Shown: piece by piece, positions 1 through 64,000 of the stretch
Layout of the letters: each line of letters opens with the position of its first letter
Position numbering within the stretch: position 1 is the first letter of the stretch
NCBI RefSeq assembly: GCF_000723205.1
Contig: NZ_HG315671.1
Location: 2,639,351 to 2,703,350, forward strand
Source: Formosa agariphila KMM 3901
Lineage (GTDB): Bacteria; Bacteroidota; Bacteroidia; Flavobacteriales; Flavobacteriaceae
DNA length: 64,000 bases
Direction: 5' to 3'
Notes under the pieces: generated by a model
Database searches by the model: none
The model's input: only the letters and a program-made list of their open reading frames with translations
Told to the model about the DNA's origin: nothing
Translations under genes and position numbers: made by a program

Positions 1-2229
1 CTCCGATAGTAATGGAGTTCCTAAAAAGCCCGTACGCAAATGATTATCGGCTTCGCTAATTTTTTCTAACAGCTGCTGTTTTGCGTTTTCTTTATTTTCT
101 TCAGATAATAAATCGAAAGCCAAGGCTAACAAATAAGAGGTTTGGGTTGCGGTAACATCTTTTACTTTACCATTTTTAAAAAACGCATTTTCGAAGGCTT
201 TTGCTACCGATTTGTATAAAGCTTCATATGTAGCTTGTTCCTCTTTTTTTCCAAGAACCTCGGCCGTTTTTGCGGTTAATTTTGCGGAATGCGCAAAGAA
301 AGCGGTACCAATTAAACTATGCGAAGTATCCCCTTTATTATTTCCATTTTCTGGGTAAGGTTGCAACCAATCGGCAAAAGAATTCATATGAGAAATGAAG
401 TCTTTTGATGTCGCTTGATGATGGGCTACCCATTTTTTCATCATATCGTAATTTTCTTCTAAAATGCCAACATCACCTGTTCTGTAATATATTTTCCAAG
501 GAATTATAGTACAGACATCGCCCCAACCAGAACTTACTTTTCCATTGTGTAACACATCTGGAACTACAAATGGAATGCCTCCGTTATCATATTGCGATTC
601 ACGTACACTTTGCATCCAACTGGCCCAAAACTTATAAACATCGGCATTAAACATCGATGTTGGTCCGAAAACTTGCGCATCGCCCGTCCATCCCATACGT
701 TCGTCGCGTTGCGGACAATCAGTAGGAATATCAAAAAAGTTGCCTCTTAATCCCCAAACAATGTTACTTTGCAACTGATTTAACTTCTCGTGAGACGATG
801 TGAAGCTGCCATTTTCATTAAAATTAGAATACTGCACCACTCCCTTAACCCAATTTTTAGAAGGTGTTTTAGAAGCATCAAACCCGCTTAACTCTACATA
901 CCTAAAACCATGGAATGTAAACTTTGGCATCCATTCTATTGTGCCTTCTTTAGCGGCTATATAGTAGTCTGTAGATTGCGCACTTCTATAATTGTCTGTA
1001 TAAAAAGTCCCGTCTGGCGATAACATTTCTGCAAAACGAATTTTTAAAGTATCCCCCATTTTCATCGGTACTTTTAATAATGGCACACCAACCATATTTT
1101 GTTGCAAATCGAATATGGCTGCATCTGCTTTTAATATAATTTCCTTCGACTCTAAAACTATTTTAGATTTAACGGTAGTATGACGTTTTGGTTCTAATTT
1201 AATAGTTGATGTTACTGGGAACGCTTGTACTGCTTTCCAATTTTTATCATCAAAACTATTGGTAGTCCAATGAGGCATTTCTAAATGAGCATCATAGGTT
1301 TCACCATCATAAATTTCTGAGATTCGTATCGGGCCTTGGGTTGTGGCTTTCCAAGTATCATCTGAAATGATGGATGCTTTGGAACCATCTTTCATGGTTA
1401 CTTCTAGCTGACATAATATCTTAGGTGATTCGGTATCGCTCCAGTAGGATTTCATCCAACCTAAACGACCTGAATGCCATCCTGCGGCAACTTCAACACC
1501 AATAGTATTTTGTCCAGACTCTATTAAATCGGTAACATCATAAGTGATGGTTTCTATTCTCTTTTTATAAGGTGTATACCCTGGAGGCATCACGTCATCG
1601 CTTACATCTTCTCCATTGATAGCCACATCAAACACACCTTTTGCCGTAATATATAATCTGGCATTAGCCACATCGTTAGACAACTCGAAGACTTTTCTTA
1701 AATATTGTGGTCTGTGAATAATGTTATCCTGACTTCCTAGAACGCCTTCTTCCTTGGTAGGTAATCCAATCCATTTAGCTTTCCAATCGCTGTTATTTAA
1801 TAAGCCTAATTCAAAATTTTGAACTGGACTCCAATTTGAAGCCTTATCATCCTGGTTCCAATATTTTACCTGCCAAAATACTTTTTGACGTGACACTAGT
1901 GGTTTACCCTCGTAGTTTATCCATACAGATTGCGAAGAAGACTGCTTATTGGAATCCCATAAATCGGGATTGTTTGGCAATAAATCTGGACTACTAGCTA
2001 CCACAATCTGGTAAGCCGACTGGCTAATTACGCCTTCTACAACGGGTAATTCCCAAGAAAATGTAGGTTTAGCATCGTAAAAACCTAGTGGATTTTTAAA
2101 GCCTTCGGAAATGGTTAAGTGTTTTGCCTCTTGTAAAACAGAAGAATTTTCGCAAGACATCACGCTAAAAAAAACAAAATATGTTAATACATATATGTAA
2201 CTTTTGAAAACAGATTTATGAAGTATCAT
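1..2229 (-). CDS. GH78 alpha-L-rhamnosidase lipoprotein (3' end outside window)
   Basis: Hydrolyses alpha-L-rhamnosyl ends of ulvan-derived oligosaccharides, probably in the periplasm. The reading frame is open to the left edge, so 743 residues are visible and the C-terminus is missing. The N-terminus is a lipoprotein signal with lipobox VMSC (Cys26). It is followed by the beta-sandwich domains typical of GH78 (SWELPVVEG, SAYQIVVAS, WQVKYWNQDD) and, at about residues 500-517, the catalytic-domain signature DCPQRDERMGWTGDAQVF. The start at 2229 is the ATG that gives a complete signal peptide. It is the last visible gene of the leftward operon region. A 361-bp leader separates it from the mutarotase gene and carries the boxes described there. 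The family call is very secure; the exact linkage and the role of neighbouring sulfate groups are inferred from context. Confidence 0.93.
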   Translation of the reverse strand, partial: MILHKSVFKSYIYVLTYFVFFSVMSCENSSVLQEAKHLTISEGFKNPLGFYDAKPTFSWELPVVEGVISQSAYQIVVASSPDLLPNNPDLWDSNKQSSSQSVWINYEGKPLVSRQKVFWQVKYWNQDDKASNWSPVQNFELGLLNNSDWKAKWIGLPTKEEGVLGSQDNIIHRPQYLRKVFELSNDVANARLYITAKGVFDVAINGEDVSDDVMPPGYTPYKKRIETITYDVTDLIESGQNTIGVEVAAGWHSGRLGWMKSYWSDTESPKILCQLEVTMKDGSKASIISDDTWKATTQGPIRISEIYDGETYDAHLEMPHWTTNSFDDKNWKAVQAFPVTSTIKLEPKRHTTVKSKIVLESKEIILKADAAIFDLQQNMVGVPLLKVPMKMGDTLKIRFAEMLSPDGTFYTDNYRSAQSTDYYIAAKEGTIEWMPKFTFHGFRYVELSGFDASKTPSKNWVKGVVQYSNFNENGSFTSSHEKLNQLQSNIVWGLRGNFFDIPTDCPQRDERMGWTGDAQVFGPTSMFNADVYKFWASWMQSVRESQYDNGGIPFVVPDVLHNGKVSSGWGDVCTIIPWKIYYRTGDVGILEENYDMMKKWVAHHQATSKDFISHMNSFADWLQPYPENGNNKGDTSHSLIGTAFFAHSAKLTAKTAEVLGKKEEQATYEALYKSVAKAFENAFFKNGKVKDVTATQTSYLLALAFDLLSEENKENAKQQLLEKISEADNHLRTGFLGTPLLSE

Positions 2230-2508
2230 TTATTACCTTTTTATGATTGTTTTTTTATATTTCTGAAACTATTCTCTAATCGTTTCGATTTAGTTTAGTT
2301 AGGTAATAACTTAAGGTTAAAACCTATTTGTACCTAAACATAAGAACCATTACAATTAAAATACAGGAACACAATTATTTAATCTGAATAATAATGTCAC
2401 CACTCCCTTTTGTATATAAAGAAGAAAGTTTCAGGCGTTATTTATTCATTTAAATAAAGCTTTATTTTATAATTTAACAGCTAAATATATATAGCTATTC
2501 CCTTATAA

Positions 2509-2520
2509 CTATACTGCTTT
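2509..2520 (-). promoter_or_regulatory. Variant copy of locus box A
   Basis: The plus-strand sequence CTATACTGCTTT differs at two positions from the CTATCCTGTTTT seen at 12198, 17301 and 21121. It lies 280 bp before the GH78 start, matching the 272 bp seen for the other GH78 gene. Function (regulator site or promoter element) is inferred from recurrence only. Confidence 0.4.
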
Positions 2521-2546
2521 GTAGGGGTATGATACTATAAACAATC

Positions 2547-2559
2547 TATAGCAAAGCAT
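2547..2559 (-). promoter_or_regulatory. Box B (TATAGCAAAGCAT), copy 1
   Basis: The exact 13-mer TATAGCAAAGCAT is found here and at 17337-17349, each time 36-38 bp beyond box A and 308-318 bp from a GH78 start codon. No other copy was noticed. It could be a regulator site or a conserved promoter part specific to the two rhamnosidase genes. Confidence 0.45.
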
Positions 2560-2590
2560 GATACTAGGCTTGAAACATGCCCTTTTATTC

Positions 2591-2905
2591 TTATTCCATA
2601 TAAAATACTTCTTCTAAAGGAATTGACACTGGTGAATTATCTGGATTAACTTGCATAATATCAGCCATAAAATCCCACCATTTTTTAACGATTTCATTGT
2701 TTGCTAAATCTTGTGACCCCCCATGCCCAGACACTTTCTGAAAAGCAAATAAGGTATTGGTTTCTTCATCTATAAAAATAGAATACTCGCTAACCCCGTT
2801 GTCTTTTAACAATTGTTTTAACTCTGGCCATAATTGGTCATGACGTTCTTTATAAGCTTGTTTTTGACCTTTATTTAGCTTCATTTTAAATGCTAATCTT
2901 TCCAT
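2591..2905 (-). CDS. rhaM: L-rhamnose mutarotase
   Basis: Interconverts the alpha and beta anomers of L-rhamnose in the cytoplasm, feeding rhamnose released from ulvan into catabolism. At 104 residues it has the usual family length and aligns along its whole length with what is known of E. coli RhaM. Matching features include the catalytic His22 in ERHDQLWPEL, the WW pair in KKWWDFMADIM and the conserved end NPDNSPVSIPLEEVFY. The protein has no signal peptide, unlike its neighbours, as expected for a cytosolic enzyme. It lies 71 bp downstream of the nucleoside-hydrolase-like gene. Its presence is one of the strongest hints that the target polymer is rich in rhamnose. Confidence 0.95.
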   Translation of the reverse strand: MERLAFKMKLNKGQKQAYKERHDQLWPELKQLLKDNGVSEYSIFIDEETNTLFAFQKVSGHGGSQDLANNEIVKKWWDFMADIMQVNPDNSPVSIPLEEVFYME

Positions 2906-2976
2906 AATGTATACCGTATTAATTCCAATTTTATAATAAGTTTCTACTTGTAATTCGTTTTAGTAACTTCAATATT

Positions 2977-3825
2977 TTAATTGTTGTTTTGAGACAAAAA
3001 ACCTTCTAAAATTGTTTTAACTTGTGTAACGGAACCTTGTTTTACACCGCCATTAGTAGCACCTGTTATCCAATATAACACCATTCCAGCATCCGAACAA
3101 TCCCACTTTCCTTTTTGAAATTTTACCACATCATCAACCTCGGCCATTTTCCCCATGAGCCAAACAAATTTCATGCGATCGTCTGAATGATTTTTTGCCC
3201 AATCCCATTCTGATTCATCAACTTTTAAATTGATATTTTGATCGGGTATGCGTACTTCCTCCACTCCAAAATCGAGAATACTTTGCCAAGTGTAGAAATC
3301 GCCAGCATCGTCGTTAGCGGGGTGATGCGTTACCACCTTTACATATTGATGTTTCTCTTTTTCCGAAGCTGCTAATGCAAACCCGATAATGTCTGGTTCG
3401 CCAGCTTCAATAATCCATAGCGGATCCTCTGCTGAAGATGCATTTATGGCTTTACTTAAATCTTTTATAGTTTCGTCAAGTTGCCATTTAGCATCAAAAA
3501 AGGTTAAATTTTCAAAACCACCCCAGCGTCTAGCTGTGCCGTCGCAGGCTGTTTGCATCATGGCATGTCTTTCGTATTCAGCTGCTTCCGAAATGCGATT
3601 TACACGAACCAAATCACAACTATGTGAATAATGCACCAATCTACTTTCTAAGCTTGTAGCCCGAAGTAACGCTAAAGAAATCGCTGTACCTCCTAAATCA
3701 TCTGGATCTGGAGAATTCCCGTCAGCAATTATAGCGATTCTTCCTTTTGGTGGTTTAATTACTGGCTGAGCCGTGGCCCAAGCCGTTGTACACAAGACAA
3801 GGATTACTAAAACTAATTTATTCAT
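2977..3825 (-). CDS. Secreted nucleoside-hydrolase-like / DUF1593-like protein
   Basis: The function in this locus is unknown. The 282-residue protein has a cleavable signal peptide (MNKLVLVILVLCTTAWATAQ). It then has RIAIIADGNSPDPDDLGGT, which resembles the metal-binding DTDPxxDD loop at the start of the inosine-uridine nucleoside hydrolase fold and of DUF1593 proteins. Further acidic and aromatic patches (WIIEAGEPDIIGFA, HHPANDDAGDF, DCSDAGMVLYWITG) suit that fold, where they would shape a sugar pocket. The gene is shorter than typical DUF1593 proteins and lacks their C-terminal domain. It lies 17 bp after the carbohydrate-binding-like gene, so it is probably cotranscribed. A glycoside hydrolase acting on an ulvan fragment is possible but unproven. 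Confidence 0.6.
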   Translation of the reverse strand: MNKLVLVILVLCTTAWATAQPVIKPPKGRIAIIADGNSPDPDDLGGTAISLALLRATSLESRLVHYSHSCDLVRVNRISEAAEYERHAMMQTACDGTARRWGGFENLTFFDAKWQLDETIKDLSKAINASSAEDPLWIIEAGEPDIIGFALAASEKEKHQYVKVVTHHPANDDAGDFYTWQSILDFGVEEVRIPDQNINLKVDESEWDWAKNHSDDRMKFVWLMGKMAEVDDVVKFQKGKWDCSDAGMVLYWITGATNGGVKQGSVTQVKTILEGFLSQNNN

Positions 3826-3842
3826 TTCTCAATATATTATCT

Positions 3843-5084
3843 TTATTTTTCAAAAATATAGGTTGATGGTGACTCTTGTACGACGTATCCCTGACCAACT
3901 GGAGCAAAAACAATTCCTGCCCAACGTCCGCGCGTCCATTCGTTACCATCTGAAGCCACTTGGACTTCAACGGTAATGGTATCTCCCTTATTAAGTTTTA
4001 CATTCTTCCAAAACCCATTGAATGCTTTACCTTCTTCCCATAACATCTGAGTTAATGGCGGCTGATACGTTCCTAATTCCTTATTGTTTATAACAATCCG
4101 AAAGGTAGAACGTCCATCATTTTCACCAACACCAACATATATGACATCATAGGTCCCACTTTCAAAATCAAATAGTGTTGATATTTTGGCCTGTTTGTAT
4201 TGTTCAGGATTTATCGCCAACCAATTTTTACCGTTTTTGTAAAAATTAGTTCCATCAATAGGAAATTCCTGTGAAGCAATAAATTTATTTTCCGGAAGTT
4301 TTCTAGCAATGGTATTAAAATAGGAAGGTTCTGATTTTGACTTATAGGACGAAGGTAAATTGCCATCTGCCAATGTCATATTAGGACCTTTATCAATAGG
4401 CACATAATTGCTATTTGTTGTTAATACAAACTTATCGAACTCAAAACCATCTTCCCGCATACTGAATTGTACCTCGTGTATGCCTGCCTTGGGCACATCT
4501 AAATAAATAGCGTGCGGCACACCACAATGCTCATCTTTAGTCCGCTGCTTGCTTTCCCACATCCAATACTTTTTACCGTCGCACCATTGCATACGCTGCC
4601 CGTGTTCTGGCCAAGTACCGTTTAACCCCACATGAAGCCCATTATCTTCACTACCGGTACTCAAGGCACGTACCCATACATAATAGCGACCAGGAGAATT
4701 GAATTTAATCTTATAGCTCACTACTGCTAATTGACCAGGCTTATTTGAAAAATTTACACCGCGTACTAATTGGTCGGAATGCGTTACGCGAGTGTCTGGC
4801 AAAACTTCTATATAACTACTGTTACTCGCGTTTAAGTAATGATTAGCATCTTCATCGCGGCCTACAACAGCAACACTATCTTTTGTTGTTCGGTACCATT
4901 CTCTAAGGTCTGTATGCGTTTGCTTATAAAAATACTCTGCCTCTACAGCTACTAGACCATCCTTTTCTTCAAAAATAACATTTTGAGCAACCATGGGCTG
5001 GTTTAAATTAAAGGTCTGTGCATGCAACATAAAACCGACTAAAGAAAATAACCATAGTAATGCTGAAGCTTTGCTTTTTTTCAT
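3843..5084 (-). CDS. Secreted two-domain beta-sandwich protein, probably carbohydrate-binding
   Basis: No catalytic family is recognised. The 413-residue product starts with a signal peptide (cut after about residue 22, FMLHAQ). Residues about 40-230 look like the CBM-type C-terminal domain of GH115 enzymes: VAVEAEYFYK, GRYYVWVRAL and the closing REDGFEFDKFVLT are typical of CBM6/35-like sandwiches. Residues about 265-405 form a second sandwich (GTYDVIYVGVGENDGRSTFRI, GDTITVEVQVASDG, RGRWAGIVFAPVG). It starts only 7 bp after the GH3 stop, so the two are translated from one message. It may bind ulvan fragments, or be an enzyme of an undescribed family. Confidence is good for the domain type and low for any activity. 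Confidence 0.6.
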   Translation of the reverse strand: MKKSKASALLWLFSLVGFMLHAQTFNLNQPMVAQNVIFEEKDGLVAVEAEYFYKQTHTDLREWYRTTKDSVAVVGRDEDANHYLNASNSSYIEVLPDTRVTHSDQLVRGVNFSNKPGQLAVVSYKIKFNSPGRYYVWVRALSTGSEDNGLHVGLNGTWPEHGQRMQWCDGKKYWMWESKQRTKDEHCGVPHAIYLDVPKAGIHEVQFSMREDGFEFDKFVLTTNSNYVPIDKGPNMTLADGNLPSSYKSKSEPSYFNTIARKLPENKFIASQEFPIDGTNFYKNGKNWLAINPEQYKQAKISTLFDFESGTYDVIYVGVGENDGRSTFRIVINNKELGTYQPPLTQMLWEEGKAFNGFWKNVKLNKGDTITVEVQVASDGNEWTRGRWAGIVFAPVGQGYVVQESPSTYIFEK

Positions 5085-5091
5085 GAGACTA

Positions 5092-7263
5092 TTATTTTAC
5101 AGTTAACGACACTGTTTTTAAATCATCAGCTTTAGAGGACGCTCCTACCGAAATAGTAAACGTTCCAGGTTCTACAACCTTCTTCAAATCTTGATTCAAA
5201 ATATTTAGTTCATCAAAACCTAATTTAAAACTAACGGTTTTAGTTTCACCCGGTTTTAAAGTTATACGCTTAAATCCTTTCAGCATTTTAAGGTAACGCC
5301 CAACGGAAGCATAATCATCGCGCACATACATTTGCACCACTTCGTCTCCTGTAACTTTCCCTGTATTGGTAACTTCTACAGAAACCGTGGTAGTCCCATT
5401 AGCGGCTATACTTGTGTTGTCTAGCTTAGGGGTTCCGTATTTAAAAGTGGTATAACTTAAACCAAATCCAAATGGAAATAATGGTGTTTTATCACTAAAT
5501 CGATACTGCCCTTTTCCAGAACCTATAAAGTCTGGACGCTCCAAATAGGTTACTGGTACCTGTCCTACATCACGCGGAAAAGACATCGTTAATTTACCTC
5601 CTGGGTTTACATCTCCAAAAATGACATTGGCTACAGCATCACCAGCTCTCATGCCGCCATACCAGGTTTCTAGTATAGATGGTATATTTTCAGCTATGTA
5701 ATTTATACTCAATGGACGACCATTAATAAGCACAACAATAACAGGTTTTCCAGTTTTATGAATGGCTTCTACTAACTCTTTTTGAACACCATATAAATCA
5801 AGATCGGCACGATCGCCACCTTCACCGCAGGTTTTATGAGAGCTCCCTACAACTAAAACAACCGCGTCGGAATTTTTTGCTGCAGAAATAGCTTCAGGGA
5901 ATCCTTCTTTTGAGAAACTATCAATATCGCAACCTTTAGCGTAATTTATTTTTACATGTTCCCCTACTTTTTTCTTTAAACCATCTAAAACTGAAACATA
6001 ATATGGGGGTAAACCAGAATAGCCACCCAAAAGTTTATAGGTTCCCTTTTTAGGGCGTTCTTCGTGAGCATTAGGACCAATAACGGCCAAAGATTTTATT
6101 TTTGATACATCAAGTGGTAAGAGATTATTATCATTTTTAAGCATAATAATAGATTTTTCCGCAAGTTCTAATGCAAATTCGCGATGCTCATCGGTCCCTG
6201 TTTCAACAGTTTCTGTATCGATTTTTTTGGGTTTCGCATCAAACAAACCCAATTTATATTTTGCGGTTAAAATACGCGATGTAGCTTGATCTATGTATTT
6301 CATCAATGCTGGGTTTTTCAAAATGGTATCCTTCAAAATATTGGTATGATATGTTGCCAATTCAACGTTCTTCCCTATAACTAAATCCATATCTACCCCT
6401 GCTTTTAATCCTAAAATAGCTGCTTCGGTTCTATTTTCAGCAATAAAATGCATCGTTTCCAATCGTCCTACATCATTATTATCAGACACAATAAAACCAT
6501 CAAAACCTAATTCATCCCTTAAAATATCTTTTAACAACCAGGTATTCATATGACAAGGGACTCCATTAAAATCTTGGTGTCCTGGCATAACAGAACCTAC
6601 GCCTGCTTCTTTTACTGCTGCCTCGAAAGGCGGAAGATATACCTCGCGCAAACGACGTTCGGACATGTCGCTAAATCCTCCATTTATACCACGTCGATTT
6701 TCTGGATATCCCACAAAATGTTTTGCCGTTGCAATGACATGGTTTTCATCAAATTGTTCTTCACCTGTACCCTGTAAACCTTCAATAAAGGCTACCCCCA
6801 TTCGCGACACCAGATAAGGATCTTCACCATAAGATTCTTCAACCCGACCATAACGCGCATCTCCAGCGTAAACATCTAAATTAGGAGAATAACAATGTGT
6901 AACCCCCAAAGCACGCGCCTCACGTGCTGTTTGCGATGCCATTTTCTTAATTAATTCGGGCTCCCAAGTTGAGGCAGCAGCTACTGCTTGTGGGTAAACA
7001 GTTGTGTTACCGTAATAATCAAGTACTAGCCATAATCCGTGTAATGCTTCTCCATATTTCATACTAGGTATTCCCAATCGCTCATTGGCCGGAGCATCCT
7101 GCGTCATTTCTGCAATCTTTTCGTCTAAAGTCATTTGACTTATTAATGTGGCTACCTTTTTATCTATTTCTTCATCAGAATTAGATTTTGTTTGCGCATT
7201 ATTTTGTGCTACTGTTGTAAAAAATGAAGCTAATAAAAGCCCCATTAGCCATAATTTTTTCAT
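5092..7263 (-). CDS. GH3 beta-glycosidase (probable beta-xylosidase)
   Basis: Exo-acting beta-glycosidase, probably removing xylose or glucose from ulvan oligosaccharides in the periplasm. It has 723 residues with a signal peptide ending near VAQN. The order is the N-terminal TIM-barrel domain with KHFVGYPENRRG and the nucleophile region DGFIVSDNNDVGRL, the alpha/beta sandwich (AVVLVVGSSHKTCGEGGDR, VVVLINGRPLSI), the FPFGFGLSYTTF motif and a fibronectin-III-like end (GDEVVQMYVRDD, LKPGETKTVSF). This is full length for the family. It is the first enzyme after the SusCD pair, separated by a 249-bp gap with a hairpin. A second GH3 lies at 25704-27974 and is clearly different in sequence. Substrate choice cannot be read from the sequence. 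Confidence 0.9.
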   Translation of the reverse strand: MKKLWLMGLLLASFFTTVAQNNAQTKSNSDEEIDKKVATLISQMTLDEKIAEMTQDAPANERLGIPSMKYGEALHGLWLVLDYYGNTTVYPQAVAAASTWEPELIKKMASQTAREARALGVTHCYSPNLDVYAGDARYGRVEESYGEDPYLVSRMGVAFIEGLQGTGEEQFDENHVIATAKHFVGYPENRRGINGGFSDMSERRLREVYLPPFEAAVKEAGVGSVMPGHQDFNGVPCHMNTWLLKDILRDELGFDGFIVSDNNDVGRLETMHFIAENRTEAAILGLKAGVDMDLVIGKNVELATYHTNILKDTILKNPALMKYIDQATSRILTAKYKLGLFDAKPKKIDTETVETGTDEHREFALELAEKSIIMLKNDNNLLPLDVSKIKSLAVIGPNAHEERPKKGTYKLLGGYSGLPPYYVSVLDGLKKKVGEHVKINYAKGCDIDSFSKEGFPEAISAAKNSDAVVLVVGSSHKTCGEGGDRADLDLYGVQKELVEAIHKTGKPVIVVLINGRPLSINYIAENIPSILETWYGGMRAGDAVANVIFGDVNPGGKLTMSFPRDVGQVPVTYLERPDFIGSGKGQYRFSDKTPLFPFGFGLSYTTFKYGTPKLDNTSIAANGTTTVSVEVTNTGKVTGDEVVQMYVRDDYASVGRYLKMLKGFKRITLKPGETKTVSFKLGFDELNILNQDLKKVVEPGTFTISVGASSKADDLKTVSLTVK

Positions 7264-7444
7264 AAATTTTTCTTTTTAGTATTCAAAATTCCGTAAATCC
7301 GGAACAATTTTAATTGCAAAGATTCCTGTTATAACAACCGTATAAACAAGTATCATTAACTGATGTCTGTATAAATTAAAACTTTAAAATAGTATCTCTT
7401 GATTACAATTAATCAATTAGTATTAACTCGATTAAATAAAGAAA

Positions 7445-7483
7445 CATTAAGGCTAAAACATAATAATTATTTTAACCCTAATG
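7445..7483 (-). terminator. Hairpin after susD, possible attenuating terminator
   Basis: CATTAAGGCTAAAA (7445-7458) and TTTTAACCCTAATG (7470-7483) can pair at 12 of 14 positions, and a T-rich run follows in the minus sense. It lies 30 bp after the susD stop. It may end most transcripts so that SusCD are made in excess over the downstream enzymes. The stem is AT-rich, so the call is modest. Confidence 0.45.
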
Positions 7484-7512
7484 TAACTGACTAATTCAAA
7501 ATTGTATGCTAA

Positions 7513-9096
7513 TTACCTATACCCATTGTTAGTTGCATCTGATTCTAATAGCACAGGATTTACCTGTAATTCTTGTAATGGAATTGGTAATTTAACATGA
7601 TATGGTCTGATATTGGTATTAGGAGTCCAGAACCGGTATTCCAAATCCTGAACCACATCTAACAAAATTCCCCATCTAATTAAATCGTATCTTCTGTGAC
7701 ATTCGCCTGCAAGCTCCCATTTTCTTTCATCGTAAATAGCTTCTCTAAATCCTTGTTGGTCTAAGCCTTTAAGTTCCCATTCTGTCTGAGTTGCAAAAGC
7801 ACGTTCCCTAACTTTATTAATATATTGGAAGGCGTTGGCTGGACCGTTTAACTCATTTTCACACTCTGCCGCCATTAAATAAACATCGGCTAAACGAAAC
7901 ACAATTCTGTTATCGCTATGATTAAAACGTGGAGAATTGTCTACATCTAAATTCCAAATTTTAGCCATATAAGGAAAATTTAAGTCGAACCCCAAATAAT
8001 TATCTACAATATTTAAAGCTCTTCTATAGTCATTTCTTGGAAATTTTCCTGCAAAATCTTTAGATGCCACTTGTAATCCTGTCCCGTTAAAAGCCTCTCC
8101 ATTAGCTTGTAGTGCTGCTGCCAAGGCATTTCTTTCACTAGAGTTTTTTGGTTCATCTCTTAGTCGTGGTGCAAACATACTTGGTCTCCAATTTCCATTA
8201 CCAAATACGCTAGGAAAACTACCATCTGCTCCTAAAGTTCCTTCTTCAAACTGTCCGCGAATATCTTTCGCAAAATCTAAGGACCAGATAATTTCAGAAT
8301 TATATTCGTTATTTGGATTGAATACATCTGCATAATTACCTAATAAACTATGTGGTGATTGACTAATAATTTCCATGCATTTATTTAAACCAGCTTGCCA
8401 GTTTTGCTCTTGCATATGAATTTTCGCTTCAACTATTGCTGCCGCCCATTTAGAAGCTCGACCTCGGTCTTCTTCTGGGTATACAGAAGCTAAATGCACT
8501 TGAGCATATTGTAAATCTGATACCACTGTACTTAATATGGTATCTTCATCTGTTCTACCTAACACCCTGATTTCCTCTAGTACTAAAGGCTCTGTATAAA
8601 ATGGAGCATCTCCCCACAGATTAACAATATGCCAATAACATAAGGCACGAATAAACTTAACTTCAGCCATAATATCAATTTGTGCTTCTTCAGAAATGGC
8701 ATCGTTACCGTCTACATTATCTAAAATAATATTGGCATTATAGATAACTCTATACAAATCTTTCCAAGTGTCTGAAACACTCATTTTTTGAACTGAAACA
8801 TCTGCTATCGCTTCATTTAAAGAATAGTTACCTAAAGGTTCTACAACATTGGTAGAACGGTTGGGCTCTATAATATCGGCACCATTATCATAAAATAGGT
8901 CTAAGCCTAGTTGACCATAAATAGAGTTATTTTTTAAAATACTATACAATCCTACAACTGCTTGACGCACATCGGATTCTGACTGATAAAACGTTTCTGG
9001 AGCAATTAAAGCTCTTGGATCTTCTTCTAAAAATTCTTCACAGCTAAAGCATGAAAATATTAAGAAGACATATACTATTATATTTTGAATTTTCAT
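7513..9096 (-). CDS. SusD-like glycan-binding lipoprotein
   Basis: Outer-membrane lipoprotein that caps the SusC barrel and binds imported glycan. It has 527 residues with a lipoprotein signal (VFLIFSCFSCEE, lipid Cys about 19) followed by the family-typical acidic stretch LEEDP. The helical TPR core is recognisable in VRQAVVGLYSIL, AEVKFIRALCYWHIVNLWGDAPFYTEP and the closing AIYDERKWELAGECHRRYDLIRWG, a signature of SusD proteins. It begins 11 bp after its SusC partner, in the canonical order. Binding residues vary between SusDs, so the ligand (ulvan oligosaccharide) comes from context. Confidence 0.95.
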   Translation of the reverse strand: MKIQNIIVYVFLIFSCFSCEEFLEEDPRALIAPETFYQSESDVRQAVVGLYSILKNNSIYGQLGLDLFYDNGADIIEPNRSTNVVEPLGNYSLNEAIADVSVQKMSVSDTWKDLYRVIYNANIILDNVDGNDAISEEAQIDIMAEVKFIRALCYWHIVNLWGDAPFYTEPLVLEEIRVLGRTDEDTILSTVVSDLQYAQVHLASVYPEEDRGRASKWAAAIVEAKIHMQEQNWQAGLNKCMEIISQSPHSLLGNYADVFNPNNEYNSEIIWSLDFAKDIRGQFEEGTLGADGSFPSVFGNGNWRPSMFAPRLRDEPKNSSERNALAAALQANGEAFNGTGLQVASKDFAGKFPRNDYRRALNIVDNYLGFDLNFPYMAKIWNLDVDNSPRFNHSDNRIVFRLADVYLMAAECENELNGPANAFQYINKVRERAFATQTEWELKGLDQQGFREAIYDERKWELAGECHRRYDLIRWGILLDVVQDLEYRFWTPNTNIRPYHVKLPIPLQELQVNPVLLESDATNNGYR

Positions 9097-9107
9097 TTTC
9101 TGTTGTT

Positions 9108-12100
9108 TTAAAATGTTACGTTTAAACCAAGTGTAATCGTTCTAGGATTTGGGTAAGATCCGTCGTTGTATCCTTGAGCGATATTCCCAATACCATTTCG
9201 TCCGAAATTACTACCTTCAGGATCGATTAATCTGAAATCAGACCACAGTAATAAATTAGTTCCTGTTAAATACACTGTGGCATTTTTAACCCCATCCATT
9301 CCCATTTTATCTACTGGCATATTATAAGCTAATCTCACTGTTTTAAGTCGTATATGAGATCCGTCTTCAACATAAGCAGAGTTAGGCGGTGTTCCTGTTA
9401 CCGAATCTCCTCCTGCTCTTGGAATATCTGAAGTAGGGTTTTCTGGGGTCCAGCGATCTGCAACTTCTGCGAATTTTGTAAACTCACCACGATTAAAATA
9501 ATGATTTCGCATTCTTAAGTTGTAGACTTCGTTACCCTGAGTTCCTTGAAAATAAAACGAAAAATCAAGATTCTTATAACTTAAAGTATTTTCAAAACCG
9601 AAGATAAGATCTGGTAAAGGACTTCCTAAAACCACGGCATCGTCTGTAGAAATGATACCATCTCCATTTTCGTCATGATATTTTGCACCTCCTACAACCT
9701 GTGGATCTCTTAAACCAGAGGCATCAATTTCTTCTTGGCTTTTCCAAGTTCCTAAAAACTTTACTCCTGTAAATACAGGAACCGACTCTCCTACTATTAA
9801 ACGAGTATTACCTGATCCTAGGAGTTCGTCTACAACAAGATCGATAAAGTCTACGCCACCCAGATCTAAAATTTTATTTTTGTTTGATGACAACATTAAA
9901 GTTGATTTCCAATTAAAATTATCGGTACGAACATTGGTAGTATTTAAACTAAATTCCCATCCTTTATTTTCTAACGATCCTACATTTTGAAGCTGACTAT
10001 TAAATCCTGTTTGTTTAGGAATAGTAACATCTAACAGTAAATCGTTGGTTTTTTTATAGTAATAATTTAATTCGGCAAATACTCTTCCGTTAAACATAGA
10101 AGCTTCTAAAGCAATGTCTAGTGAATTTGTAGTTTCCCACGTTAGATTAGGATTAGAAGGTCTTCCTAAAGTTAAACCTGTTTGCTGAATTCCATTTAAA
10201 GTTGTATTCGCTTCTACTAATAATCCTTTAGTTCTGTAGGGATCGATTGCTTGGTTACCCGATTTACCATAACTCGCTCTTAATTTAAGTTCGCCAAAGG
10301 TTTCTTGGTTTTGCATAAAACCTTCTTCAGAGATTTTCCATGCGGCGGCTATAGATGGATAGAACTCATATTTATTATCGTCTGAAAATACCGAACTCCC
10401 ATCGGTTCTTCCTACTAGAGTAAGTAAGTATTTATCTTTATAAGCATAATTTAAACGGCCGAAAAACGATGCAATCTGAAACCCACTATAATCACTAGTT
10501 AGTATATTTCTAGTAGGATCGGAATTACTTAAGTTGTTAAATCCTGTTGCATCGTTAGTAATACCAAATGCTTCAGATTCTACAATTTCTGTAGACACCT
10601 TCTGAAAAGAGGCCCCTCCTAAAGCAGTTATTCTATGATTTTCTCCAATTTCAGATTGGTATTGTATGGTGTTTTCATTATTCCATCCTTTAGTATTTAC
10701 TGTTCTTACACTTGCATTTCCACCCTCACCTAGATATAATAGATTTGGACTTTGACTAGAGGTAAATCGATTTTGTTTAGAATTGTCAAAATCTGGACTA
10801 AAGGTTGAACGAATAATCCATTTTTCTGATGGACTATAATCGATGTAAAACGACCCTAAAAAATTATTTCTAAACGTTTCATTAGTATTTAAAGCCATGT
10901 TCGCTATAGGGTTAGACCAAGGCGATCCTACAACCTCATCGAAACCATTATAAGATCCATCTTCATTATAGATAGGTTGAGTAGGCAAGGTTGCAATAGC
11001 ATTTCCATATCCTACAAGTCCATTTTGTTGGTCGATATATGAATAGTTCACTCTAAACCCTGTTTTTAATTTGTCGCTTAACCTTATATCTAAATTAGAC
11101 CTAAAAATATACTTCTCTATACCTGAAGTTTTAACAATACCTTCTTGATTAAAATAATTTAAAGAGGTATAATAACTTACATTTTCGCTTGCACCGGTTA
11201 TAGATACATCTGCATTATAAATGGGTGCTGGTCCTAATAATAAATCGAACCAATCGTTATTTGGATACGTAGAAGGGTCGTTTGGAAAAGGAATCGCAGC
11301 TCCACGAAACGCAGCACTTTCATTGGTATACGCAATTTGTTCTGCCTGAGACAACATTTTAGGTAATTCTGGCACCATTTGCATACTTGTATAAATATTA
11401 GCACTAACCTCTGGTTTACTAGACCCTGCTCCTGTTCCAGTTTTTGTGGTTACTAACACTACACCATTTGCCCCTCTAGAACCATAAATAGCAATAGAAG
11501 ACGCATCTTTTAAAATCTCAATTGATTTAATATCATTACTATTAATATTATTTAAATTGAAATTAGTTCCTACCACAATACCATCAATAACCCATAATGG
11601 TTCATTGCTACCTGTTATAGAATTTCCTCCTCTAACCCTAATCACAGATGCCGCTCCTGGCGCTCCACTAGTTTGAGTGACTTGCACCCCGGCAGCTCTT
11701 CCTTGTAAAGCTTGATCTACTCTAGATACAGGGTTTACATTTACATCTTCGGCACTCACACTAGAAACAGATCCGGTTAAATCTGATTTTCTTTGTGTTC
11801 CATACCCAATTACTACCACTTCATCAAGCGTGTTATCTGCCTCTAGAGCAACATCTATTTGAGTATTGGTACCCACTGTAACTTCTTTATTAGCATAGCC
11901 CACATAAGAGAAAACAAGAACATCTGATGCCTGTGCTTCAATAGTATAATAGCCATCAAAATCGGTACTAGTTCCTTTAGTTGACCCTTTTATAATTACA
12001 GCTGCCCCTGGTAGTACTTGGCCCTCGGCTGAGACCGTACCAGAAATTATTTGAGCATGTAAAGACGAATAACAAAACATGAGAAGCATCACTACTAAAC

Positions 12101-12143
12101 AAGTTTTATTAAACCGACAAAACAATTTAATTTTAGAATTCAT
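9108..12143 (-). CDS. SusC-like TonB-dependent outer-membrane transporter
   Basis: Imports oligosaccharides across the outer membrane, powered by TonB. It has 1011 residues: a signal peptide ending SSLHAQ, then a carboxypeptidase-like regulatory domain (ISGTVSAEGQVLPGAAVIIKGS to about residue 110). The SusC signature TLDEVVVIGYGTQRKSDLTG and the plug (VIRVRGGNSITGSNEPLWVIDG, SIAIYGSRGANGVVLVTTK) follow, then a 22-strand barrel ending in an aromatic residue (LGLNVTF). It heads the unit SusC-SusD-GH3-binding protein-hydrolase-mutarotase. A box A copy lies 55 bp before the start and a strong terminator of the preceding unit lies about 170 bp before it, so it has its own promoter. It is distinct from the second SusC at 35062. 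Confidence 0.96.
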   Translation of the reverse strand: MNSKIKLFCRFNKTCLVVMLLMFCYSSLHAQIISGTVSAEGQVLPGAAVIIKGSTKGTSTDFDGYYTIEAQASDVLVFSYVGYANKEVTVGTNTQIDVALEADNTLDEVVVIGYGTQRKSDLTGSVSSVSAEDVNVNPVSRVDQALQGRAAGVQVTQTSGAPGAASVIRVRGGNSITGSNEPLWVIDGIVVGTNFNLNNINSNDIKSIEILKDASSIAIYGSRGANGVVLVTTKTGTGAGSSKPEVSANIYTSMQMVPELPKMLSQAEQIAYTNESAAFRGAAIPFPNDPSTYPNNDWFDLLLGPAPIYNADVSITGASENVSYYTSLNYFNQEGIVKTSGIEKYIFRSNLDIRLSDKLKTGFRVNYSYIDQQNGLVGYGNAIATLPTQPIYNEDGSYNGFDEVVGSPWSNPIANMALNTNETFRNNFLGSFYIDYSPSEKWIIRSTFSPDFDNSKQNRFTSSQSPNLLYLGEGGNASVRTVNTKGWNNENTIQYQSEIGENHRITALGGASFQKVSTEIVESEAFGITNDATGFNNLSNSDPTRNILTSDYSGFQIASFFGRLNYAYKDKYLLTLVGRTDGSSVFSDDNKYEFYPSIAAAWKISEEGFMQNQETFGELKLRASYGKSGNQAIDPYRTKGLLVEANTTLNGIQQTGLTLGRPSNPNLTWETTNSLDIALEASMFNGRVFAELNYYYKKTNDLLLDVTIPKQTGFNSQLQNVGSLENKGWEFSLNTTNVRTDNFNWKSTLMLSSNKNKILDLGGVDFIDLVVDELLGSGNTRLIVGESVPVFTGVKFLGTWKSQEEIDASGLRDPQVVGGAKYHDENGDGIISTDDAVVLGSPLPDLIFGFENTLSYKNLDFSFYFQGTQGNEVYNLRMRNHYFNRGEFTKFAEVADRWTPENPTSDIPRAGGDSVTGTPPNSAYVEDGSHIRLKTVRLAYNMPVDKMGMDGVKNATVYLTGTNLLLWSDFRLIDPEGSNFGRNGIGNIAQGYNDGSYPNPRTITLGLNVTF

Positions 12144-12197
12144 AGTTTTAATTGTATTAATTAGTTATCGTAAAGAAATACGTTCAGACTAACAATA

Positions 12198-12210
12198 CTA
12201 TCCTGTTTTA
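12198..12210 (-). promoter_or_regulatory. Box A (CTATCCTGTTTTA) before susC
   Basis: The exact 13-mer is shared with 17301 and 21121, with variants at 38265 and 2509. It is 55 bp upstream of the susC ATG. Read in the direction of transcription it is TAAAACAGGATAG, followed by TAGTATTG, a one-mismatch match to the Bacteroidetes -7 box TAnnTTTG. It may be a regulator site placed against the promoter. Confidence 0.55.
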
Positions 12211-12308
12211 CCCTGTTCAATAAAAATTATTCAACAATTACACCTTATAATTGATAATATATTATTTTTAACAACTTTAAACTCAGAACTATCAATACCA
12301 TAACTATT

Positions 12309-12340
12309 AAAAAAAATATCGAGAGTATTGACTCTCGATA
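12309..12340 (-). terminator. Rho-independent terminator after the GH43 gene
   Basis: TATCGAGAGT (12317-12326) pairs perfectly with ACTCTCGATA (12331-12340) across a 4-nt loop. Eight A residues on the plus strand (12309-12316) give a U-tract in the minus sense. It lies about 40 bp after the GH43 stop and separates the GH78/GH43 unit from the SusCD unit. Confidence 0.85.
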
Positions 12341-12379
12341 CTTTTCTTCCAAAACAAATTCTAATAAAGTATTAGTATT

Positions 12380-14170
12380 TTATTGATTAGCGGCCTTTGG
12401 CCCGTCATAATCATAGGTAAACCAATCAACATCAATATACCCTGCATCTTCTTTGTCGTTCCATGAGAAGAGCCCTAACCGGTCGCCAGTCCACTTTCCG
12501 AAAGCTATAGTAAACGTTGGCCCAAACCGTTTAAAATTTTTGCCATCAAAACTGTATTCATATATAGCTTGATTACTACGATTTGAAGTTCGGATATACA
12601 AATCGTTAACTGTTATTTCGGGTCCTACAGTTTTTTCTCCCATCGGTTCCATATAAAACAAATGTTTCTTTCCGTGTTCATCAACCTCAACACCCAATAA
12701 ATTAAATACCCCGCCATACCGAACAAACCCTGCCAATTGGTGTGGTTTCATTCCGGACACATCAAACTTAGCTACAGCAGTTCCTGTGGTGATGCCCATA
12801 ATACGCTGACTTAAAGTATTATTGGCTCTCCAAAAATCGGAATCGGAGCCATCATTGTTTGTCCACTCATTAATATTTGGTCCGTAGCCTTTCTCGTTTG
12901 GCAATACCTTACTAGCCTTTAAGCGTAACCACCCTGGACGCTCGGTTAACGACCAATGTGTATTTCTCGGATTATGATTCCACTCCCACTGAAATCCTAA
13001 TTTAGGTGATGAAAAATCGTCATCTGTTCGTGGTGCGGTAACAGGATAACCATCAATTGGTTTTTTATACGTCTTTACAGGTTCGCCAATACCATCGTTA
13101 TCTTCGTCTACACCAATAATAGGCCAACCGTCTACCCAAGTTACAGGTTCTAAACACTGTGGACGTCCTTGAAAAGGGATATCATCATTCTGAATGAGTT
13201 GATGCATATACCACCATGAATTATCTGGAGCCTGCATTAAAGCACCTTGACTTGCACTGCGGTTATTAAAGACGGTACCTTTTTCAAGGACGGTTTTAAC
13301 CTCATAAGGTCCATAAATACTTTCTTTTGAACGCAACACAATCTGTTTTCTATCGTTTTTAGGATTTTTAACGCCTGGTTTGGTCGACATATCTCCCATG
13401 GTCCATTGTGCTAAAAAGATATACCAAGTGCCATCAATTTTATAAATTTTAGCCGCTTCTGCTCCCATACCTGTATATACCAATTTTCCTTCATCAAGAA
13501 TTTTGGTGCCGTCCCAGCTCATTTCGTAAATTCTATTTTCATTCCCCTCAATAGTATTACTAGCCTCCTTTTGTTTCCCTGCTGTGTTAATTATTATATA
13601 AGCCTTATGCGTATCTTCATCCCAAAATACAGCCGGATCGTCTAATACTTCCGACTTTGGAAGCATCATAATAGGTTTACTCCATGGCCCTTTTATATCT
13701 TTAGAAGTAGCAACCATTAAACCATGCTGATAATCTATTTGATAGCAGTACCACGTACCTTCATGATAGGCTAAATCACCCGCCCAAGTACCAAAAGAAT
13801 AACCATTCATTCGATCCCAATTGTATTCTGGTGCCCAAGACAAACTATTAAACACATGCCCTACGTTTGTCCAGTTTACCATGTCCTTAGACTCTAAAAT
13901 GGGCATTCCAGGTGACATATGTTGTTTGGATGTAATCATATAATAGGTATCTCCCACTTGCTCAATATCAGAATCTGGATAATCGGCATTTAAAATGGGG
14001 TTTATATAAGTGCCATCACCTTGGTCTCCCCAGCTTCCTGTTTGCGCTTTGGCTATTTCTTTTGAAGGTGTCGCTTGTTTTTTTTCGGGCTCTGAATTGC
14101 AAGCTAAAAGGCTTAAAACTGAAATTAAAGTGAGTGCTCTACAAGCATTTAAATACATTATCTTTTTCAT
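12380..14170 (-). CDS. GH43 glycosidase lipoprotein (xylosidase type)
   Basis: Removes terminal beta-xylosyl (or alpha-L-arabinosyl) units. In ulvan the likely target is xylose. It has 596 residues with a lipoprotein signal (LSLLACNSEPE). The five-bladed propeller shows the GH43 triad in context: the base Asp in NADYPDSDIEQVGDTYY, the pKa-tuning Asp in LDDPAVFWDED and the acid Glu in GMGAEAAKIYKIDGTWY. A C-terminal beta-sandwich starting near DDFSSPKLGFQWEWNHNP is the xylosidase-type GH43_C2 domain. Its start abuts the stop of the upstream GH78 gene with no gap, implying translational coupling. A strong terminator follows. Confidence 0.9.
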   Translation of the reverse strand: MKKIMYLNACRALTLISVLSLLACNSEPEKKQATPSKEIAKAQTGSWGDQGDGTYINPILNADYPDSDIEQVGDTYYMITSKQHMSPGMPILESKDMVNWTNVGHVFNSLSWAPEYNWDRMNGYSFGTWAGDLAYHEGTWYCYQIDYQHGLMVATSKDIKGPWSKPIMMLPKSEVLDDPAVFWDEDTHKAYIIINTAGKQKEASNTIEGNENRIYEMSWDGTKILDEGKLVYTGMGAEAAKIYKIDGTWYIFLAQWTMGDMSTKPGVKNPKNDRKQIVLRSKESIYGPYEVKTVLEKGTVFNNRSASQGALMQAPDNSWWYMHQLIQNDDIPFQGRPQCLEPVTWVDGWPIIGVDEDNDGIGEPVKTYKKPIDGYPVTAPRTDDDFSSPKLGFQWEWNHNPRNTHWSLTERPGWLRLKASKVLPNEKGYGPNINEWTNNDGSDSDFWRANNTLSQRIMGITTGTAVAKFDVSGMKPHQLAGFVRYGGVFNLLGVEVDEHGKKHLFYMEPMGEKTVGPEITVNDLYIRTSNRSNQAIYEYSFDGKNFKRFGPTFTIAFGKWTGDRLGLFSWNDKEDAGYIDVDWFTYDYDGPKAANQ

Positions 14171-17029
14171 TTATCTTTTATTGTATAGAATTTTATACTT
14201 ACCAGAACCCAAAATGACATTTGAGCCCTGTAAGGTTACAGATTTAGTGTTTTTTTGTAAATTTTGAAATGTCTTTCCATTAATGATTAAAGATTCTAAT
14301 TCCGCTTGATTTAAAACTAAATTAGCTTCAGTGTTAAAAGGTATTTCTAAGGTCATCGATAATTTGCCTTCTTCAAAGCTCCAATCGTTTTTAATGTCCC
14401 CGTAAGGTGTTGGTACGCTAACTTTAGTTTGGGTAATTTGACTTGGAAATTCTGGGTTCACAATAAATTGCTTATATCCTGCTTCCTTTGTACTTGATTT
14501 AATGCCCCCTAAAGATTCGAAGAAGTAAGCCGAAAACCCACTGTGCATAGGGTGATTTAAAGAATTGGTTGGCCCTTCCATGGTTTCCCATTCAAATTGG
14601 CGTTCTGGCCATGTGGTAAAACCAGAGTTCATGATATAAGTTTGACTAGGAAAATCTGGCGTTGTTAAAATCCTATAAGCCAAATCGGCTTTTCCATATT
14701 TAGACAATACAGTATATATGTATCGGTTACCATGAATACCTGTAGAATGATGACCACCTTTAACTTCTACAATATCATACTCCAAACCATTTACCACGTT
14801 TTCGATTTCTTCCTCTGGAACCATACCAAATTGTAAAGCCTGAACTGTGGCGGTTTGACTTTGATACCACTTGAAATCCGTATTTGGAATTTCAACTAAA
14901 AAAGCTTTATTAAAGGCGTCTTTTAAGGCTTCTTTTTCGGCTTTCATTTCCGATTGAAATGCACCATCGTTATTCATTTTTGCAAAGGTTTCCATAATGC
15001 CTAATACATCATAGAAGTAAGCGTTAGCTGAAATTATTGGATCACATTCCATAGCTTCTGGGTTGGTTCTTCTATCCCAACGTGGCGGACACCAATCGCC
15101 CATACCATCTTGCATAATGCCATTTTCACCTTTAAAATTGAGGTAAAAGTTGGTTAAATCTTTCATTTCTGGGTAGTACTCATTTACGATAGCATCGTCG
15201 CCGTAATATAAATAGTTGTACCAAGGCAAATACATGGTGGCAACACCCCAATCTATTTTTGCGTAAGAAGAAGTACGTTTTCCTGGCGCAATCATGGTAG
15301 GCACTTGAAATTTTAGCTCCGGATTGTTATGCCCTTTAGTAGGGAGCATCTGTGTGCGGATATCTTCCATATACTTTTTATAGAAATCGTACATGTCGTA
15401 ATTATATAGTGCATATTCACAAAAAGCGTGGGCATCACCCAACCAACCACATTTTTCGCGATGCGGGCAATCTTCAGGAATACCATGAACATTATCAACA
15501 ATAGTCCATTTACTAATATTATGCATCTTGTTGAATAAATCATCGGAACACTCAAAGCTACCCGTTTCCTGAATATCGGTAGCGACCAAAACCGCCTTAA
15601 TCATATCTGCATCTGGTTTTGTAGAAACACCTTTAATCTTAGCATACCTAAATCCGTGATAACTGAATTTTGGTTCCCAAGATTCTTGACCATCTCCTTT
15701 GCAGATGTACTGATAAATTTGTGCCATCCCATTGGCGCCACCTCCTGTAGATCCTGGAAAAATGTCTCTACCGTTGGTTAATAATGCTTCGGTGGTGATG
15801 ACTTCAATTAACTGTCCTTCTTTTTCACTTACATTAAGTTTTACCCAACCAGCAATGTTTTGTCCGAAATCAACTATCCATTCTCCATCAGAACCCTTAA
15901 ATACATTTTGAGGCTCATAATCTTGTAGTTTTTTTATTGCTGGAATTTGTTGTGCACTTATGTTCTTTATTTCTGGAGCCGTTTCTTTGGCAAACCCCCA
16001 AGAACTATCATCATAATTAGTACTTGTCCAATCACCTAATTCAAATCTGGCATCATAAGTATCACCACCATAAATATTATTAAAAACAATAGGTCCTGTT
16101 GACTCCTTCCAAGTTTCATCTGAAAAAAACTCTGATTCAGTTCCATCTTTATATTTTAGCTTTAATAAAACCCGAACTGTTGGTGGTCCATACGCTAAAT
16201 CTCGATCTGATTCCGGATCATTTTTCCAAGAAATATTTTGTCCGTAAAACCCATTTCCCAATATAATTCCTAAGGCATTTTCACCAGAATTTAACTGTTC
16301 TGTAATGTCGTAATTCACATAATACGCTTGTTTATCGTAATTAGAAGGTGCAGGATCCAAGACATGATCACCCACTTTTTCTCCATTTAAAAAGAATTCG
16401 TAATAACCTAAACCACAAATGTAAACTTGTGCATTATCGACTTCCTTATTAAGGTTGATTTTATTTCTAAAATAACTAGCAGCAAAACCATCAACTTGGA
16501 TTGGTTGTTCCATACGTCCAGTCTTGTATTCTCGAAACCGATATTCTGAAGTTCTAGTATCATTAGTTAAAGTAATCCATTTAGCTTCTCCCCAATTACT
16601 TTCGTCCAGTAACCCCATTTGAAAATATTGTGGTTCCGACCAATTAGATTCTTGATTAGACTTATCCCAAACCTTAACTTTCCAATAATATCTAGTTGCT
16701 GCTTTTAACTCTTTTCCTTCATATTTTACAAAAGTTGATTTTGAACTTTCTACTTTATTAGAATTCCAAACATCTGCATGAGTTTCATCTAGTTTATCTA
16801 AACTTGAAGCCACTAATATATGATATGCAGATTGCGATTTACCAAATCCTTCAGCTTTTATAATCCATGAAAAAAGCGGGGATTCACTTTCAATTGCAAT
16901 GGGGTTACTTTTGGCATTAAGCAAAACCTTGTCAAAATCTAATGATGTTTGTAACTTTTGTTCCTCCTTACATGAGAAACAAAAAACGGCTAATAGTAAA
17001 AGGGAAAATAAAAGTTTATTGTATTTCAT
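14171..17029 (-). CDS. GH78 alpha-L-rhamnosidase lipoprotein
   Basis: Exo-acting alpha-L-rhamnosidase for ulvan oligosaccharides. It has 952 residues, full length for the family. Lipobox FSCKEEQK (Cys20) is followed by sandwich domains (PLFSWIIKAEGFGKSQSAYHI, YYWKVKVWDKSNQ, VDFGQNIAGWVKL). The catalytic alpha/alpha barrel carries DCPHREKCGWLGDAH at about residues 519-533. The DCPxRE core is conserved, but the following residues differ from the GH78 at the left edge, suggesting a different acceptor. It is transcribed after a 458-bp leader that resembles the leader of that other GH78, and runs straight into GH43. Confidence 0.94.
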   Translation of the reverse strand: MKYNKLLFSLLLLAVFCFSCKEEQKLQTSLDFDKVLLNAKSNPIAIESESPLFSWIIKAEGFGKSQSAYHILVASSLDKLDETHADVWNSNKVESSKSTFVKYEGKELKAATRYYWKVKVWDKSNQESNWSEPQYFQMGLLDESNWGEAKWITLTNDTRTSEYRFREYKTGRMEQPIQVDGFAASYFRNKINLNKEVDNAQVYICGLGYYEFFLNGEKVGDHVLDPAPSNYDKQAYYVNYDITEQLNSGENALGIILGNGFYGQNISWKNDPESDRDLAYGPPTVRVLLKLKYKDGTESEFFSDETWKESTGPIVFNNIYGGDTYDARFELGDWTSTNYDDSSWGFAKETAPEIKNISAQQIPAIKKLQDYEPQNVFKGSDGEWIVDFGQNIAGWVKLNVSEKEGQLIEVITTEALLTNGRDIFPGSTGGGANGMAQIYQYICKGDGQESWEPKFSYHGFRYAKIKGVSTKPDADMIKAVLVATDIQETGSFECSDDLFNKMHNISKWTIVDNVHGIPEDCPHREKCGWLGDAHAFCEYALYNYDMYDFYKKYMEDIRTQMLPTKGHNNPELKFQVPTMIAPGKRTSSYAKIDWGVATMYLPWYNYLYYGDDAIVNEYYPEMKDLTNFYLNFKGENGIMQDGMGDWCPPRWDRRTNPEAMECDPIISANAYFYDVLGIMETFAKMNNDGAFQSEMKAEKEALKDAFNKAFLVEIPNTDFKWYQSQTATVQALQFGMVPEEEIENVVNGLEYDIVEVKGGHHSTGIHGNRYIYTVLSKYGKADLAYRILTTPDFPSQTYIMNSGFTTWPERQFEWETMEGPTNSLNHPMHSGFSAYFFESLGGIKSSTKEAGYKQFIVNPEFPSQITQTKVSVPTPYGDIKNDWSFEEGKLSMTLEIPFNTEANLVLNQAELESLIINGKTFQNLQKNTKSVTLQGSNVILGSGKYKILYNKR

Positions 17030-17300
17030 CTTAATTTTGTGTGTTCTATAATTATCGTTAAACAGATAAGTGATTTAATTATGCATAATCTTTTACCATT
17101 TTTACATCTAAAACATATTGTTAATTTTATTTAAAAAGCGCATATAGTCATAATAGCTTCCATTGTAGGTAATAGGTTAAATTAATACCTCTCTTTGAGA
17201 ATAGCCATGTGAAGCAACGCAACAATTAAACAAAAGTTTTTTTGACATTTTATCTTGAACTCTTTGTATGTTTTAAAAATAAAATTATCCGTTTATATTT

Positions 17301-17313
17301 CTATCCTGTTTTA
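17301..17313 (-). promoter_or_regulatory. Box A (CTATCCTGTTTTA) before GH78
   Basis: An exact copy of the 13-mer, extended to 15 matching bases (through ACC) with the copy at 12198. It lies 272 bp before the GH78 ATG, much farther than the 55-87 bp seen before susC and PL28 genes. Confidence 0.55.
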
Positions 17314-17336
17314 CCGTGGTTAGCCATAAAACATCA

Positions 17337-17349
17337 TATAGCAAAGCAT
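17337..17349 (-). promoter_or_regulatory. Box B (TATAGCAAAGCAT), copy 2
   Basis: Identical to 2547-2559, and both are followed within about 25 bp by TTGAAAC on the plus strand. It sits 36 bp beyond box A. Confidence 0.45.
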
Positions 17350-17487
17350 TATAAAAGGACAAAAATTGAAACGTTTTAAACAATAACATCTAGTTTTTGG
17401 AGAAAATGATATAGTTATAAAAATTAATTAAATGAATAGGTTATTAAGGATAATTAACGTTCACTAACAACTAGTCTAAATTAGATA

Positions 17488-19404
17488 TTAAACTACAGAA
17501 ACAATTAGCACCAATTCTTTTATATGTGTTTCAAAAAATAGTTCTATAGGTAAAGCTTCTAATCCAGGAACCATGTTAAACGTTCTAGTTCCAGAATATT
17601 CTTTAAGTTTTAAAGGCACATTGGCTTTTATAGTAACTACTCCTCCTGGTTTACTAATCTTGATTTCATGTTCATTTACAAACTCTACTTTCTCTTTTTC
17701 CGGAGATGCTATTGGTAACACAAACGCTGTAGGCTCCAAAATATCTTGTTGTGTTGAAACTTTTATAGTCAGTCCTTCTTTTGCACAACTGTATGTTAAA
17801 TGAAATTCTGAAGCCGTACCCGAAACCATTTTTCTAGACTCATTTTTTAGTTTAACAACAGAAGCTAAATTAATAACCTCTTTAGTGTCTATTGCCTCTA
17901 GATTAGCCGTTAAATCATAAAGATTCGTGTACCACTGGTCCTCTTTAAATGTTTCTATTCGGGGCGTTAAGGCAATATCCTTACCTGGTTGAGGCTGCTG
18001 ATTGTAGGGTTCTACCATATTGTAAACGGCCATACTAGCCGCACATAACAAACCTACTTTATTATGATACAGGATGCCTAAACTTCCTCCTGTTGCTTGT
18101 CTATAATCTTTTTTATAATGGTATTCGGCATCGTAGGCACTTACCGTTCCTCTCCAATCGCCCCGAGAAAAAAGCAATACATCTAAATCTTTAAAGTGTT
18201 TTATACCATTGGCTGTTACTCTAGGTAAAGCCGTAGTTTTATTTATTTCTGGTAAATGTTTCCAATGATCTAACAAGGCTGCCAAGGGTTTGGCATGAGT
18301 GAATGTATGATGCACACAAGGCGGAATACCTGCCGAAATATAATGCGGACCGCCATGCAGCAATCCATTTGCTGTGCATTGCTTTAAAAGCTCCGTATTT
18401 TTTACGGCTGCAGTACCAAAAGCAGGATTAATATGTGCCATCATTGCAAATGCCGGTTGACTACCATCGCAAGTTCTGCTGCCCCAATAGGTCCATTTAT
18501 ACATTCGGTTACCCCAGCTATTATCCCATCCACCATCGGGCAACATAAATTCTAAATGGCTATTTAAGGATTTGGTTACTATTTGTAATAAGGCTTGGTC
18601 ATCATTTTTAAGCGCATACATCACCAAACTATTAAGGGTTTCTTCTACATTATACCCTAAATCTACACCATGTAAACCTTTAGCACTTAACTTATCTGCT
18701 TCGGGTTTACATTCGCCATATAATAAATAGTCATTTTTTGTAAAAAAGGCTTGAACCTCTTCAGCCATTTTTTTACTTTTCTCCTTAAAATTTCCATTAC
18801 CTAAAACATCGCCAATGATGTCCAATCCATATATGGCAGTTCCGCCGTAATTGATATTAGTAAAATCTATGGTGAAAGTATCGTAAATATATTGACCTGC
18901 TCTAGCTAACCGATTGGTCCAAGCTTTAAGAGTTTTATCGTCTAAAATATGACTATGATAATGTAAGGACTCTGCCAAGGCTATAGCTCCAAAAATAGTT
19001 ATCCCTTTCCAAGATTTAGGATTTGGTATAACTGTCCAGGCTCCGTTTTCTTGAGACACGTTATTCTCGGCCCAAATCATAACTAATTTAGCCGCTTCTA
19101 TATATTTTTCATCCCCTGAAACATCTGCCATATATAAAAATGGATAAACGGCATCCATACAACGTCCATGTATATGTGAACAAGAAGGGCATCGCAAAGC
19201 ACCATGTTCCTCTAAATTAGATGGATTATTTATTTGCACTTTTAACATCCCATCACACCACTCTTTTAACAACTCTGAAGTTAAGTTTTTGAATTCTAAA
19301 GACTGTTCGGGGAAACTAGAGCACGCATTTACAATTCCAGCCGAAGGAAGAGACATTCCTATAGTTGCTAAAGATGAGAGTTGTATAAAGTTGCGTCTTT
19401 TCAT
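17488..19404 (-). CDS. Ulvan oligosaccharide dehydratase-like protein (P29_PDnc type)
   Basis: By likeness to the F. agariphila protein called P29_PDnc, it would dehydrate the terminal uronic acid of ulvan oligosaccharides. That makes the unsaturated sugar that the GH105 enzyme then removes. I recognise this from the gene's place and type, not from a search. It has 638 residues and starts MKRRNFIQLSSLATIGMS, a Tat-like signal, with a possible lipobox at IVNAC. Residues about 50-400 are helical with barrel-like repeats (GGTAIYGLDIIGDVLGNG, LHGVDLGYNVEETLN, GGWDNSWGNRMYKWTYWGSRTCDGSQ). The rest is a beta-rich C-terminal part. The architecture resembles heparinase-II/alginate-lyase-type proteins. 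A CPSCSHIHGRCMD cysteine/histidine cluster near residue 72 may bind metal. Confidence 0.72.
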   Translation of the reverse strand: MKRRNFIQLSSLATIGMSLPSAGIVNACSSFPEQSLEFKNLTSELLKEWCDGMLKVQINNPSNLEEHGALRCPSCSHIHGRCMDAVYPFLYMADVSGDEKYIEAAKLVMIWAENNVSQENGAWTVIPNPKSWKGITIFGAIALAESLHYHSHILDDKTLKAWTNRLARAGQYIYDTFTIDFTNINYGGTAIYGLDIIGDVLGNGNFKEKSKKMAEEVQAFFTKNDYLLYGECKPEADKLSAKGLHGVDLGYNVEETLNSLVMYALKNDDQALLQIVTKSLNSHLEFMLPDGGWDNSWGNRMYKWTYWGSRTCDGSQPAFAMMAHINPAFGTAAVKNTELLKQCTANGLLHGGPHYISAGIPPCVHHTFTHAKPLAALLDHWKHLPEINKTTALPRVTANGIKHFKDLDVLLFSRGDWRGTVSAYDAEYHYKKDYRQATGGSLGILYHNKVGLLCAASMAVYNMVEPYNQQPQPGKDIALTPRIETFKEDQWYTNLYDLTANLEAIDTKEVINLASVVKLKNESRKMVSGTASEFHLTYSCAKEGLTIKVSTQQDILEPTAFVLPIASPEKEKVEFVNEHEIKISKPGGVVTIKANVPLKLKEYSGTRTFNMVPGLEALPIELFFETHIKELVLIVSVV

Positions 19405-19511
19405 AAGGTATGGATACGTTTTGAGATGTTATTTAATTTTGATTATTCCTTTGCTTCCCTATTTATAGGTTTTATAAACAGACTGTTGTTAATTATTTTT
19501 TGCAGTGTATC

Positions 19512-21062
19512 TTATTTTACTATCAATTTCTTATGATACTTGTTGTTATTTTTATCAGTTAACTGTATAAGATAAACCCCAGCTTTGAATTGCCCTTTAT
19601 TTCTTATTTGTATAGTATCCCCATTAAATTCACTTTTAAAAATAGTATTTCCTAAAACATCGTATATATTAACTGTAACATGATTTATTGTTTTTAAGGA
19701 AATCGTAAAACTATCGCTTGCTGGGTTAGGAAATACACGTACATCAGAAGCTAAAATCGCGTTCTCATCTACACTCAGAGACTCAACAGCAATAGCTTTC
19801 CAAACACTTCTATCATCGGTATTCATAGCGGAGATATGAGTAACATTTCCATTTATTTCTTGATACATAAATCTGCCACTACTACCCGATTCAAATCGAT
19901 ATGTATCGTTAGATTCATTATAATGTATCGTCCAAACCTTATCGCCATCAGAAGAAGGACCTTCTTTTGTTGTACTTACTACCACATAAGCACCTCCTGG
20001 ACCACCTGCACCTGGTGCACGCAGTATGCCAAAAGTTTCATTATCTATGTTAAACAAACTCCCGCTTTCTACAAAAGTCCAATAATTATTTTGCGCTTCA
20101 CCTGAATCACTCATAATTACTGCTGAAGCACTAACTCCCGAATCTGATAAATACTGACCTGTAGCAACATTTTTTAATTTATAAACATCTCCTATTGGTC
20201 CTGGATTTGTAACCTCTACGTTTTCTACCTTTTGGTAGGTGGTATTGGCCCACCTTATTTGAGCTCGTCCTCCTTTAACTCTATATGCTCCATATCTAAT
20301 ACCCGATTCTGTTCCTCTTTCTGGTTCTGGAATATTCCAATTAAAAGTATCTCCTCCTATGACAGCATTACAATACTGTATTTTTTTAGAGACATCGTTA
20401 GGATCTTCTTTGAAACCAACTTCTAACTCAAAATTAGTTTCTTCATCCTTCTTTACATTCTTTAAGAAAACAATTTCTCTTCCATCTCCTTCTCCACCTC
20501 GATATAAAATACGCTCTGCATAAATATCGAACGAGACTTGTTTATCGGCATCTTCCCCTGTACCATAAACAGGTTTTGCTAAATACAAACAAATTGCTGG
20601 ATCTGGTGAACCACCGCCCCCTGTGTGCTTACCTTTTGCTTGAGCAAGATAAGTTCCATCCTGACTGGTCCCTGAAGTATCTCCAACTTCAAGAATTCTA
20701 AAAACTCCTGTTAACCTAGCATAACTTCCAATACCCGTTTCGCTGGAGCGGCTTAATGAACGTTCTATTCTTGGTTGTAAAGAGGTATCAAAATCATTAG
20801 AATCAAACGTTATGTTATAGACACCCCAAGTTTTTCCATAAACTGTACTCTCCTTATAATTAGCATAACAACTACGGTCATCGATAGTTCCCACATTTAC
20901 GGGGTTTGGAATATCTGTTTCTCTTACAGGGTTTGTACCTTCAGCAGTACATCTTGTAATAGCAGATGTATCTTCATCGGGCGCGGTTTGAGCTGTTACT
21001 ACAGCTAAAAACATTAGAAAGTGTATTAAAATAATATTTTTAAGAGTAGTTTTTTCTAGCAT
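19512..21062 (-). CDS. PL28 ulvan lyase, secreted by type IX system
   Basis: Cuts ulvan by beta-elimination between sulfated rhamnose and uronic acid, outside the cell. It has 516 residues: signal peptide to about VVTAQ (25), then a PL28 beta-jelly-roll domain to about residue 285. A RICIN-like module follows at about 290-425 ([51 protein letters not shown]) that may bind ulvan. The end is a type A sorting domain at about 437-516 ([52 protein letters not shown]). It is the only enzyme in the window with such a sorting domain, consistent with being the outer depolymerase. Box A lies 58 bp before its start. Confidence 0.88.
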
Positions 21063-21120
21063 TTTAAAGATAGTTTAGTTGGTGAATTTGATTTAAAGAT
21101 CTATAACGTTAAGAACAAGT

Positions 21121-21133
21121 CTATCCTGTTTTA
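21121..21133 (-). promoter_or_regulatory. Box A (CTATCCTGTTTTA) before the ulvan lyase gene
   Basis: An exact copy 58 bp upstream of the PL28 ATG. In the minus sense it reads TAAAACAGGATAG, followed by TAGACTTG, one mismatch from the -7 box TAnnTTTG. The gap between GH39 and PL28 is only 103 bp, so this is probably the promoter region of the lyase. Confidence 0.55.
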
Positions 21134-21165
21134 TGTGGGCTTTAACTATACCATGTTTATAGGTT

Positions 21166-22629
21166 TTATTGAACCTTAACTTCATATTTTAAAAAAGAAA
21201 ACACGGGTAGTTCTGCATTCAGAGAAATTACAGATTTCGATTTTTCGTTGCCTTGAGTAGCTTCCTCTTTCCATTCGGACCAAGACATTGTATCTTTTTC
21301 TTTATTATAAAGGGCAAAACGTACTTTAACTTTTGTTCCAGGCGGCACGTCTAGTTTGGCTTTTAGATTTAAATGTTCATCTGTAGTTGCATTAGGATTG
21401 GCATTGTAATTATATGCCATGATATTATAAATATTGTTAGAGACATCTTTAATAAAAATGGCATCCACATCGTTAGTTTCTAATAATGGCTTTCCATTTT
21501 TGGTAGAAGTATAATACGTCTGTCCTTGAATTGAAAAAAGTGCTTCTTGAGCCGCCTCAAAATTGGTGCCTTGCCCCCACTGAAAAACATTTTGCATATT
21601 ATGCTCATAGAACATTTTCATGAGCCCAACTATAAATGAATTTTGTTGTGCTTTTGGCGCGTTTTCAAAAGCATTCCCTGCTTTATTTAAACTTTTTATC
21701 AACGCATATTCATGCATTTCTAGTTTAGCATTTTTATGCCATTCGGGTATGTCTTTTATCACTGCAAAATCTTTAGCATATACCTCTTTAAAAAGAGTGC
21801 GATCAGGTTTGTTGTAAAAAGGATAAAATGACACCCCTATAAAATCATAATGCACATTATTAGCCTTGCTCCATTTTATAAAATCGGTGCCCCAAGCATT
21901 TTTGGATGATCCCCAAAGAAAATGTGTTCCTACTTTGGCTGTTGGAAGTACTTCTCTAATGGCACTACTAGATATTTTATAAAACTCAAAAAACGCTTCT
22001 TTGCTTCCCGACCAATGTGATGGGGTACCGATTTCTCTACCTATATTAAATTGAATCTTTAACATAGATTCTTCTCCATAGGTATTCACTAAAAATTTCA
22101 AAACATCTTTTAAATAATTACTCCACGCATTGTAATCTTTTGGTGGCTCTGCATTTCCGTAAGTAGACACTTTTAAAGAATCTGCAACCAGCTCGCCATT
22201 TTTATTTCGTTGAAATGCCCAAGAAGGATTGTCTAATACGATTTGGTGTATGGCATACCCGGAGTTAATAACGCCGTCAATCTGATTTTTTAATACCGTA
22301 AAATCGGTATAAAAGGTTTTAGATTTTTTATCCCATTTATAAGAATCTTTGGATATATCAGGTTTTCCATTCTTAACAATACCACCTAGAGGTCTAACGA
22401 TACATACTCGAGGTTTACCAAGTGGTGTTTTAATTTTTACACCATTTAATGGTGTTATTCTGTTAAATACATTGAAATGATAATCAATATTTTGCCTCGC
22501 ATTCTCAGAATCTGTAAAGTCGGTTTGCAGAACTATTTGCGCTTGAATAGGAATTATAAAGATTACTCCAAATAAAAAACAAGTTATTATATATTTTAAA
22601 ATATGACATAATCTCTTTTTATTTTTCAT
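21166..22629 (-). CDS. GH39-like glycoside hydrolase
   Basis: Likely an exo-glycosidase of family GH39 acting on ulvan pieces, with beta-xylosidase the closest known activity. It has 487 residues with a signal peptide (IIPIQAQ, cut near residue 30). The TIM-barrel features include QFNIGREIGTPSHWSG, where the Glu sits where the GH39 acid/base (NEP-type motif) would be, though the motif here is GRE rather than NEP. KLEMHEYALIKSL could hold the nucleophile Glu. A small beta domain closes the protein (PGTKVKVRFALYNKEKD). The family call rests on overall pattern and on memory of the F. agariphila P31 protein. Confidence 0.68.
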   Translation of the reverse strand: MKNKKRLCHILKYIITCFLFGVIFIIPIQAQIVLQTDFTDSENARQNIDYHFNVFNRITPLNGVKIKTPLGKPRVCIVRPLGGIVKNGKPDISKDSYKWDKKSKTFYTDFTVLKNQIDGVINSGYAIHQIVLDNPSWAFQRNKNGELVADSLKVSTYGNAEPPKDYNAWSNYLKDVLKFLVNTYGEESMLKIQFNIGREIGTPSHWSGSKEAFFEFYKISSSAIREVLPTAKVGTHFLWGSSKNAWGTDFIKWSKANNVHYDFIGVSFYPFYNKPDRTLFKEVYAKDFAVIKDIPEWHKNAKLEMHEYALIKSLNKAGNAFENAPKAQQNSFIVGLMKMFYEHNMQNVFQWGQGTNFEAAQEALFSIQGQTYYTSTKNGKPLLETNDVDAIFIKDVSNNIYNIMAYNYNANPNATTDEHLNLKAKLDVPPGTKVKVRFALYNKEKDTMSWSEWKEEATQGNEKSKSVISLNAELPVFSFLKYEVKVQ

Positions 22630-22751
22630 ATATAGATTTATTTTATTGCTTTAACTATTTATAATTTTATGACAGTGAAAGTTCCTCAATCGTGAATTTC
22701 AGTAAGAATTTGTTTATTTACCAAATCAAAAAGTCTTTCAACAAACAATTT

Positions 22752-24542
22752 TCACAAATCTGAAGTAGAAATCTGTATCGCTTTACTAGGTTTAAAACCA
22801 ATGCGATGTGCTATTATTTCTAATGTAGAACCTAAAGGCATTTTAAAGGGACCATTATAAATGTGCCATGTTTTCGACGTTTTATTTCCCGCAGTTACTA
22901 TTTTGTATCCTACAGAAGCTCCTTCTGTATCACAACTTATGGTTATGTTTCCGTTATTTATTGAGACTTTTGGATCTGAAGTAACTGGTTGCGTGTTACT
23001 ACCGTTCCATAATTTATTGATTAATTCCGATTCTGGTAAATTAGCGTCGTCTCCTATAGCTGTTAACCATCTGTCTAATTCTTTTCGTAATTCGACTAAT
23101 TTATTCTGATACTCTGGATTATTTGCTAGATTTTTTAACTCGAACGGATCTGATTTGCAATCAAATAATTCTTCTTCTGGTTTCACGTCTCTAAACCATT
23201 GCATCTGCTCTTCATTAAGTTTTCCTTCTGCCTTAAGTCTTAGTAATTCCTGCATAGTAGGTATACGCTCTCTATAATCAATTGGCAAGTAATAGCCTTG
23301 TTCTGGTCTGTAGTTTCTAATATACTTGAAACGCTTATCTCGTACAGCTCTAATAACATCAGTCTCGGCATCAAAACGATCTGCCGCTGCGTGTATATAA
23401 CTACGTTCTTTATTTTTATACTGTCCTAAGAAAGCCTGACCTTGCATATACTCCTTTGGTTTCTCTCCTATAATAGACAATAAAGTGGGTGCAAAATCTA
23501 CAAAACTTATTAATTGAGGATCGCTTGTTTCTGCCTCAAGTTTATTTGGAAAACGAATAATCATTGGAGTATTTAATCCAGAGTCGTAAATCAATCGCTT
23601 TTCTCTAGGTAATGGTCCGCCATGGTCTCCATAGAAGAAAATTATGGTGTTTTCTAATAAGCCATCGTCTTCTAATTGCTGAAGCACAGCACCAACTTGA
23701 TTATCCATTTCGCCTATATTATTGTATAATTTCCACATATCGCGTTTAACGAGATCTGTTTCTGGCAAATAAGGAGGAATATTAAATTTGGTATCCTTAG
23801 ATAGATATTGTGGAGTTTCGGCTTCAGACATTCTGTTATTAGCATGCGAAGCACCATAATTTTTCCATTGATAAGTCGTGTCGCCTGCACGATATAATCG
23901 TGTTTCTATTTCCCTTAATCCGTAAGGTTCAAAAAGACCAGATTCGTGAGTATCGGTAAAATTAAATACAGCAAAAAACGGTTGATCATCATTTCTATTT
24001 CTCCAATGTGCATAAGGACTACTTTCATCCCAAGCCGTTACTGGGGCTTTAAATTGATAATCGGTTTTATAATTATTTGTACAATAATACCCGGCTTTCC
24101 GTAACCATTCACTAAGCATTCTAACATTAGACGGCGGAACCGCTTCGTACGCAGGAAGACCTCTTTCTTTAGTAAAACTATTTGTTCGCATATGATTAGC
24201 ACCAATACTCGAAGGATACATACCTGTTGCGATAGCAGCTCGACTTGGTGCACATACACCCGATGTAGAATATAAATTAGGATAAATAACGCCTTCCTTT
24301 GCTAACTTACTTAAATGTGGCGTTACTACAGTCGAATCTCCAAAAGGTGGAATATAAGCCCCCATATCTTCAGTAACTAACCATAAGATATTGGGGCGTT
24401 CTGGTAACTTTAATTCCGTTGCTTTTTCACCTTTTATTTTAATTTCTTTATGTTCTCTTTTACAACTAACACATATTACAAAGCATAAGACACTGACAAA
24501 GAGTAACCTATTATTAAAAAATTTAAATCGTAAAAAAAGCAT
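22752..24542 (-). CDS. S1 family sulfatase lipoprotein
   Basis: Removes sulfate esters from ulvan oligosaccharides in the periplasm. It has 596 residues with a lipoprotein signal (VCFVICVSCKRE, lipid Cys27). The sulfatase signature CAPSRAAIATG puts the formylglycine-precursor cysteine at residue 97. Metal-binding residues are seen in PNILWLVTEDMG and YGDHGGPLPREK. The C-terminal 70 residues (ITISCDTEGASVGYKIV to KPSKAIQIS) look like a chitobiase-type C-terminal beta domain. No maturase for formylglycine is found in the window, so it must be supplied elsewhere. It lies 21 bp after GH105, at the end of the oxidoreductase-GH3-GH105-sulfatase unit. From memory the F. agariphila counterpart is of subfamily S1_8. 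Confidence 0.9.
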   Translation of the reverse strand: MLFLRFKFFNNRLLFVSVLCFVICVSCKREHKEIKIKGEKATELKLPERPNILWLVTEDMGAYIPPFGDSTVVTPHLSKLAKEGVIYPNLYSTSGVCAPSRAAIATGMYPSSIGANHMRTNSFTKERGLPAYEAVPPSNVRMLSEWLRKAGYYCTNNYKTDYQFKAPVTAWDESSPYAHWRNRNDDQPFFAVFNFTDTHESGLFEPYGLREIETRLYRAGDTTYQWKNYGASHANNRMSEAETPQYLSKDTKFNIPPYLPETDLVKRDMWKLYNNIGEMDNQVGAVLQQLEDDGLLENTIIFFYGDHGGPLPREKRLIYDSGLNTPMIIRFPNKLEAETSDPQLISFVDFAPTLLSIIGEKPKEYMQGQAFLGQYKNKERSYIHAAADRFDAETDVIRAVRDKRFKYIRNYRPEQGYYLPIDYRERIPTMQELLRLKAEGKLNEEQMQWFRDVKPEEELFDCKSDPFELKNLANNPEYQNKLVELRKELDRWLTAIGDDANLPESELINKLWNGSNTQPVTSDPKVSINNGNITISCDTEGASVGYKIVTAGNKTSKTWHIYNGPFKMPLGSTLEIIAHRIGFKPSKAIQISTSDL

Positions 24543-24563
24543 CTCTTTTATTTCTATTAGGTG

Positions 24564-25697
24564 TTACTCTTCCAGTTTTAAAACTTCACTACCTGCCATT
24601 AAAAAGGCTCCTGTACCAAAATTTTGCCAACTATCTGCCGATGCTGGTTCTGGCGAAGCTCCTATATTTTGAACCCATCCTACACGACCATCTTCATGTT
24701 GGCAATCGGCTAATGCCTTCCATGCTTTTTTTACAGCCGGTTCATATTTATTTCTGTCTAACAAGCCATTATTTACTCCCCAAGCTAAGGCAAATGTGTA
24801 GAACCCACTACCACTTACTTCTCCATGATCATAGGTTTCTGGACTTAATAAACTAGTTCGCCATAAACCATCTTTAGGTTGAAGTTCTAAAATTCTTGAA
24901 GCCATATCCTTAAATAAATTTTCATAAAACGTGCGGTGTTTATAATCATTAGGCATATCATCTAACAAAAGTGCTAAACCACCTAAAACCCAACCATTTC
25001 CCCTAGACCAAAATATTTTTTTATCATTTGGTTCTTTTAAATCTTTTTCTGTTCCCTTCCAAACAAAACGCATATCTCTTGCAAACAAACGTTCTTCTTT
25101 ATCGTATAACTGATTATAAGTTTCCATGTAATACTTATGCATTTCATCTCGATACTTAGGCTGGTTTGTATGCTTAGCATATAGATTTAATACAGGAGGA
25201 GCCATAAATAAGGCATCGCACCACCACCATAAAATGGTTTTTCCAGAGGCACTTTTATCTGTTCCGGCCTTCCATTCATCATCCTCGTGTAAGTGAGCAT
25301 CTAAAAACTTTTTAGTCGGCTCTAAGTTTACAAAGCCAGGACGTTTATCGTTCATACCAATATAAATATAGCTATACGATATTGCCACATCATCGGCGTG
25401 ATGTAATCTAGAATAGGTTTGCCAATTATTCCAATACGCTTGGTTTTTTAAGGCGGCCATATACATCATATCCTGAGTGGTCTTATGAGCTCTTGATACA
25501 CCTATGTAATAAGCTCCCTCTGTCCAATCTGTTGGCGCTAAAGCGAAAATAGGGTGTGCCTCTTGCCATTCTAAAGCCTTAATCATTTTAGCTTCAATTT
25601 CTGAATGGTTTAGCCCTTTTTGAGCATATAATTTCAATGACATCGCGCTACCAACTAACACACATAAAGTCAATATTTTTAATGCTTGGTTTTTCAT
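24564..25697 (-). CDS. GH105 unsaturated uronyl hydrolase
   Basis: Removes the 4,5-unsaturated uronic acid that lyases or the dehydratase leave at the non-reducing end of ulvan oligosaccharides. It has 377 residues, normal for GH105, with a signal peptide ending LKLYAQ (residue 26). The alpha/alpha6 barrel signatures are [18 protein letters not shown], with candidate catalytic Asp102/103, [12 protein letters not shown] at 157-168, [16 protein letters not shown] and [19 protein letters not shown]. It sits 6 bp after the upstream GH3 gene and 21 bp before the sulfatase gene, which suits a cascade in which uronyl removal exposes a sulfated rhamnose or xylose. Confidence 0.93.
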
Positions 25698-25703
25698 ATT
25701 AGT

Positions 25704-27974
25704 TTATTTTTTTAATTGAAATGAAGTTTTTTTATAATCTACAGAAGAGGTTCCAATCATTACGGTATATTCTCCAGACTCCAGTACTTTTTCCATTTTA
25801 AGGCCTGTAAACTTTAACATTTCGGGAGTAATTTTAAAGGACACTTTTTTGCTTTCGCCAGGGTTAAGTGAAATTTTCTCGAAACCTTTAAGTTCCTTAT
25901 CTGGTCTAATAACAGACCCTTTTACATCTTTAATATACATTTGGACAACTTCTTTTGCCTTAACATTCCCTGTATTTTTAATAGTGACGCTAACTTCTAT
26001 TTCTGAATCTTTTGTCATTTCTGAATTAGATTTTTTTATATCTGAATATTCAAAATTGCTATAACTTAAACCATAACCAAATGGATAAAGCGGACCATCT
26101 TCCATAAATAGATAGCCTTTCTTATAATTGATTTCTTTCATACTATAATGAAAAGGAATTTGACCTATAGATCTTGGCACAGTAACCGGAAGTTTACCCG
26201 ATGGCGATACTTCTCCAAATATAATTCTAGCTGTAGATTCATCTCCAAACTCACTTAAATCCCACGTATCTAAAATGGCATCTGCTTGTTCTGAAATCGT
26301 ATTAATGGCCAAGGTTCTGCGGTGCTTTAAAACCACAATAACAGGTTTCCCTAAAGCTTTTATTTTTTCTATAAGCTCGTCTTGAGCGCCTACAGGCTCT
26401 ATAGTTGCGCGATCTCCTAAAGCATTATTAAAAAAAGCTTCTTTAGATGTAAACTCGTCACCTCCTAAAAATAAAATTGATAGATCAGAATTTTTAGCCA
26501 TATTTACCATTTTAGAAATGGCATTTTCGTCGCGTTCTAGGAGTTTGGGTGCGCCACCTTTTTCATCGGTTAAATGAAATCCCTTTTCTGCTACGAAAGA
26601 AATATGTTTTGAAGCTACAGTCTCAAACATTGATTTGGTATCGTCCTTAACTAACGGCCCTAAAAGAGCTATTTTAGTTGTTTTATTTTTATTTAATGGT
26701 AAGATTTTATTTTCATTTTTTAGAAGAATAATAGATTCTAAATCGGATTCTTTAGCCAATGTTAATGAAGAATTAGCACGCACACCTTTTTTAACTTCTT
26801 CTATATCGATATATGGATTATCAAAAAGACCTAAAATAAATTTTGTACGCAGCACACGTCTAACCGAGCGATCAATTAATTTCTCTAAGTTTGGATTTTT
26901 CTTTACCATTTCTGGCAAGTAGGCATACGAATCTTCGGCATACAAATCGATATCTATTCCAGCTTCTAGCCCCATTTGCGCAGCCTCTTCTGGAGATTCG
27001 GCCACATTCATAAAATAAAATAAACGCGCTATATCATTAGAATCTGAAACCACATAACCTTTAAACCCCCATTGATCTCTCAACACACCGGTTAATAATT
27101 CCGGATTCCCGTGACTAGCAACACCATTGATATCACCATGAGATGCCATAATACCAAGTGTTTTAGCCTCTTTTACAGCCGCTTCAAAGGGTGGATAAAT
27201 TTCATCTATTAGTGTTCTTGGAGAAATTTCAATAGCGGCAAAATTAGAACCTCCCAAAACTTGTCCGTAACCCGCGAAGTGTTTTGCGACCGCTCCAATA
27301 TGTGTTCCATTTCCTAAGCCATCGTAATTTCCTTGAACTCCATTAATAGCGTTTACAACCATTTGGGTTGTTAAATATGTATCTTCACCAAAAGCTTCAC
27401 TCATTCTACCAAAACGCGGATCTCGTACCAAATCGGCTTCAGGTGAATGACACATGTGCATCCCTCTTAATCTAGCTTCTCTACCAACTACATCCCAAAT
27501 ACGGTTTACAAGTTGCGGGTTAAATGACGCTGCCGATGTTAAAGGGCGTCCAAAACGTGTACTTCCTGCAGCGTCCACTCCATTATAAGATTCGGTTACA
27601 AATAATGCTGGAATACCCCAACGGTTGTTTTCTATAATATATTTTTGAAGATCGTTATTAAATTTTGCCGCAGCAACAGGGTCCATGTGTTCCCCCGGGT
27701 TTTTAATTCCTGCTATTCCTAATTTTAGTTTTTCAATTACCTTATCAGATAATTTTAAGTTACCATTGCCTTCTGCTTCTACTCCAATATTAGCATGAAA
27801 AATTCGCATTTGAGCAACTTTTTCTTCTAGAGACATTTTAGGTAATAATGCATCAACACGCTCTTCAATGGTTAGGCTTGCGTTTTTATAATCTTTTGAC
27901 TGGGTATAGGTTCGTTGACAAGAAAAGAATATCGTGCCAGTTGATACTAAAAATGTAAATAGTAATTTTTTCAT
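25704..27974 (-). CDS. GH3 beta-glycosidase (second copy, divergent)
   Basis: Exo-acting beta-glycosidase, most likely a beta-xylosidase given the substrate. It has 756 residues with a lipoprotein-like signal (GTIFFSCQRTY, Cys19). GH3 marks are AVAKHFAGYGQVLGGSN, RDQWGFKGYVVSDSNDIARL (nucleophile Asp), LSILFLGGDEFTSKE, GYGLSYSNFEYS and the fibronectin-III-like tail (KAKEVVQMYIKDVKGS, NPGESKKVSFKI). It differs widely from the GH3 at 5092 (different lengths, loops and export signal), so it is not a recent duplicate. It lies 39 bp after the oxidoreductase gene. Confidence 0.9.
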   Translation of the reverse strand: MKKLLFTFLVSTGTIFFSCQRTYTQSKDYKNASLTIEERVDALLPKMSLEEKVAQMRIFHANIGVEAEGNGNLKLSDKVIEKLKLGIAGIKNPGEHMDPVAAAKFNNDLQKYIIENNRWGIPALFVTESYNGVDAAGSTRFGRPLTSAASFNPQLVNRIWDVVGREARLRGMHMCHSPEADLVRDPRFGRMSEAFGEDTYLTTQMVVNAINGVQGNYDGLGNGTHIGAVAKHFAGYGQVLGGSNFAAIEISPRTLIDEIYPPFEAAVKEAKTLGIMASHGDINGVASHGNPELLTGVLRDQWGFKGYVVSDSNDIARLFYFMNVAESPEEAAQMGLEAGIDIDLYAEDSYAYLPEMVKKNPNLEKLIDRSVRRVLRTKFILGLFDNPYIDIEEVKKGVRANSSLTLAKESDLESIILLKNENKILPLNKNKTTKIALLGPLVKDDTKSMFETVASKHISFVAEKGFHLTDEKGGAPKLLERDENAISKMVNMAKNSDLSILFLGGDEFTSKEAFFNNALGDRATIEPVGAQDELIEKIKALGKPVIVVLKHRRTLAINTISEQADAILDTWDLSEFGDESTARIIFGEVSPSGKLPVTVPRSIGQIPFHYSMKEINYKKGYLFMEDGPLYPFGYGLSYSNFEYSDIKKSNSEMTKDSEIEVSVTIKNTGNVKAKEVVQMYIKDVKGSVIRPDKELKGFEKISLNPGESKKVSFKITPEMLKFTGLKMEKVLESGEYTVMIGTSSVDYKKTSFQLKK

Positions 27975-28013
27975 CTAAATTAATTCGTTTATTTTTTTTA
28001 ACTGTCTTAACTG

Positions 28014-28979
28014 TTACGTTCCACAAAAAACATCCATAATGTGGGTCACCATGGCTGCTTCTTCCACAGAGCAAGGATTTGAATTATGTGCTAAAAAATA
28101 ACCAACAGTTTTTTCTATCATGGGTTGTTGCACATGCTCTGGGTTTTCATAATGGTAACTTTCAATTAGTCCGTTTTTAGAAACGGTTATTGTACTAGTA
28201 TAAAACGAAAATGAAATACTGCCCCTTTCACCTTTAATTGTGCATTCGTCTTTATCTTCTAAAGCATTGAAATTCCAAGTCCCTGAAAATTGTACGCCGT
28301 TTTTAAATAAAACCTCACCACTTACGTCTTGATGAGAAACTTGATTTTCTTTACAGCTTCCTTTCTTTATGTTTTCTACCTCACCAAAATAATGACACAT
28401 CAAATCGATTTGATGAGGCGCTATATCATGAAAATATCCACCTCCAGAAATTTCAGGAATAGTTCTCCAGTTCACTTCTGTTTTAGCAATTAAATTCGTA
28501 TTTCGGGTTTGTTTTATTTGTATTTCGGCCGATATTACGTTCCCAATAACGTTGGAATCTAATAGTTCTTTAATTTTTAAATATACTGGCAACTCTCGTC
28601 TATAATGCGCTACAGTAACTTTTACATTACTCCTTTTAACCGCTTCTACAAGTATATTTGCTTCGTGGTTGTTTAGTACCATTGGTTTTTCTAAATACAC
28701 ATTTTTACCAACATTTATGGCTCGAAGCGCATATTGTAAATGCGATGAAGGTGGTGTAGCTATATATACGGCGTTTATCAAGTCATTTTGTATTAACGCC
28801 TCAGCATTAGTAGTCCAGTTTGCAACACCATGTCGATTAGCAAAATCTATTACTTTGTCTTCATTTCTGCGCATTACTGCCACTAAAGTTGAGTTTTCAG
28901 TTTTATAAAAAGCCGGTCCGCTTTTAACCTCTGCGACATTGCCACAACCTATAATTCCCCAATTTATCCTACTCTCCAT
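28014..28979 (-). CDS. Gfo/Idh/MocA family NAD(P)-dependent oxidoreductase
   Basis: A cytoplasmic sugar oxidoreductase, likely acting on a released monosaccharide. It has 321 residues with no signal peptide. The Rossmann fold begins with NWGIIGCGNVAEVKSGPA. The family motif EKPM (in NVYLEKPMVLNN) holds the conserved Lys. The C-terminal sheet domain has GGGYFHDIAPHQIDLMCHYFG, where the His pair matches the catalytic HxxD region of the family. It is the first gene of a unit of four (oxidoreductase, GH3, GH105, sulfatase) and follows the sulfatase-GH78 gene by 110 bp. The substrate is unknown; a dehydrogenated or unsaturated sugar acid would fit the neighbours. Confidence 0.85.
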   Translation of the reverse strand: MESRINWGIIGCGNVAEVKSGPAFYKTENSTLVAVMRRNEDKVIDFANRHGVANWTTNAEALIQNDLINAVYIATPPSSHLQYALRAINVGKNVYLEKPMVLNNHEANILVEAVKRSNVKVTVAHYRRELPVYLKIKELLDSNVIGNVISAEIQIKQTRNTNLIAKTEVNWRTIPEISGGGYFHDIAPHQIDLMCHYFGEVENIKKGSCKENQVSHQDVSGEVLFKNGVQFSGTWNFNALEDKDECTIKGERGSISFSFYTSTITVSKNGLIESYHYENPEHVQQPMIEKTVGYFLAHNSNPCSVEEAAMVTHIMDVFCGT

Positions 28980-29089
28980 TGTATTTCTAAAAGGTTATTG
29001 CTTTGTTTTAATCGTTCTATAATTAAAAACAGTGGATTCGAAGATCTCCTCATTCAATAATTTTGATAGACTGCTTTATTTTAACTGCA

Positions 29090-32000
29090 TTAAAATGAGT
29101 TAATTTTTAATTCAATAATATGTTTACCTGGCGACAATTGCACGGCTCCAAAAGCAGCGGGTACTTTCTGTCCGTTATGAATTAAATCCTTTCCATCGAT
29201 GTCATCTAAAGAAAATTCTGCCACCATGTTACCTGGAATTTCAATTTCATAAGTTTGTGATCTAGGTCCATTATGTGTAAATGTTGCATGTATTGCACCA
29301 CGTACGGTAGGCACGGTAATTTGGCTAGACTTAAGTTTACCCATTTGTGGTTTTATACTTGCTATACCAAATCCTGCCGTTTTAGGTTTAATTCCCCATA
29401 AGCCTCTAGGGATTGCATTTGCAGGCACTGCTCCCCACGCATGATTCCAATCGAGATTGTTTTTATACTTATTATCCCAAGCTTCTAGAGTAATGGTAGA
29501 GCCTATACGAATCATATTATACCAACTTCTTTCTGAGGTACTTGCTAATAAATCGAGTGCATAATCTGCTTCCCCCACATTGTATAATCCATCCAATAAG
29601 AATTGTGCACCATAAACACTACAGGCCATTCCACGAGATTTTACAAATTCTACTACAGTATCTACATGTTCTTGAGGGACCAAACCAAAGGCTAAAGGCA
29701 TCATATTAGCATGTAGTGAAGCATGATCGGTTCCAATGCCATCAACATAAATACCACGTTTTTTATCGAACATTTGCTCGTTCACAGCTTTTTTAGCTTT
29801 GGCTGCTCTAAGTTCGAAATCTAAAACCTCATCGGTTTTCCCTAAGATTTTTGCAAATTGCGCCATGATTTTCATATTCTCGTAGAAGAACGAATTTATT
29901 ACCGTATTATAGGGCTGAAATACAAATCCGTCACGTTCGCCGGGCGTTTTGCTTCCATTGAAATTAGCCCCTGGCCAGTCTACAATATCTGTTAAAGGCT
30001 TTTTGTATCCTTCGGGGAAGCCCAATTTTTTCATAAACTCGGCATCTACTTTCGTAGAAGTTATAAGCCCATCTTCATTAGAAAGCTCGTATAGGGATTT
30101 ATGTTTTAGGGCTTCATAATAACGCTCAACCAACTCGGTATTTCCTGTATACATATAATCTGCATAAAGTAACAATGCTACATGTTGCTGCCATTCTGTT
30201 GGCCATGTAGGGTTTTTCATGAAATACTCGATAGTTCTGCGAGCCATTGCATATTCCCTGTCTGTTGTATAATGACTTAATTGATTAAGATAAGCATCAG
30301 CTTCGTAAGGAATACGTTCTCTATCGCCATCTACATACAGCCCATTAAAAGTTGTGGCTTTAATGGAATATTTGCTTAAATCCCAAACTTGATTTAAAAT
30401 ATTATTATCGCTTTTAAAACTACTCGCTTTTTCGTCCCAAAACGTATGATACGCTAATTGTTCTACATCGTTAGCATTAATAGAAGATTGTGCGCCTTCA
30501 ATTTCTGCATATCTAAAAGGTAACAAAGGAGGAAATCCTTTTGGCAACGGAATAGCCTTGTTAGGTCTTGTATTTCTCTCGTCTGTTTGTATAGGAATTC
30601 TATATCTAGTTTGGCCAGGTTTAACCTCCACCTTCAACTCCTGATAACGAATGTTACTTTTTGCTGGTGGTGTTCTGTTTACGTTGCCGTTCTCATCGAT
30701 CATTTCACCTACTCTAATAGTTAAGGTATGTGGTGTTTTGGCTTGATAATTAAACTCCATTGTTGCAAATGCAGCTTTTCCGAAATCTATAAAATACACA
30801 CCATCTCTATTCTCAAATTTTGAAGGCTTAATCTTATCTGTTACAAATTTATTTTCGGTAGAAATAATATAGTTATCACTTTCGCCTATTGTGAATTTTT
30901 GTGCTTTAGAATAGTCTACCAATCGGTTTTCTTCATCCCAAATTCTTACTTTCCAATAGTACGTTTCACCTATTTTTAATGGTTTTCCTCCAAAATCCAC
31001 ATTAGTAGATTGCGAAGATCGCACTTGGCCACTATCCCAAACATCGCCATTATTGGCATTAATTATCGTTTCGCTAGAAGCCACTAATAACTGATATGCC
31101 GATTGGTATTTAGAGCTCAACGGAACGGTCCAACCAAACTCTGGTTTAAGATCGAAAATTTTAACTTCAGATTCAGGCTGTCTAATAAGTTCAACAGTTA
31201 AATCAGACGGTCCAGCTCTAAACTCATCACTATTTTTTGCGATTAACTCATCTAGTTTTTCGCGAAGTGCCTTAGCGACATTCTGGTATTTTTTCTTTCC
31301 TATTAAATTATTAATTTCTTTAGGATCTTTTTTGATGTTATATAACTCTTCTATCGTTTTGTCATTTACATAACGAAAGTATTTCCATTCTTCAGTTCGG
31401 ACACCTTCACTTGGAGGTATATTTTCAAAATCCCATAAATGCTCTATAAGAATTGTGTCTCTGCTAATGGTACTGGTCTCTTGCTTTACTAGAGGTAGCA
31501 AGCTTTTACCTTGCCAAGATTCTGGAGCTTTTACTCCTGCTAAATCTGCTATGGTTTGTGTTACATCGATATTTAACACCATTTCGGATATATCTTGATG
31601 TTTATTTACACGAGGATCAAAAACAATTAATGGTACGCGAATAGAGTTATCGTACATTAACCATTTTCCGGCTAATTGGCGTTCACCTAAAAAGTAACCA
31701 TTGTCTCCCATTACAATAATTACGGTGTTTTTGTCTACACCTTTTTCTTTTAATTTATCACGAATTTTCTTTATTTCTAGATCTATTCCAGAAATCATTC
31801 TGTAATATCCTTTTAAACTGTGTTGATATTTTTCAGGGTCGTCGTAACGCCATGTCCATCGTAACCTATTAAACCCATCTCGAACAGCTTGCGGTTGTGC
31901 TAAAAAGTATTTTTCGTCTGCTAAGTCTGGACCTGGAAGTGTAGTATCTTGAAGTAAAGCATCTGTTGTGGTTTGCCAAAAATATTGCTCTGGAGCCCCA

Positions 32001-32614
32001 TCATGAGCATGCGGAGCACTAAAGCTTAAAGATAACATAAATGGTTGTGTGTTAGTAGCATTCTTATCTATAAAGTCTATGGCTTGTTGCCCAGTATAAC
32101 GCGTTAAATGTACAGTATCGTTATTAATAGTCTTATAGTAATAGCCTCTTTTGTCTTTATATCTATTATTCCTGTCATAAGACTCAAATTCATCAAATTG
32201 ACTCTCAAGGTTATCATATCGCACACCATATTTACCATAAAACCCTGTATAATATCCATTATTCTTTAATAATTTTGGATAGGCATTATTCATGTATTCT
32301 TCTCTAACATTACCTGTTTGAAAGTTAAAATTATGAGATCTTTCGTGTAAACCAGTCCATAAAGACGCACGACTTGCAGCACAAATAGGCGTGGTTACAA
32401 TAGCATGATCAAAATAGGTCCCTTGTTGGGCCAATTTGTCCATTTCTGGTGTATTAACAAATTTGTTACCAGCATAACCTATAGCATCAAAACGCTGATC
32501 GTCTGTTAAAATGAAAATGATATTTGGTTTCTCTTTTTTTACAGTTTGAGACATTGCATTGTTAAAAAATACAGCAATAAATACAAGGTTAATTATAGCT
32601 TTATATTTTATCAT
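29090..32614 (-). CDS. Sulfatase-rhamnosidase fusion (S1 sulfatase + GH78)
   Basis: Two enzymes in one 1174-residue secreted protein. Residues about 25-465 are an S1 sulfatase: [18 protein letters not shown] binds the metal, and [11 protein letters not shown] carries the formylglycine-precursor Cys78. [19 protein letters not shown] is the second metal/sulfate motif. Residues about 480-1174 are a GH78 rhamnosidase with its N-terminal sandwich ([32 protein letters not shown]) and catalytic signature [15 protein letters not shown] at about 757-771. The signal peptide ends NNAMSQ. The fusion suggests consecutive removal of sulfate from a terminal rhamnose and then of the rhamnose itself. The F. 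agariphila enzyme I remember as P36 (S1_25-GH78) has this layout. Confidence 0.93.
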
Positions 32615-32687
32615 TTAATTATACTTTTATTAATTCTTAGAAGTGCGATAAGCACTAAATATTTAGTTATAAGAATAGCATTAAATC

Positions 32688-32722
32688 ACCCTACATCTCT
32701 AATATGGTTTAGATGTAGAGTG
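32688..32722 (-). terminator. Hairpin after the SusCD-FAS1 operon
   Basis: CACCCTACATCT (32688-32699) can pair with AGATGTAGAGTG (32711-32722) at 11 of 12 positions. It stands 39 bp after the stop of the fasciclin-like gene and 74 bp before the sulfatase-GH78 start. The following T-tract is weak, so it may be a partial terminator or an mRNA-end stabiliser. Confidence 0.5.
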
Positions 32723-32760
32723 AATTTATTTTAACCCATTAAATTTTATAGCTATGCCGA

Positions 32761-33486
32761 CTAGAAGTCCATTTTTGGCTCTCCAAACTTATATCGTCTG
32801 GCCATTTTACCATTATTGTTTAAACCGAATATGTGAGCTACACTATTACCGTTAGAAAATATATAATTATGATATCCAACAGGAACATTAATTTTTCCAA
32901 GATTACCTGTAGGCAAGTCTGGTGAATCATTAATTTGCATCACATAATTCCAATCACGAGCAATAGTCATTATTTGATTATTAACATCTTCAGATAATGT
33001 TTCGAAGGTGTAAGGTAGATCCAATGTTTTCAAGTGATCTGGACCTTGATCAACGTATATAGGTAACGTTAGATACAATAAATAATTACGAACAATATCT
33101 AGATCTACTGCTGGATCTTCAAACACTTCTTTAGGGTCTCTATCTGCTGTATTCTTTAAATTAAATTCTCGTGAAAAGAATCCAGGTCCGTTATTAGTCC
33201 AATTTGGATCTTTCATTAAGAAAAATGTATACGTTTCTGTTTTAGAATTATACATATCCTGTAATCCTGTTTGCTTAATGGCCTCGATCATGAAACCAAA
33301 TTCATCATTAGGGTTAGTTTGCAGCCATTCCCATGTTGTCATAGAACCAAAAGTAAATTGAGGGTCTACTTCTGGATCGAATCTAAATTTTTCTTGAGGT
33401 TCTAAATCACATCCTGAAAATGAGAGCATAGTTATAACTAACAGTAACAGGGTATTAATTCTTTTATTAATATTATATGTTTTCAT
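32761..33486 (-). CDS. Fasciclin-domain (FAS1-like) lipoprotein of the SusCD unit
   Basis: Probably a surface-exposed accessory protein working with the SusCD pair upstream. It has 241 residues with a lipoprotein signal [13 protein letters not shown] (Cys26). One FAS1-like domain follows: [18 protein letters not shown] and [13 protein letters not shown] match the start of the fasciclin fold, though the later H2-type motif is poorly kept. It begins 34 bp after the SusD stop. FAS1-like lipoproteins are often found beside SusCD pairs, but their task is not settled; glycan binding or adhesion are both possible. The domain call is a pattern judgement. Confidence 0.65.
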
Positions 33487-33520
33487 TTCTATTTATTTTT
33501 TTTGATAAAACATTACATTA

Positions 33521-35032
33521 TTAGTATGGTACATTTTGTTCTAACTTAGGGTTATCTATTAAATGTCTAAACCAAAGTGGCCATATTATTCTATCCTGTG
33601 TTAATCCATTAATTGGCCCCATAACTTCTACTGCTTTATTTGTTCTTACTAAATCCCACCATCTATAGCCTTCTGCTAATAATTCTAATCGTCTTTCAGA
33701 TAAAATAAAGTCTTCTAATTCGTCTTTATCATTAATATTCACCACATCTGGAATAGTTCCAGAATTTACTAGAGGTAACTCCCTAGCTTCTCTTATTTGG
33801 TTAACTAATTCTATAGCTTCTGTAGGCTGGCCTAATTGATTTAAAGCCTCTGCCTTAAGAAGTAACATATCGGCATATCTAAATAGAATAATATTAGTGT
33901 CATCTATGCTTGGACTAATATTAACTTTATGGTATTTAGAAATTCTAAGATCTTCTTCTTGTGTTCCCGGCGCTGCAATAGACTCGTAGTATCTGTAATC
34001 TCCATACTTCGCATTTAGTTCTCCTGTATCTTCATTTTCTTCAAATACATGAGGAGGCACATTTGGATATTTAGTTGCCCATGCGGTAGAATCTGTTGGG
34101 AATTTAGTTTCCCACTCTTCAACCAAATTAGGGGCTACATAATAAGAAGGTACTCCCGGAAAGAACACTTGATAAATTCCAGATGCTCTATTACCATCCT
34201 CTTCAAAATCATATCGTATAGACATAATGAGTTCTGGACCTTCTTGACCTTCTCCTGGGTAGTTTATTTCATCATTTAAGAATAGGTCTCTCCATTGTTT
34301 TCTATTGGTGGTTAACGAAAATTGATTACTAGCGATTAAAGATGTTAATGCTGTATTGGCAGCTTCATATTCATTAAGATACATATGAACCTGTGCTTTA
34401 AATGCTAACAAGCTCAGTTTTGAAAATGTATAATCGCTAGATACTACTGTTAAATTTTTTTCAGCCTCTTCAATATCAGATAATACTAGATCTAAAACCT
34501 CTTGAGCAGAAGATCTCGGTTTTATAGCATCATCTGAAAAAGTAAGTTCAGCTTTTGTAAATAATGGTACTCCACCCCATACGCGGTAAGCATCGAAATA
34601 AGCAAAGGCTCTTAGTGCGTAAGCTTCTCCTAAATACTGAGTATCATAATAAGGTATTTCAGGAATTTTTTCTATGGCTAAATTCGCTCTAAAGATTAGA
34701 GAATAAAATTCATCCCATTGTAAATATTCTGTAGAAGATTCTGGTGTAAGATTATTATTTATTAAATCTTGCGTGTCTGGTTGAGGTTTTTCAGAATTCA
34801 CATAATTATCTGCTCGGAACTCTCCCCAATAAAACCTTTTAGTTCTATACGCTTTTTGTAACGCATCGTACGCCGCCGCTAAACCTAATTTAGCATCCTC
34901 GTTAGTTTTCCAAAATTGCTCATCAGATATTGAACTTTCAGGCTCAACCTCTAAAACGCTTTCGCATGAATTTAAAACACCTAAGCTAATAAGTATTAAA
35001 AATGTGATAGATATATTTTTAAATTTTTTCAT
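33521..35032 (-). CDS. SusD-like glycan-binding lipoprotein (second pair)
   Basis: Binds glycan on top of the SusC barrel encoded just upstream. It has 503 residues with a lipoprotein signal (ISLGVLNSCESVLEVEPES, Cys23). SusD marks include WKTNEDAKLGLAAAYDALQ, YLGEAYALRAFAYFDAYRVWGGVPLFTKA and FILSERRLELLAEGYRWWDLVRTNKA. It differs strongly from the first SusD at 7513, so the two pairs probably take up different ulvan fragments. It is 29 bp after its SusC gene. A copy-like match to box A (CTATCCTGTGTT) lies inside the coding sequence at 33591, about 105 bp before the next gene. Confidence 0.95.
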   Translation of the reverse strand: MKKFKNISITFLILISLGVLNSCESVLEVEPESSISDEQFWKTNEDAKLGLAAAYDALQKAYRTKRFYWGEFRADNYVNSEKPQPDTQDLINNNLTPESSTEYLQWDEFYSLIFRANLAIEKIPEIPYYDTQYLGEAYALRAFAYFDAYRVWGGVPLFTKAELTFSDDAIKPRSSAQEVLDLVLSDIEEAEKNLTVVSSDYTFSKLSLLAFKAQVHMYLNEYEAANTALTSLIASNQFSLTTNRKQWRDLFLNDEINYPGEGQEGPELIMSIRYDFEEDGNRASGIYQVFFPGVPSYYVAPNLVEEWETKFPTDSTAWATKYPNVPPHVFEENEDTGELNAKYGDYRYYESIAAPGTQEEDLRISKYHKVNISPSIDDTNIILFRYADMLLLKAEALNQLGQPTEAIELVNQIREARELPLVNSGTIPDVVNINDKDELEDFILSERRLELLAEGYRWWDLVRTNKAVEVMGPINGLTQDRIIWPLWFRHLIDNPKLEQNVPY

Positions 35033-35061
35033 TTCTTAATTTTTAAAATTTTATAACACTA

Positions 35062-38000
35062 CTAAAATTCTACGTTTAAGCCAATCACTATCTCTGTTTG
35101 ATTTGGGTAACGTAAACTATCCCAACCCGGTTCTAACGCATTACCTCTATTACCTAATTCTGGATTATAACCTTCATAATTAGTAAACATAAATACATTA
35201 TTAATACTAGCATTTAAGGACAGTCTATTAATAAATCCTAATTTATTTAAGGTATCTGGATTAAAGCTATACCCTAGTTGGATATTTCTAAGCGAGATAA
35301 AATCTGCGCTACTCACATAATTAGATTCGTATCCACTACGGTTATTAGCACGACTAACTTCTAAACTTGGATATTTTGTGATATCGCCAGGATTAACCCA
35401 CGCACCATCAATTCTATCTGGAGAAGGCGCATATACTGCATTACTAGCTTTATCTCTTATGTGGTCGTAATCTCTATAAATATCGTTCCCAAAATTGTAG
35501 TTAAACAAGAAAGAAAAGAAGAATCCATTATAATCGAACCTATTAGAAAAACCACCTGCAAAATCAGACAGTCCATTTCCTATTATTGTTCTATCATTTG
35601 CTGCATCTATATTAAAATCTCCATTTTGGTCTTGAAAGATAATATCTCCACCTCTTAAAACTTTATTAGCAAATTTTAGTCTTTCAATATCTCCGTTATA
35701 AGCTTGACCATTTAAGGTGTAATTGACAAAATTCTGGTTAGCATCAAAATTTGGAGTTAAACGTATACCATCTGGTGTAAATGCATTAGACTCGTCGTAC
35801 TGAAATACACCTAGATTTTTATAACCATACATATTTCCTAATGATTCACCTTCTTCTATTAGGTATCCGCCTGTTTCAAATCCGTCTTCATCAGCTAATT
35901 CTAATACTTCGTTTTCATTATATGAGAAATTAAAACTAGTTGTCCAAGTAAAACGCTCATTTCTAATTGGTTTTGCTGCAATACTAACTTCCCAACCTCT
36001 ATTTTCTACAGATCCAATGTTAGCTCTTATATTTGAAAAACCTGTTTCTTGTGGAATAGGTACATTATATAATAAATCGTCTGTGGTTTTAACATAACGG
36101 TCTACGGACACATTTAATCTTCTTTTAAATAAAGATAAATCTATACCATAGTTTTGTTGTGCTGTTTCTTCCCATCCTAAATCTCCATTGCCCAATTGTA
36201 CAGGAGCAAATCCGTTAACTGAATTATAGAAAAACCCTGGATTATATAAGGCTATACTTTCAAAATCTCCTATACGCTCGTTACCTGTAATGGCATAACT
36301 AGCACGTAATTTTAAAAGGTTTATAAAACCTAAGGATTTCATAAAATTTTCTTCTGATATTTTCCATCCTAACTGAATAGCTGGAAAATTTCCCCAAATA
36401 CGATTTTCACCAAATCGAGAAGAACCATCTCTACGAATAGATGCTGTTATTAAATATTTGCTTTTATAATCGTAACCAATTCTAGCATATAAGGAAGACA
36501 ATGCATGCGTGGTTGCATCTGTTCCTGTAGTGTTTAAATTATATTCTTTAACATTATTAAATGTTTGGATATAATCGTTATTAAATTCGATGGCATTTAA
36601 GTCTGAGTATTCATACCACCATCTTTGAATTGAAAAACCTGCTAAGCCAGTAACAGTATGCTTATCATTAAAGGTTTTGTTATAGTTAAAAAAGTTTTCG
36701 TTTTGAAAATCGTAAAACGTATTTACTCTTTCTCTACCATTTATCTTACCATTATCTATATTAACCGTTTCTTGAGGGTTAAATTGATTTAGTTTTTGGT
36801 TTCTATAATTAAATCCTAAGGTAGTTTTAAACGTTAATCCAGGTGCCAATTTTACACTTATGTAGTTAAATATAGTAGAACTAAACTGTCTATTATCATT
36901 TACCTGCAGTTCTGCTCTAGCCAAAGGGTTATTTCTTGCATAACGTTCTCTAATATAAGAGCCATCAAAATCTACCAATAATACATTAGGCTGTCTGTAA
37001 GATAAATTACGAAAAACACTTCCTTCATTAATACCGTCCTGCATTTGATACGTACCTGTCATACGCGTACCAGCGGTTATAAACTTATTTAAATCGAAGT
37101 CTATTTTTAAATTAGATGTAATTCTGTTATAACCACTACCTTTTACAATACCTGTTTCATCCAAATATCCTGTATTCCAGTAGAATTTCGATTTCTCTCC
37201 ACCACCACTAAATGCTAAGTTAACTTGGTTTTTTACACCTAACTGTTTTATAGCGTCCTGAACATCAACTACTAATTGACTTCTAATTCCTAAAGAATCT
37301 TCTACTTGACCTGAAGCGTCTGTACTACCTGTTCTTAAAGACTCAAATTTATTCCATTGTCTAGTATTAGACACAGGAACCAAATTATTTAAGAAACTTA
37401 CAGAACTAATATAATCTACAGTCATCTTTGGAAAACCAGGTTTACCTTGTTTAGTTGTTATTAATACAACCCCATTTGCCGATTTAGACCCATAAATGGC
37501 TGCAGATGCTCCATCCTTTAGGATATCCATACTTTCAATATCGGCTGGGTTAATATTAGTAATATCATTTACTTGTTGTCCATCTACAACATACAAGGGC
37601 GATGACCCCGCACCAAAAGTAGAAATCCCACGAATAATAATTTCAGAATCCCCACCAGGTCCACCATTAGTGGTTACCTGTACACCAGCAACACGCCCCT
37701 GAATACCTTGTAAGGCATCTACAGGAGATACACTACTTAACTCTTCGGAATCTACAGACCCAACTGCTCCAATAACATCTGCTCTTTTCTGTTCTCCATA
37801 CCCAATAACAACTACTTCATCTAAGCTTTGTAATTCAGCTTTAAGCGTTAAATCAATAACTTTTCTAGATTTTATTGGTACTTCTTGAGTTTCATAACCT
37901 ATATATGAATACACTAATACTAATTGCCCTGGAACGAGTGTAACAGAATAACGACCGTCAAAGTCTGTCACAGTTCCATTTTTAGTACCTTTCTGAATCA

Positions 38001-38178
38001 CATTTACACCAGGGATAGGAATTCCATCCTCTCCCATAATAGTTCCGGTCACCTCGCTTTGCGCGTTTAAATTGTTAACTGTAAAACTGGAAAATAGCAA
38101 CATTAATATAAAAGCTAAACCAGAAAAAGTACAATTTCTTTTAATTTTTGGTTTCATTTTAAGTTTTTGTTTAAACAT
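35062..38178 (-). CDS. SusC-like TonB-dependent transporter (second pair)
   Basis: Outer-membrane importer for oligosaccharides. It has 1038 residues: a signal peptide ending NNLNAQ at about residue 40, long because of an N-terminal extension MFKQKLKMKPKIKR. The start may in fact be the Met at residue 8. The carboxypeptidase-like domain (VTGTIMGEDGIPIPGVNVIQ), the signature SLDEVVVIGYGEQKRADVIG and the plug (IIIRGISTFGAGSSPLYVVDG, AAIYGSKSANGVVLITTK) follow. The barrel ends with IVIGLNVEF. It is the first gene of a SusC-SusD-FAS1 unit. A box A variant lies 87 bp before the start, downstream of the regulator gene. Confidence 0.95.
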   Translation of the reverse strand: MFKQKLKMKPKIKRNCTFSGLAFILMLLFSSFTVNNLNAQSEVTGTIMGEDGIPIPGVNVIQKGTKNGTVTDFDGRYSVTLVPGQLVLVYSYIGYETQEVPIKSRKVIDLTLKAELQSLDEVVVIGYGEQKRADVIGAVGSVDSEELSSVSPVDALQGIQGRVAGVQVTTNGGPGGDSEIIIRGISTFGAGSSPLYVVDGQQVNDITNINPADIESMDILKDGASAAIYGSKSANGVVLITTKQGKPGFPKMTVDYISSVSFLNNLVPVSNTRQWNKFESLRTGSTDASGQVEDSLGIRSQLVVDVQDAIKQLGVKNQVNLAFSGGGEKSKFYWNTGYLDETGIVKGSGYNRITSNLKIDFDLNKFITAGTRMTGTYQMQDGINEGSVFRNLSYRQPNVLLVDFDGSYIRERYARNNPLARAELQVNDNRQFSSTIFNYISVKLAPGLTFKTTLGFNYRNQKLNQFNPQETVNIDNGKINGRERVNTFYDFQNENFFNYNKTFNDKHTVTGLAGFSIQRWWYEYSDLNAIEFNNDYIQTFNNVKEYNLNTTGTDATTHALSSLYARIGYDYKSKYLITASIRRDGSSRFGENRIWGNFPAIQLGWKISEENFMKSLGFINLLKLRASYAITGNERIGDFESIALYNPGFFYNSVNGFAPVQLGNGDLGWEETAQQNYGIDLSLFKRRLNVSVDRYVKTTDDLLYNVPIPQETGFSNIRANIGSVENRGWEVSIAAKPIRNERFTWTTSFNFSYNENEVLELADEDGFETGGYLIEEGESLGNMYGYKNLGVFQYDESNAFTPDGIRLTPNFDANQNFVNYTLNGQAYNGDIERLKFANKVLRGGDIIFQDQNGDFNIDAANDRTIIGNGLSDFAGGFSNRFDYNGFFFSFLFNYNFGNDIYRDYDHIRDKASNAVYAPSPDRIDGAWVNPGDITKYPSLEVSRANNRSGYESNYVSSADFISLRNIQLGYSFNPDTLNKLGFINRLSLNASINNVFMFTNYEGYNPELGNRGNALEPGWDSLRYPNQTEIVIGLNVEF

Positions 38179-38264
38179 ACAATTGGTTTTAATTAGTTTA
38201 TTTACTAGTTAAAAAATCAACTAGATTTTTATTAAAGCAATTTTACGATTTGTAAAAATGGTCT

Positions 38265-38277
38265 CTATCCTGTGTTG
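38265..38277 (-). promoter_or_regulatory. Box A variant (CTATCCTGTGTTG) before second susC
   Basis: It shares CTATCCTGT-TT with the perfect copies. It is 87 bp upstream of the annotated susC start, or about 108 bp from the alternative internal Met. No clear TAnnTTTG box follows here. Confidence 0.48.
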
Positions 38278-38387
38278 TACTGTTCTAAGATTTAGTGCTT
38301 CTACGAGTTCTTTAAAATCGTGTTTAATCTTTAATCCTATATAAGAGCCTAAAATGGAGGTTTTAAAATACAATCTCTAAAAATGCT

Positions 38388-38474
38388 TTACAGTAAGTAT
38401 AATATTATTAAAAACATTATAACAGCTAAAGCCAAAAGCGTTACCTCTAAAAATTTTTGATGTTTAATCTTCAT
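38388..38474 (-). CDS. Candidate 28-residue single-span membrane peptide
   Basis: An ATG-started frame encodes a short peptide beginning MKIKHQKFLEVT, with positively charged residues first, followed by about 15 hydrophobic residues and a TAA stop. The charge layout is that of a real single transmembrane helix. It lies about 195 bp after the regulator stop and in the leader zone of susC. Such a short frame can occur by chance in AT-rich DNA, and the ribosome site is not distinctive. Listed as a possibility only. Confidence 0.2.
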   Translation of the reverse strand: MKIKHQKFLEVTLLALAVIMFLIILYLL

Positions 38475-38668
38475 GTTTATATTAATACCACTAATGGCTT
38501 TAATCTACCTTTTTCAATAAAATGGAGAAAAGGCTAATACTATTGAAGTCAAAATTAGCTAACAGAAAGTGTTTTTTTGTACTCAAAATGGGTGTGAAAA
38601 ATACCAATTTGATAAATATCTAGCGGAATTTATTGGTATTTCTTAAGTAAATAATATTTAGCCTTACA

Positions 38669-41600
38669 TTAAGAATGATTAAATGTCTTAATATATGCTG
38701 TAGGTGTTTTACCAAATTTATTTTTAAACACTTTACTAAAATATTTAGGATTTTTAAATCCTACCATATAGCTAATTTGAGATATACTATATTGGTCGTG
38801 TTCTAATAAATTGGCAGCTTTTTTTAATCTGATATGCTGAATAAAATCGTTTGGAGTATAATCTGTCCAAGCTTTTATTTTTTTAAATAATACCGTTCTA
38901 CTTACACCTAATTCCTCGCAAAATTGTGGTATATCGAATTGTTCGTTAGCGATATTTTTATCCATAATATGTAGTGCTTTTTTATACAAGTCTTCATCTA
39001 TGGACGACAAAACCAAATCTTCAGGTTTTAAGCCTTCATTTGCATTCATTTTTTCCTTTAAACGGTTTATTGAGTTTAATAGATTTTTAATACGCAATTT
39101 AAATTCCTTAACGTCAAAAGGTTTACTTATATAATCATCTGCGCCGCTTTCCAAGCCTTCAATTTTATAAATTAATGAAGAACGTGAGGTTAACAAAATA
39201 AGCGGAATATGACTTGTTCTAATATCAGATTTAATTTTAGAGCACAACTCTGTACCTGTCATTTCGGGCATAACCACGTCGCTAACAATTAAATTAAGAT
39301 CTTCTCTTAAAGCTATTTTATAGGCAATTTTTCCGTTTTCGGCCTCCAAAATTTTAAAATCTTGTTTTAACAAACTTCGCATAAACTTACGTAACGGCTT
39401 ATTGTCTTCCACTAATAAAATAGTAGGCCGGTTCTCTTCGTTCAATTTTTCAAAAACATCTTCATCTAAAACTGCTTCTGAATCTGTTAATTGTGTAACA
39501 TATTGTTCAAGATCGTCGCTAAACTTAAAATCTTTAATTATATCGGCATCCTCTAGATGTGCCCTTCCTTGTTGTAATTCTACTGAAAATATAGTTCCTT
39601 TTCCGTCTAGATTGTCTTTTACATATATTTTTCCTTTATGAAGGTCTACAATATTTTTAACAATAGATAATCCTATTCCTGTTCCTTTATTATAATTGTT
39701 ATCGGGTTTTCTATTAACATTTAGCTCAAAGAACCGTTCAAAAATTTTGTCTTTATATTCCTCGGCAATCCCCACGCCCGAATCTTCTACTTGAATTATT
39801 AATACATTAGACTTTTGCACAATCCTTATTACTATTTTTCCATTTTTTGGGGTATACCTAAAGGCATTAGAAATTAAGTTATAAAACACCCGCTCCAACT
39901 TATATCTATCGTAATACACCAAAATTTGGTCGGAGGGTGTATGAAATTCGTACTGATAATTACCATCTTTTGCATATTCTGAAAAAGACAGAAAAATTTC
40001 TTTAAGAAACTTGACGATGTTTCCTTCCGCAGTTTCTAATTTTATCAAGTCACTTTCTAACTTTCTAAAATCCATTAACCTGTTAATAAGCTGTAATAAA
40101 TGGTTAGCGTTACTTTCTATAACTTTTAGTTTTTTATACATTTCACTACTCCCTTTATAATTATCTAAAATTTGACTCAAAGGCCCTAGAATTAGAGTTA
40201 GAGGCGTCCTAAATTCATGAGAGATGTTTGTAAAAAACTCAAGTTTTGATTTATTATTTTTTTTGATTTGATCGGCTTGTATTTTCTCTAAAACCAACTG
40301 ATTACCTAGTCTTTGTTTAGATTTTATAATATTTAACAGGTAATATAAAATTGAAAAAATTACCACACCATAAAACATAAAGGCCCACCAAGTACGCCAG
40401 GGTGCAGGATTTACTTTAATGTTTAAAGTTGTTGGTTTTTTATTTATTATGCCATCGCTATTGACGCCTTTCACTTCGAAAACATAATTCCCTGGATCTT
40501 GAATGGTATAAAAAGCCGTGTTTTGCGAGGTTTCAACCCATTCATCCTCCAGACCTTTTAATCGATATAAATAATGATTACTACCAGAATTTAAGTAGTT
40601 TGGAATAGAAAATGAAATATTAAAATTTCCCTGCTCGTAAGAAAGTTCTAATTCCTCTGTATAAGAAATGGTTTTAGATAAAACCGAATTATCATCATCA
40701 ATCTTTATAGACTTATTTTTAATTTTAAAGTCTGTTAATATTACTTGCGGAGAAAAAGTATTTTTAATTAATTTCTTTGGATTAAAAAGAACAACTCCAC
40801 CCGCACCTCCAAAAAACATAGTTCCGTTGGGGTACGTAAAACTTGCATTATTATTAAACTGATTATTTAATAATCCTTCTTTTTGAGTGTAATTATATAT
40901 AATTTTTTCGTTCTCTGGGTTGAAGCGTATAATTCCCTGATTAGGGGTTGACAACCAAAAATCTCCATGATCATCTTCAACTATACTTCTAACTCCAATT
41001 AGAGGAGTGTCACTATCAATATTTAAACTAATACGTCTAAATGTATTGTTTTCCAATTTAAACAATCCTTCTACTTCCGTTCCTACCCAAATATTCCCTT
41101 TAAAGTCTTCATAAATACATGTAACACCATAACCAACATTAGTATTAACATTGTAAAGAAAATTGCTTGTTTGGCTTTCGGAATCTATCTTATTTAAACC
41201 ATTATATGTCCCTATCCATAGATTGTTTTTAGTATCTACTTTTACAGCTTTAATAATGTTGTGAATTAGCTTATTACGCTTAGATTTATCAGTAATAATT
41301 TCAGAAGTTTTATTTTTAACATTGTATTTAAGAACACCTTTACCTAGAGTACCTATTAAAATAGTATTGTTATGTTGAGTTATACTACTTACTCCTACAT
41401 CTTTAAGAAAATCTACAACATCTTCGGGTAATATATTAGGGTTAAATTTTTGCTCTTCTACATTGTAGACTGCCACACCATGATTAAATGTTCCTATCCA
41501 AAGATAATCTTCTTTATCTCGGAGTAAGGCTTTAATATTATCACTACTAAGTTCGGGACTCGTATTAGTATTAATATACTTATAACTTCTTGTAATAGTA

Positions 41601-42727
41601 TCTAATACAGTAACTCCTCCTCCTTCTGTTCCAAAATAGATGTGATTTTTATAAGATGATATAGAACTTACTGACTTAAAGCTTAACCCCGTATTTCCAG
41701 GCTTTTGAGTAATTTTTACAAAATTAATGTTAGAGTCATCCCAAATATTAATACCGCCTAAATAAGAGCCAATCCAAATAGACCCATTTTTATCTTTAAA
41801 AAGTGATTTTATAAAATTATCGCTAATAGATTCATAATCATTAATATTGCTATACAACGTAGTTATTTTTTTATTAGTACTAGCTATTTGAAGTCCGTTA
41901 TAGGTCCCCATCCAAAGCTTTCCTTTATCATCAAAAAGTAATTGCCTTACATTTTTGTTAATACCTACTATTTTTTCTTTATCGAAGTATGGTTTTAAAG
42001 CATCACTCTCATAATTATATTCCATGATGTGATGTTCTCTAGTTGCTAATAGAAGTGTATTATCACTACTTTTAACCATGTCTTGAATTATATAACTACT
42101 GGTAACATTAACCGTTTGAGTGACATAACTTTTATCTGCCTCAATTTTTATAATTAACAAGCCTTTATTTGTACCAACAGCTAATTTATTATTTGTAAGT
42201 TTTTTAATAGAAAACACATTTGTGCCTATTAAAAAGGATTTAAAGCTATCTGTATCTCTGTTATATATAGAGATTCCGGAAGCTGTTCCAAACCAAATTT
42301 CTTCTGAAGAGAATTCACAAATAGATTTAATTATATTATTTGTAATCGAGGTTTCAGAACCATTTTCAAAATAGTTTTTGAAGTTATTAGATTGAGGATT
42401 ATATTTGTTCAAACCCATTGCGGTTCCAATCCAAACAAAACCTTTTCGGTCTACATTTAAGCTAATAATATCGTTACTACTTATAGAATTAAGATGACTA
42501 TTATTATTATTATTATGTCTAAAAACAGTAAAGTTTGTTCCATCAAATTTATTTAATCCATCTCTAGTACCCACCCATATTTGACCTAATTGATCTTGAG
42601 TTATGGCCATAACAGAATTATGAGACAACCCTTGAGAAGAAGAAATACTATTGAATTTATAAATTTCTTTTTGTCCAAAGACGTAACATGAGAATAAAAA
42701 AACAACTAAAAAACTTATTTCCCGCAT
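38669..42727 (-). CDS. Hybrid two-component system regulator (HTCS)
   Basis: Senses a glycan piece in the periplasm and activates the locus by DNA binding, all in one 1352-residue inner-membrane protein. A signal peptide (FLFSCYVFGQ) is followed by two seven-bladed propellers made of repeats such as IWVGTRDGLNKFDG and LWIGTYNGLNKI to about residue 690. A Y_Y_Y domain (YLYRLKGLEDEWVETSQN) and a membrane span at about 779-800 come next. The histidine kinase has its phospho-His at about 837 in NISHEFRTPLTLILGPL and ATPase motifs GVGIAEEYKDKIFERFF and GTGIGLSIVKNIV. The receiver domain (LLVEDN; phospho-Asp at about 1150 in VSDVVMPEMTG) and an AraC-type helix-turn-helix pair (about 1250-1350) finish it. 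It is the best candidate to act at box A. Confidence 0.97.
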   Translation of the reverse strand: MREISFLVVFLFSCYVFGQKEIYKFNSISSSQGLSHNSVMAITQDQLGQIWVGTRDGLNKFDGTNFTVFRHNNNNNSHLNSISSNDIISLNVDRKGFVWIGTAMGLNKYNPQSNNFKNYFENGSETSITNNIIKSICEFSSEEIWFGTASGISIYNRDTDSFKSFLIGTNVFSIKKLTNNKLAVGTNKGLLIIKIEADKSYVTQTVNVTSSYIIQDMVKSSDNTLLLATREHHIMEYNYESDALKPYFDKEKIVGINKNVRQLLFDDKGKLWMGTYNGLQIASTNKKITTLYSNINDYESISDNFIKSLFKDKNGSIWIGSYLGGINIWDDSNINFVKITQKPGNTGLSFKSVSSISSYKNHIYFGTEGGGVTVLDTITRSYKYINTNTSPELSSDNIKALLRDKEDYLWIGTFNHGVAVYNVEEQKFNPNILPEDVVDFLKDVGVSSITQHNNTILIGTLGKGVLKYNVKNKTSEIITDKSKRNKLIHNIIKAVKVDTKNNLWIGTYNGLNKIDSESQTSNFLYNVNTNVGYGVTCIYEDFKGNIWVGTEVEGLFKLENNTFRRISLNIDSDTPLIGVRSIVEDDHGDFWLSTPNQGIIRFNPENEKIIYNYTQKEGLLNNQFNNNASFTYPNGTMFFGGAGGVVLFNPKKLIKNTFSPQVILTDFKIKNKSIKIDDDNSVLSKTISYTEELELSYEQGNFNISFSIPNYLNSGSNHYLYRLKGLEDEWVETSQNTAFYTIQDPGNYVFEVKGVNSDGIINKKPTTLNIKVNPAPWRTWWAFMFYGVVIFSILYYLLNIIKSKQRLGNQLVLEKIQADQIKKNNKSKLEFFTNISHEFRTPLTLILGPLSQILDNYKGSSEMYKKLKVIESNANHLLQLINRLMDFRKLESDLIKLETAEGNIVKFLKEIFLSFSEYAKDGNYQYEFHTPSDQILVYYDRYKLERVFYNLISNAFRYTPKNGKIVIRIVQKSNVLIIQVEDSGVGIAEEYKDKIFERFFELNVNRKPDNNYNKGTGIGLSIVKNIVDLHKGKIYVKDNLDGKGTIFSVELQQGRAHLEDADIIKDFKFSDDLEQYVTQLTDSEAVLDEDVFEKLNEENRPTILLVEDNKPLRKFMRSLLKQDFKILEAENGKIAYKIALREDLNLIVSDVVMPEMTGTELCSKIKSDIRTSHIPLILLTSRSSLIYKIEGLESGADDYISKPFDVKEFKLRIKNLLNSINRLKEKMNANEGLKPEDLVLSSIDEDLYKKALHIMDKNIANEQFDIPQFCEELGVSRTVLFKKIKAWTDYTPNDFIQHIRLKKAANLLEHDQYSISQISYMVGFKNPKYFSKVFKNKFGKTPTAYIKTFNHS

Positions 42728-42857
42728 ATAGGCAAATTACGAATTTTACAAAAATTCAAAGTAAAATTCACCGTAATAATATTAAAACTTTATCCCAATA
42801 AAGAATCTATATATTACCGATTCTGTTAATTAAGAAATGGAAAAGCAAAACATAAAA

Positions 42858-43904
42858 TTAAATAGACTTTCTATCTATAAAATTAAAAGGTACTTTCACC
42901 CGACCCTGTTTGTTATGTAAAATCATTTTAGCAGCAGTTTCTCCCATAACTTTAAAATCTGTAGACATAACCGTAATTCCAAGTAAATCCTTTAATGGCG
43001 TATCGTTATATGAAATAACACCAATATCCTTACCTAAAGTAAGTTCATTATCCCTGATTTGATTTATTAAATTCACCAAATCAGATTCCTCAATAGTAAT
43101 AAATAAATCTCCTTTTTTAAAGACCATATCGTCGCATACTTCATTTAAAATTTCGAAATCAATTTCATTTTCTAAACAAAATCTTCGAAATCCTCTTAAA
43201 ACTCGTCTAGGATAAGGATATACTGATTTTTCGGGATAGATTAATACTAATTTATTATACTTTGAAATTTTTTCTTTTCCTGAAATTAAAGCATTATAAA
43301 TATCCTTATCAAACTCTTGATAAACAGCTCTTACATCTTCATCTAAAGGCGGTATTATATTATCTAAAACCAATAATTTATTTTTAGGAATACTATTTAT
43401 TGCTTCTAAAGTATTGTCTGTAAAACTCGCATGTTGTAAATTATCCTTCTTGAAATGTGGCATTACCACGTAATAATCATAGGCCAACTTACTATTTTTT
43501 AATGCATTTAAAAACAAAAACTCATCGCAATGATATATTACTAAATCAATTTTTGAATTCAATCCAATGCTATCTAAAAAAGAATTATAAATTCTCATCT
43601 TATAGGTACTCAATTTATTGACTAGGAAAAGGATATTTAATTTACATCGTGTATCATTTTTTACCACATAATATCCTCGTCTGTGAATGGATTGAATAAT
43701 ATTTCTTTCTTTTAACACATTATAGGCCTTCTCTACAGTATCTCTAGATAAGTAGAAATCTTCACTTATCATATTAATCGATGGCAATTTCTGATTCAAC
43801 TCAATGTTACCATTTGAAATATTATTAATAATAGAGTCGACAATTTGTTGATACATTGGTACCCTAGAATTTTTATTTATTTCTATATAACTTAAAATTT
43901 CCAT
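42858..43904 (-). CDS. GntR-type regulator with LacI-like sugar-sensing domain
   Basis: A cytoplasmic transcription factor, likely a repressor released by a monosaccharide. It has 348 residues. The GntR winged helix is at about 10-80 (RVPMYQQIVDSIINNI, INMISEDFYLSRDTVEKAYNVL, RRGYYVVK). A periplasmic-binding-protein-like domain follows at about 90-340 (KLNILFLVNKLSTYKMRIYNSFL, IGVISYNDTPLKDLLGITVMSTDFKVMGETAAKMIL). This GntR-plus-LacI-type layout is common for regulators of rhamnose or arabinose catabolism in Bacteroidetes. It is 130 bp upstream of the HTCS gene in the transcription sense. The effector could be L-rhamnose, but this is inference. Confidence 0.87.
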   Translation of the reverse strand: MEILSYIEINKNSRVPMYQQIVDSIINNISNGNIELNQKLPSINMISEDFYLSRDTVEKAYNVLKERNIIQSIHRRGYYVVKNDTRCKLNILFLVNKLSTYKMRIYNSFLDSIGLNSKIDLVIYHCDEFLFLNALKNSKLAYDYYVVMPHFKKDNLQHASFTDNTLEAINSIPKNKLLVLDNIIPPLDEDVRAVYQEFDKDIYNALISGKEKISKYNKLVLIYPEKSVYPYPRRVLRGFRRFCLENEIDFEILNEVCDDMVFKKGDLFITIEESDLVNLINQIRDNELTLGKDIGVISYNDTPLKDLLGITVMSTDFKVMGETAAKMILHNKQGRVKVPFNFIDRKSI

Positions 43905-44302
43905 ACCCTTATAGTTTTAATTAGTTTGGAATGCAAGTTCTTAAGTTTGATGTGTTTTTTAGTACAAATTAAGGTATCTAATCGTACAAAATTTGGCAAT
44001 AACACTAGTAAAAACAAGGATTGGAAGCAATTCAAGATTTTTACCCAATGTTATTAAGAACATATTTTCCCATTGAAATATTTAAGTGAATTTTTATAAA
44101 AATTAAATCGAAGCATGTGTTATAACATCTTCTTATTTTTTTAATAGCATTTTACAATTAACCCTCTTAAATCTTAGAAAAAACAACTTAGTCTTTCTGC
44201 TTATATAGATTATATATTTAAACTATATATTATTGTAAATTAAAATCTTGTGTTAATTATGGTTCCATTAAATCTTTAATTCTGAGAGGTACCTTTTGAA
44301 AT
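43905..44302. other. 398-bp AT-rich gap between regulator and integrase
   Basis: No ORF, clear hairpin terminator or repeat was noticed. It contains the promoter region of the GntR-type gene and the sequence downstream of the integrase stop. Confidence 0.5.
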
Positions 44303-45538
44303 TCATTTAGTTTCCTCTTCTTTGAATTGGACTCTCAGCTTATGCATATCATCACTCACTTTGCGTTCAATAACCTTTGCATAAATTTGAGTTGTAGATA
44401 TTCGGGAATGCCCCAATATTTTAGAGACTGTTTCTATAGGCGTTCCATTACTCAAGGTAATTGTTGTTGCAAACGTATGCCTCGCTATGTGGAAAGTCAG
44501 ATTCTTATAAATACCACACACATCTGCTATTTCCTTTAAATACGCATTTAGCTTCTGATTTGATATTTTAGGAAAGACAGTGCCATAAGCTATAGATTTA
44601 TAATTACTCTTATACTTTTCTATGATTTGTAATGCCTTTGGCAATAACGGTATACGAATTGGTTTAGTGGTTTTTTCACGTCTGTAATAAATCCATAATT
44701 CGCCATCAATTCCAATAGCTATATTATCAGCTGTCAAATTAATCATATCTATATAACTCAAACTAGTATAGCAAGCGAATACAAATAAATCTTTAACCAA
44801 ATCCAATCGGGGAATTGAAAATATTTTATTTTCTATAACTTGAAGTTCTTCATGACTTAAAAAACCTCTGTCGTTTTTAATAAATTTAGATTTGAAACTA
44901 ACAAAAGGATCACGATCTATCCATCCTAATTTAAACGATAGGTTTATCAATTTTCTAAAGCGCTCTATATGCTTCATCACCGTATTATTACCCATTGGTT
45001 TTTGATGATCCACAGGCATATAACCTCTAAGATACTTCTCGAACTTAATAATAAAGTGATAATCGAGTTCCCTTAAATATAAGTCCGTGGTTTTATAGCT
45101 TTTTACTAAAAATTTTGAAATATATTTTTGTGTAGTAAAGTAGTTTTTTTGTGTTCCCCACTTTAATTTATTTACCATATCTTCATTATGGTAATTTACG
45201 ATATCCATAATTGAATGGCTAGTATCGTCTTGCCCAAAATATCTTGCCTTAATTGCTTGGGAAGTAATTAGCTTTTGTTCTGCCATTAAATCACGATAAC
45301 ATTTAAAAAGATGATTAAAAGTTTCATCTAAGTAACTATTAAGCATTCTAGATTTCTGGTTGGTTCCACGGGCTCTATTTTTATGGATATCCCAATCAGT
45401 TATGAAAACCTTACGTTTTAAACTAATGGTCGCTCGCTTACCATTTACTGTAATTCTTGCATAAATTGATGCATGATCTTTTTTTGCCCTAGAAAAGTCT
45501 GCCCAGAACAAAATACTGAAGGTGGTGGATGTTTTCAT
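44303..45538 (-). CDS. Tyrosine recombinase, CTnDOT/IntDOT-like integrase
   Basis: Catalyses site-specific integration and excision of a mobile element. It has 411 residues, with an N-terminal arm-binding domain (ILFWADFSRAKKDHASIYARI, FITDWDIHKNRARG), an SAM-like core-binding domain (about 105-210) and a C-terminal catalytic domain. Catalytic residues seen are HIARH at about 348 and the Tyr nucleophile at 386 (TTQIYAKV); REKTTKPIRIPL supplies the Lys. The first Arg of the family is replaced by Ser at about 261 (CYTSLSYIDMINL), as remembered for IntDOT. It lies 253 bp from the 3' end of tRNA-Pro and points away from it, the usual position beside an attachment site. Confidence 0.93.
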   Translation of the reverse strand: MKTSTTFSILFWADFSRAKKDHASIYARITVNGKRATISLKRKVFITDWDIHKNRARGTNQKSRMLNSYLDETFNHLFKCYRDLMAEQKLITSQAIKARYFGQDDTSHSIMDIVNYHNEDMVNKLKWGTQKNYFTTQKYISKFLVKSYKTTDLYLRELDYHFIIKFEKYLRGYMPVDHQKPMGNNTVMKHIERFRKLINLSFKLGWIDRDPFVSFKSKFIKNDRGFLSHEELQVIENKIFSIPRLDLVKDLFVFACYTSLSYIDMINLTADNIAIGIDGELWIYYRREKTTKPIRIPLLPKALQIIEKYKSNYKSIAYGTVFPKISNQKLNAYLKEIADVCGIYKNLTFHIARHTFATTITLSNGTPIETVSKILGHSRISTTQIYAKVIERKVSDDMHKLRVQFKEEETK

Positions 45539-45731
45539 AATTTCGTCTTTTTGTTAACACATATTCATTGTTATCAGACGAAAGTCAAATCACTTATAAA
45601 GATACATTTATTTACTGACTATCAAAATTTTAGTCTAAATCTGGTCAACAAATTTTCAATTTTTATTTTGTTATCCGATTTGTTGACATTTTATTTAATA
45701 CTAACTGCTTTATTTTGATATCATAAAAAAC

Positions 45732-45767
45732 AAAAAAACCTGATAATCATAAGATTAACAGGTTTTT
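45732..45767 (-). terminator. Terminator of tRNA-Pro
   Basis: AAAAACCTG (45734-45742) pairs perfectly with CAGGTTTTT (45759-45767) over a 16-nt loop, with seven A residues on the plus strand (45732-45738) forming a U-tract in the minus sense. It lies 25 bp after the tRNA 3' end, between tRNA and integrase. Confidence 0.75.
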
Positions 45768-45791
45768 GATATAGTTTGATACTATATAAAG

Positions 45792-45866
45792 TCGGGGTGG
45801 CAGGATTCGAACCTGCGGCCTCCACGTCCCAAACGTGGCGCGATAACCGGGCTACGCTACACCCCG
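45792..45866 (-). tRNA. tRNA-Pro (anticodon UGG)
   Basis: A complete cloverleaf can be folded. The acceptor stem CGGGGTG/CACCCCG (45860-45866 with 45793-45799) has discriminator A at 45792. The D arm GCG...CGC, anticodon stem CCACG/CGTGG with loop TTTGGGA (anticodon TGG, 45829-45831) and the T arm with GGTTCGAATCC complete it. CCA is not encoded. The 3' half faces the integrase, so this gene is a likely integration target whose 3' end was rebuilt by the element. Confidence 0.97.
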
Positions 45867-45883
45867 AAAAAATTATCGAGGTG

Positions 45884-45891
45884 CAAATATA
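45884..45891 (-). promoter_or_regulatory. Promoter -7 box of tRNA-Pro
   Basis: In the minus sense the sequence is TATATTTG, a perfect match to the Bacteroidetes -7 box TAnnTTTG, 17 bp before the tRNA 5' end. A TTG in GTTGATTTTT about 20 bp further upstream can serve as the -33 element. Confidence 0.7.
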
Positions 45892-45957
45892 CATGTTTTA
45901 TTTAAAAATCAACATCTTTTTTTAGTAAATTGTCACTTAAATTTAAAAATAGTTTTC

Positions 45958-47064
45958 ATGACTCACATAAAACACTTAATATCAATCGTTTTACTATTTC
46001 ATTTTACGGCTTGTGCGCAAGAAAAAAAATATAATTCCCAAAAATACGCGCACGAAATTGTCGTTTCTGACTTAAAAAACCCTTGGGGTTTTGTGTTTCT
46101 TCCAGATCAATCCATGTTAATTACAGAAAAATCTGGAGAACTCATTCATTTTAAAAATGGGAAGAAAATAAAAATTTCAGGATTACCTGCCATTACACAA
46201 CTGGGGCAAGGCGGATTATTAGACATTGCTTTGCATCCTAATTATAAGGATAACGGTTGGGTGTATTTCACTTACGCCTCTTCAGATGGCAAGGGTTCTG
46301 GAGCCAATACGGCATTAATGCGTGCAAAAATTAGTAATAACACGTTAACTAATAAAGAGCTTTTATATAAAGCAACTCCAAATTTTAGTAGTAGCGACCA
46401 TTTTGGTTCTCGAATAATTTTCGATGAAAATGATTTTTTGTTCTTTAGTATTGGTGAACGTGGTCAACGCGATGACAATCCTCAAGATATTACACGCGAT
46501 GGTGGTAAAATATATCGCCTAAACGATGATGGCTCGATTCCGAAGGATAATCCATTTGTAAATTCTCCAAATGCAAAAAAAGCCATTTATTCTTACGGTC
46601 ATAGAAATCCGCAAGGCATGATTTTAAATCCTGAAACAAACGAAATTTGGGCACATGAACATGGTCCTAAAGGCGGAGACGAGATAAATATTATTTCCGC
46701 TGGAAAAAATTATGGATGGCCAGTAGTGACCTATGGTATAAATTATTGGGGAACTTCCATTTCAGATTTAACCGAGAAGAAAGGTATGGAATCTCCTATT
46801 CATCACTGGACACCATCTATTGCACCTTCCGGAATGTGTTTTGTTACTAGCGATAAATATGCGAACTGGAAAGGAAATGTGTTAGTGGGCTCGTTAAAAT
46901 TTCAGTATTTAAACCGCTGTGTTATCGAAAATAACAAAATAATTAAAGAAGAACGCATCCTCGAAGATTTAGGGCGTGTACGCTCTGTGGTTCAAGGTCC
47001 TGATGATTATATTTATGTTGGAATTGAAAATCTTGGAATAGTTAAAATTATTCCGAAGAATTAA
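45958..47064 (+). CDS. PQQ-dependent aldose sugar dehydrogenase-type lipoprotein
   Basis: Probably oxidises sugars in the periplasm using PQQ, as in the soluble glucose/sorbosone dehydrogenase family. It has 368 residues with lipoprotein signal LFHFTACAQEK (Cys19). The six-bladed propeller has family motifs: NPWGFVFLPDQSMLITEKSGEL, GQGGLLDIALHPNY, FGSRIIFDENDFLFFSIGERGQRDDNPQD, SYGHRNPQGMILNPETNEIWAHEHGPKGGDEIN and NYGWPVVTYGINY. These include the His and Gln/Arg positions around the cofactor. It is the first gene on the right side of tRNA-Pro and starts the plus-strand core block. No PQQ synthesis genes are in view. Confidence 0.88.
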   Translation: MTHIKHLISIVLLFHFTACAQEKKYNSQKYAHEIVVSDLKNPWGFVFLPDQSMLITEKSGELIHFKNGKKIKISGLPAITQLGQGGLLDIALHPNYKDNGWVYFTYASSDGKGSGANTALMRAKISNNTLTNKELLYKATPNFSSSDHFGSRIIFDENDFLFFSIGERGQRDDNPQDITRDGGKIYRLNDDGSIPKDNPFVNSPNAKKAIYSYGHRNPQGMILNPETNEIWAHEHGPKGGDEINIISAGKNYGWPVVTYGINYWGTSISDLTEKKGMESPIHHWTPSIAPSGMCFVTSDKYANWKGNVLVGSLKFQYLNRCVIENNKIIKEERILEDLGRVRSVVQGPDDYIYVGIENLGIVKIIPKN

Positions 47065-47099
47065 CCTTAAATTTGTCCACTCATAAAAATAAAAATTCA

Positions 47100-47708
47100 A
47101 TGCTCATTATAGGTCTTACAGGAGGAACAGGTTGTGGAAAAACAACGGTTGTAAATCAAATTTTAAATGAACTTCCAGATGCAGAAGTCGGTATTATATC
47201 TCAAGATTCTTATTATAGCGACACCTCTCACCTATCTTACGACGAACGTAAATTAATTAATTTTGATCATCCAAAATCTATAGATTTTGATTTATTAGTA
47301 AAACATTTAAAACAACTTAAAGAAGGAAAACCTATTGAGCAACCCGTGTATTCTTTTGTAAAACATAACAGAACTGGCGATACCATTTTAACGCATCCTA
47401 GAAAAGTAATGATTGTTGAAGGTATTTTAATATTTACACATCCTGATATTCGTGATTTATTCGATATTAAAATATTTGTTCATGCCGATAGTGACGAACG
47501 ATTAATTAGAAGGTTAAAGCGTGATATTGCAGAACGTGGACGTGATATGGATGAAGTTCTTAACCGTTACCTTACGACTTTAAAACCTATGCATCAGCAA
47601 TTCATTGAGCCAATGAAAGAGTATGCAGACATTATAATCCCGAATAATAAATTCAATACAGTAGCAATAAATATTGTACGTACCATTATTAATGAAAAAT
47701 TATTATAA
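47100..47708 (+). CDS. udk: Uridine kinase
   Basis: Phosphorylates uridine and cytidine to UMP/CMP in the pyrimidine salvage pathway. The ATG at 47100 gives the standard start MLIIGLTGGTGCGKTTVV with the P-loop at the N-terminus. A TTG at 47073 would add nine residues and is not favoured. At 202 residues it has family length. Other marks are SQDSYYSDTSHL, NFDHPKSIDFDLL, VEGILIFTHPDIRDLFDIKIFV and RLIRRLKRDIAERGRDMDEVL. The gene is 35 bp after the dehydrogenase stop. Confidence 0.95.
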   Translation: MLIIGLTGGTGCGKTTVVNQILNELPDAEVGIISQDSYYSDTSHLSYDERKLINFDHPKSIDFDLLVKHLKQLKEGKPIEQPVYSFVKHNRTGDTILTHPRKVMIVEGILIFTHPDIRDLFDIKIFVHADSDERLIRRLKRDIAERGRDMDEVLNRYLTTLKPMHQQFIEPMKEYADIIIPNNKFNTVAINIVRTIINEKLL

Positions 47709-47710
47709 CG

Positions 47711-48034
47711 TTGAAGTTTTTCAATCATAAATACATAAAACCTTTTAAAAATCCCTTTGTTATTCCTGGGATTGGCTTTGCTATTTGGATGTTATTCTTC
47801 GATAGTAATTCGTATTTAATTCACAACGAATTAAATAACGATATCGACGAACTTAACGAACAAAAAGAGTATTACATTAACGAGATTACCAAAGACCGCA
47901 AAGCGTTTAAAAAGTTAAATACTGAAGAAGGTTTAGAAAAATTTGCCAGAGAAACTTACTATTTAAAACGTGAAAATGAAGATATTTACATTATTGAATA
48001 TGAAGACAGTTTAAATATAGAATCTGATGAGTAA
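47711..48034 (+). CDS. DivIC/FtsB-like septum formation initiator
   Basis: Small bitopic cell-division protein of the FtsB/DivIC family. It has 107 residues: a short cytoplasmic start, one membrane span (VIPGIGFAIWMLFF, about 17-31), a coiled coil (NNDIDELNEQKEYYINEITKD) and the conserved tail LEKFARETYYLKRENEDIYIIEYE. The start is TTG, 2 nt after the udk stop, and no ATG suits. It overlaps the next gene by 8 nt. The order udk-divIC-mutA is common in flavobacteria as I know it. Confidence 0.9.
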   Translation: MKFFNHKYIKPFKNPFVIPGIGFAIWMLFFDSNSYLIHNELNNDIDELNEQKEYYINEITKDRKAFKKLNTEEGLEKFARETYYLKRENEDIYIIEYEDSLNIESDE

Positions 48035-49403
48035 CACAAATTTGTTTGAAGAATTTAATTCGGTATCGGCAAAGGCGTGGAAACAAAAAATTCAATTCGA
48101 TTTAAATGGTGCCGACTATAATAAGACGCTTATTTGGCATTCTAATGACGATATTAATGTAAAACCATTTTATACTCCAGACGATTTAAATACTCGAAAT
48201 TTAAAATTTAAATCGCCAATAGGTTCTTTTAAAATTACGCAATCTATTTATGTAAATTCTGAAAATAAATCGAATTCGTTAGCTAATAATGCCATATTAG
48301 ATGGTGCAGAAGCCATAGATTTTATCATTACAAACGAACATTGCGATTTAGATGAATTATTACAGAATATTAATCTTTCAATAATTCCAATCTATTTTGA
48401 TTTACAGTTTTGTTCTTCTGAATTTGTTGAAAAACTAAATCAATTAGCCTTAAAAACACAAGCTTATTTTTATGTGAATTTCGATATTATTGGTCACCTT
48501 ACTAAAGATGGAAATTGGTATAATACACTTCAATCTGATTTTACTGCGCTAGAAACTGTATTAAAAAATTGCAATAATCTAAAAAGCAATGTTTGTGTAA
48601 ACCTAGACGGTTACCAAAATGCTGGAGCCACAATAACGCAGCAATTGGCTTATGGCTTAGCTCACGTAAATGAGTATTTAAATCAGTTTCCAAATCTATT
48701 TAAAACAGAAATTACATTTAAACTAGCCGTAGGATCTAATTACTTTTTCGAAATTTCGAAGTTTCGTGCCTTACGCACATTATGGCATACTTTGGCTACC
48801 GAATATAATCTAGAACCATCGTGCCATATTATTGCGGCACCAACTAAGCGTAATAAAACACTTTACGAGTATAAAACAAACATATTCCGTACAACTACAG
48901 AATGTATGAGTGCTATTCTAGGCGGTGCAGATAGTATATGTAATACAGCTTACGATTCATTATTTCATAAAAAGCATACTGTTGGCGAACAACATGCAAA
49001 AGATCAATTAGCGGCTCTAAAAGCAGCTCTTAACATTGGTTATGAAAAAAATCCTGCTGAAGGTTCGTATTACATCGAATATTTAACCGTTCAGTTGGCA
49101 GAAAAAGCTCTGGTTATTTTTAAGGATATTGAAGCACAAGGTGGATATTTAAAACTACTGAAGGCAGGAACAATTCAAAAAAAAATTAAAGAAAGTGCTC
49201 TTAAAGAACAAGAACAATTCGATTCTGGAGAGCTAACTCTAATTGGAGCTAACGCCTGTATACATTCTGAAAACCGGATGAAAGCTGAATTAGAATTATA
49301 TCCTTTTGTTAAACAGAATCCAAGAAAAACATTAATTGAACCTATCATCCCTAAACGACTCGCTGAGACTTTAGAACAACACAGATTAAAATCTGAAATA
49401 TAG
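48027..49403 (+). CDS. mutA: Methylmalonyl-CoA mutase small (non-catalytic) subunit
   Basis: Partner subunit of B12-dependent methylmalonyl-CoA mutase, which interconverts methylmalonyl-CoA and succinyl-CoA. At 458 residues it has a TIM-barrel-like fold without a B12 domain, normal for the small subunit in this group. Recognisable parts are FDLNGADYNKTLIWHSNDDINVKPFYTPDDL, FKTEITFKLAVGSNYFFEISKFRALRTLW, TTTECMSAILGGADSICNTAYD and NPAEGSYYIEYLTVQLAEKAL. It overlaps divIC by 8 nt and is followed after 12 nt by the aberrant large-subunit-like gene. Confidence 0.9.
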   Translation: MSNTNLFEEFNSVSAKAWKQKIQFDLNGADYNKTLIWHSNDDINVKPFYTPDDLNTRNLKFKSPIGSFKITQSIYVNSENKSNSLANNAILDGAEAIDFIITNEHCDLDELLQNINLSIIPIYFDLQFCSSEFVEKLNQLALKTQAYFYVNFDIIGHLTKDGNWYNTLQSDFTALETVLKNCNNLKSNVCVNLDGYQNAGATITQQLAYGLAHVNEYLNQFPNLFKTEITFKLAVGSNYFFEISKFRALRTLWHTLATEYNLEPSCHIIAAPTKRNKTLYEYKTNIFRTTTECMSAILGGADSICNTAYDSLFHKKHTVGEQHAKDQLAALKAALNIGYEKNPAEGSYYIEYLTVQLAEKALVIFKDIEAQGGYLKLLKAGTIQKKIKESALKEQEQFDSGELTLIGANACIHSENRMKAELELYPFVKQNPRKTLIEPIIPKRLAETLEQHRLKSEI

Positions 49404-49415
49404 AAAACCTAAACC

Positions 49416-50831
49416 ATGAGTAGAAAAAATCTACAACATATCACACTAAAAACGACTGAAGCGTCTGCGAGGTTATCTAAGGATAATCTTAAAGCTTCAT
49501 CAGATAGTTATGCTATAGATTCAAATAATACTTTAGTTGAAACTGAAGGTTTACATGATTTAAATTTTGCTGCGGGAATACCTCCTTTTTTAAGAGGAAT
49601 TTTATCTACTATGTATATTACAGCACCGTGGACTACAAGTCAATCCTCAAATTTCAACACTGTAGATGACTGTAATGCTTATTATAAACGTCTATATAAA
49701 AATGGGCAACGCCATTTTACTTTCAATGTAAATTCTAGCGCATATTCTCCGCAAACTCTTGAAGATTTTAAATCGTTTTTTAAAGATATTCCTTTAAATG
49801 AAATTACTATTTCACTGCCCTATACTTGTGATAGCATTGCTTTATTAGCTTTTTACACAGTAGTTTCAGAATCACAAGGATTACCTAAAAAGACCTTAAA
49901 TGGAGTTGTAAACATAGATACTTTACAAGGTTTAAATATTAAAAATACAAATCAGAATTCTGAAAAAGAGACCTCAGAGTTATTTAGTGACACGCTCTGG
50001 CATTTACCAAATTTTATTGCGTATTCAATTTCTAATGAATCGTTACATCATTTAAATTTAAGTCCACAAGAAGAATTAGCACTTATGCTGATAAGTGGTG
50101 ATAAACTATTAAAATCAGGATTGAATTCTGGGTTAGATATAGATACTATGGCATCTCGATTGTCCTTCACTCTTGTATCGGGCTTAAATCTTTTTACCGA
50201 AATTTCAAAACTGAGAGCAGCACGTATACTATGGGCCAAGCTTATTAAGTCTTACCACCCTAAACATGAACAATCGCAGGCTTTACATATTCAGTCTAAC
50301 ATAAACACCAAACAAGTTAAACTTAATAAACGCGATAATTCAGTATCAAAATCGGTAATACAAGCAACTGCGGCTGTCTTTGGAGGCACCCAAAGTATAC
50401 AGACCCAAACGACCAACACCTCAACGCTAGATTCTGAACGTTTAAACAATAACATGCAATTGTTTTTACAAAAAGAAACACAAATTTCTAGAACGGTTGA
50501 TCCTTGGGCAGGAAGTTATGTTGTTGAAACTCGTACTTCTGAAATTGCCAAACAAGTTTGGGATATGTTTGAAACCTTCCAAAATACAAAAAGACTTCCT
50601 GAAGAGCTTTTAAAAACCCTATCGCACGTAGAGATAAATACTTTAGAAAAGCTACATTCTACTCCAACCTCATCGTTAACACATATCAATCGTGATGAAG
50701 ATGCAGTAACACGTTCCCTTCAAAAATTGCGTCTTGATTATCGTCATAACAAAGAAAATCTTTTAACTTTAGCTATAGAAGCTGTTAAATTACAAGCGAC
50801 ATTAAATGAGATTGTAAAGTCTATAAACTAA
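49416..50831 (+). CDS. Degenerate methylmalonyl-CoA mutase large-subunit-like protein
   Basis: A 471-residue relative of the catalytic large subunit's barrel domain, probably unable to do the normal reaction. Kinship is clear in DLNFAAGIPPFLRGILSTMYITAPWT, SGLDIDTMASRLSFTLVSGLNLFTEISKLRAARILWAKL, VFGGTQSIQT and VDPWAGSYVVETRTSEIA. The active-site His motif SISGYHMQEAG has become SISNESLHHLN, and the region with the CoA-carboxyl Arg (NTYIYPPEPSMR in normal proteins) is not recognisable. About 100 residues before the B12 domain are absent. The reading frame has no internal damage, so this is a diverged gene and not a fresh frameshift. It is followed 8 nt later by a separate B12-type domain gene. 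Confidence 0.8.
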   Translation: MSRKNLQHITLKTTEASARLSKDNLKASSDSYAIDSNNTLVETEGLHDLNFAAGIPPFLRGILSTMYITAPWTTSQSSNFNTVDDCNAYYKRLYKNGQRHFTFNVNSSAYSPQTLEDFKSFFKDIPLNEITISLPYTCDSIALLAFYTVVSESQGLPKKTLNGVVNIDTLQGLNIKNTNQNSEKETSELFSDTLWHLPNFIAYSISNESLHHLNLSPQEELALMLISGDKLLKSGLNSGLDIDTMASRLSFTLVSGLNLFTEISKLRAARILWAKLIKSYHPKHEQSQALHIQSNINTKQVKLNKRDNSVSKSVIQATAAVFGGTQSIQTQTTNTSTLDSERLNNNMQLFLQKETQISRTVDPWAGSYVVETRTSEIAKQVWDMFETFQNTKRLPEELLKTLSHVEINTLEKLHSTPTSSLTHINRDEDAVTRSLQKLRLDYRHNKENLLTLAIEAVKLQATLNEIVKSIN

Positions 50832-50839
50832 TCTTCGGT

Positions 50840-51313
50840 ATGAAAAGGCCAAGCACATCAGACAACCATTTAAATAATAAAGCTAAACTTTTAGTAGACA
50901 CTTTTGCTGAACAAGAAGGACGCAGACCACGTATTTTACTATCGAATATTGAAGACGAACAGCACGAACATGATGTAAAAATTATTGCTTCTGCCTATGC
51001 CGATTTAGGTTTCGATGTCGACCTTGCTCCTGTATTTCATTCGTCTCAAGACCTTTCAAAACAAGCGATAGAAAATGATGTATCTGCGCTTTATCTGACT
51101 TCTATTTCAAAAAAATCCTTACCTCAAATTCTTGAAATTATAGTATCGTTAACGAATTATGGTTCCGAATACATTTTACTTGTGGTGGATGGTACATCCA
51201 TCACTGAAGACGAATCGGCATTATTATCCAGTTCTGGAGTGCATATCATTCTTAATGAAACCATGTTAGTTCCTGAAGTTGCAATTCGTATATTAAACTA
51301 CTTAGTTGCATAA
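50840..51313 (+). CDS. Stand-alone degenerate B12-binding-domain protein
   Basis: 157 residues that correspond to the C-terminal cobalamin-binding domain of methylmalonyl-CoA mutase. KAKLLVDTFAEQEGRRPRILLSNI and KIIASAYADLGFDVDLAPVFHSSQDLSKQAIENDVSALYLTSIS align well with the normal sequence. The cobalamin motif DxHxxG (normally QDGHDRGAK) reads EDEQHEHDVK. The histidine is kept, but Asp is Glu and the Gly is Asp, and the preceding Lys is Asn. B12 binding is therefore doubtful. It probably acts with the product of the preceding gene. A 376-bp gap follows. Confidence 0.8.
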   Translation: MKRPSTSDNHLNNKAKLLVDTFAEQEGRRPRILLSNIEDEQHEHDVKIIASAYADLGFDVDLAPVFHSSQDLSKQAIENDVSALYLTSISKKSLPQILEIIVSLTNYGSEYILLVVDGTSITEDESALLSSSGVHIILNETMLVPEVAIRILNYLVA

Positions 51314-51689
51314 AAATTGCTTCACAACCAATCATTACATCGCTAAATATCAACACCTTATATATTTAAAAAATAAGCATCTCTTTCGATACGTATACAC
51401 TAAAAAGATTATTATTTTAGAAAACCACTTAAAGGCTTTTTAGATAAAGTTAGGCGTGTAATAGCTTATAAATTACTATACTTTATTTTCTCTTAAAACA
51501 TCAGTATTACTCACTTTTAGGCCTACAACTTCCACTAAAATAAATCGGAAATAAAATTTTTATGTATGCTTTATTATTTTTTATCTTTAAAAATAAAAAA
51601 CAACCTGCGTTTATCGCAATTATTACTACTAACCCAATGCGTAAATTATAGACGCTTTTTAATTAAGATAATTTTGTCTGAATTAAAAT
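51314..51689. other. 376-bp gap before the Rrf2 regulator
   Basis: No ORF of note. The right end holds the operator-like sequence at 51667-51686. The rest is AT-rich with no clear terminator after the B12-domain gene. Confidence 0.5.
51667..51686 (+). promoter_or_regulatory. Candidate NO-regulon operator before rrf2
   Basis: GATAATTTTGTCTGAATTAA, 36 bp before the ATG. It matches 52178-52197 and 60712-60731. TAATTTTG within it (51669-51676) also fits the -7 promoter box TAnnTTTG, so a bound regulator would block its own promoter. Confidence 0.6.
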
Positions 51690-51722
51690 TTGTTTATATA
51701 TTTGCCAATAACAATTAACTAT

Positions 51723-52157
51723 ATGTTTTCAAAAGCATGTGAGTACGGTATTAGAGCATCGATTTTTATAGCCTTAAATTCTATGGAAGGAAGACGCGTA
51801 AGTCCGAAAGAAATTGCAAAAGAGATTGATTCTCCAGAAGCATTTACAGCAAAAATTTTACAAGCATTAGCCAGAAATAATGTTGTAAATTCTATAAAAG
51901 GAGCTCATGGTGGTTTTGAAATAAATAAAGATGAAATTAAAACAGTAAAGTTATCTGATATTGTAGATGCTATAGATGGCGATAATATATATAAAGGTTG
52001 CGGTTTAGGATTAAAAGAATGTGATGAAACCAAACCATGTCCAATGCACGACAAGTTTAAATCGGTTCGAGATGAATTAAGATTGATGTTAGAATCTACA
52101 GATTTAGAAGCTTTAGCTTTAGATATTAAATTAGGGGAAACCTTTTTAAAACGTTAA
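51723..52157 (+). CDS. Rrf2 family regulator, NsrR-like
   Basis: Iron-sulfur transcription regulator, probably sensing nitric oxide. It has 144 residues from the ATG at 51723; the frame is open 33 bp further upstream, but MFSKACEYGIRAS is the standard family start. A winged helix (PKEIAKEIDSPEAFTAKILQALARNNVVNSIKGAHGGFEI) is followed by three cysteines at 93, 100 and 106 (KGCGLGLKECDETKPCPMH), suited to hold a cluster as in NsrR/IscR. It lies 74 bp before the NO reductase gene, and the same putative operator precedes both. It likely represses norZ and nirK and itself until NO damages the cluster. Confidence 0.88.
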   Translation: MFSKACEYGIRASIFIALNSMEGRRVSPKEIAKEIDSPEAFTAKILQALARNNVVNSIKGAHGGFEINKDEIKTVKLSDIVDAIDGDNIYKGCGLGLKECDETKPCPMHDKFKSVRDELRLMLESTDLEALALDIKLGETFLKR

Positions 52158-52177
52158 AAAAATTTACCATTAAATAA

Positions 52178-52197
52178 GACAAATTTATCCGAATTAA
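52178..52197 (+). promoter_or_regulatory. Candidate NO-regulon operator before norZ
   Basis: GACAAATTTATCCGAATTAA, 34 bp before the norZ ATG. The first 12 bases form a near-perfect palindrome (GACAAATTTATC). It matches the sites before rrf2 and nirK over 20 bp. Confidence 0.6.
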
Positions 52198-52231
52198 TAA
52201 AAAAATTAATCAACTAACTATTTTAATTATT

Positions 52232-54478
52232 ATGAACAAAGAAAAAAAACTCTGGATACTGTTTGCGGCCGTAGTCATATGCTCCTTTAGCGTATTAGGA
52301 TATTATGGTTTCGAAATTTACCAACAGTCCCCTCCTATTCCTGAAGCTGTAGTTTCGGATACTGGTGAAACAATTTTTACCAAGGATGACATACAAGACG
52401 GACAAAATATTTGGCAAAGTATAGGCGGCCAAGAGTTAGGTTCTATTTGGGGACACGGCGCTTATGTTGCACCAGATTGGACTGCCGATTGGTTACACAG
52501 AGAAGCGGTTTATATTCTAGATATTTATGCTAAGAACGATTTTAATAAATCCTTTGACGATATTACAGATGAACAACAAGCTGCACTAAAAATTAGATTA
52601 CAAAACGATGTTCGAAAAAACACGTTTAATGCCTCGTCTAATACGATTACCATCAGCCAAAATCGTGTTGCAGCAATAAATCACTTAAGTGAATACTACA
52701 AAGGATTATTTACAAACGATCCGTCTTTCGATAAGTTAAGAGCAGATTACGCCATCCCGAAAAACACGATTAAGGATGATGCTAAAATGCAAAAAATGAA
52801 TGCCTTTTTCTTCTGGGCCACTTGGGCAACAGTTACAGAACGCCCAAACAGTAAAGTATCTTACACACATAACTGGCCTGCAGACGAACTTGTTGGAAAT
52901 GCTCCAACAATGGATTTAATGGTATGGTCTGGAGTTAGTATTATACTGTTAATTCTGTGCATTGGAATTCTTGTATTCTATCATGTAAAATCTGGTGAAG
53001 ACGAAGAAATGCCACCACCTGCCGAAGATCCTTTACTAAAACAAGGCATGACACCAAGCATGCACTTGGTAAAAAAATACTTTTGGGTGGTTACCTTGTT
53101 AATGGTCATTCAAATGTTATTAGGAATAGTAACTGCACATTATGGTGTAGAAGGCGACGGATTCTACGGTTTTGCTTTAGATCAGATTTTACCCTATTCA
53201 GTAACACGAACTTGGCATACACAACTAGCTATTTTCTGGATTGCTACAGCATGGTTAGCGACAGGTTTATACATTGCTCCTGCAGTATCTGGTAAAGATC
53301 CTAAATTTCAAAAATTTGGAGTTAATTTTTTATTCTTTGCACTACTTATTATCGTGCTTGGCTCTATGATTGGCCAATGGTTTGGCGTGATGCAAAAACT
53401 AAACTATTTAGAAAACTTCTGGTTTGGTCATCAAGGTTACGAATATGTAGACTTAGGTCGTTTTTGGCAAATATTCCTTTTCGTAGGTCTTATTTTATGG
53501 CTAGCGTTAATGGTACGACCTTTATTACCGGTCTTAAAACGTAAAACCGAAGAGAAGAACCTTATTATTATGTTCTTAATTTCGTGTACCGCTATTGCCC
53601 TATTTTACGCTTCAGGATTAATGTGGGGACAACATACTAACCTTGCAATTGCCGAATACTGGAGATGGTGGGTTGTTCACTTATGGGTTGAAGGATTCTT
53701 TGAAGTTTTCGCCACTGTAGTTATTGCATTTTTATTTGTAAGACTTGGCCTATTAAAAACTAAAACAGCGACTTTAAACGTTTTACTAGCAACCATCGTA
53801 TTTATGTCTGGTGGTATTTTAGGAACCTTCCACCACTTATATTTCTCTGGAACACCTAAAGCTATTATGGCTTTAGGAGCTACGTTTAGTGCTCTTGAAG
53901 TTGTGCCATTAACCTTAATTGGGTACGAAGCTTATCACAATTACAAATTATCGAAAGCAACTAAATGGATAGCAGACTACAAATGGCCCATTTACTTTAT
54001 GATTGCCGTTGCGTTTTGGAATTTCTTAGGCGCTGGAATCTTCGGATTCATTATTAATCCGCCAATAGCACTGTATTACATTCAAGGTTTAAATACCACA
54101 CCATTACACGCCCACACGGCTTTATTTGGAGTATATGGTATGTTAGGAATTGGACTTATGCTGTTTGTATTACGTAGCTTATATAGAAATGTGACTTGGA
54201 ATAATAAACTTATTAAAATTTCTTTCTGGTCGTTAAACATAGGATTACTAGCTATGGCCTTGTTAAGCTTAATGCCTATAGGAATATGGCAAGCTATTGA
54301 AAGTATAGAACACGGTATGTGGTATGCCCGTTCTTCGGAATTAATGCAAGACCCAACAATGATTACCTTAAAATGGATGCGAACTATAGGCGATGTCATC
54401 TTCGCAATAGGAATTGTTACCATCTGCTGGTTTGTATTCGACTTAACACTGAAAAATAAAATAACTAAAAATAATTAA
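52232..54478 (+). CDS. norZ: Quinol-dependent nitric oxide reductase (qNor)
   Basis: Reduces NO to N2O with electrons from quinol in the cytoplasmic membrane. At 748 residues it has the length of single-subunit qNor: an N-terminal span, a periplasmic cytochrome-c-like fold without haem (GQNIWQSIGGQELGSIWGHGAYVAPDWTADW), then 12-13 spans. Haem and iron ligands are visible in RTWHTQLAIFWIATAW, WWVVHLWVEGFFEVFATVV (His plus the Glu specific to NO reductases), GTFHHLYFSG and TPLHAHTALFGVYGMLGIG. It is controlled by its own upstream operator. The next gene (ric-like) starts 8 nt after the stop. Confidence 0.96.
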   Translation: MNKEKKLWILFAAVVICSFSVLGYYGFEIYQQSPPIPEAVVSDTGETIFTKDDIQDGQNIWQSIGGQELGSIWGHGAYVAPDWTADWLHREAVYILDIYAKNDFNKSFDDITDEQQAALKIRLQNDVRKNTFNASSNTITISQNRVAAINHLSEYYKGLFTNDPSFDKLRADYAIPKNTIKDDAKMQKMNAFFFWATWATVTERPNSKVSYTHNWPADELVGNAPTMDLMVWSGVSIILLILCIGILVFYHVKSGEDEEMPPPAEDPLLKQGMTPSMHLVKKYFWVVTLLMVIQMLLGIVTAHYGVEGDGFYGFALDQILPYSVTRTWHTQLAIFWIATAWLATGLYIAPAVSGKDPKFQKFGVNFLFFALLIIVLGSMIGQWFGVMQKLNYLENFWFGHQGYEYVDLGRFWQIFLFVGLILWLALMVRPLLPVLKRKTEEKNLIIMFLISCTAIALFYASGLMWGQHTNLAIAEYWRWWVVHLWVEGFFEVFATVVIAFLFVRLGLLKTKTATLNVLLATIVFMSGGILGTFHHLYFSGTPKAIMALGATFSALEVVPLTLIGYEAYHNYKLSKATKWIADYKWPIYFMIAVAFWNFLGAGIFGFIINPPIALYYIQGLNTTPLHAHTALFGVYGMLGIGLMLFVLRSLYRNVTWNNKLIKISFWSLNIGLLAMALLSLMPIGIWQAIESIEHGMWYARSSELMQDPTMITLKWMRTIGDVIFAIGIVTICWFVFDLTLKNKITKNN

Positions 54479-54486
54479 AACAAAAT

Positions 54487-55212
54487 ATTATCGAAGCTAT
54501 AACACAAAAACATGTAGGAGCATTTGTTGCTGAAGACTTTAGAACTGCTGCCGTCTTTACAAAATATGGAATCGACTTTTGCTGTAGAGGAAACCGATCG
54601 TTAGAAGAAGTATGCGAAAAAAACGGAATTTTAACAAGTGATTTAGTCGATAGTTTAGAACATGTACTTAACTCTAAAGCAGACCAATCTATAGATTATA
54701 AATCTTGGCCTTTAGATTTATTAATAGATTATATAGAAAAAAAACACCACCGTTATGTAGAAGAAAAATCGCCTATAATTAAACAATTCTTAGACAAGTT
54801 ATGTAAAGTTCACGGTGAAAGACATCCAGAATTATTTGAAATAAATGAATTATTTACAGCATCTGCGGGAGAATTAGCGCAACATTTAAAAAAGGAAGAA
54901 TTAATTTTATTCCCATTCGTTAAACGTTTATTAAAAGCTAAAGCAACCAACACACCTATTGAAGCTCCAGGTTTCGGAACAGTAAAAAACCCAATAGCAA
55001 CCATGATGCAAGAACATGATAACGAAGGTGTGCGTTTCAGACAAATTGCCGAAATTACAAACGACTATACGCCACCTGCCGATGGGTGTAACACGTATAA
55101 AGTAACCTTTGCAATGCTTCAAGAATTTGAACAAGATTTACATTTACATATACATCTTGAAAACAATATTCTTTTCCCTGCTGCAGAAAAATTAGAAAGT
55201 GAATTTTGTTAA
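54487..55212 (+). CDS. Ric/ScdA/YtfE-type di-iron repair protein, no standard start codon
   Basis: Helps repair iron-sulfur centres damaged by NO. The frame runs without interruption from 54475 to the TAA at 55210-55212. It reads IIEAITQKHVGAFVAEDF, RTAAVFTKYGIDFCCRGNRSLEEVCEKNGI (the ScdA_N motif with the CC pair) and then hemerythrin-like helices with HHRY, HGERHPE, HLKKEE, EHDNEG and HLHIHLENN iron ligands. That is about 241 residues, normal length. There is no in-frame ATG, GTG or TTG before 55003, which lies near the C-terminus. A stop at 54472 closes the frame upstream. Start by AUU at 54487 coupled to norZ, a mutated start, or a base error are the options. Confidence 0.75.
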   Translation: MIEAITQKHVGAFVAEDFRTAAVFTKYGIDFCCRGNRSLEEVCEKNGILTSDLVDSLEHVLNSKADQSIDYKSWPLDLLIDYIEKKHHRYVEEKSPIIKQFLDKLCKVHGERHPELFEINELFTASAGELAQHLKKEELILFPFVKRLLKAKATNTPIEAPGFGTVKNPIATMMQEHDNEGVRFRQIAEITNDYTPPADGCNTYKVTFAMLQEFEQDLHLHIHLENNILFPAAEKLESEFC

Positions 55213-55284
55213 AAACTCAATGACATAGTTTAAATTCCGAAATCTTATATCTTTAAGGTTTCGGAATTTTTATTTCACACTTTT

Positions 55285-56505
55285 ATGATGCAAAAAAAAC
55301 TTGTCCTTTTTTGTCTGTTTAATTTCCTTGTTGCAGGAATAATGGGACTAACCATGCGATTTGCCTTTATATCTGCTCTCGATTTTAATTATCGGAATTT
55401 AACGCATGCGCATTCGCATACGGCCATGTTAGGCTGGGTGTATTTAATGCTCTTTGTGCTTATTGTACATTATTTTGTTCCCAAAAAACAAAAGCTAATC
55501 GTTTATTTTGGGTTACAGAAATTGCCGTACTAGGAATGATGATTAGTTTCCCGTTTCAAGGCTATGCCGCAATTTCCATTATGTTTTCTACTTTTACATA
55601 TATTCTGTAGCTATTATTTTGTATATCTGATTTTTAAACATCAAAATATAAAATCTGCACCAACTAGAATATTACTAAAAACAGCGCTTATATTTATGCT
55701 GATTTCTACTATAGGTGTGTGGTGCTTAGGTCCAGCTGTTGGGCTTTTAGGTCAGGCTTCTGCCTTTTATCAAATCGCCATCCAATTCTTTTTACACTTT
55801 CAGTTTAATGGTTGGTTTTTAATTGGTATACTGGCTTTATTTTTTCATTATTTCAACATTAAAGACCATCCTTATTTTAAACACTTTCATACCACTTTAG
55901 TGCTGGCAACAGTCTGTACTTTGGCCTTACCTATTAGTTGGTTTGCCCCTACTCCTATTTTAATTTGGATTAATGGATTTGGTATATTGGCTCAAATCTT
56001 GTGTTTTATGTTTTTCGTTAAAATTGCAAAACCTAACATTACAAGTCATTTAAAAACGATTTCTATAGAAGCTAAATTTTGTTATGTATTTGCACTCATT
56101 TCATTTGCATTAAAAATACTATTTCAAAGCACATCGCTAGTTCCTGAAATTGCAAACATTGCCAAACAAAATCATAATTTCGTAATTGGATTTATTCATT
56201 TAACAATGCTTGGCGTAGTTTCTGGATTCTTATTTGCATTTATAATTCAATCTAAAATAGACTATAAAATCTCACTTTTTAAATCTGGTATCTACTCCTT
56301 TACTTTAGGATTTTTAGGCACCGAATTCGTACTATTCTTTCAAGGTTTACGCTTTGTATTTGGAATAGGATTAATCCCTAATTATTATCTTTTACTATTT
56401 ATACTAAGTTCTTTTCTAGTCCTAGGAATATCCTTTATCTTTATAAGCATATCAACCTCAAAAACAAACTATTATGACAGACAAAAAACCATTAAAGCGC
56501 CATAA
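55285..56505 (+). pseudogene. Frameshifted polytopic membrane protein (NnrS/haem-copper-like)
   Basis: One membrane protein of about 405 residues broken by two compensating indels. The first part (to about 55490) has MMQKKLVLFCLFNFLV and the motif HAHSHTAMLGWVYLM, like haem-copper or NnrS-type proteins. From about 55491 the sense continues in the next frame (KANRLFWVTEIAVLGMMIS, FPFQGYAAISIMFSTFTYI) to a stop near 55608. From about there it returns to the first frame (CSYYFVYLIFKHQNI onward) to the end, with about eight more spans. The first shift is beside an A6 run. Function is probably linked to NO metabolism by position. Confidence 0.7.
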
Positions 56506-56937
56506 ATCGTTACAACCTTTAAGCAGAGATCATCATCACGGATTACTATTGGCTTGGAAAATTAGAGCGGATTTAAGAAAGATATAGAAGTAGATCGCAT
56601 AAAAGTCTATACCGATTGGTTTTACACGTCGCATTTAGTTCCTCATTTTGAAATGGAAGAAGCTCATGTGTTTTCTATTTTAGCTGAAGACCATCCGTTG
56701 AGAATACAAGCCATAAACGAACACAAACAAATTAAAAAACTCGTTAATAAAACCACAGATTTAGAAGCTAATTTGAGTACGCTTGCAGATGTTTTAGAAG
56801 CACACATTCGCTTTGAAGAACGTGTAATGTTTCCAGAAATTCAAGCTATAGCCACTACAGAAGAGATGACTCATATAGATGACATACATTACGAACAAAA
56901 CCTTGAAGAAAACACAACCGACGAATTCTGGAAGTAA
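56474..56937 (+). pseudogene. Frameshifted hemerythrin-domain (HHE) protein
   Basis: A small hemerythrin-type protein of about 154 residues with one lost base. The ATG at 56474 gives KKPLKRHKSLQPLSRDHHHG and LLLAWKIRA, then the frame stops at TAG 56586-56588. In the -1 frame from about 56569 the expected sequence goes on: GFKKDIEVDRIKVYTDWFYTSHL, VPHFEMEEAHVF, INEHKQIKKLV, AHIRFEERVMFPEIQ. The metal-binding HxxxE and HFEMEE motifs are kept. It overlaps the end of the preceding broken gene by 32 nt. A real mutation or a sequencing error are both possible. Confidence 0.75.
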
Positions 56938-56976
56938 TTAAAAAAATCACCTAATAAACTAACTAAAACTATACCT

Positions 56977-57129
56977 ATGAGCCTCATTTTCTTAATTTTT
57001 CTAACAGCATTTATCTTATTAATAAAACAAAAAAAGAAACTAGCCTTAGCGGTATTTTCTTTAGGATTGGTATGTACTGTTGCCATGTTTTTTTACCACA
57101 CCACATCGTCACTTCAACTTAATTTTTAA
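56977..57129 (+). CDS. Small membrane protein, DUF5993-like
   Basis: A 50-residue protein with two hydrophobic helices: MSLIFLIFLTAFILLI, a KQKKK turn, then LALAVFSLGLVCTVAMFFYH. It ends 5 bp before dsbB. Such a short two-span protein next to DsbB fits the family I know as DUF5993. The family name is from memory; function is unknown, maybe a helper of the DsbB-like protein. Confidence 0.7.
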   Translation: MSLIFLIFLTAFILLIKQKKKLALAVFSLGLVCTVAMFFYHTTSSLQLNF

Positions 57130-57134
57130 TAGAT

Positions 57135-57668
57135 ATGAACGCATTAAAAATTATAAATAGTTCGGCCATTTTAATTATTTGTTCCATATTAATTGGAGCA
57201 TTTTATTTTCAATTTGGTTTACATGAAGATCCTTGTCCCTTATGTTTATTACAACGTATAGCCATGATTGCCGTTATATTTGGCCTATGTCTAAACACTT
57301 ATTTCGGATTTAAAGCAGAACATTTTGGAATTATTATTATCTCTGCGTTAATAGGTATTACCATTTCTACACGTCAAGTTCTACTTCATATTTGCCCTGT
57401 TCCAGGCGAAGCTGCTGGGTATGGTTCTCCTATTTTTGGTATGTATTTATACAGTTGGGGTGTTGTTATATTTGCGGCAAGTATTTTAGCTTCGGCTATT
57501 TTATTATTCTTTATTCCTAAGGCGGCAGTAACGAGAACAGACTTGAAAATTTCTCTTTTTGAAAAATCGGCAGTATATCTTGCAGTGCTTTTAATTCTTA
57601 TAAATGTTATTGCAACCTTATTTGAATGCCAATTAGGACCGTGTTGCGATGATGGACCTTGCCTTTAA
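57135..57668 (+). CDS. DsbB family disulfide bond formation protein
   Basis: Membrane protein that reoxidises thiol oxidases with quinone. It has 177 residues with four to five spans. The catalytic CPLC is at 34-37 in HEDPCPLCLLQR. The second periplasmic loop has LLHICPVPG with only one cysteine. The C-terminal tail FECQLGPCCDDGPCL holds several more, which might replace the second redox pair or bind metal. It ends the plus-strand block. Confidence 0.9.
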   Translation: MNALKIINSSAILIICSILIGAFYFQFGLHEDPCPLCLLQRIAMIAVIFGLCLNTYFGFKAEHFGIIIISALIGITISTRQVLLHICPVPGEAAGYGSPIFGMYLYSWGVVIFAASILASAILLFFIPKAAVTRTDLKISLFEKSAVYLAVLLILINVIATLFECQLGPCCDDGPCL

Positions 57669-57688
57669 AGCATAGATTATAACGTTAC

Positions 57689-57746
57689 AAAAAAAAACAT
57701 CAATTCTCAAAGTTAGCCTAATGCCACATAGAATTGATGGTTTTTT
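57689..57746. terminator. Bidirectional terminator between dsbB and the sco gene
   Basis: ATCAATTCT (57699-57707) pairs with AGAATTGAT (57730-57738). The stem is extended by flanking A and T runs on the two sides, so both converging operons get a U-tract. Confidence 0.75.
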
Positions 57747-57770
57747 ATTATAATACAGTCTACTCGTATT

Positions 57771-58388
57771 TTACATTTCGCTAACTGCTTTTTCTATATT
57801 TTCTATAGTTTCATCTGAGTTTACACCCAAACCTTCTTGTTGAAATACAAGTTCTCCGGCCTCATTAAACACACTAATAATATTTGAGTGAGAGAAATCC
57901 ATTGGAGAAATTTCTTTGTATTTTACTGCTAAAACCGCTGCAAATTCACGTGTGTTTTCAACTGAAGACCGTAAAAACATCCAAGGATCTTCGTCCATAA
58001 AATTTTCTTTAGCGAAGGCCTTTAAACGTTCTGGCGTGTCTGTTTCGGGATCAATACTCACAAAAATCATTTTTACTTTGTCTTTTGTGTCTTCTGGTAA
58101 GCGTGTTTCAATATTACGCATATCGGCTACCAATCTCGGACAAGCCGCTTTACAGGTCGTATAGATCATAACCATCACTAGCACATCGCCTTTTAAATCT
58201 TTTAAGTGAATATCTGCTCCGTCTTGATTCGTCCAAGTTGAAGGCAAATTGTAAATAGACATATCGGAAATAGCATCAGAAACCTTTTTAGACGCTGTGG
58301 TTTCCGGTTTTACAGTTTCCTTTGTTTCGTTTTTACATGAAACCAATCCTAAGCACATTAAACTAAAAACTACTATATATTTTTTCAT
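57771..58388 (-). CDS. SCO1/SenC family copper-binding lipoprotein
   Basis: Carries copper or redox-prepares copper sites. Here it is probably for the copper nitrite reductase encoded upstream in the same operon. It has 205 residues with lipoprotein signal CLGLVSCKNET (Cys19). The thioredoxin fold has the copper motif TTCKAACPRL and the distant ligand His in PMDFSHSNIISVFN. SIDPETDTPERLKAFA is also typical. It starts 15 bp after the NirV-like gene stop. Confidence 0.93.
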   Translation of the reverse strand: MKKYIVVFSLMCLGLVSCKNETKETVKPETTASKKVSDAISDMSIYNLPSTWTNQDGADIHLKDLKGDVLVMVMIYTTCKAACPRLVADMRNIETRLPEDTKDKVKMIFVSIDPETDTPERLKAFAKENFMDEDPWMFLRSSVENTREFAAVLAVKYKEISPMDFSHSNIISVFNEAGELVFQQEGLGVNSDETIENIEKAVSEM

Positions 58389-58403
58389 AACATTGTTGTT
58401 TAC

Positions 58404-59183
58404 TTATTCTATAGCGACGTCTTTTACGCATCTAAATCCTAAGTTTTTTATACCATAACGCGCACTTATACTACCACGAAATGCATAGCGCATAAAGGCT
58501 GCGTAATTCATTAAATCTGTTGCGCCAACTGCAGCTGCTCCACAAAACAGATTAGAATCTTTATCTACATCTTTTCTAGATTCACCTGTAATTAATACCG
58601 AATTAAAATCTGAAGTCCACTCCCAAACCAATCCGTGTAAATCGTAAACACCCCAATAATTTTTAGGATTGCGTCCAACTTCGTACGTATTAGTTCTAGG
58701 CGCTTCGTACCAAGATAAAATTTGTTGATTATAAGTTTCCTTAACCCGAGCATCTGCAATGTCTTCATCGGCCATGGCTACATATTCCCATTCGTCTACT
58801 GTTGGTAAACGTTTACCCTGACATTCGCAATACTTTCTAGCAGAAAACCAAGACACATAAGTAATCGGGCTGTTTGGGTTTTCGGAATCATTTAGCTCGG
58901 TATCATTTTTCCAGTTTGTTAAATAGGTGCCATCTACAAACAATTTTTTTGCTTTAGATTTTTGCCATTCTGGATACTTAATTACAAACGCTTGATATTG
59001 CTTATTGGTTACAGGATATTTATCCATAAAAAAATCATTCACCTTAACTACAGCAGAATCTCTACCATAAAGGGGGATATAAGTTCCCCCTTTAATTTCT
59101 GACATCTCTTCGCTGGATTGCGAATACATCGCATTTTGTAATGTGAATGCTATGCAAAACATTAATAATGTTCTAATTAGCAT
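58404..59183 (-). CDS. NirV-like protein with FGE-sulfatase fold
   Basis: An accessory protein of copper nitrite reductase clusters, role not settled. It has 259 residues with a signal peptide ending QNAMYSQ. The fold of formylglycine-generating enzymes is seen in YPVTNKQYQAFVIKYPEW, PITYVSWFSARKYCECQGKRLPTVDEWEYVA, GVYDLHGLVWEWTSDF and LGFRCVKD. The paired active-site cysteines that true FGEs have late in the protein are absent: the matching region reads AFMRYAFRGSISARYGIKN. So it should not be taken as the maturase of the ulvan sulfatases. It lies 17 bp after nirK and 15 bp before the sco gene. Confidence 0.85.
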   Translation of the reverse strand: MLIRTLLMFCIAFTLQNAMYSQSSEEMSEIKGGTYIPLYGRDSAVVKVNDFFMDKYPVTNKQYQAFVIKYPEWQKSKAKKLFVDGTYLTNWKNDTELNDSENPNSPITYVSWFSARKYCECQGKRLPTVDEWEYVAMADEDIADARVKETYNQQILSWYEAPRTNTYEVGRNPKNYWGVYDLHGLVWEWTSDFNSVLITGESRKDVDKDSNLFCGAAAVGATDLMNYAAFMRYAFRGSISARYGIKNLGFRCVKDVAIE

Positions 59184-59200
59184 AACCGTTTTATTTTATA

Positions 59201-60676
59201 TTATTTTTGATTTCTAACTTTATTAACCATTTCTGGAGTAATCACCTTTTTAGAATTCCCCCAACTGTGGTATACATAGGTTAAAACATTTGCAATTTCG
59301 TCTGGTGATAAACTCTGACGCGTCATTACACTATTATATTTTTCACCATTAACAGTAATTTCTCCAGTTAAACCATGTAACACTACGCCAATAGCACGAT
59401 CAACATCAGCATTTAAATAATCTGAATTTGCCAATGGAGGAAATGCTCCAGGAATTCCTTGTCCTTCTGCTTGATGACATGCAAAACATGTTTGTTGATA
59501 CGCTTGCTTTCCAAATTTTAATTGCTCTTCTAACGATTGTGCAGGAATATCTTTTGCTGCAACTTCATCAGATTCTGGCATAGCTTGAATTCCACCTCCT
59601 TCAGGTAAATAGATATCGTCTCTTAACTCTCCGCTATAAATTTTCTTATCTTCTTCACCTTCTACTTTAAGCATTCCTAAAGCACCTTTGTTAAAGGCTC
59701 TAAAAATAGAGTGGTCTACCATAATAAACGTTCCAGGCACATCTACTTTAAACTCAACTATTGAAGCTCCACCAGCAGGAATTAATGTAGTTTGTACATT
59801 ATCGTTAACTAAATCCCCACCTTCTACATGCACTTTATCAAAAATTTCTCCGATTACATGAAAAGAAGACACTAAATTTGGCCCGCCATTTCCAACAAAT
59901 AATCTTACTGTTTCTCCTACATTTGCAGTAATAGCATTATCGCCTGTTAATGCGCCTACTTTACCATTAAAAACAACATAATCTGGTTTTTCATCAATTG
60001 CTTTTTGCATATCGAAAGATTGTAAACCACGATCACCATGCGCTCCTTTGGTATAGAAGTCACCTTGCATAATGTAGTATTCTTTATCTACTGGAGGTAA
60101 TCCGCCTTCTGGCTCAACTAATATAAGTCCGTACATTCCGTTTGCAATATGCATTCCAACAGGAGCCGTTGCACAATGGTAAACATATAAACCTGGGTTT
60201 AACACCTTAAACGAAAACACTTTTTCGTGTCCTGGAGCGACAAAAGAAGATTCTGCACCTCCACCTGGACCGTTTACAGCATGTAAATCGATATTGTGTG
60301 GTAATTTGTTATCTGGATGATTCTTTAAATGAAATTCAACTTCGTCTCCTACGCGCGTTCTTATAAAACTACCTGGCACAGAACCTCCAAAAGTCCAATA
60401 CACATAACTGACACCGTTAAGCATTTCGCCTTCCTCTTCAAGGATTTCCATGTCTACGATTAGTTTTTTGGCTTGACGTCTTCCTACAGGAGTTGGTACA
60501 TGTGGCGGCGCTGTTAATTCGGCTTGCATAACTTGGCTTACCTCAATATCTGCGGTATTCACCTTTTCAGTTTTGTCTTCTTTGTTAGCACAAGATACGA
60601 TGGTAATACACGCCAACGCTATTATGGATTGCCTCCAATAAGAACGTACATTTAGAAAGTTTAGTTTAGTATTCAT
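59201..60676 (-). CDS. nirK: Copper nitrite reductase with C-terminal cytochrome c domain
   Basis: Reduces nitrite to NO in the periplasm. It has 491 residues with a lipoprotein signal [11 protein letters not shown] (Cys29). Two cupredoxin domains carry the copper ligands: [35 protein letters not shown] (type 1 Cys, His, Met), [18 protein letters not shown] and [20 protein letters not shown]. From about residue 385 a class I cytochrome c follows ([22 protein letters not shown], with distal Met near [13 protein letters not shown]), so the electron donor is built in. The operon is nirK-nirV-sco. An operator-like site lies 35 bp before the start. The NO made would be removed by norZ. Confidence 0.95.
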
Positions 60677-61254
60677 ATTTTCAGTTTTAATTTAAAAGCT
60701 TTAAGATAAAAGATAATTTTGTCCTAATTAGTTTCACAAAAATAAAACTAACAATTATGTTAATATATGATAAATATCAGTTTATAAAAAATTAAGATTC
60801 ATCAACCATGAATATAATTTTATTCATATTCCGTATTAAATTAATTAAAAGTATTGGTATTATACCATTATATAAATATTCATTACTAGTTTAGAATCTT
60901 TAATTCTATAGCATTACTAAAAGCAGGTAAATTATAATATACCGAGTTAAATTGTATTAACAATTTCGAAATAAAATATATAAACACCTAAAAGAACAAG
61001 AGTTAGCAAAGGCAAATAAAACTACTCAATTTTTAGCAGCCCTCTCATATTTATTATCGTAAAAAAAAGAGTGAGAAAACGGAGTTAAAATAGGTGTAAA
61101 AATCGATGCCAATTTTATTAAATAATAACTATGAATTAACGGTATATGTCGCATCCTTAACTAAAAAGAAATAAGGCTTAACATTTGTTAACAAGTTACA
61201 TTTTTAAAACTCATAAATAGTTGTATTTTTACAGCTACTAAAACCAAATTATTA
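60677..61254. other. 578-bp divergent promoter region between nirK and parA
   Basis: It holds the nirK operator candidate at 60712-60731 and, at the right end, the parA promoter area with GTATTTTTACAG (from 61223) about 25 bp before the parA ATG. The middle is AT-rich, with a weak hairpin-like stretch near 61040-61076. No ORF was accepted. Confidence 0.5.
60712..60731 (-). promoter_or_regulatory. Candidate NO-regulon operator before nirK
   Basis: The plus-strand sequence GATAATTTTGTCCTAATTAG is 35 bp before the nirK ATG. The preceding AA makes a 14-bp exact match (AAGATAATTTTGTC) with the rrf2 site at 51665. Its orientation relative to the gene is opposite to that at rrf2 and norZ, acceptable for a partly palindromic site. 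Confidence 0.6.
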
Positions 61255-62019
61255 ATGGGTAAAATCATTGCAATTGCAAATCAAAAAGGGGGTGTTGGAA
61301 AAACAACGACTTCTGTGAATTTAGCAGCCTCGTTAGGGGTGCTTGAAAAGAAAGTATTGCTGATTGACGCCGATCCTCAAGCCAATGCCACTTCTGGATT
61401 AGGTATAGATGTTGAAACTGTAGAAATTGGAACATATCAACTTTTAGAACACACAAATTCTGCTAAGGAGGCAATCTTGAAAACAGAAACGCCCAATTTG
61501 GATATTATTGCATCTCATATAGATTTAGTTGCTATTGAAATTGAGCTTGTAGATAAGGACGATAGAGAATATATGCTAAAGCGTGCATTAGCAGAGATTA
61601 AAGACGATTACGATTTTATAATTATAGATTGTGCGCCATCTTTAGGTCTGTTAACACTTAATGCATTAACAGCTGCAGATGCTGTTATTATTCCTATTCA
61701 GTGCGAATATTTTGCACTTGAAGGTTTAGGAAAATTATTAAACACCGTTAAAAGTGTTCAGAAAATACATAATCCTGATTTAGATATTGAAGGACTTTTA
61801 TTAACGATGTACGATTCGCGTTTAAGACTTTCTAACCAAGTGGTAGAAGAAGTTCAGAAACATTTTAACGACATGGTTTTTAAAACTATTATACAACGAA
61901 ACGTACGTTTAAGTGAAGCTCCTAGTTTTGGTGAAAGCATTATTAATTTTGATGCAAGCAGCAGAGGTGCAATAAACTATTTAAGTTTAGCAAAAGAAGT
62001 AATAAACAAAAACTCCTAG
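61255..62019 (+). CDS. parA: Chromosome partitioning ATPase ParA
   Basis: Walker-type ATPase that moves ParB-parS complexes during chromosome segregation. It has 254 residues: deviant Walker A KGGVGKTT at 10-18, the switch region LLIDADPQANATSGLG, Walker B YDFIIIDCAPSLGLLTLNAL and the typical QRNVRLSEAPSFGESIINFD near the end. parB follows after 8 bp. Confidence 0.97.
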   Translation: MGKIIAIANQKGGVGKTTTSVNLAASLGVLEKKVLLIDADPQANATSGLGIDVETVEIGTYQLLEHTNSAKEAILKTETPNLDIIASHIDLVAIEIELVDKDDREYMLKRALAEIKDDYDFIIIDCAPSLGLLTLNALTAADAVIIPIQCEYFALEGLGKLLNTVKSVQKIHNPDLDIEGLLLTMYDSRLRLSNQVVEEVQKHFNDMVFKTIIQRNVRLSEAPSFGESIINFDASSRGAINYLSLAKEVINKNS

Positions 62020-62027
62020 AAGAGACT

Positions 62028-62942
62028 ATGGCGAAGGCAGTAAGAAAACAAGCATTAGGAAGAGGATTATCTGCATTATTAAAAGACCCTACAAACGATA
62101 TTAATTCCGTTCAGGATAAAAATGCGGATAAAGTTATTGGAAATATTGTAGAGTTAGACTTAAGCGCAATTGAGATGAACCCATTTCAACCGCGTACTAA
62201 CTTTAATGAAGAATCGCTGCGAGAATTAGCATCGTCTATTAAAGAGTTGGGTGTAATTCAGCCCATAACCGTTCGTAAATTAAACTTTAACACTTATCAA
62301 TTAGTATCTGGTGAACGTCGTTTTAGAGCATCAGAATCTTTAGGGTTAAAAACTATCCCAGCTTATATTCGTATTGCGAACGATCAGGAATCTCTAGAAA
62401 TGGCCTTGGTTGAAAATATTCAGCGTCAAGATTTAGACCCTATAGAAATAGCATTATCCTACCAACGTTTAATTGATGAGATTAATTTAACTCAAGAACA
62501 AATGAGCGAACGCGTTGGAAAAAAACGCTCTACTATCGCAAACTATTTACGTCTCTTAAAACTCGATCCAATAATTCAAACAGGAATGCGAGACGGATTT
62601 ATTTCTATGGGACACGGTCGTGCCATTATTAATATTGAAGATCAAAGCACACAACTAGATATCTATACACGCATTTTACAAGATAAAATGTCGGTTAGAG
62701 ATACCGAAACTTTAGTAAGAAACTATAACGAGTCTAAAGCTTTAGAAGACCCTAAGGCCGAAGCTAAAGCAGAACCAGAAACACCCGTTTTTGTAAAAAA
62801 AAGTATTCAAGATTTTTCTGATTATTTCGGACATAAAATAGATATTAAAGTAGCCAAAAACGGTAAAGGAAAAATTACAATTCCTTTTCATTCCGAAGAA
62901 GATTTTAATCGCATAAAAAAACTTGTACAGAGTGCAAAGTAA
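62028..62942 (+). CDS. parB: Chromosome partitioning protein ParB
   Basis: CTP-dependent DNA clamp that loads at parS sites. It has 304 residues: start KQALGRGLSALLKD, the N-terminal ParB domain (MNPFQPRTNFNEESLRELASSI, VSGERRFRASESLG, ALVENIQRQDLDPIEIALSY), the helix-turn-helix (TQEQMSERVGKKRSTIANYLRLL) and a C-terminal dimer part (GKGKITIPFHSEEDFNRIKKLV). No consensus parS was looked for by computation. The next gene overlaps its end. Confidence 0.97.
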   Translation: MAKAVRKQALGRGLSALLKDPTNDINSVQDKNADKVIGNIVELDLSAIEMNPFQPRTNFNEESLRELASSIKELGVIQPITVRKLNFNTYQLVSGERRFRASESLGLKTIPAYIRIANDQESLEMALVENIQRQDLDPIEIALSYQRLIDEINLTQEQMSERVGKKRSTIANYLRLLKLDPIIQTGMRDGFISMGHGRAIINIEDQSTQLDIYTRILQDKMSVRDTETLVRNYNESKALEDPKAEAKAEPETPVFVKKSIQDFSDYFGHKIDIKVAKNGKGKITIPFHSEEDFNRIKKLVQSAK

Positions 62943-63591
62943 ACTTTTTATAATCACCTTACTTTCATTTTTGTTCTGCTTAAATAGCCTTGCGCAAGAA
63001 GACCGTAAAGAAACATCTGCAGACGCTGTAAAAACTGTAGATTCTTTATTGGTGGGTAATACATTGGTAACAACAGAAGCCCAAAACACTCTAAAAGTAA
63101 GTGATACTCTTGCCGTTCAAGAGGCTAAAATAGATTCTAGATTTATAGATCCTTTAGCACCCGCCCGTGCTGCATTTTATTCTGCAATACTGCCAGGTTT
63201 AGGTCAGGCTTACAATAGAAAATATTGGAAAATCCCAATCGTATATGCTGCTATTGGTACAGGTATCTATTTTTATATCGATAATAATAATGCGTATAAC
63301 CGCTATCGTGCTGCCTATAAACGTAGACTAGCAGGATTTACCGACGATGAATATTACGGCCGCGTGTCTGACGATGGTTTAATAAATGCACAAGAACAAT
63401 TGCGTAGTAATAAAGAAATGTCTTTACTTATTACCGTTGGATTATATGTGTTAAACATAGTAGATGCCAACGTCGATGCGCATTTACTACAGTTTAATAT
63501 TGATGATAATCTAACACTTTCGCCGCATTTTAATTACAACGAGATGGAAGACACTACAAATCTCGGACTTACCTTTAACTTTAAATTTTAA
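62923..63591 (+). CDS. DUF5683 domain protein, exported
   Basis: A conserved protein of unknown role found after parAB in flavobacteria. It has 222 residues if started at TTG 62923, overlapping parB by 20 nt; GTG at 62932 is an equally good start (overlap 11 nt). A signal peptide ends at about NSLAQ. The core AFYSAILPGLGQAYNRKYWKIPIVYAAIGTGIYFY is the mark of the family, with one or two membrane spans and a second YVLNIVDANVDAHLLQFN. The overlap suggests coupled translation with parB. Confidence 0.85.
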   Translation: MYRVQSKLFIITLLSFLFCLNSLAQEDRKETSADAVKTVDSLLVGNTLVTTEAQNTLKVSDTLAVQEAKIDSRFIDPLAPARAAFYSAILPGLGQAYNRKYWKIPIVYAAIGTGIYFYIDNNNAYNRYRAAYKRRLAGFTDDEYYGRVSDDGLINAQEQLRSNKEMSLLITVGLYVLNIVDANVDAHLLQFNIDDNLTLSPHFNYNEMEDTTNLGLTFNFKF

Positions 63592-63594
63592 AAC

Positions 63595-64000
63595 ATGAAA
63601 ATTGCATTACTAGGATACGGTAAAATGGGTAAAACCATAGAACAAATTGCCCTTAAACGTGGCCACGAAATAGTAATTAAAGCGAGTATAGAAAATCCTA
63701 ATTACAATATTAAAGATGCAGATATTGCAATCGATTTTAGTATGCCAAATGCCGCTGTAGGTAATATTACCAATTGTTTTAATAACGGTGTGCCAGTAAT
63801 TTCTGGAACAACAGGTTGGTTAGACGATTTTGATAAAGTGACTGATTTATGTAAAGAAAAACAAGGTGCATTTATTTATGCGTCTAACTTTAGTTTAGGT
63901 GTAAATATCTTTTTTGAATTGAATAAAACGCTAGCAAAAATGATGAGCAACCTAGATCAATATAACATTTCTATGGAAGAAGTTCATCATACACAAAAAC
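63595..64000 (+). CDS. dapB: 4-hydroxy-tetrahydrodipicolinate reductase (3' end outside window)
   Basis: Lysine/diaminopimelate pathway enzyme. 135 residues are visible from the ATG at 63595, 3 bp after the previous stop. The nucleotide-binding start MKIALLGYGKMGKTIEQIA, DADIAIDFSMPNAAVGNI, GVPVISGTTGW, FIYASNFSLGVNIFFELNK and EEVHHTQK are all typical of DapB. The gene runs off the right edge. Confidence 0.96.
   Translation, partial: MKIALLGYGKMGKTIEQIALKRGHEIVIKASIENPNYNIKDADIAIDFSMPNAAVGNITNCFNNGVPVISGTTGWLDDFDKVTDLCKEKQGAFIYASNFSLGVNIFFELNKTLAKMMSNLDQYNISMEEVHHTQK

Follow-up and report, generated by a model that had tools for sequence, protein, structure and literature searches.

NsrR is the nitric oxide (NO)-sensing repressor of the Rrf2 family in Proteobacteria, Bacillus, and Streptomyces, and its cluster ligands, like those of the [2Fe-2S] regulator IscR, are known. 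According to Rodionov et al. 2005, NsrR targets include nirK, norB, and dnrN, and its operator has the consensus gATGyAT-N5-ATrCATc. Metagenome scaffolds, several from Flavobacteriia, have been reported to carry Rrf2 genes next to clade II nosZ (PMC6264515). These genes resemble the one studied here in type and in metabolic context; that article reports genes, the term "binding site" being absent from its main text. The titles, beginnings of abstracts, and selected passages of the literature contained no regulator-site pair for the denitrification genes of Bacteroidota. The circuit controlling denitrification looks little described in a phylum that carries many N2O-consuming clade II nosZ genes. 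An operator with its probable owner would make the regulon predictable from sequence and would allow direct tests of whether NO gates N2O reduction in Bacteroidota and whether NO can be sensed with a ligand set of the IscR type. Such a pair is proposed here for a 64,000-nucleotide stretch of the Formosa agariphila KMM 3901 genome, referred to as the window (Table 1).

The preliminary description had proposed one 20-bp operator, GAYAAWTTTRTCYKAATTAR, shared by rrf2, norZ (here qNOR), and nirK. All three 20-mers were confirmed in place with 0 mismatches to this sequence, 36, 34, and 35 bp upstream of the start codons of rrf2 (51723, plus strand), qNOR (52232, plus strand), and nirK (60676, minus strand), respectively. 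A pattern search of both strands of the whole 4.23-Mb genome gave these three near-exact sites only (3 and 0 matches on the two strands, and 0 for the backward-read control). When 3 mismatches were allowed, the window contained 5 matches compared to a shuffle mean of 1.43 (5 of 100 shuffles reached 5); two of the matches were the rrf2 and qNOR sites read on the opposite strand. The same search over the whole genome gave fewer matches than the control (75 versus 119), which means that only near-exact sites are informative. The sequence and places of the operator were right, but not its length. The full element is a 28-bp palindrome, TTAATTnnGAYAAWWTTRTCnnAATTAA, whose left arm is missing from the 20-mer. 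The nirK 20-mer, though at the right position, had been given as the reverse complement relative to its minus-strand gene, which makes no difference for a palindromic element. Both arms are matched at rrf2 (matrix score 34.5) and qNOR (36.7), and nirK has a good core and the right arm only; the next best place in the window scored 4.3.

Table 1. Coordinates of the regulator, its putative operators, and the associated genes and promoter elements in the window
Feature	Position	Strand	Basis
Operator of rrf2, 28-bp palindrome TTAATTAAGATAATTTTGTCTGAATTAA	51659..51686	none	Pattern and matrix; conserved in 76/78 relatives
Likely -7 element of rrf2 promoter, TATATTTG, 20 bp after TTTG	51697..51704	+	Same spacing in relatives
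rrf2, Rrf2-family regulator, 144 aa, C93-x6-C100-x5-C106-x2-H109	51723..52157	+	PF02082, TIGR00738; model m109500854021
Operator of qNOR, 28-bp palindrome TTAAATAAGACAAATTTATCCGAATTAA	52170..52197	none	Same place before next gene (qnor or ric) in relatives
qNOR, quinol-type NO reductase, 748 aa	52232..54478	+	PF22085 247.6 bits, PF00115 225.4 bits
ric/scdA, iron-sulfur cluster repair di-iron protein (RIC), directly after qNOR	54487..55212	+	TIGR03652 239.8 bits, above cut-off
nirK, copper nitrite reductase with C-terminal cytochrome c domain, 491 aa	59201..60676	-	TIGR02376 352.8 bits, above cut-off; PF00034
Operator of nirK, weaker, good core and one arm	60704..60731	none	PWM 15.7
Likely -7 element of nirK promoter, TATTTTTG	60737..60744	-	Spacing
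Crp/Fnr-like box, TGATAAATATCA, start 35 bp before nirK -7 element	60768..60779	none	Pattern

The Rrf2 protein passed the family cut-offs (PF02082, 82.3 bits versus 30; TIGR00738, 81.8 versus 73.3). It shares with NsrR the Rrf2 fold, three conserved cysteines, and targets such as nirK, norB, and dnrN. However, the cysteines of Escherichia coli NsrR are spaced x4/x5 with no following His, compared to x6/x5 and a following His here, and the protein did not reach the NsrR equivalog NF008240 (29.3 bits versus a cut-off of 182). By NCBIfam, it is not an NsrR ortholog, though it may still work like NsrR. The operator is also unrelated to that of NsrR, in agreement with the preliminary description: none of the three operators lay within 3 mismatches of gATGyAT-N5-ATrCATc, which had 13 matches in the window compared to 10.2 expected by chance. 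With IscR, the protein shares the fold and a Cys3-His pattern ending in C-x2-H; C106-x2-H109 aligns with C104-x2-H107 of E. coli IscR, the first spacing being one residue longer. The protein nevertheless falls under the cut-off of the IscR equivalog TIGR02010 (47.9 bits versus 207.55), and no isc or suf gene is among the targets identified here. The closest specific models were of the SUF and IscR types (54.9 and 47.9 bits). C93, C100, and C106, earlier described as suited to a cluster, and the His added here are kept as C-x6-C-x5-C-x2-H in 78 of 78 relatives, and we infer that the three cysteines, perhaps with H109, hold an iron-sulfur cluster. An AlphaFold2 model (mean pLDDT 83.2, pTM 0.75) matched RsrR best in Foldseek (6hsm, 6.7e-8), followed by CymR (2y75), IscR, and NsrR (7b0c, 3.4e-6). 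The ric/scdA gene has no ATG, GTG, or TTG at the start position of its relatives, and qNOR had no NCBIfam match at 1e-5.

Conservation was analyzed with a matrix built from the rrf2 sites of relatives alone (76 sites, 65 distinct, identical sites counted once). In 76 of 78 relatives, the operator overlaps the -33 element of rrf2, which supports the predicted autoregulation; the two loci without it at the expected place, L028 and L049, were kept out of the matrix. With the same matrix, the operator was detected upstream of 61 of 74 ric, 7 of 9 qnor, and 25 of 31 nirK genes, supporting the predicted control of nirK and qNOR, and upstream of 7 of 10 genes for the 167-aa cytochrome c of the nosZ operon. 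Among control genes of the same loci, 1 of 178 had it (hhe, 0/38; hyp55564, 0/58; fge, 0/33; sco, 1/37; parA, 0/12). Open reading frames of <80 aa, genes too near the locus end, nirK of <350 aa or <60% identity, ric and qnor of <45%, rrf2 of <60%, and others of <40% identity were dropped from these gene counts. At a score of at least 14, the matrix found 194 places in the 78 loci compared to 0 to 5 for each of 20 column-permuted matrices, and 186 of the 194 precede rrf2, ric, nirK, qnor, the 167-aa cytochrome c gene, or a 132-aa gene. The 26 places for nirK exceed the 25 genes because the place count had no nirK length or end limit. NosZ was confirmed two genes after the cytochrome in the one locus tested, L028, and one relative's genome has the operator before a norCB-like pair. 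These additional members (nosZ operon and norCB-like pair) are known from relatives only; no NosZ scored above the cut-off in the genome of the window. The operator was absent before 6 of 31 nirK and 3 of 10 cytochrome genes in relatives and before three second rrf2 copies that adjoin nirK in other Formosa loci; in the window, tblastn of the corresponding gap upstream of nirK detected no remnant of such a copy. By our own reading of 25 rrf2 upstream regions sampled across the phylum, 8 had no recognizable site.

Across 120 genomes of the family, the operator was found in 24, all with an Rrf2 match at an E value of 1.7e-47 or better, and in 0 of the 49 without an Rrf2 match at 1e-20 (Fisher P = 7e-7). 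Since the pattern was taken from rrf2 sites, rrf2-adjacent matches are expected. Of the 71 genomes with a match at 1e-20, paralogs included, 47 had no site at one mismatch. One of the 24 matches (G013) falls within or next to a response-regulator gene, scored below the matrix threshold, and is probably due to chance. Judged by the near uniqueness of the sites, the gene set, and the co-occurrence with Rrf2, the element is a regulon operator rather than a type of promoter, and it likely belongs to Rrf2. Occurrence before many unrelated genes, which the preliminary description named as evidence for a mere promoter type, was looked for genome-wide and in relatives and did not hold.

A reading of the element as an ordinary promoter motif does have a basis. 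Bacteroidota promoters follow the consensus TTTG/TAnnTTTG, TAnnTTTG is frequently present within the operator core, and the TTTG of the core (51673-51676) probably acts as the -33 element at rrf2, where relatives have 69 matches to the -7 element at offsets 38 to 40 among the 76 operator-bearing genes. However, the motif reading is very improbable given just three near-exact copies in the genome and the near absence of the palindrome from control genes. The placement also differs: in relatives, the operator mostly follows a separate TAnnTTTG at nirK, lies upstream of a Crp/Fnr-like box at the nosZ operon, and is close to the start codon at ric, which means that there is no constant promoter position. 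No TAnnTTTG was found for qNOR and ric. The Crp/Fnr-like boxes raise another explanation, that a DNR-, HcpR-, or NnrR-like regulator of the Crp/Fnr family binds the palindrome and rrf2 is merely one target. The GAYA half site resembles a Crp/Fnr half site, the genome has three Crp/Fnr-type helix-turn-helix genes that pass the cut-off (the analysis ties none of them to the box), and the looser box TGAYN4RTCA lies upstream of 31 of 31 nirK genes, 10 of 10 nosZ-type cytochrome genes, and 15 of 18 132-aa genes in relatives. But the spacing differs, GAYA-N4-TRTC compared to TGAY-N4-RTCA, and nirK and the nosZ operon carry both elements next to each other. Moreover, among 81 rrf2 genes the box occurs in 2 and the palindrome in 76, and the palindrome tracks Rrf2 presence across genomes, so that this explanation appears quite unlikely. 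Rather, the box would be a second, Crp/Fnr-like input at the nirK and nosZ-operon promoters, which is newly predicted here. TGAYANNTRTCA occurs in the window only at the nirK box. In the window, the distance from box start to TAnnTTTG is 35 bp. Of the operator-bearing promoters in relatives, 21 of 25 for nirK and 6 of 7 for the cytochrome have the same distance, and the remaining 5 had no TAnnTTTG there. Class II Crp/Fnr sites are centered at -41.5, and the class II arrangement, with an Fnr-like box upstream of the -7 element at constant spacing, is present at nirK and the nosZ operon. The operator lies over the start site or touches the box (roughly +1 to +29 relative to the predicted transcript start at nirK in the window), an arrangement that fits repression of an Fnr-type activated promoter.

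A less distant alternative keeps Rrf2 as the owner but has it sense iron-sulfur or redox status, like IscR, RsrR, or SUF-type regulators, with the denitrification genes controlled through that signal. The SUF and IscR models score above NsrR, the Cys3-His motif is like that of IscR, and RsrR and CymR are better fold matches than NsrR; but the targets identified comprise enzymes that make or consume NO as well as RIC, and include no isc or suf gene, and we regard this signal as unlikely. The two readings overlap because the iron-sulfur clusters of the Rrf2 family react with NO. Members of the family respond to diverse signals, and the signal of this Rrf2 could instead be nitrite, redox state, or iron-sulfur status.

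The circuit that we consider probable is one in which Rrf2 binds the 28-bp operator and represses, and NO relieves the repression. The binding, the cluster, the repression, and the NO response are inferred from gene content, co-occurrence, and protein family. Rrf2, probably a dimer with an iron-sulfur cluster, would shut off its own promoter by masking the -33 element. At nirK, whose promoter would be turned on by a Crp/Fnr-type activator, it would mask the start site, and it would repress qNOR-ric from a site just upstream of the gene; the operator-promoter spacings fit such blocking geometries. NO made by NirK would then damage the cluster and release the repressor, leading to expression of NO reductase, RIC, NirK, and Rrf2 itself. 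In relatives, the same circuit would include the nosZ operon and, in one genome, the norCB-like pair. There is about an even chance that Bacteroidota denitrification has its own master switch, in which an Rrf2 lineage with IscR-like ligands fills the place of NsrR, uses an unrelated 28-bp operator, and holds back the Crp/Fnr-activated nir and nos promoters as well as nor, rrf2, and ric until NO releases it.

The preliminary description expected other NO or heme genes in the regulon, and pattern searches found none with the operator elsewhere in the genome; such searches could miss weak sites, since the nirK site itself needs 4 mismatches to the 28-mer. Two kinds of occurrence have no clear NO link, namely, those before the 132-aa gene upstream of a TonB-type receptor (6 of 18 loci) and the single sco gene. 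A looser 28-mer search gave 28 places besides rrf2 and qNOR, 3 with 2 mismatches and 25 with 3, and the surroundings of the first three were read. The place at 3863438 (score 17.3, above that of nirK) lies between two convergent genes and was counted as chance; those at 1363689 (4.5), inside a response-regulator gene, and 3306116 (1.2), at the start of a gene, were rejected. L110 and L111 were assessed by matrix scoring only. Over the 78 own-genome loci (∼245 kb, overlapping), the matrix returned, besides the known places, one of at least 8 (9.4, L092).

Genome-wide motif scanning (4,228,350 bases) gave exactly three matches to the 20-bp pattern, all inside the window and at the places where the three 20-mers had been claimed (51667-51686, 52178-52197, and 60712-60731), and the backward control gave none. 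When three mismatches were allowed, the pattern gave 75 matches genome-wide compared to 119 for the control; since the pattern does not exceed its control, the weak copies carry no signal. The preliminary description was right that the site is shared but wrong about its length of 20 bp, the full unit being a 28-bp palindrome. The 28-mer pattern, at 0 mismatches, recovers only the rrf2 and qNOR copies in the genome, and the nirK copy retains the core and one arm. The site part of the finding holds, and more strongly than first claimed.

Features of the rrf2-nirK region in the window
Feature	Position	Strand	Basis or remark
Rrf2 protein gene	51723		PF02082, 82.3 bits
Conserved A-tract between rrf2 and ric/qnor	52158-52169		Also in related loci
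Quinol-type NO reductase gene	52232		Profile match
RIC gene	54487		Profile match
Copper nitrite reductase with cytochrome c domain	59201	minus	Profile match
Membrane-type protein, hemerythrin-like, then DsbB-like, SCO1-like, and sulfatase-modifying-factor-like genes			Between those genes
Crp/Fnr-like box TGATAAATATCA	60768-60779		Upstream of nirK; fixed distance from the -7 element in relatives

The best 80 of at least 526 relatives found with the Rrf2 protein represented 78 distinct loci (L-numbers below), mostly from Flavobacteriaceae genera by name. The palindrome (consensus TTAATTAGGATAAATTTGTCCTAATTAA) was present at the expected distance 5′ of rrf2 in 76 of these 78 loci and absent before rrf2 in L028 and L049. 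In distant relatives (∼44 to 60% identity), the core is often retained while the arms drift to, for example, TTATAAAGGATA...TATCCTTTATAA, and 8 of 25 rrf2 upstream regions, judged by reading, had no recognizable site. The right half of the palindrome contains TTTG, with TAnnTTTG 20 bp further on, a spacing that gave 69 matches at offsets 38 to 40 among the 76 operator-bearing rrf2 genes. We take these two elements to be a Bacteroidota-type promoter.

A matrix built from 65 distinct rrf2 sites was used to scan all 78 loci (1.5 Mb). It found 194 places scoring at least 14, compared to 0 to 5 for each of 20 column-permuted palindromic matrices. The operator preceded 76 of 81 rrf2 genes (by construction, as these supplied the matrix), 61 of 74 ric, 7 of 9 qnor, 25 of 31 nirK, and 7 of 10 genes for a 167-aa cytochrome c, as well as 6 of 18 genes for a 132-aa protein preceding a TonB-type receptor. 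The frequencies for control genes in the same loci were 0/38 (hhe), 0/58 (hyp55564), 0/33 (fge), 1/37 (sco), and 0/12 (parA). Counted by place, 187 of the 194 precede named genes: 76 rrf2, 61 ric, 26 nirK (here without limits on nirK length or locus end), 10 qnor, 7 cytochrome, 6 132-aa protein, and 1 sco. The other seven are in L024, L028, and L043, in L014 (5′ of a PAS-hemerythrin gene), in L063 and L075 (5′ of a ferredoxin-like gene), and in L073 (5′ of a cupin-like gene that is itself ahead of ric). Seven of the 13 siteless ric genes stand second, behind qnor.

The cytochrome gene heads a nosZ operon in L028 (NosZ TIGR04246, 928.6 bits), and an apparently similar 656-aa gene follows it in L042. 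In L036 (19628) and L041 (16097), a second Rrf2 gene (34 to 36% identical) and the gene for the 167-aa cytochrome are oriented divergently, and a single operator lies between the two. The 132-aa gene carries the operator in L022, L025, L030, L031, L047, and L060; its L025 product matched no Pfam family. In L025 and L030, it is followed by genes for a 281-aa and a 666-aa protein, the latter in L030 resembling TonB copper/haem receptors below the cut-off. A metal-supply branch of the regulon is possible.

Some trends were apparent in promoter geometry. The Crp/Fnr-like box TGAYN4RTCA lies upstream of 31/31 nirK, 10/10 cytochrome, and 15/18 132-aa protein genes, compared to 2/81 rrf2, 2/74 ric, 1/37 sco, 0/9 qnor, 0/38 hhe, 0/58 hyp55564, 0/33 fge, and 0/12 parA. 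Among operator-bearing promoters, the box begins exactly 35 bp ahead of TAnnTTTG in 21 of 25 for nirK and in 6 of 7 for the cytochrome, and likewise at the window nirK (60779 to 60744); the remaining five (4 nirK, 1 cytochrome) have no TAnnTTTG at that place. The operator lies 3′ of the -7 element, over about +1 to +29, in 19 of 25 nirK genes and in the window, and touches the box, directly upstream of it, in 6 of 25 nirK and 7 of 7 cytochrome genes. Together with rrf2, where -33 is covered, these placements make three geometries consistent with blocking. At ric/qnor, the operator is 5′ of the gene, after an A-tract with TTTG/TTTA, which in 66 of 74 cases begins 7 bp ahead of the operator; a search of these upstream regions found no TAnnTTTG. 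PMC8510549 predicts that Crp/Fnr homologs of Flavobacteriales, in one bioreactor genome, are carbon-sensing, and thus lends no support to Fnr-type activation of nirK in this order.

In 120 family genomes, the 28-mer with at most one mismatch occurred in 24, each of which also had an Rrf2 match with an E value no higher than 1.7e-47, and in none of 49 genomes lacking an Rrf2 match at 1e-20 (Fisher p 7e-7). In the other 47, an Rrf2 match is present, in many cases a paralog, and the site is absent at this stringency. One of the 24 matches (genome G013), in or by a response-regulator gene and below the matrix threshold, was taken as chance; the genome's own rrf2 has an operator-like site scoring 20.9. 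Twenty stretches from family genomes were inspected for genes behind the operator. These were a ferredoxin-cupin pair (L210 and L214, the pair in L214 being followed by a second qNOR), an operon for a cbb3-type oxidase that includes a globin (L208), and cupin-like genes (L208 and L211, the latter with a second operator site). In L213, the operator precedes a cytochrome c-COX1 pair that we read, from Pfam and gene order, as a putative norCB; NCBIfam gave weak oxidase matches only.

The Rrf2 protein itself scored 54.9 bits as SUF regulator, 47.9 as IscR, 41 as CymR, 35.9 as RirA, and 29.3 as NsrR in NCBIfam, every one far under its cut-off. Its three cysteines align with those of Escherichia coli IscR and NsrR. 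The motif C93-x6-C100-x5-C106-x2-H109 differs from C-x5-C-x5-C-x2-H of IscR in the first spacing and shares the trailing His, whereas NsrR has C-x4-C-x5-C without such a His. The Cys3-His motif is present in 78/78 relatives, which were found via six search peptides, one covering part of this motif. The predicted structure (mean pLDDT 83.2; 63 for residues 91 to 100) matches RsrR, CymR, IscR, and NsrR structures. The reported NsrR consensus is gATGyAT-N5-ATrCATc, and the groups named with it are proteobacteria, Bacillus, and Streptomyces (Rodionov et al. 2005). Both the comparison to NsrR and the response to NO are weaker than claimed, the latter being something that we infer. Clade II nos scaffolds contain Rrf2 genes, and knowledge of Rrf2 action is restricted to other groups, according to PMC6264515. 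No published description of the operator was apparent in a search of open-access literature.

Three Formosa loci (L005 18555, L009 18479, and L010 18479) have a second rrf2 copy between nirK and parA, which is 68 to 76% identical and lacks the operator. A search of the window for a remnant of such a copy found none. The window ric (54480-55212) is a complete 241-codon frame without ATG, GTG, or TTG where seven close relatives begin, which may reflect loss of the start, a rare start codon, or a sequence error. The next two genes (55285-56937) are shortened or split compared to L213, where they encode a membrane-type protein of 395 aa and a hemerythrin-like protein of 154 aa. The lesions in these three adjoining genes may be due either to decay or to sequence errors.
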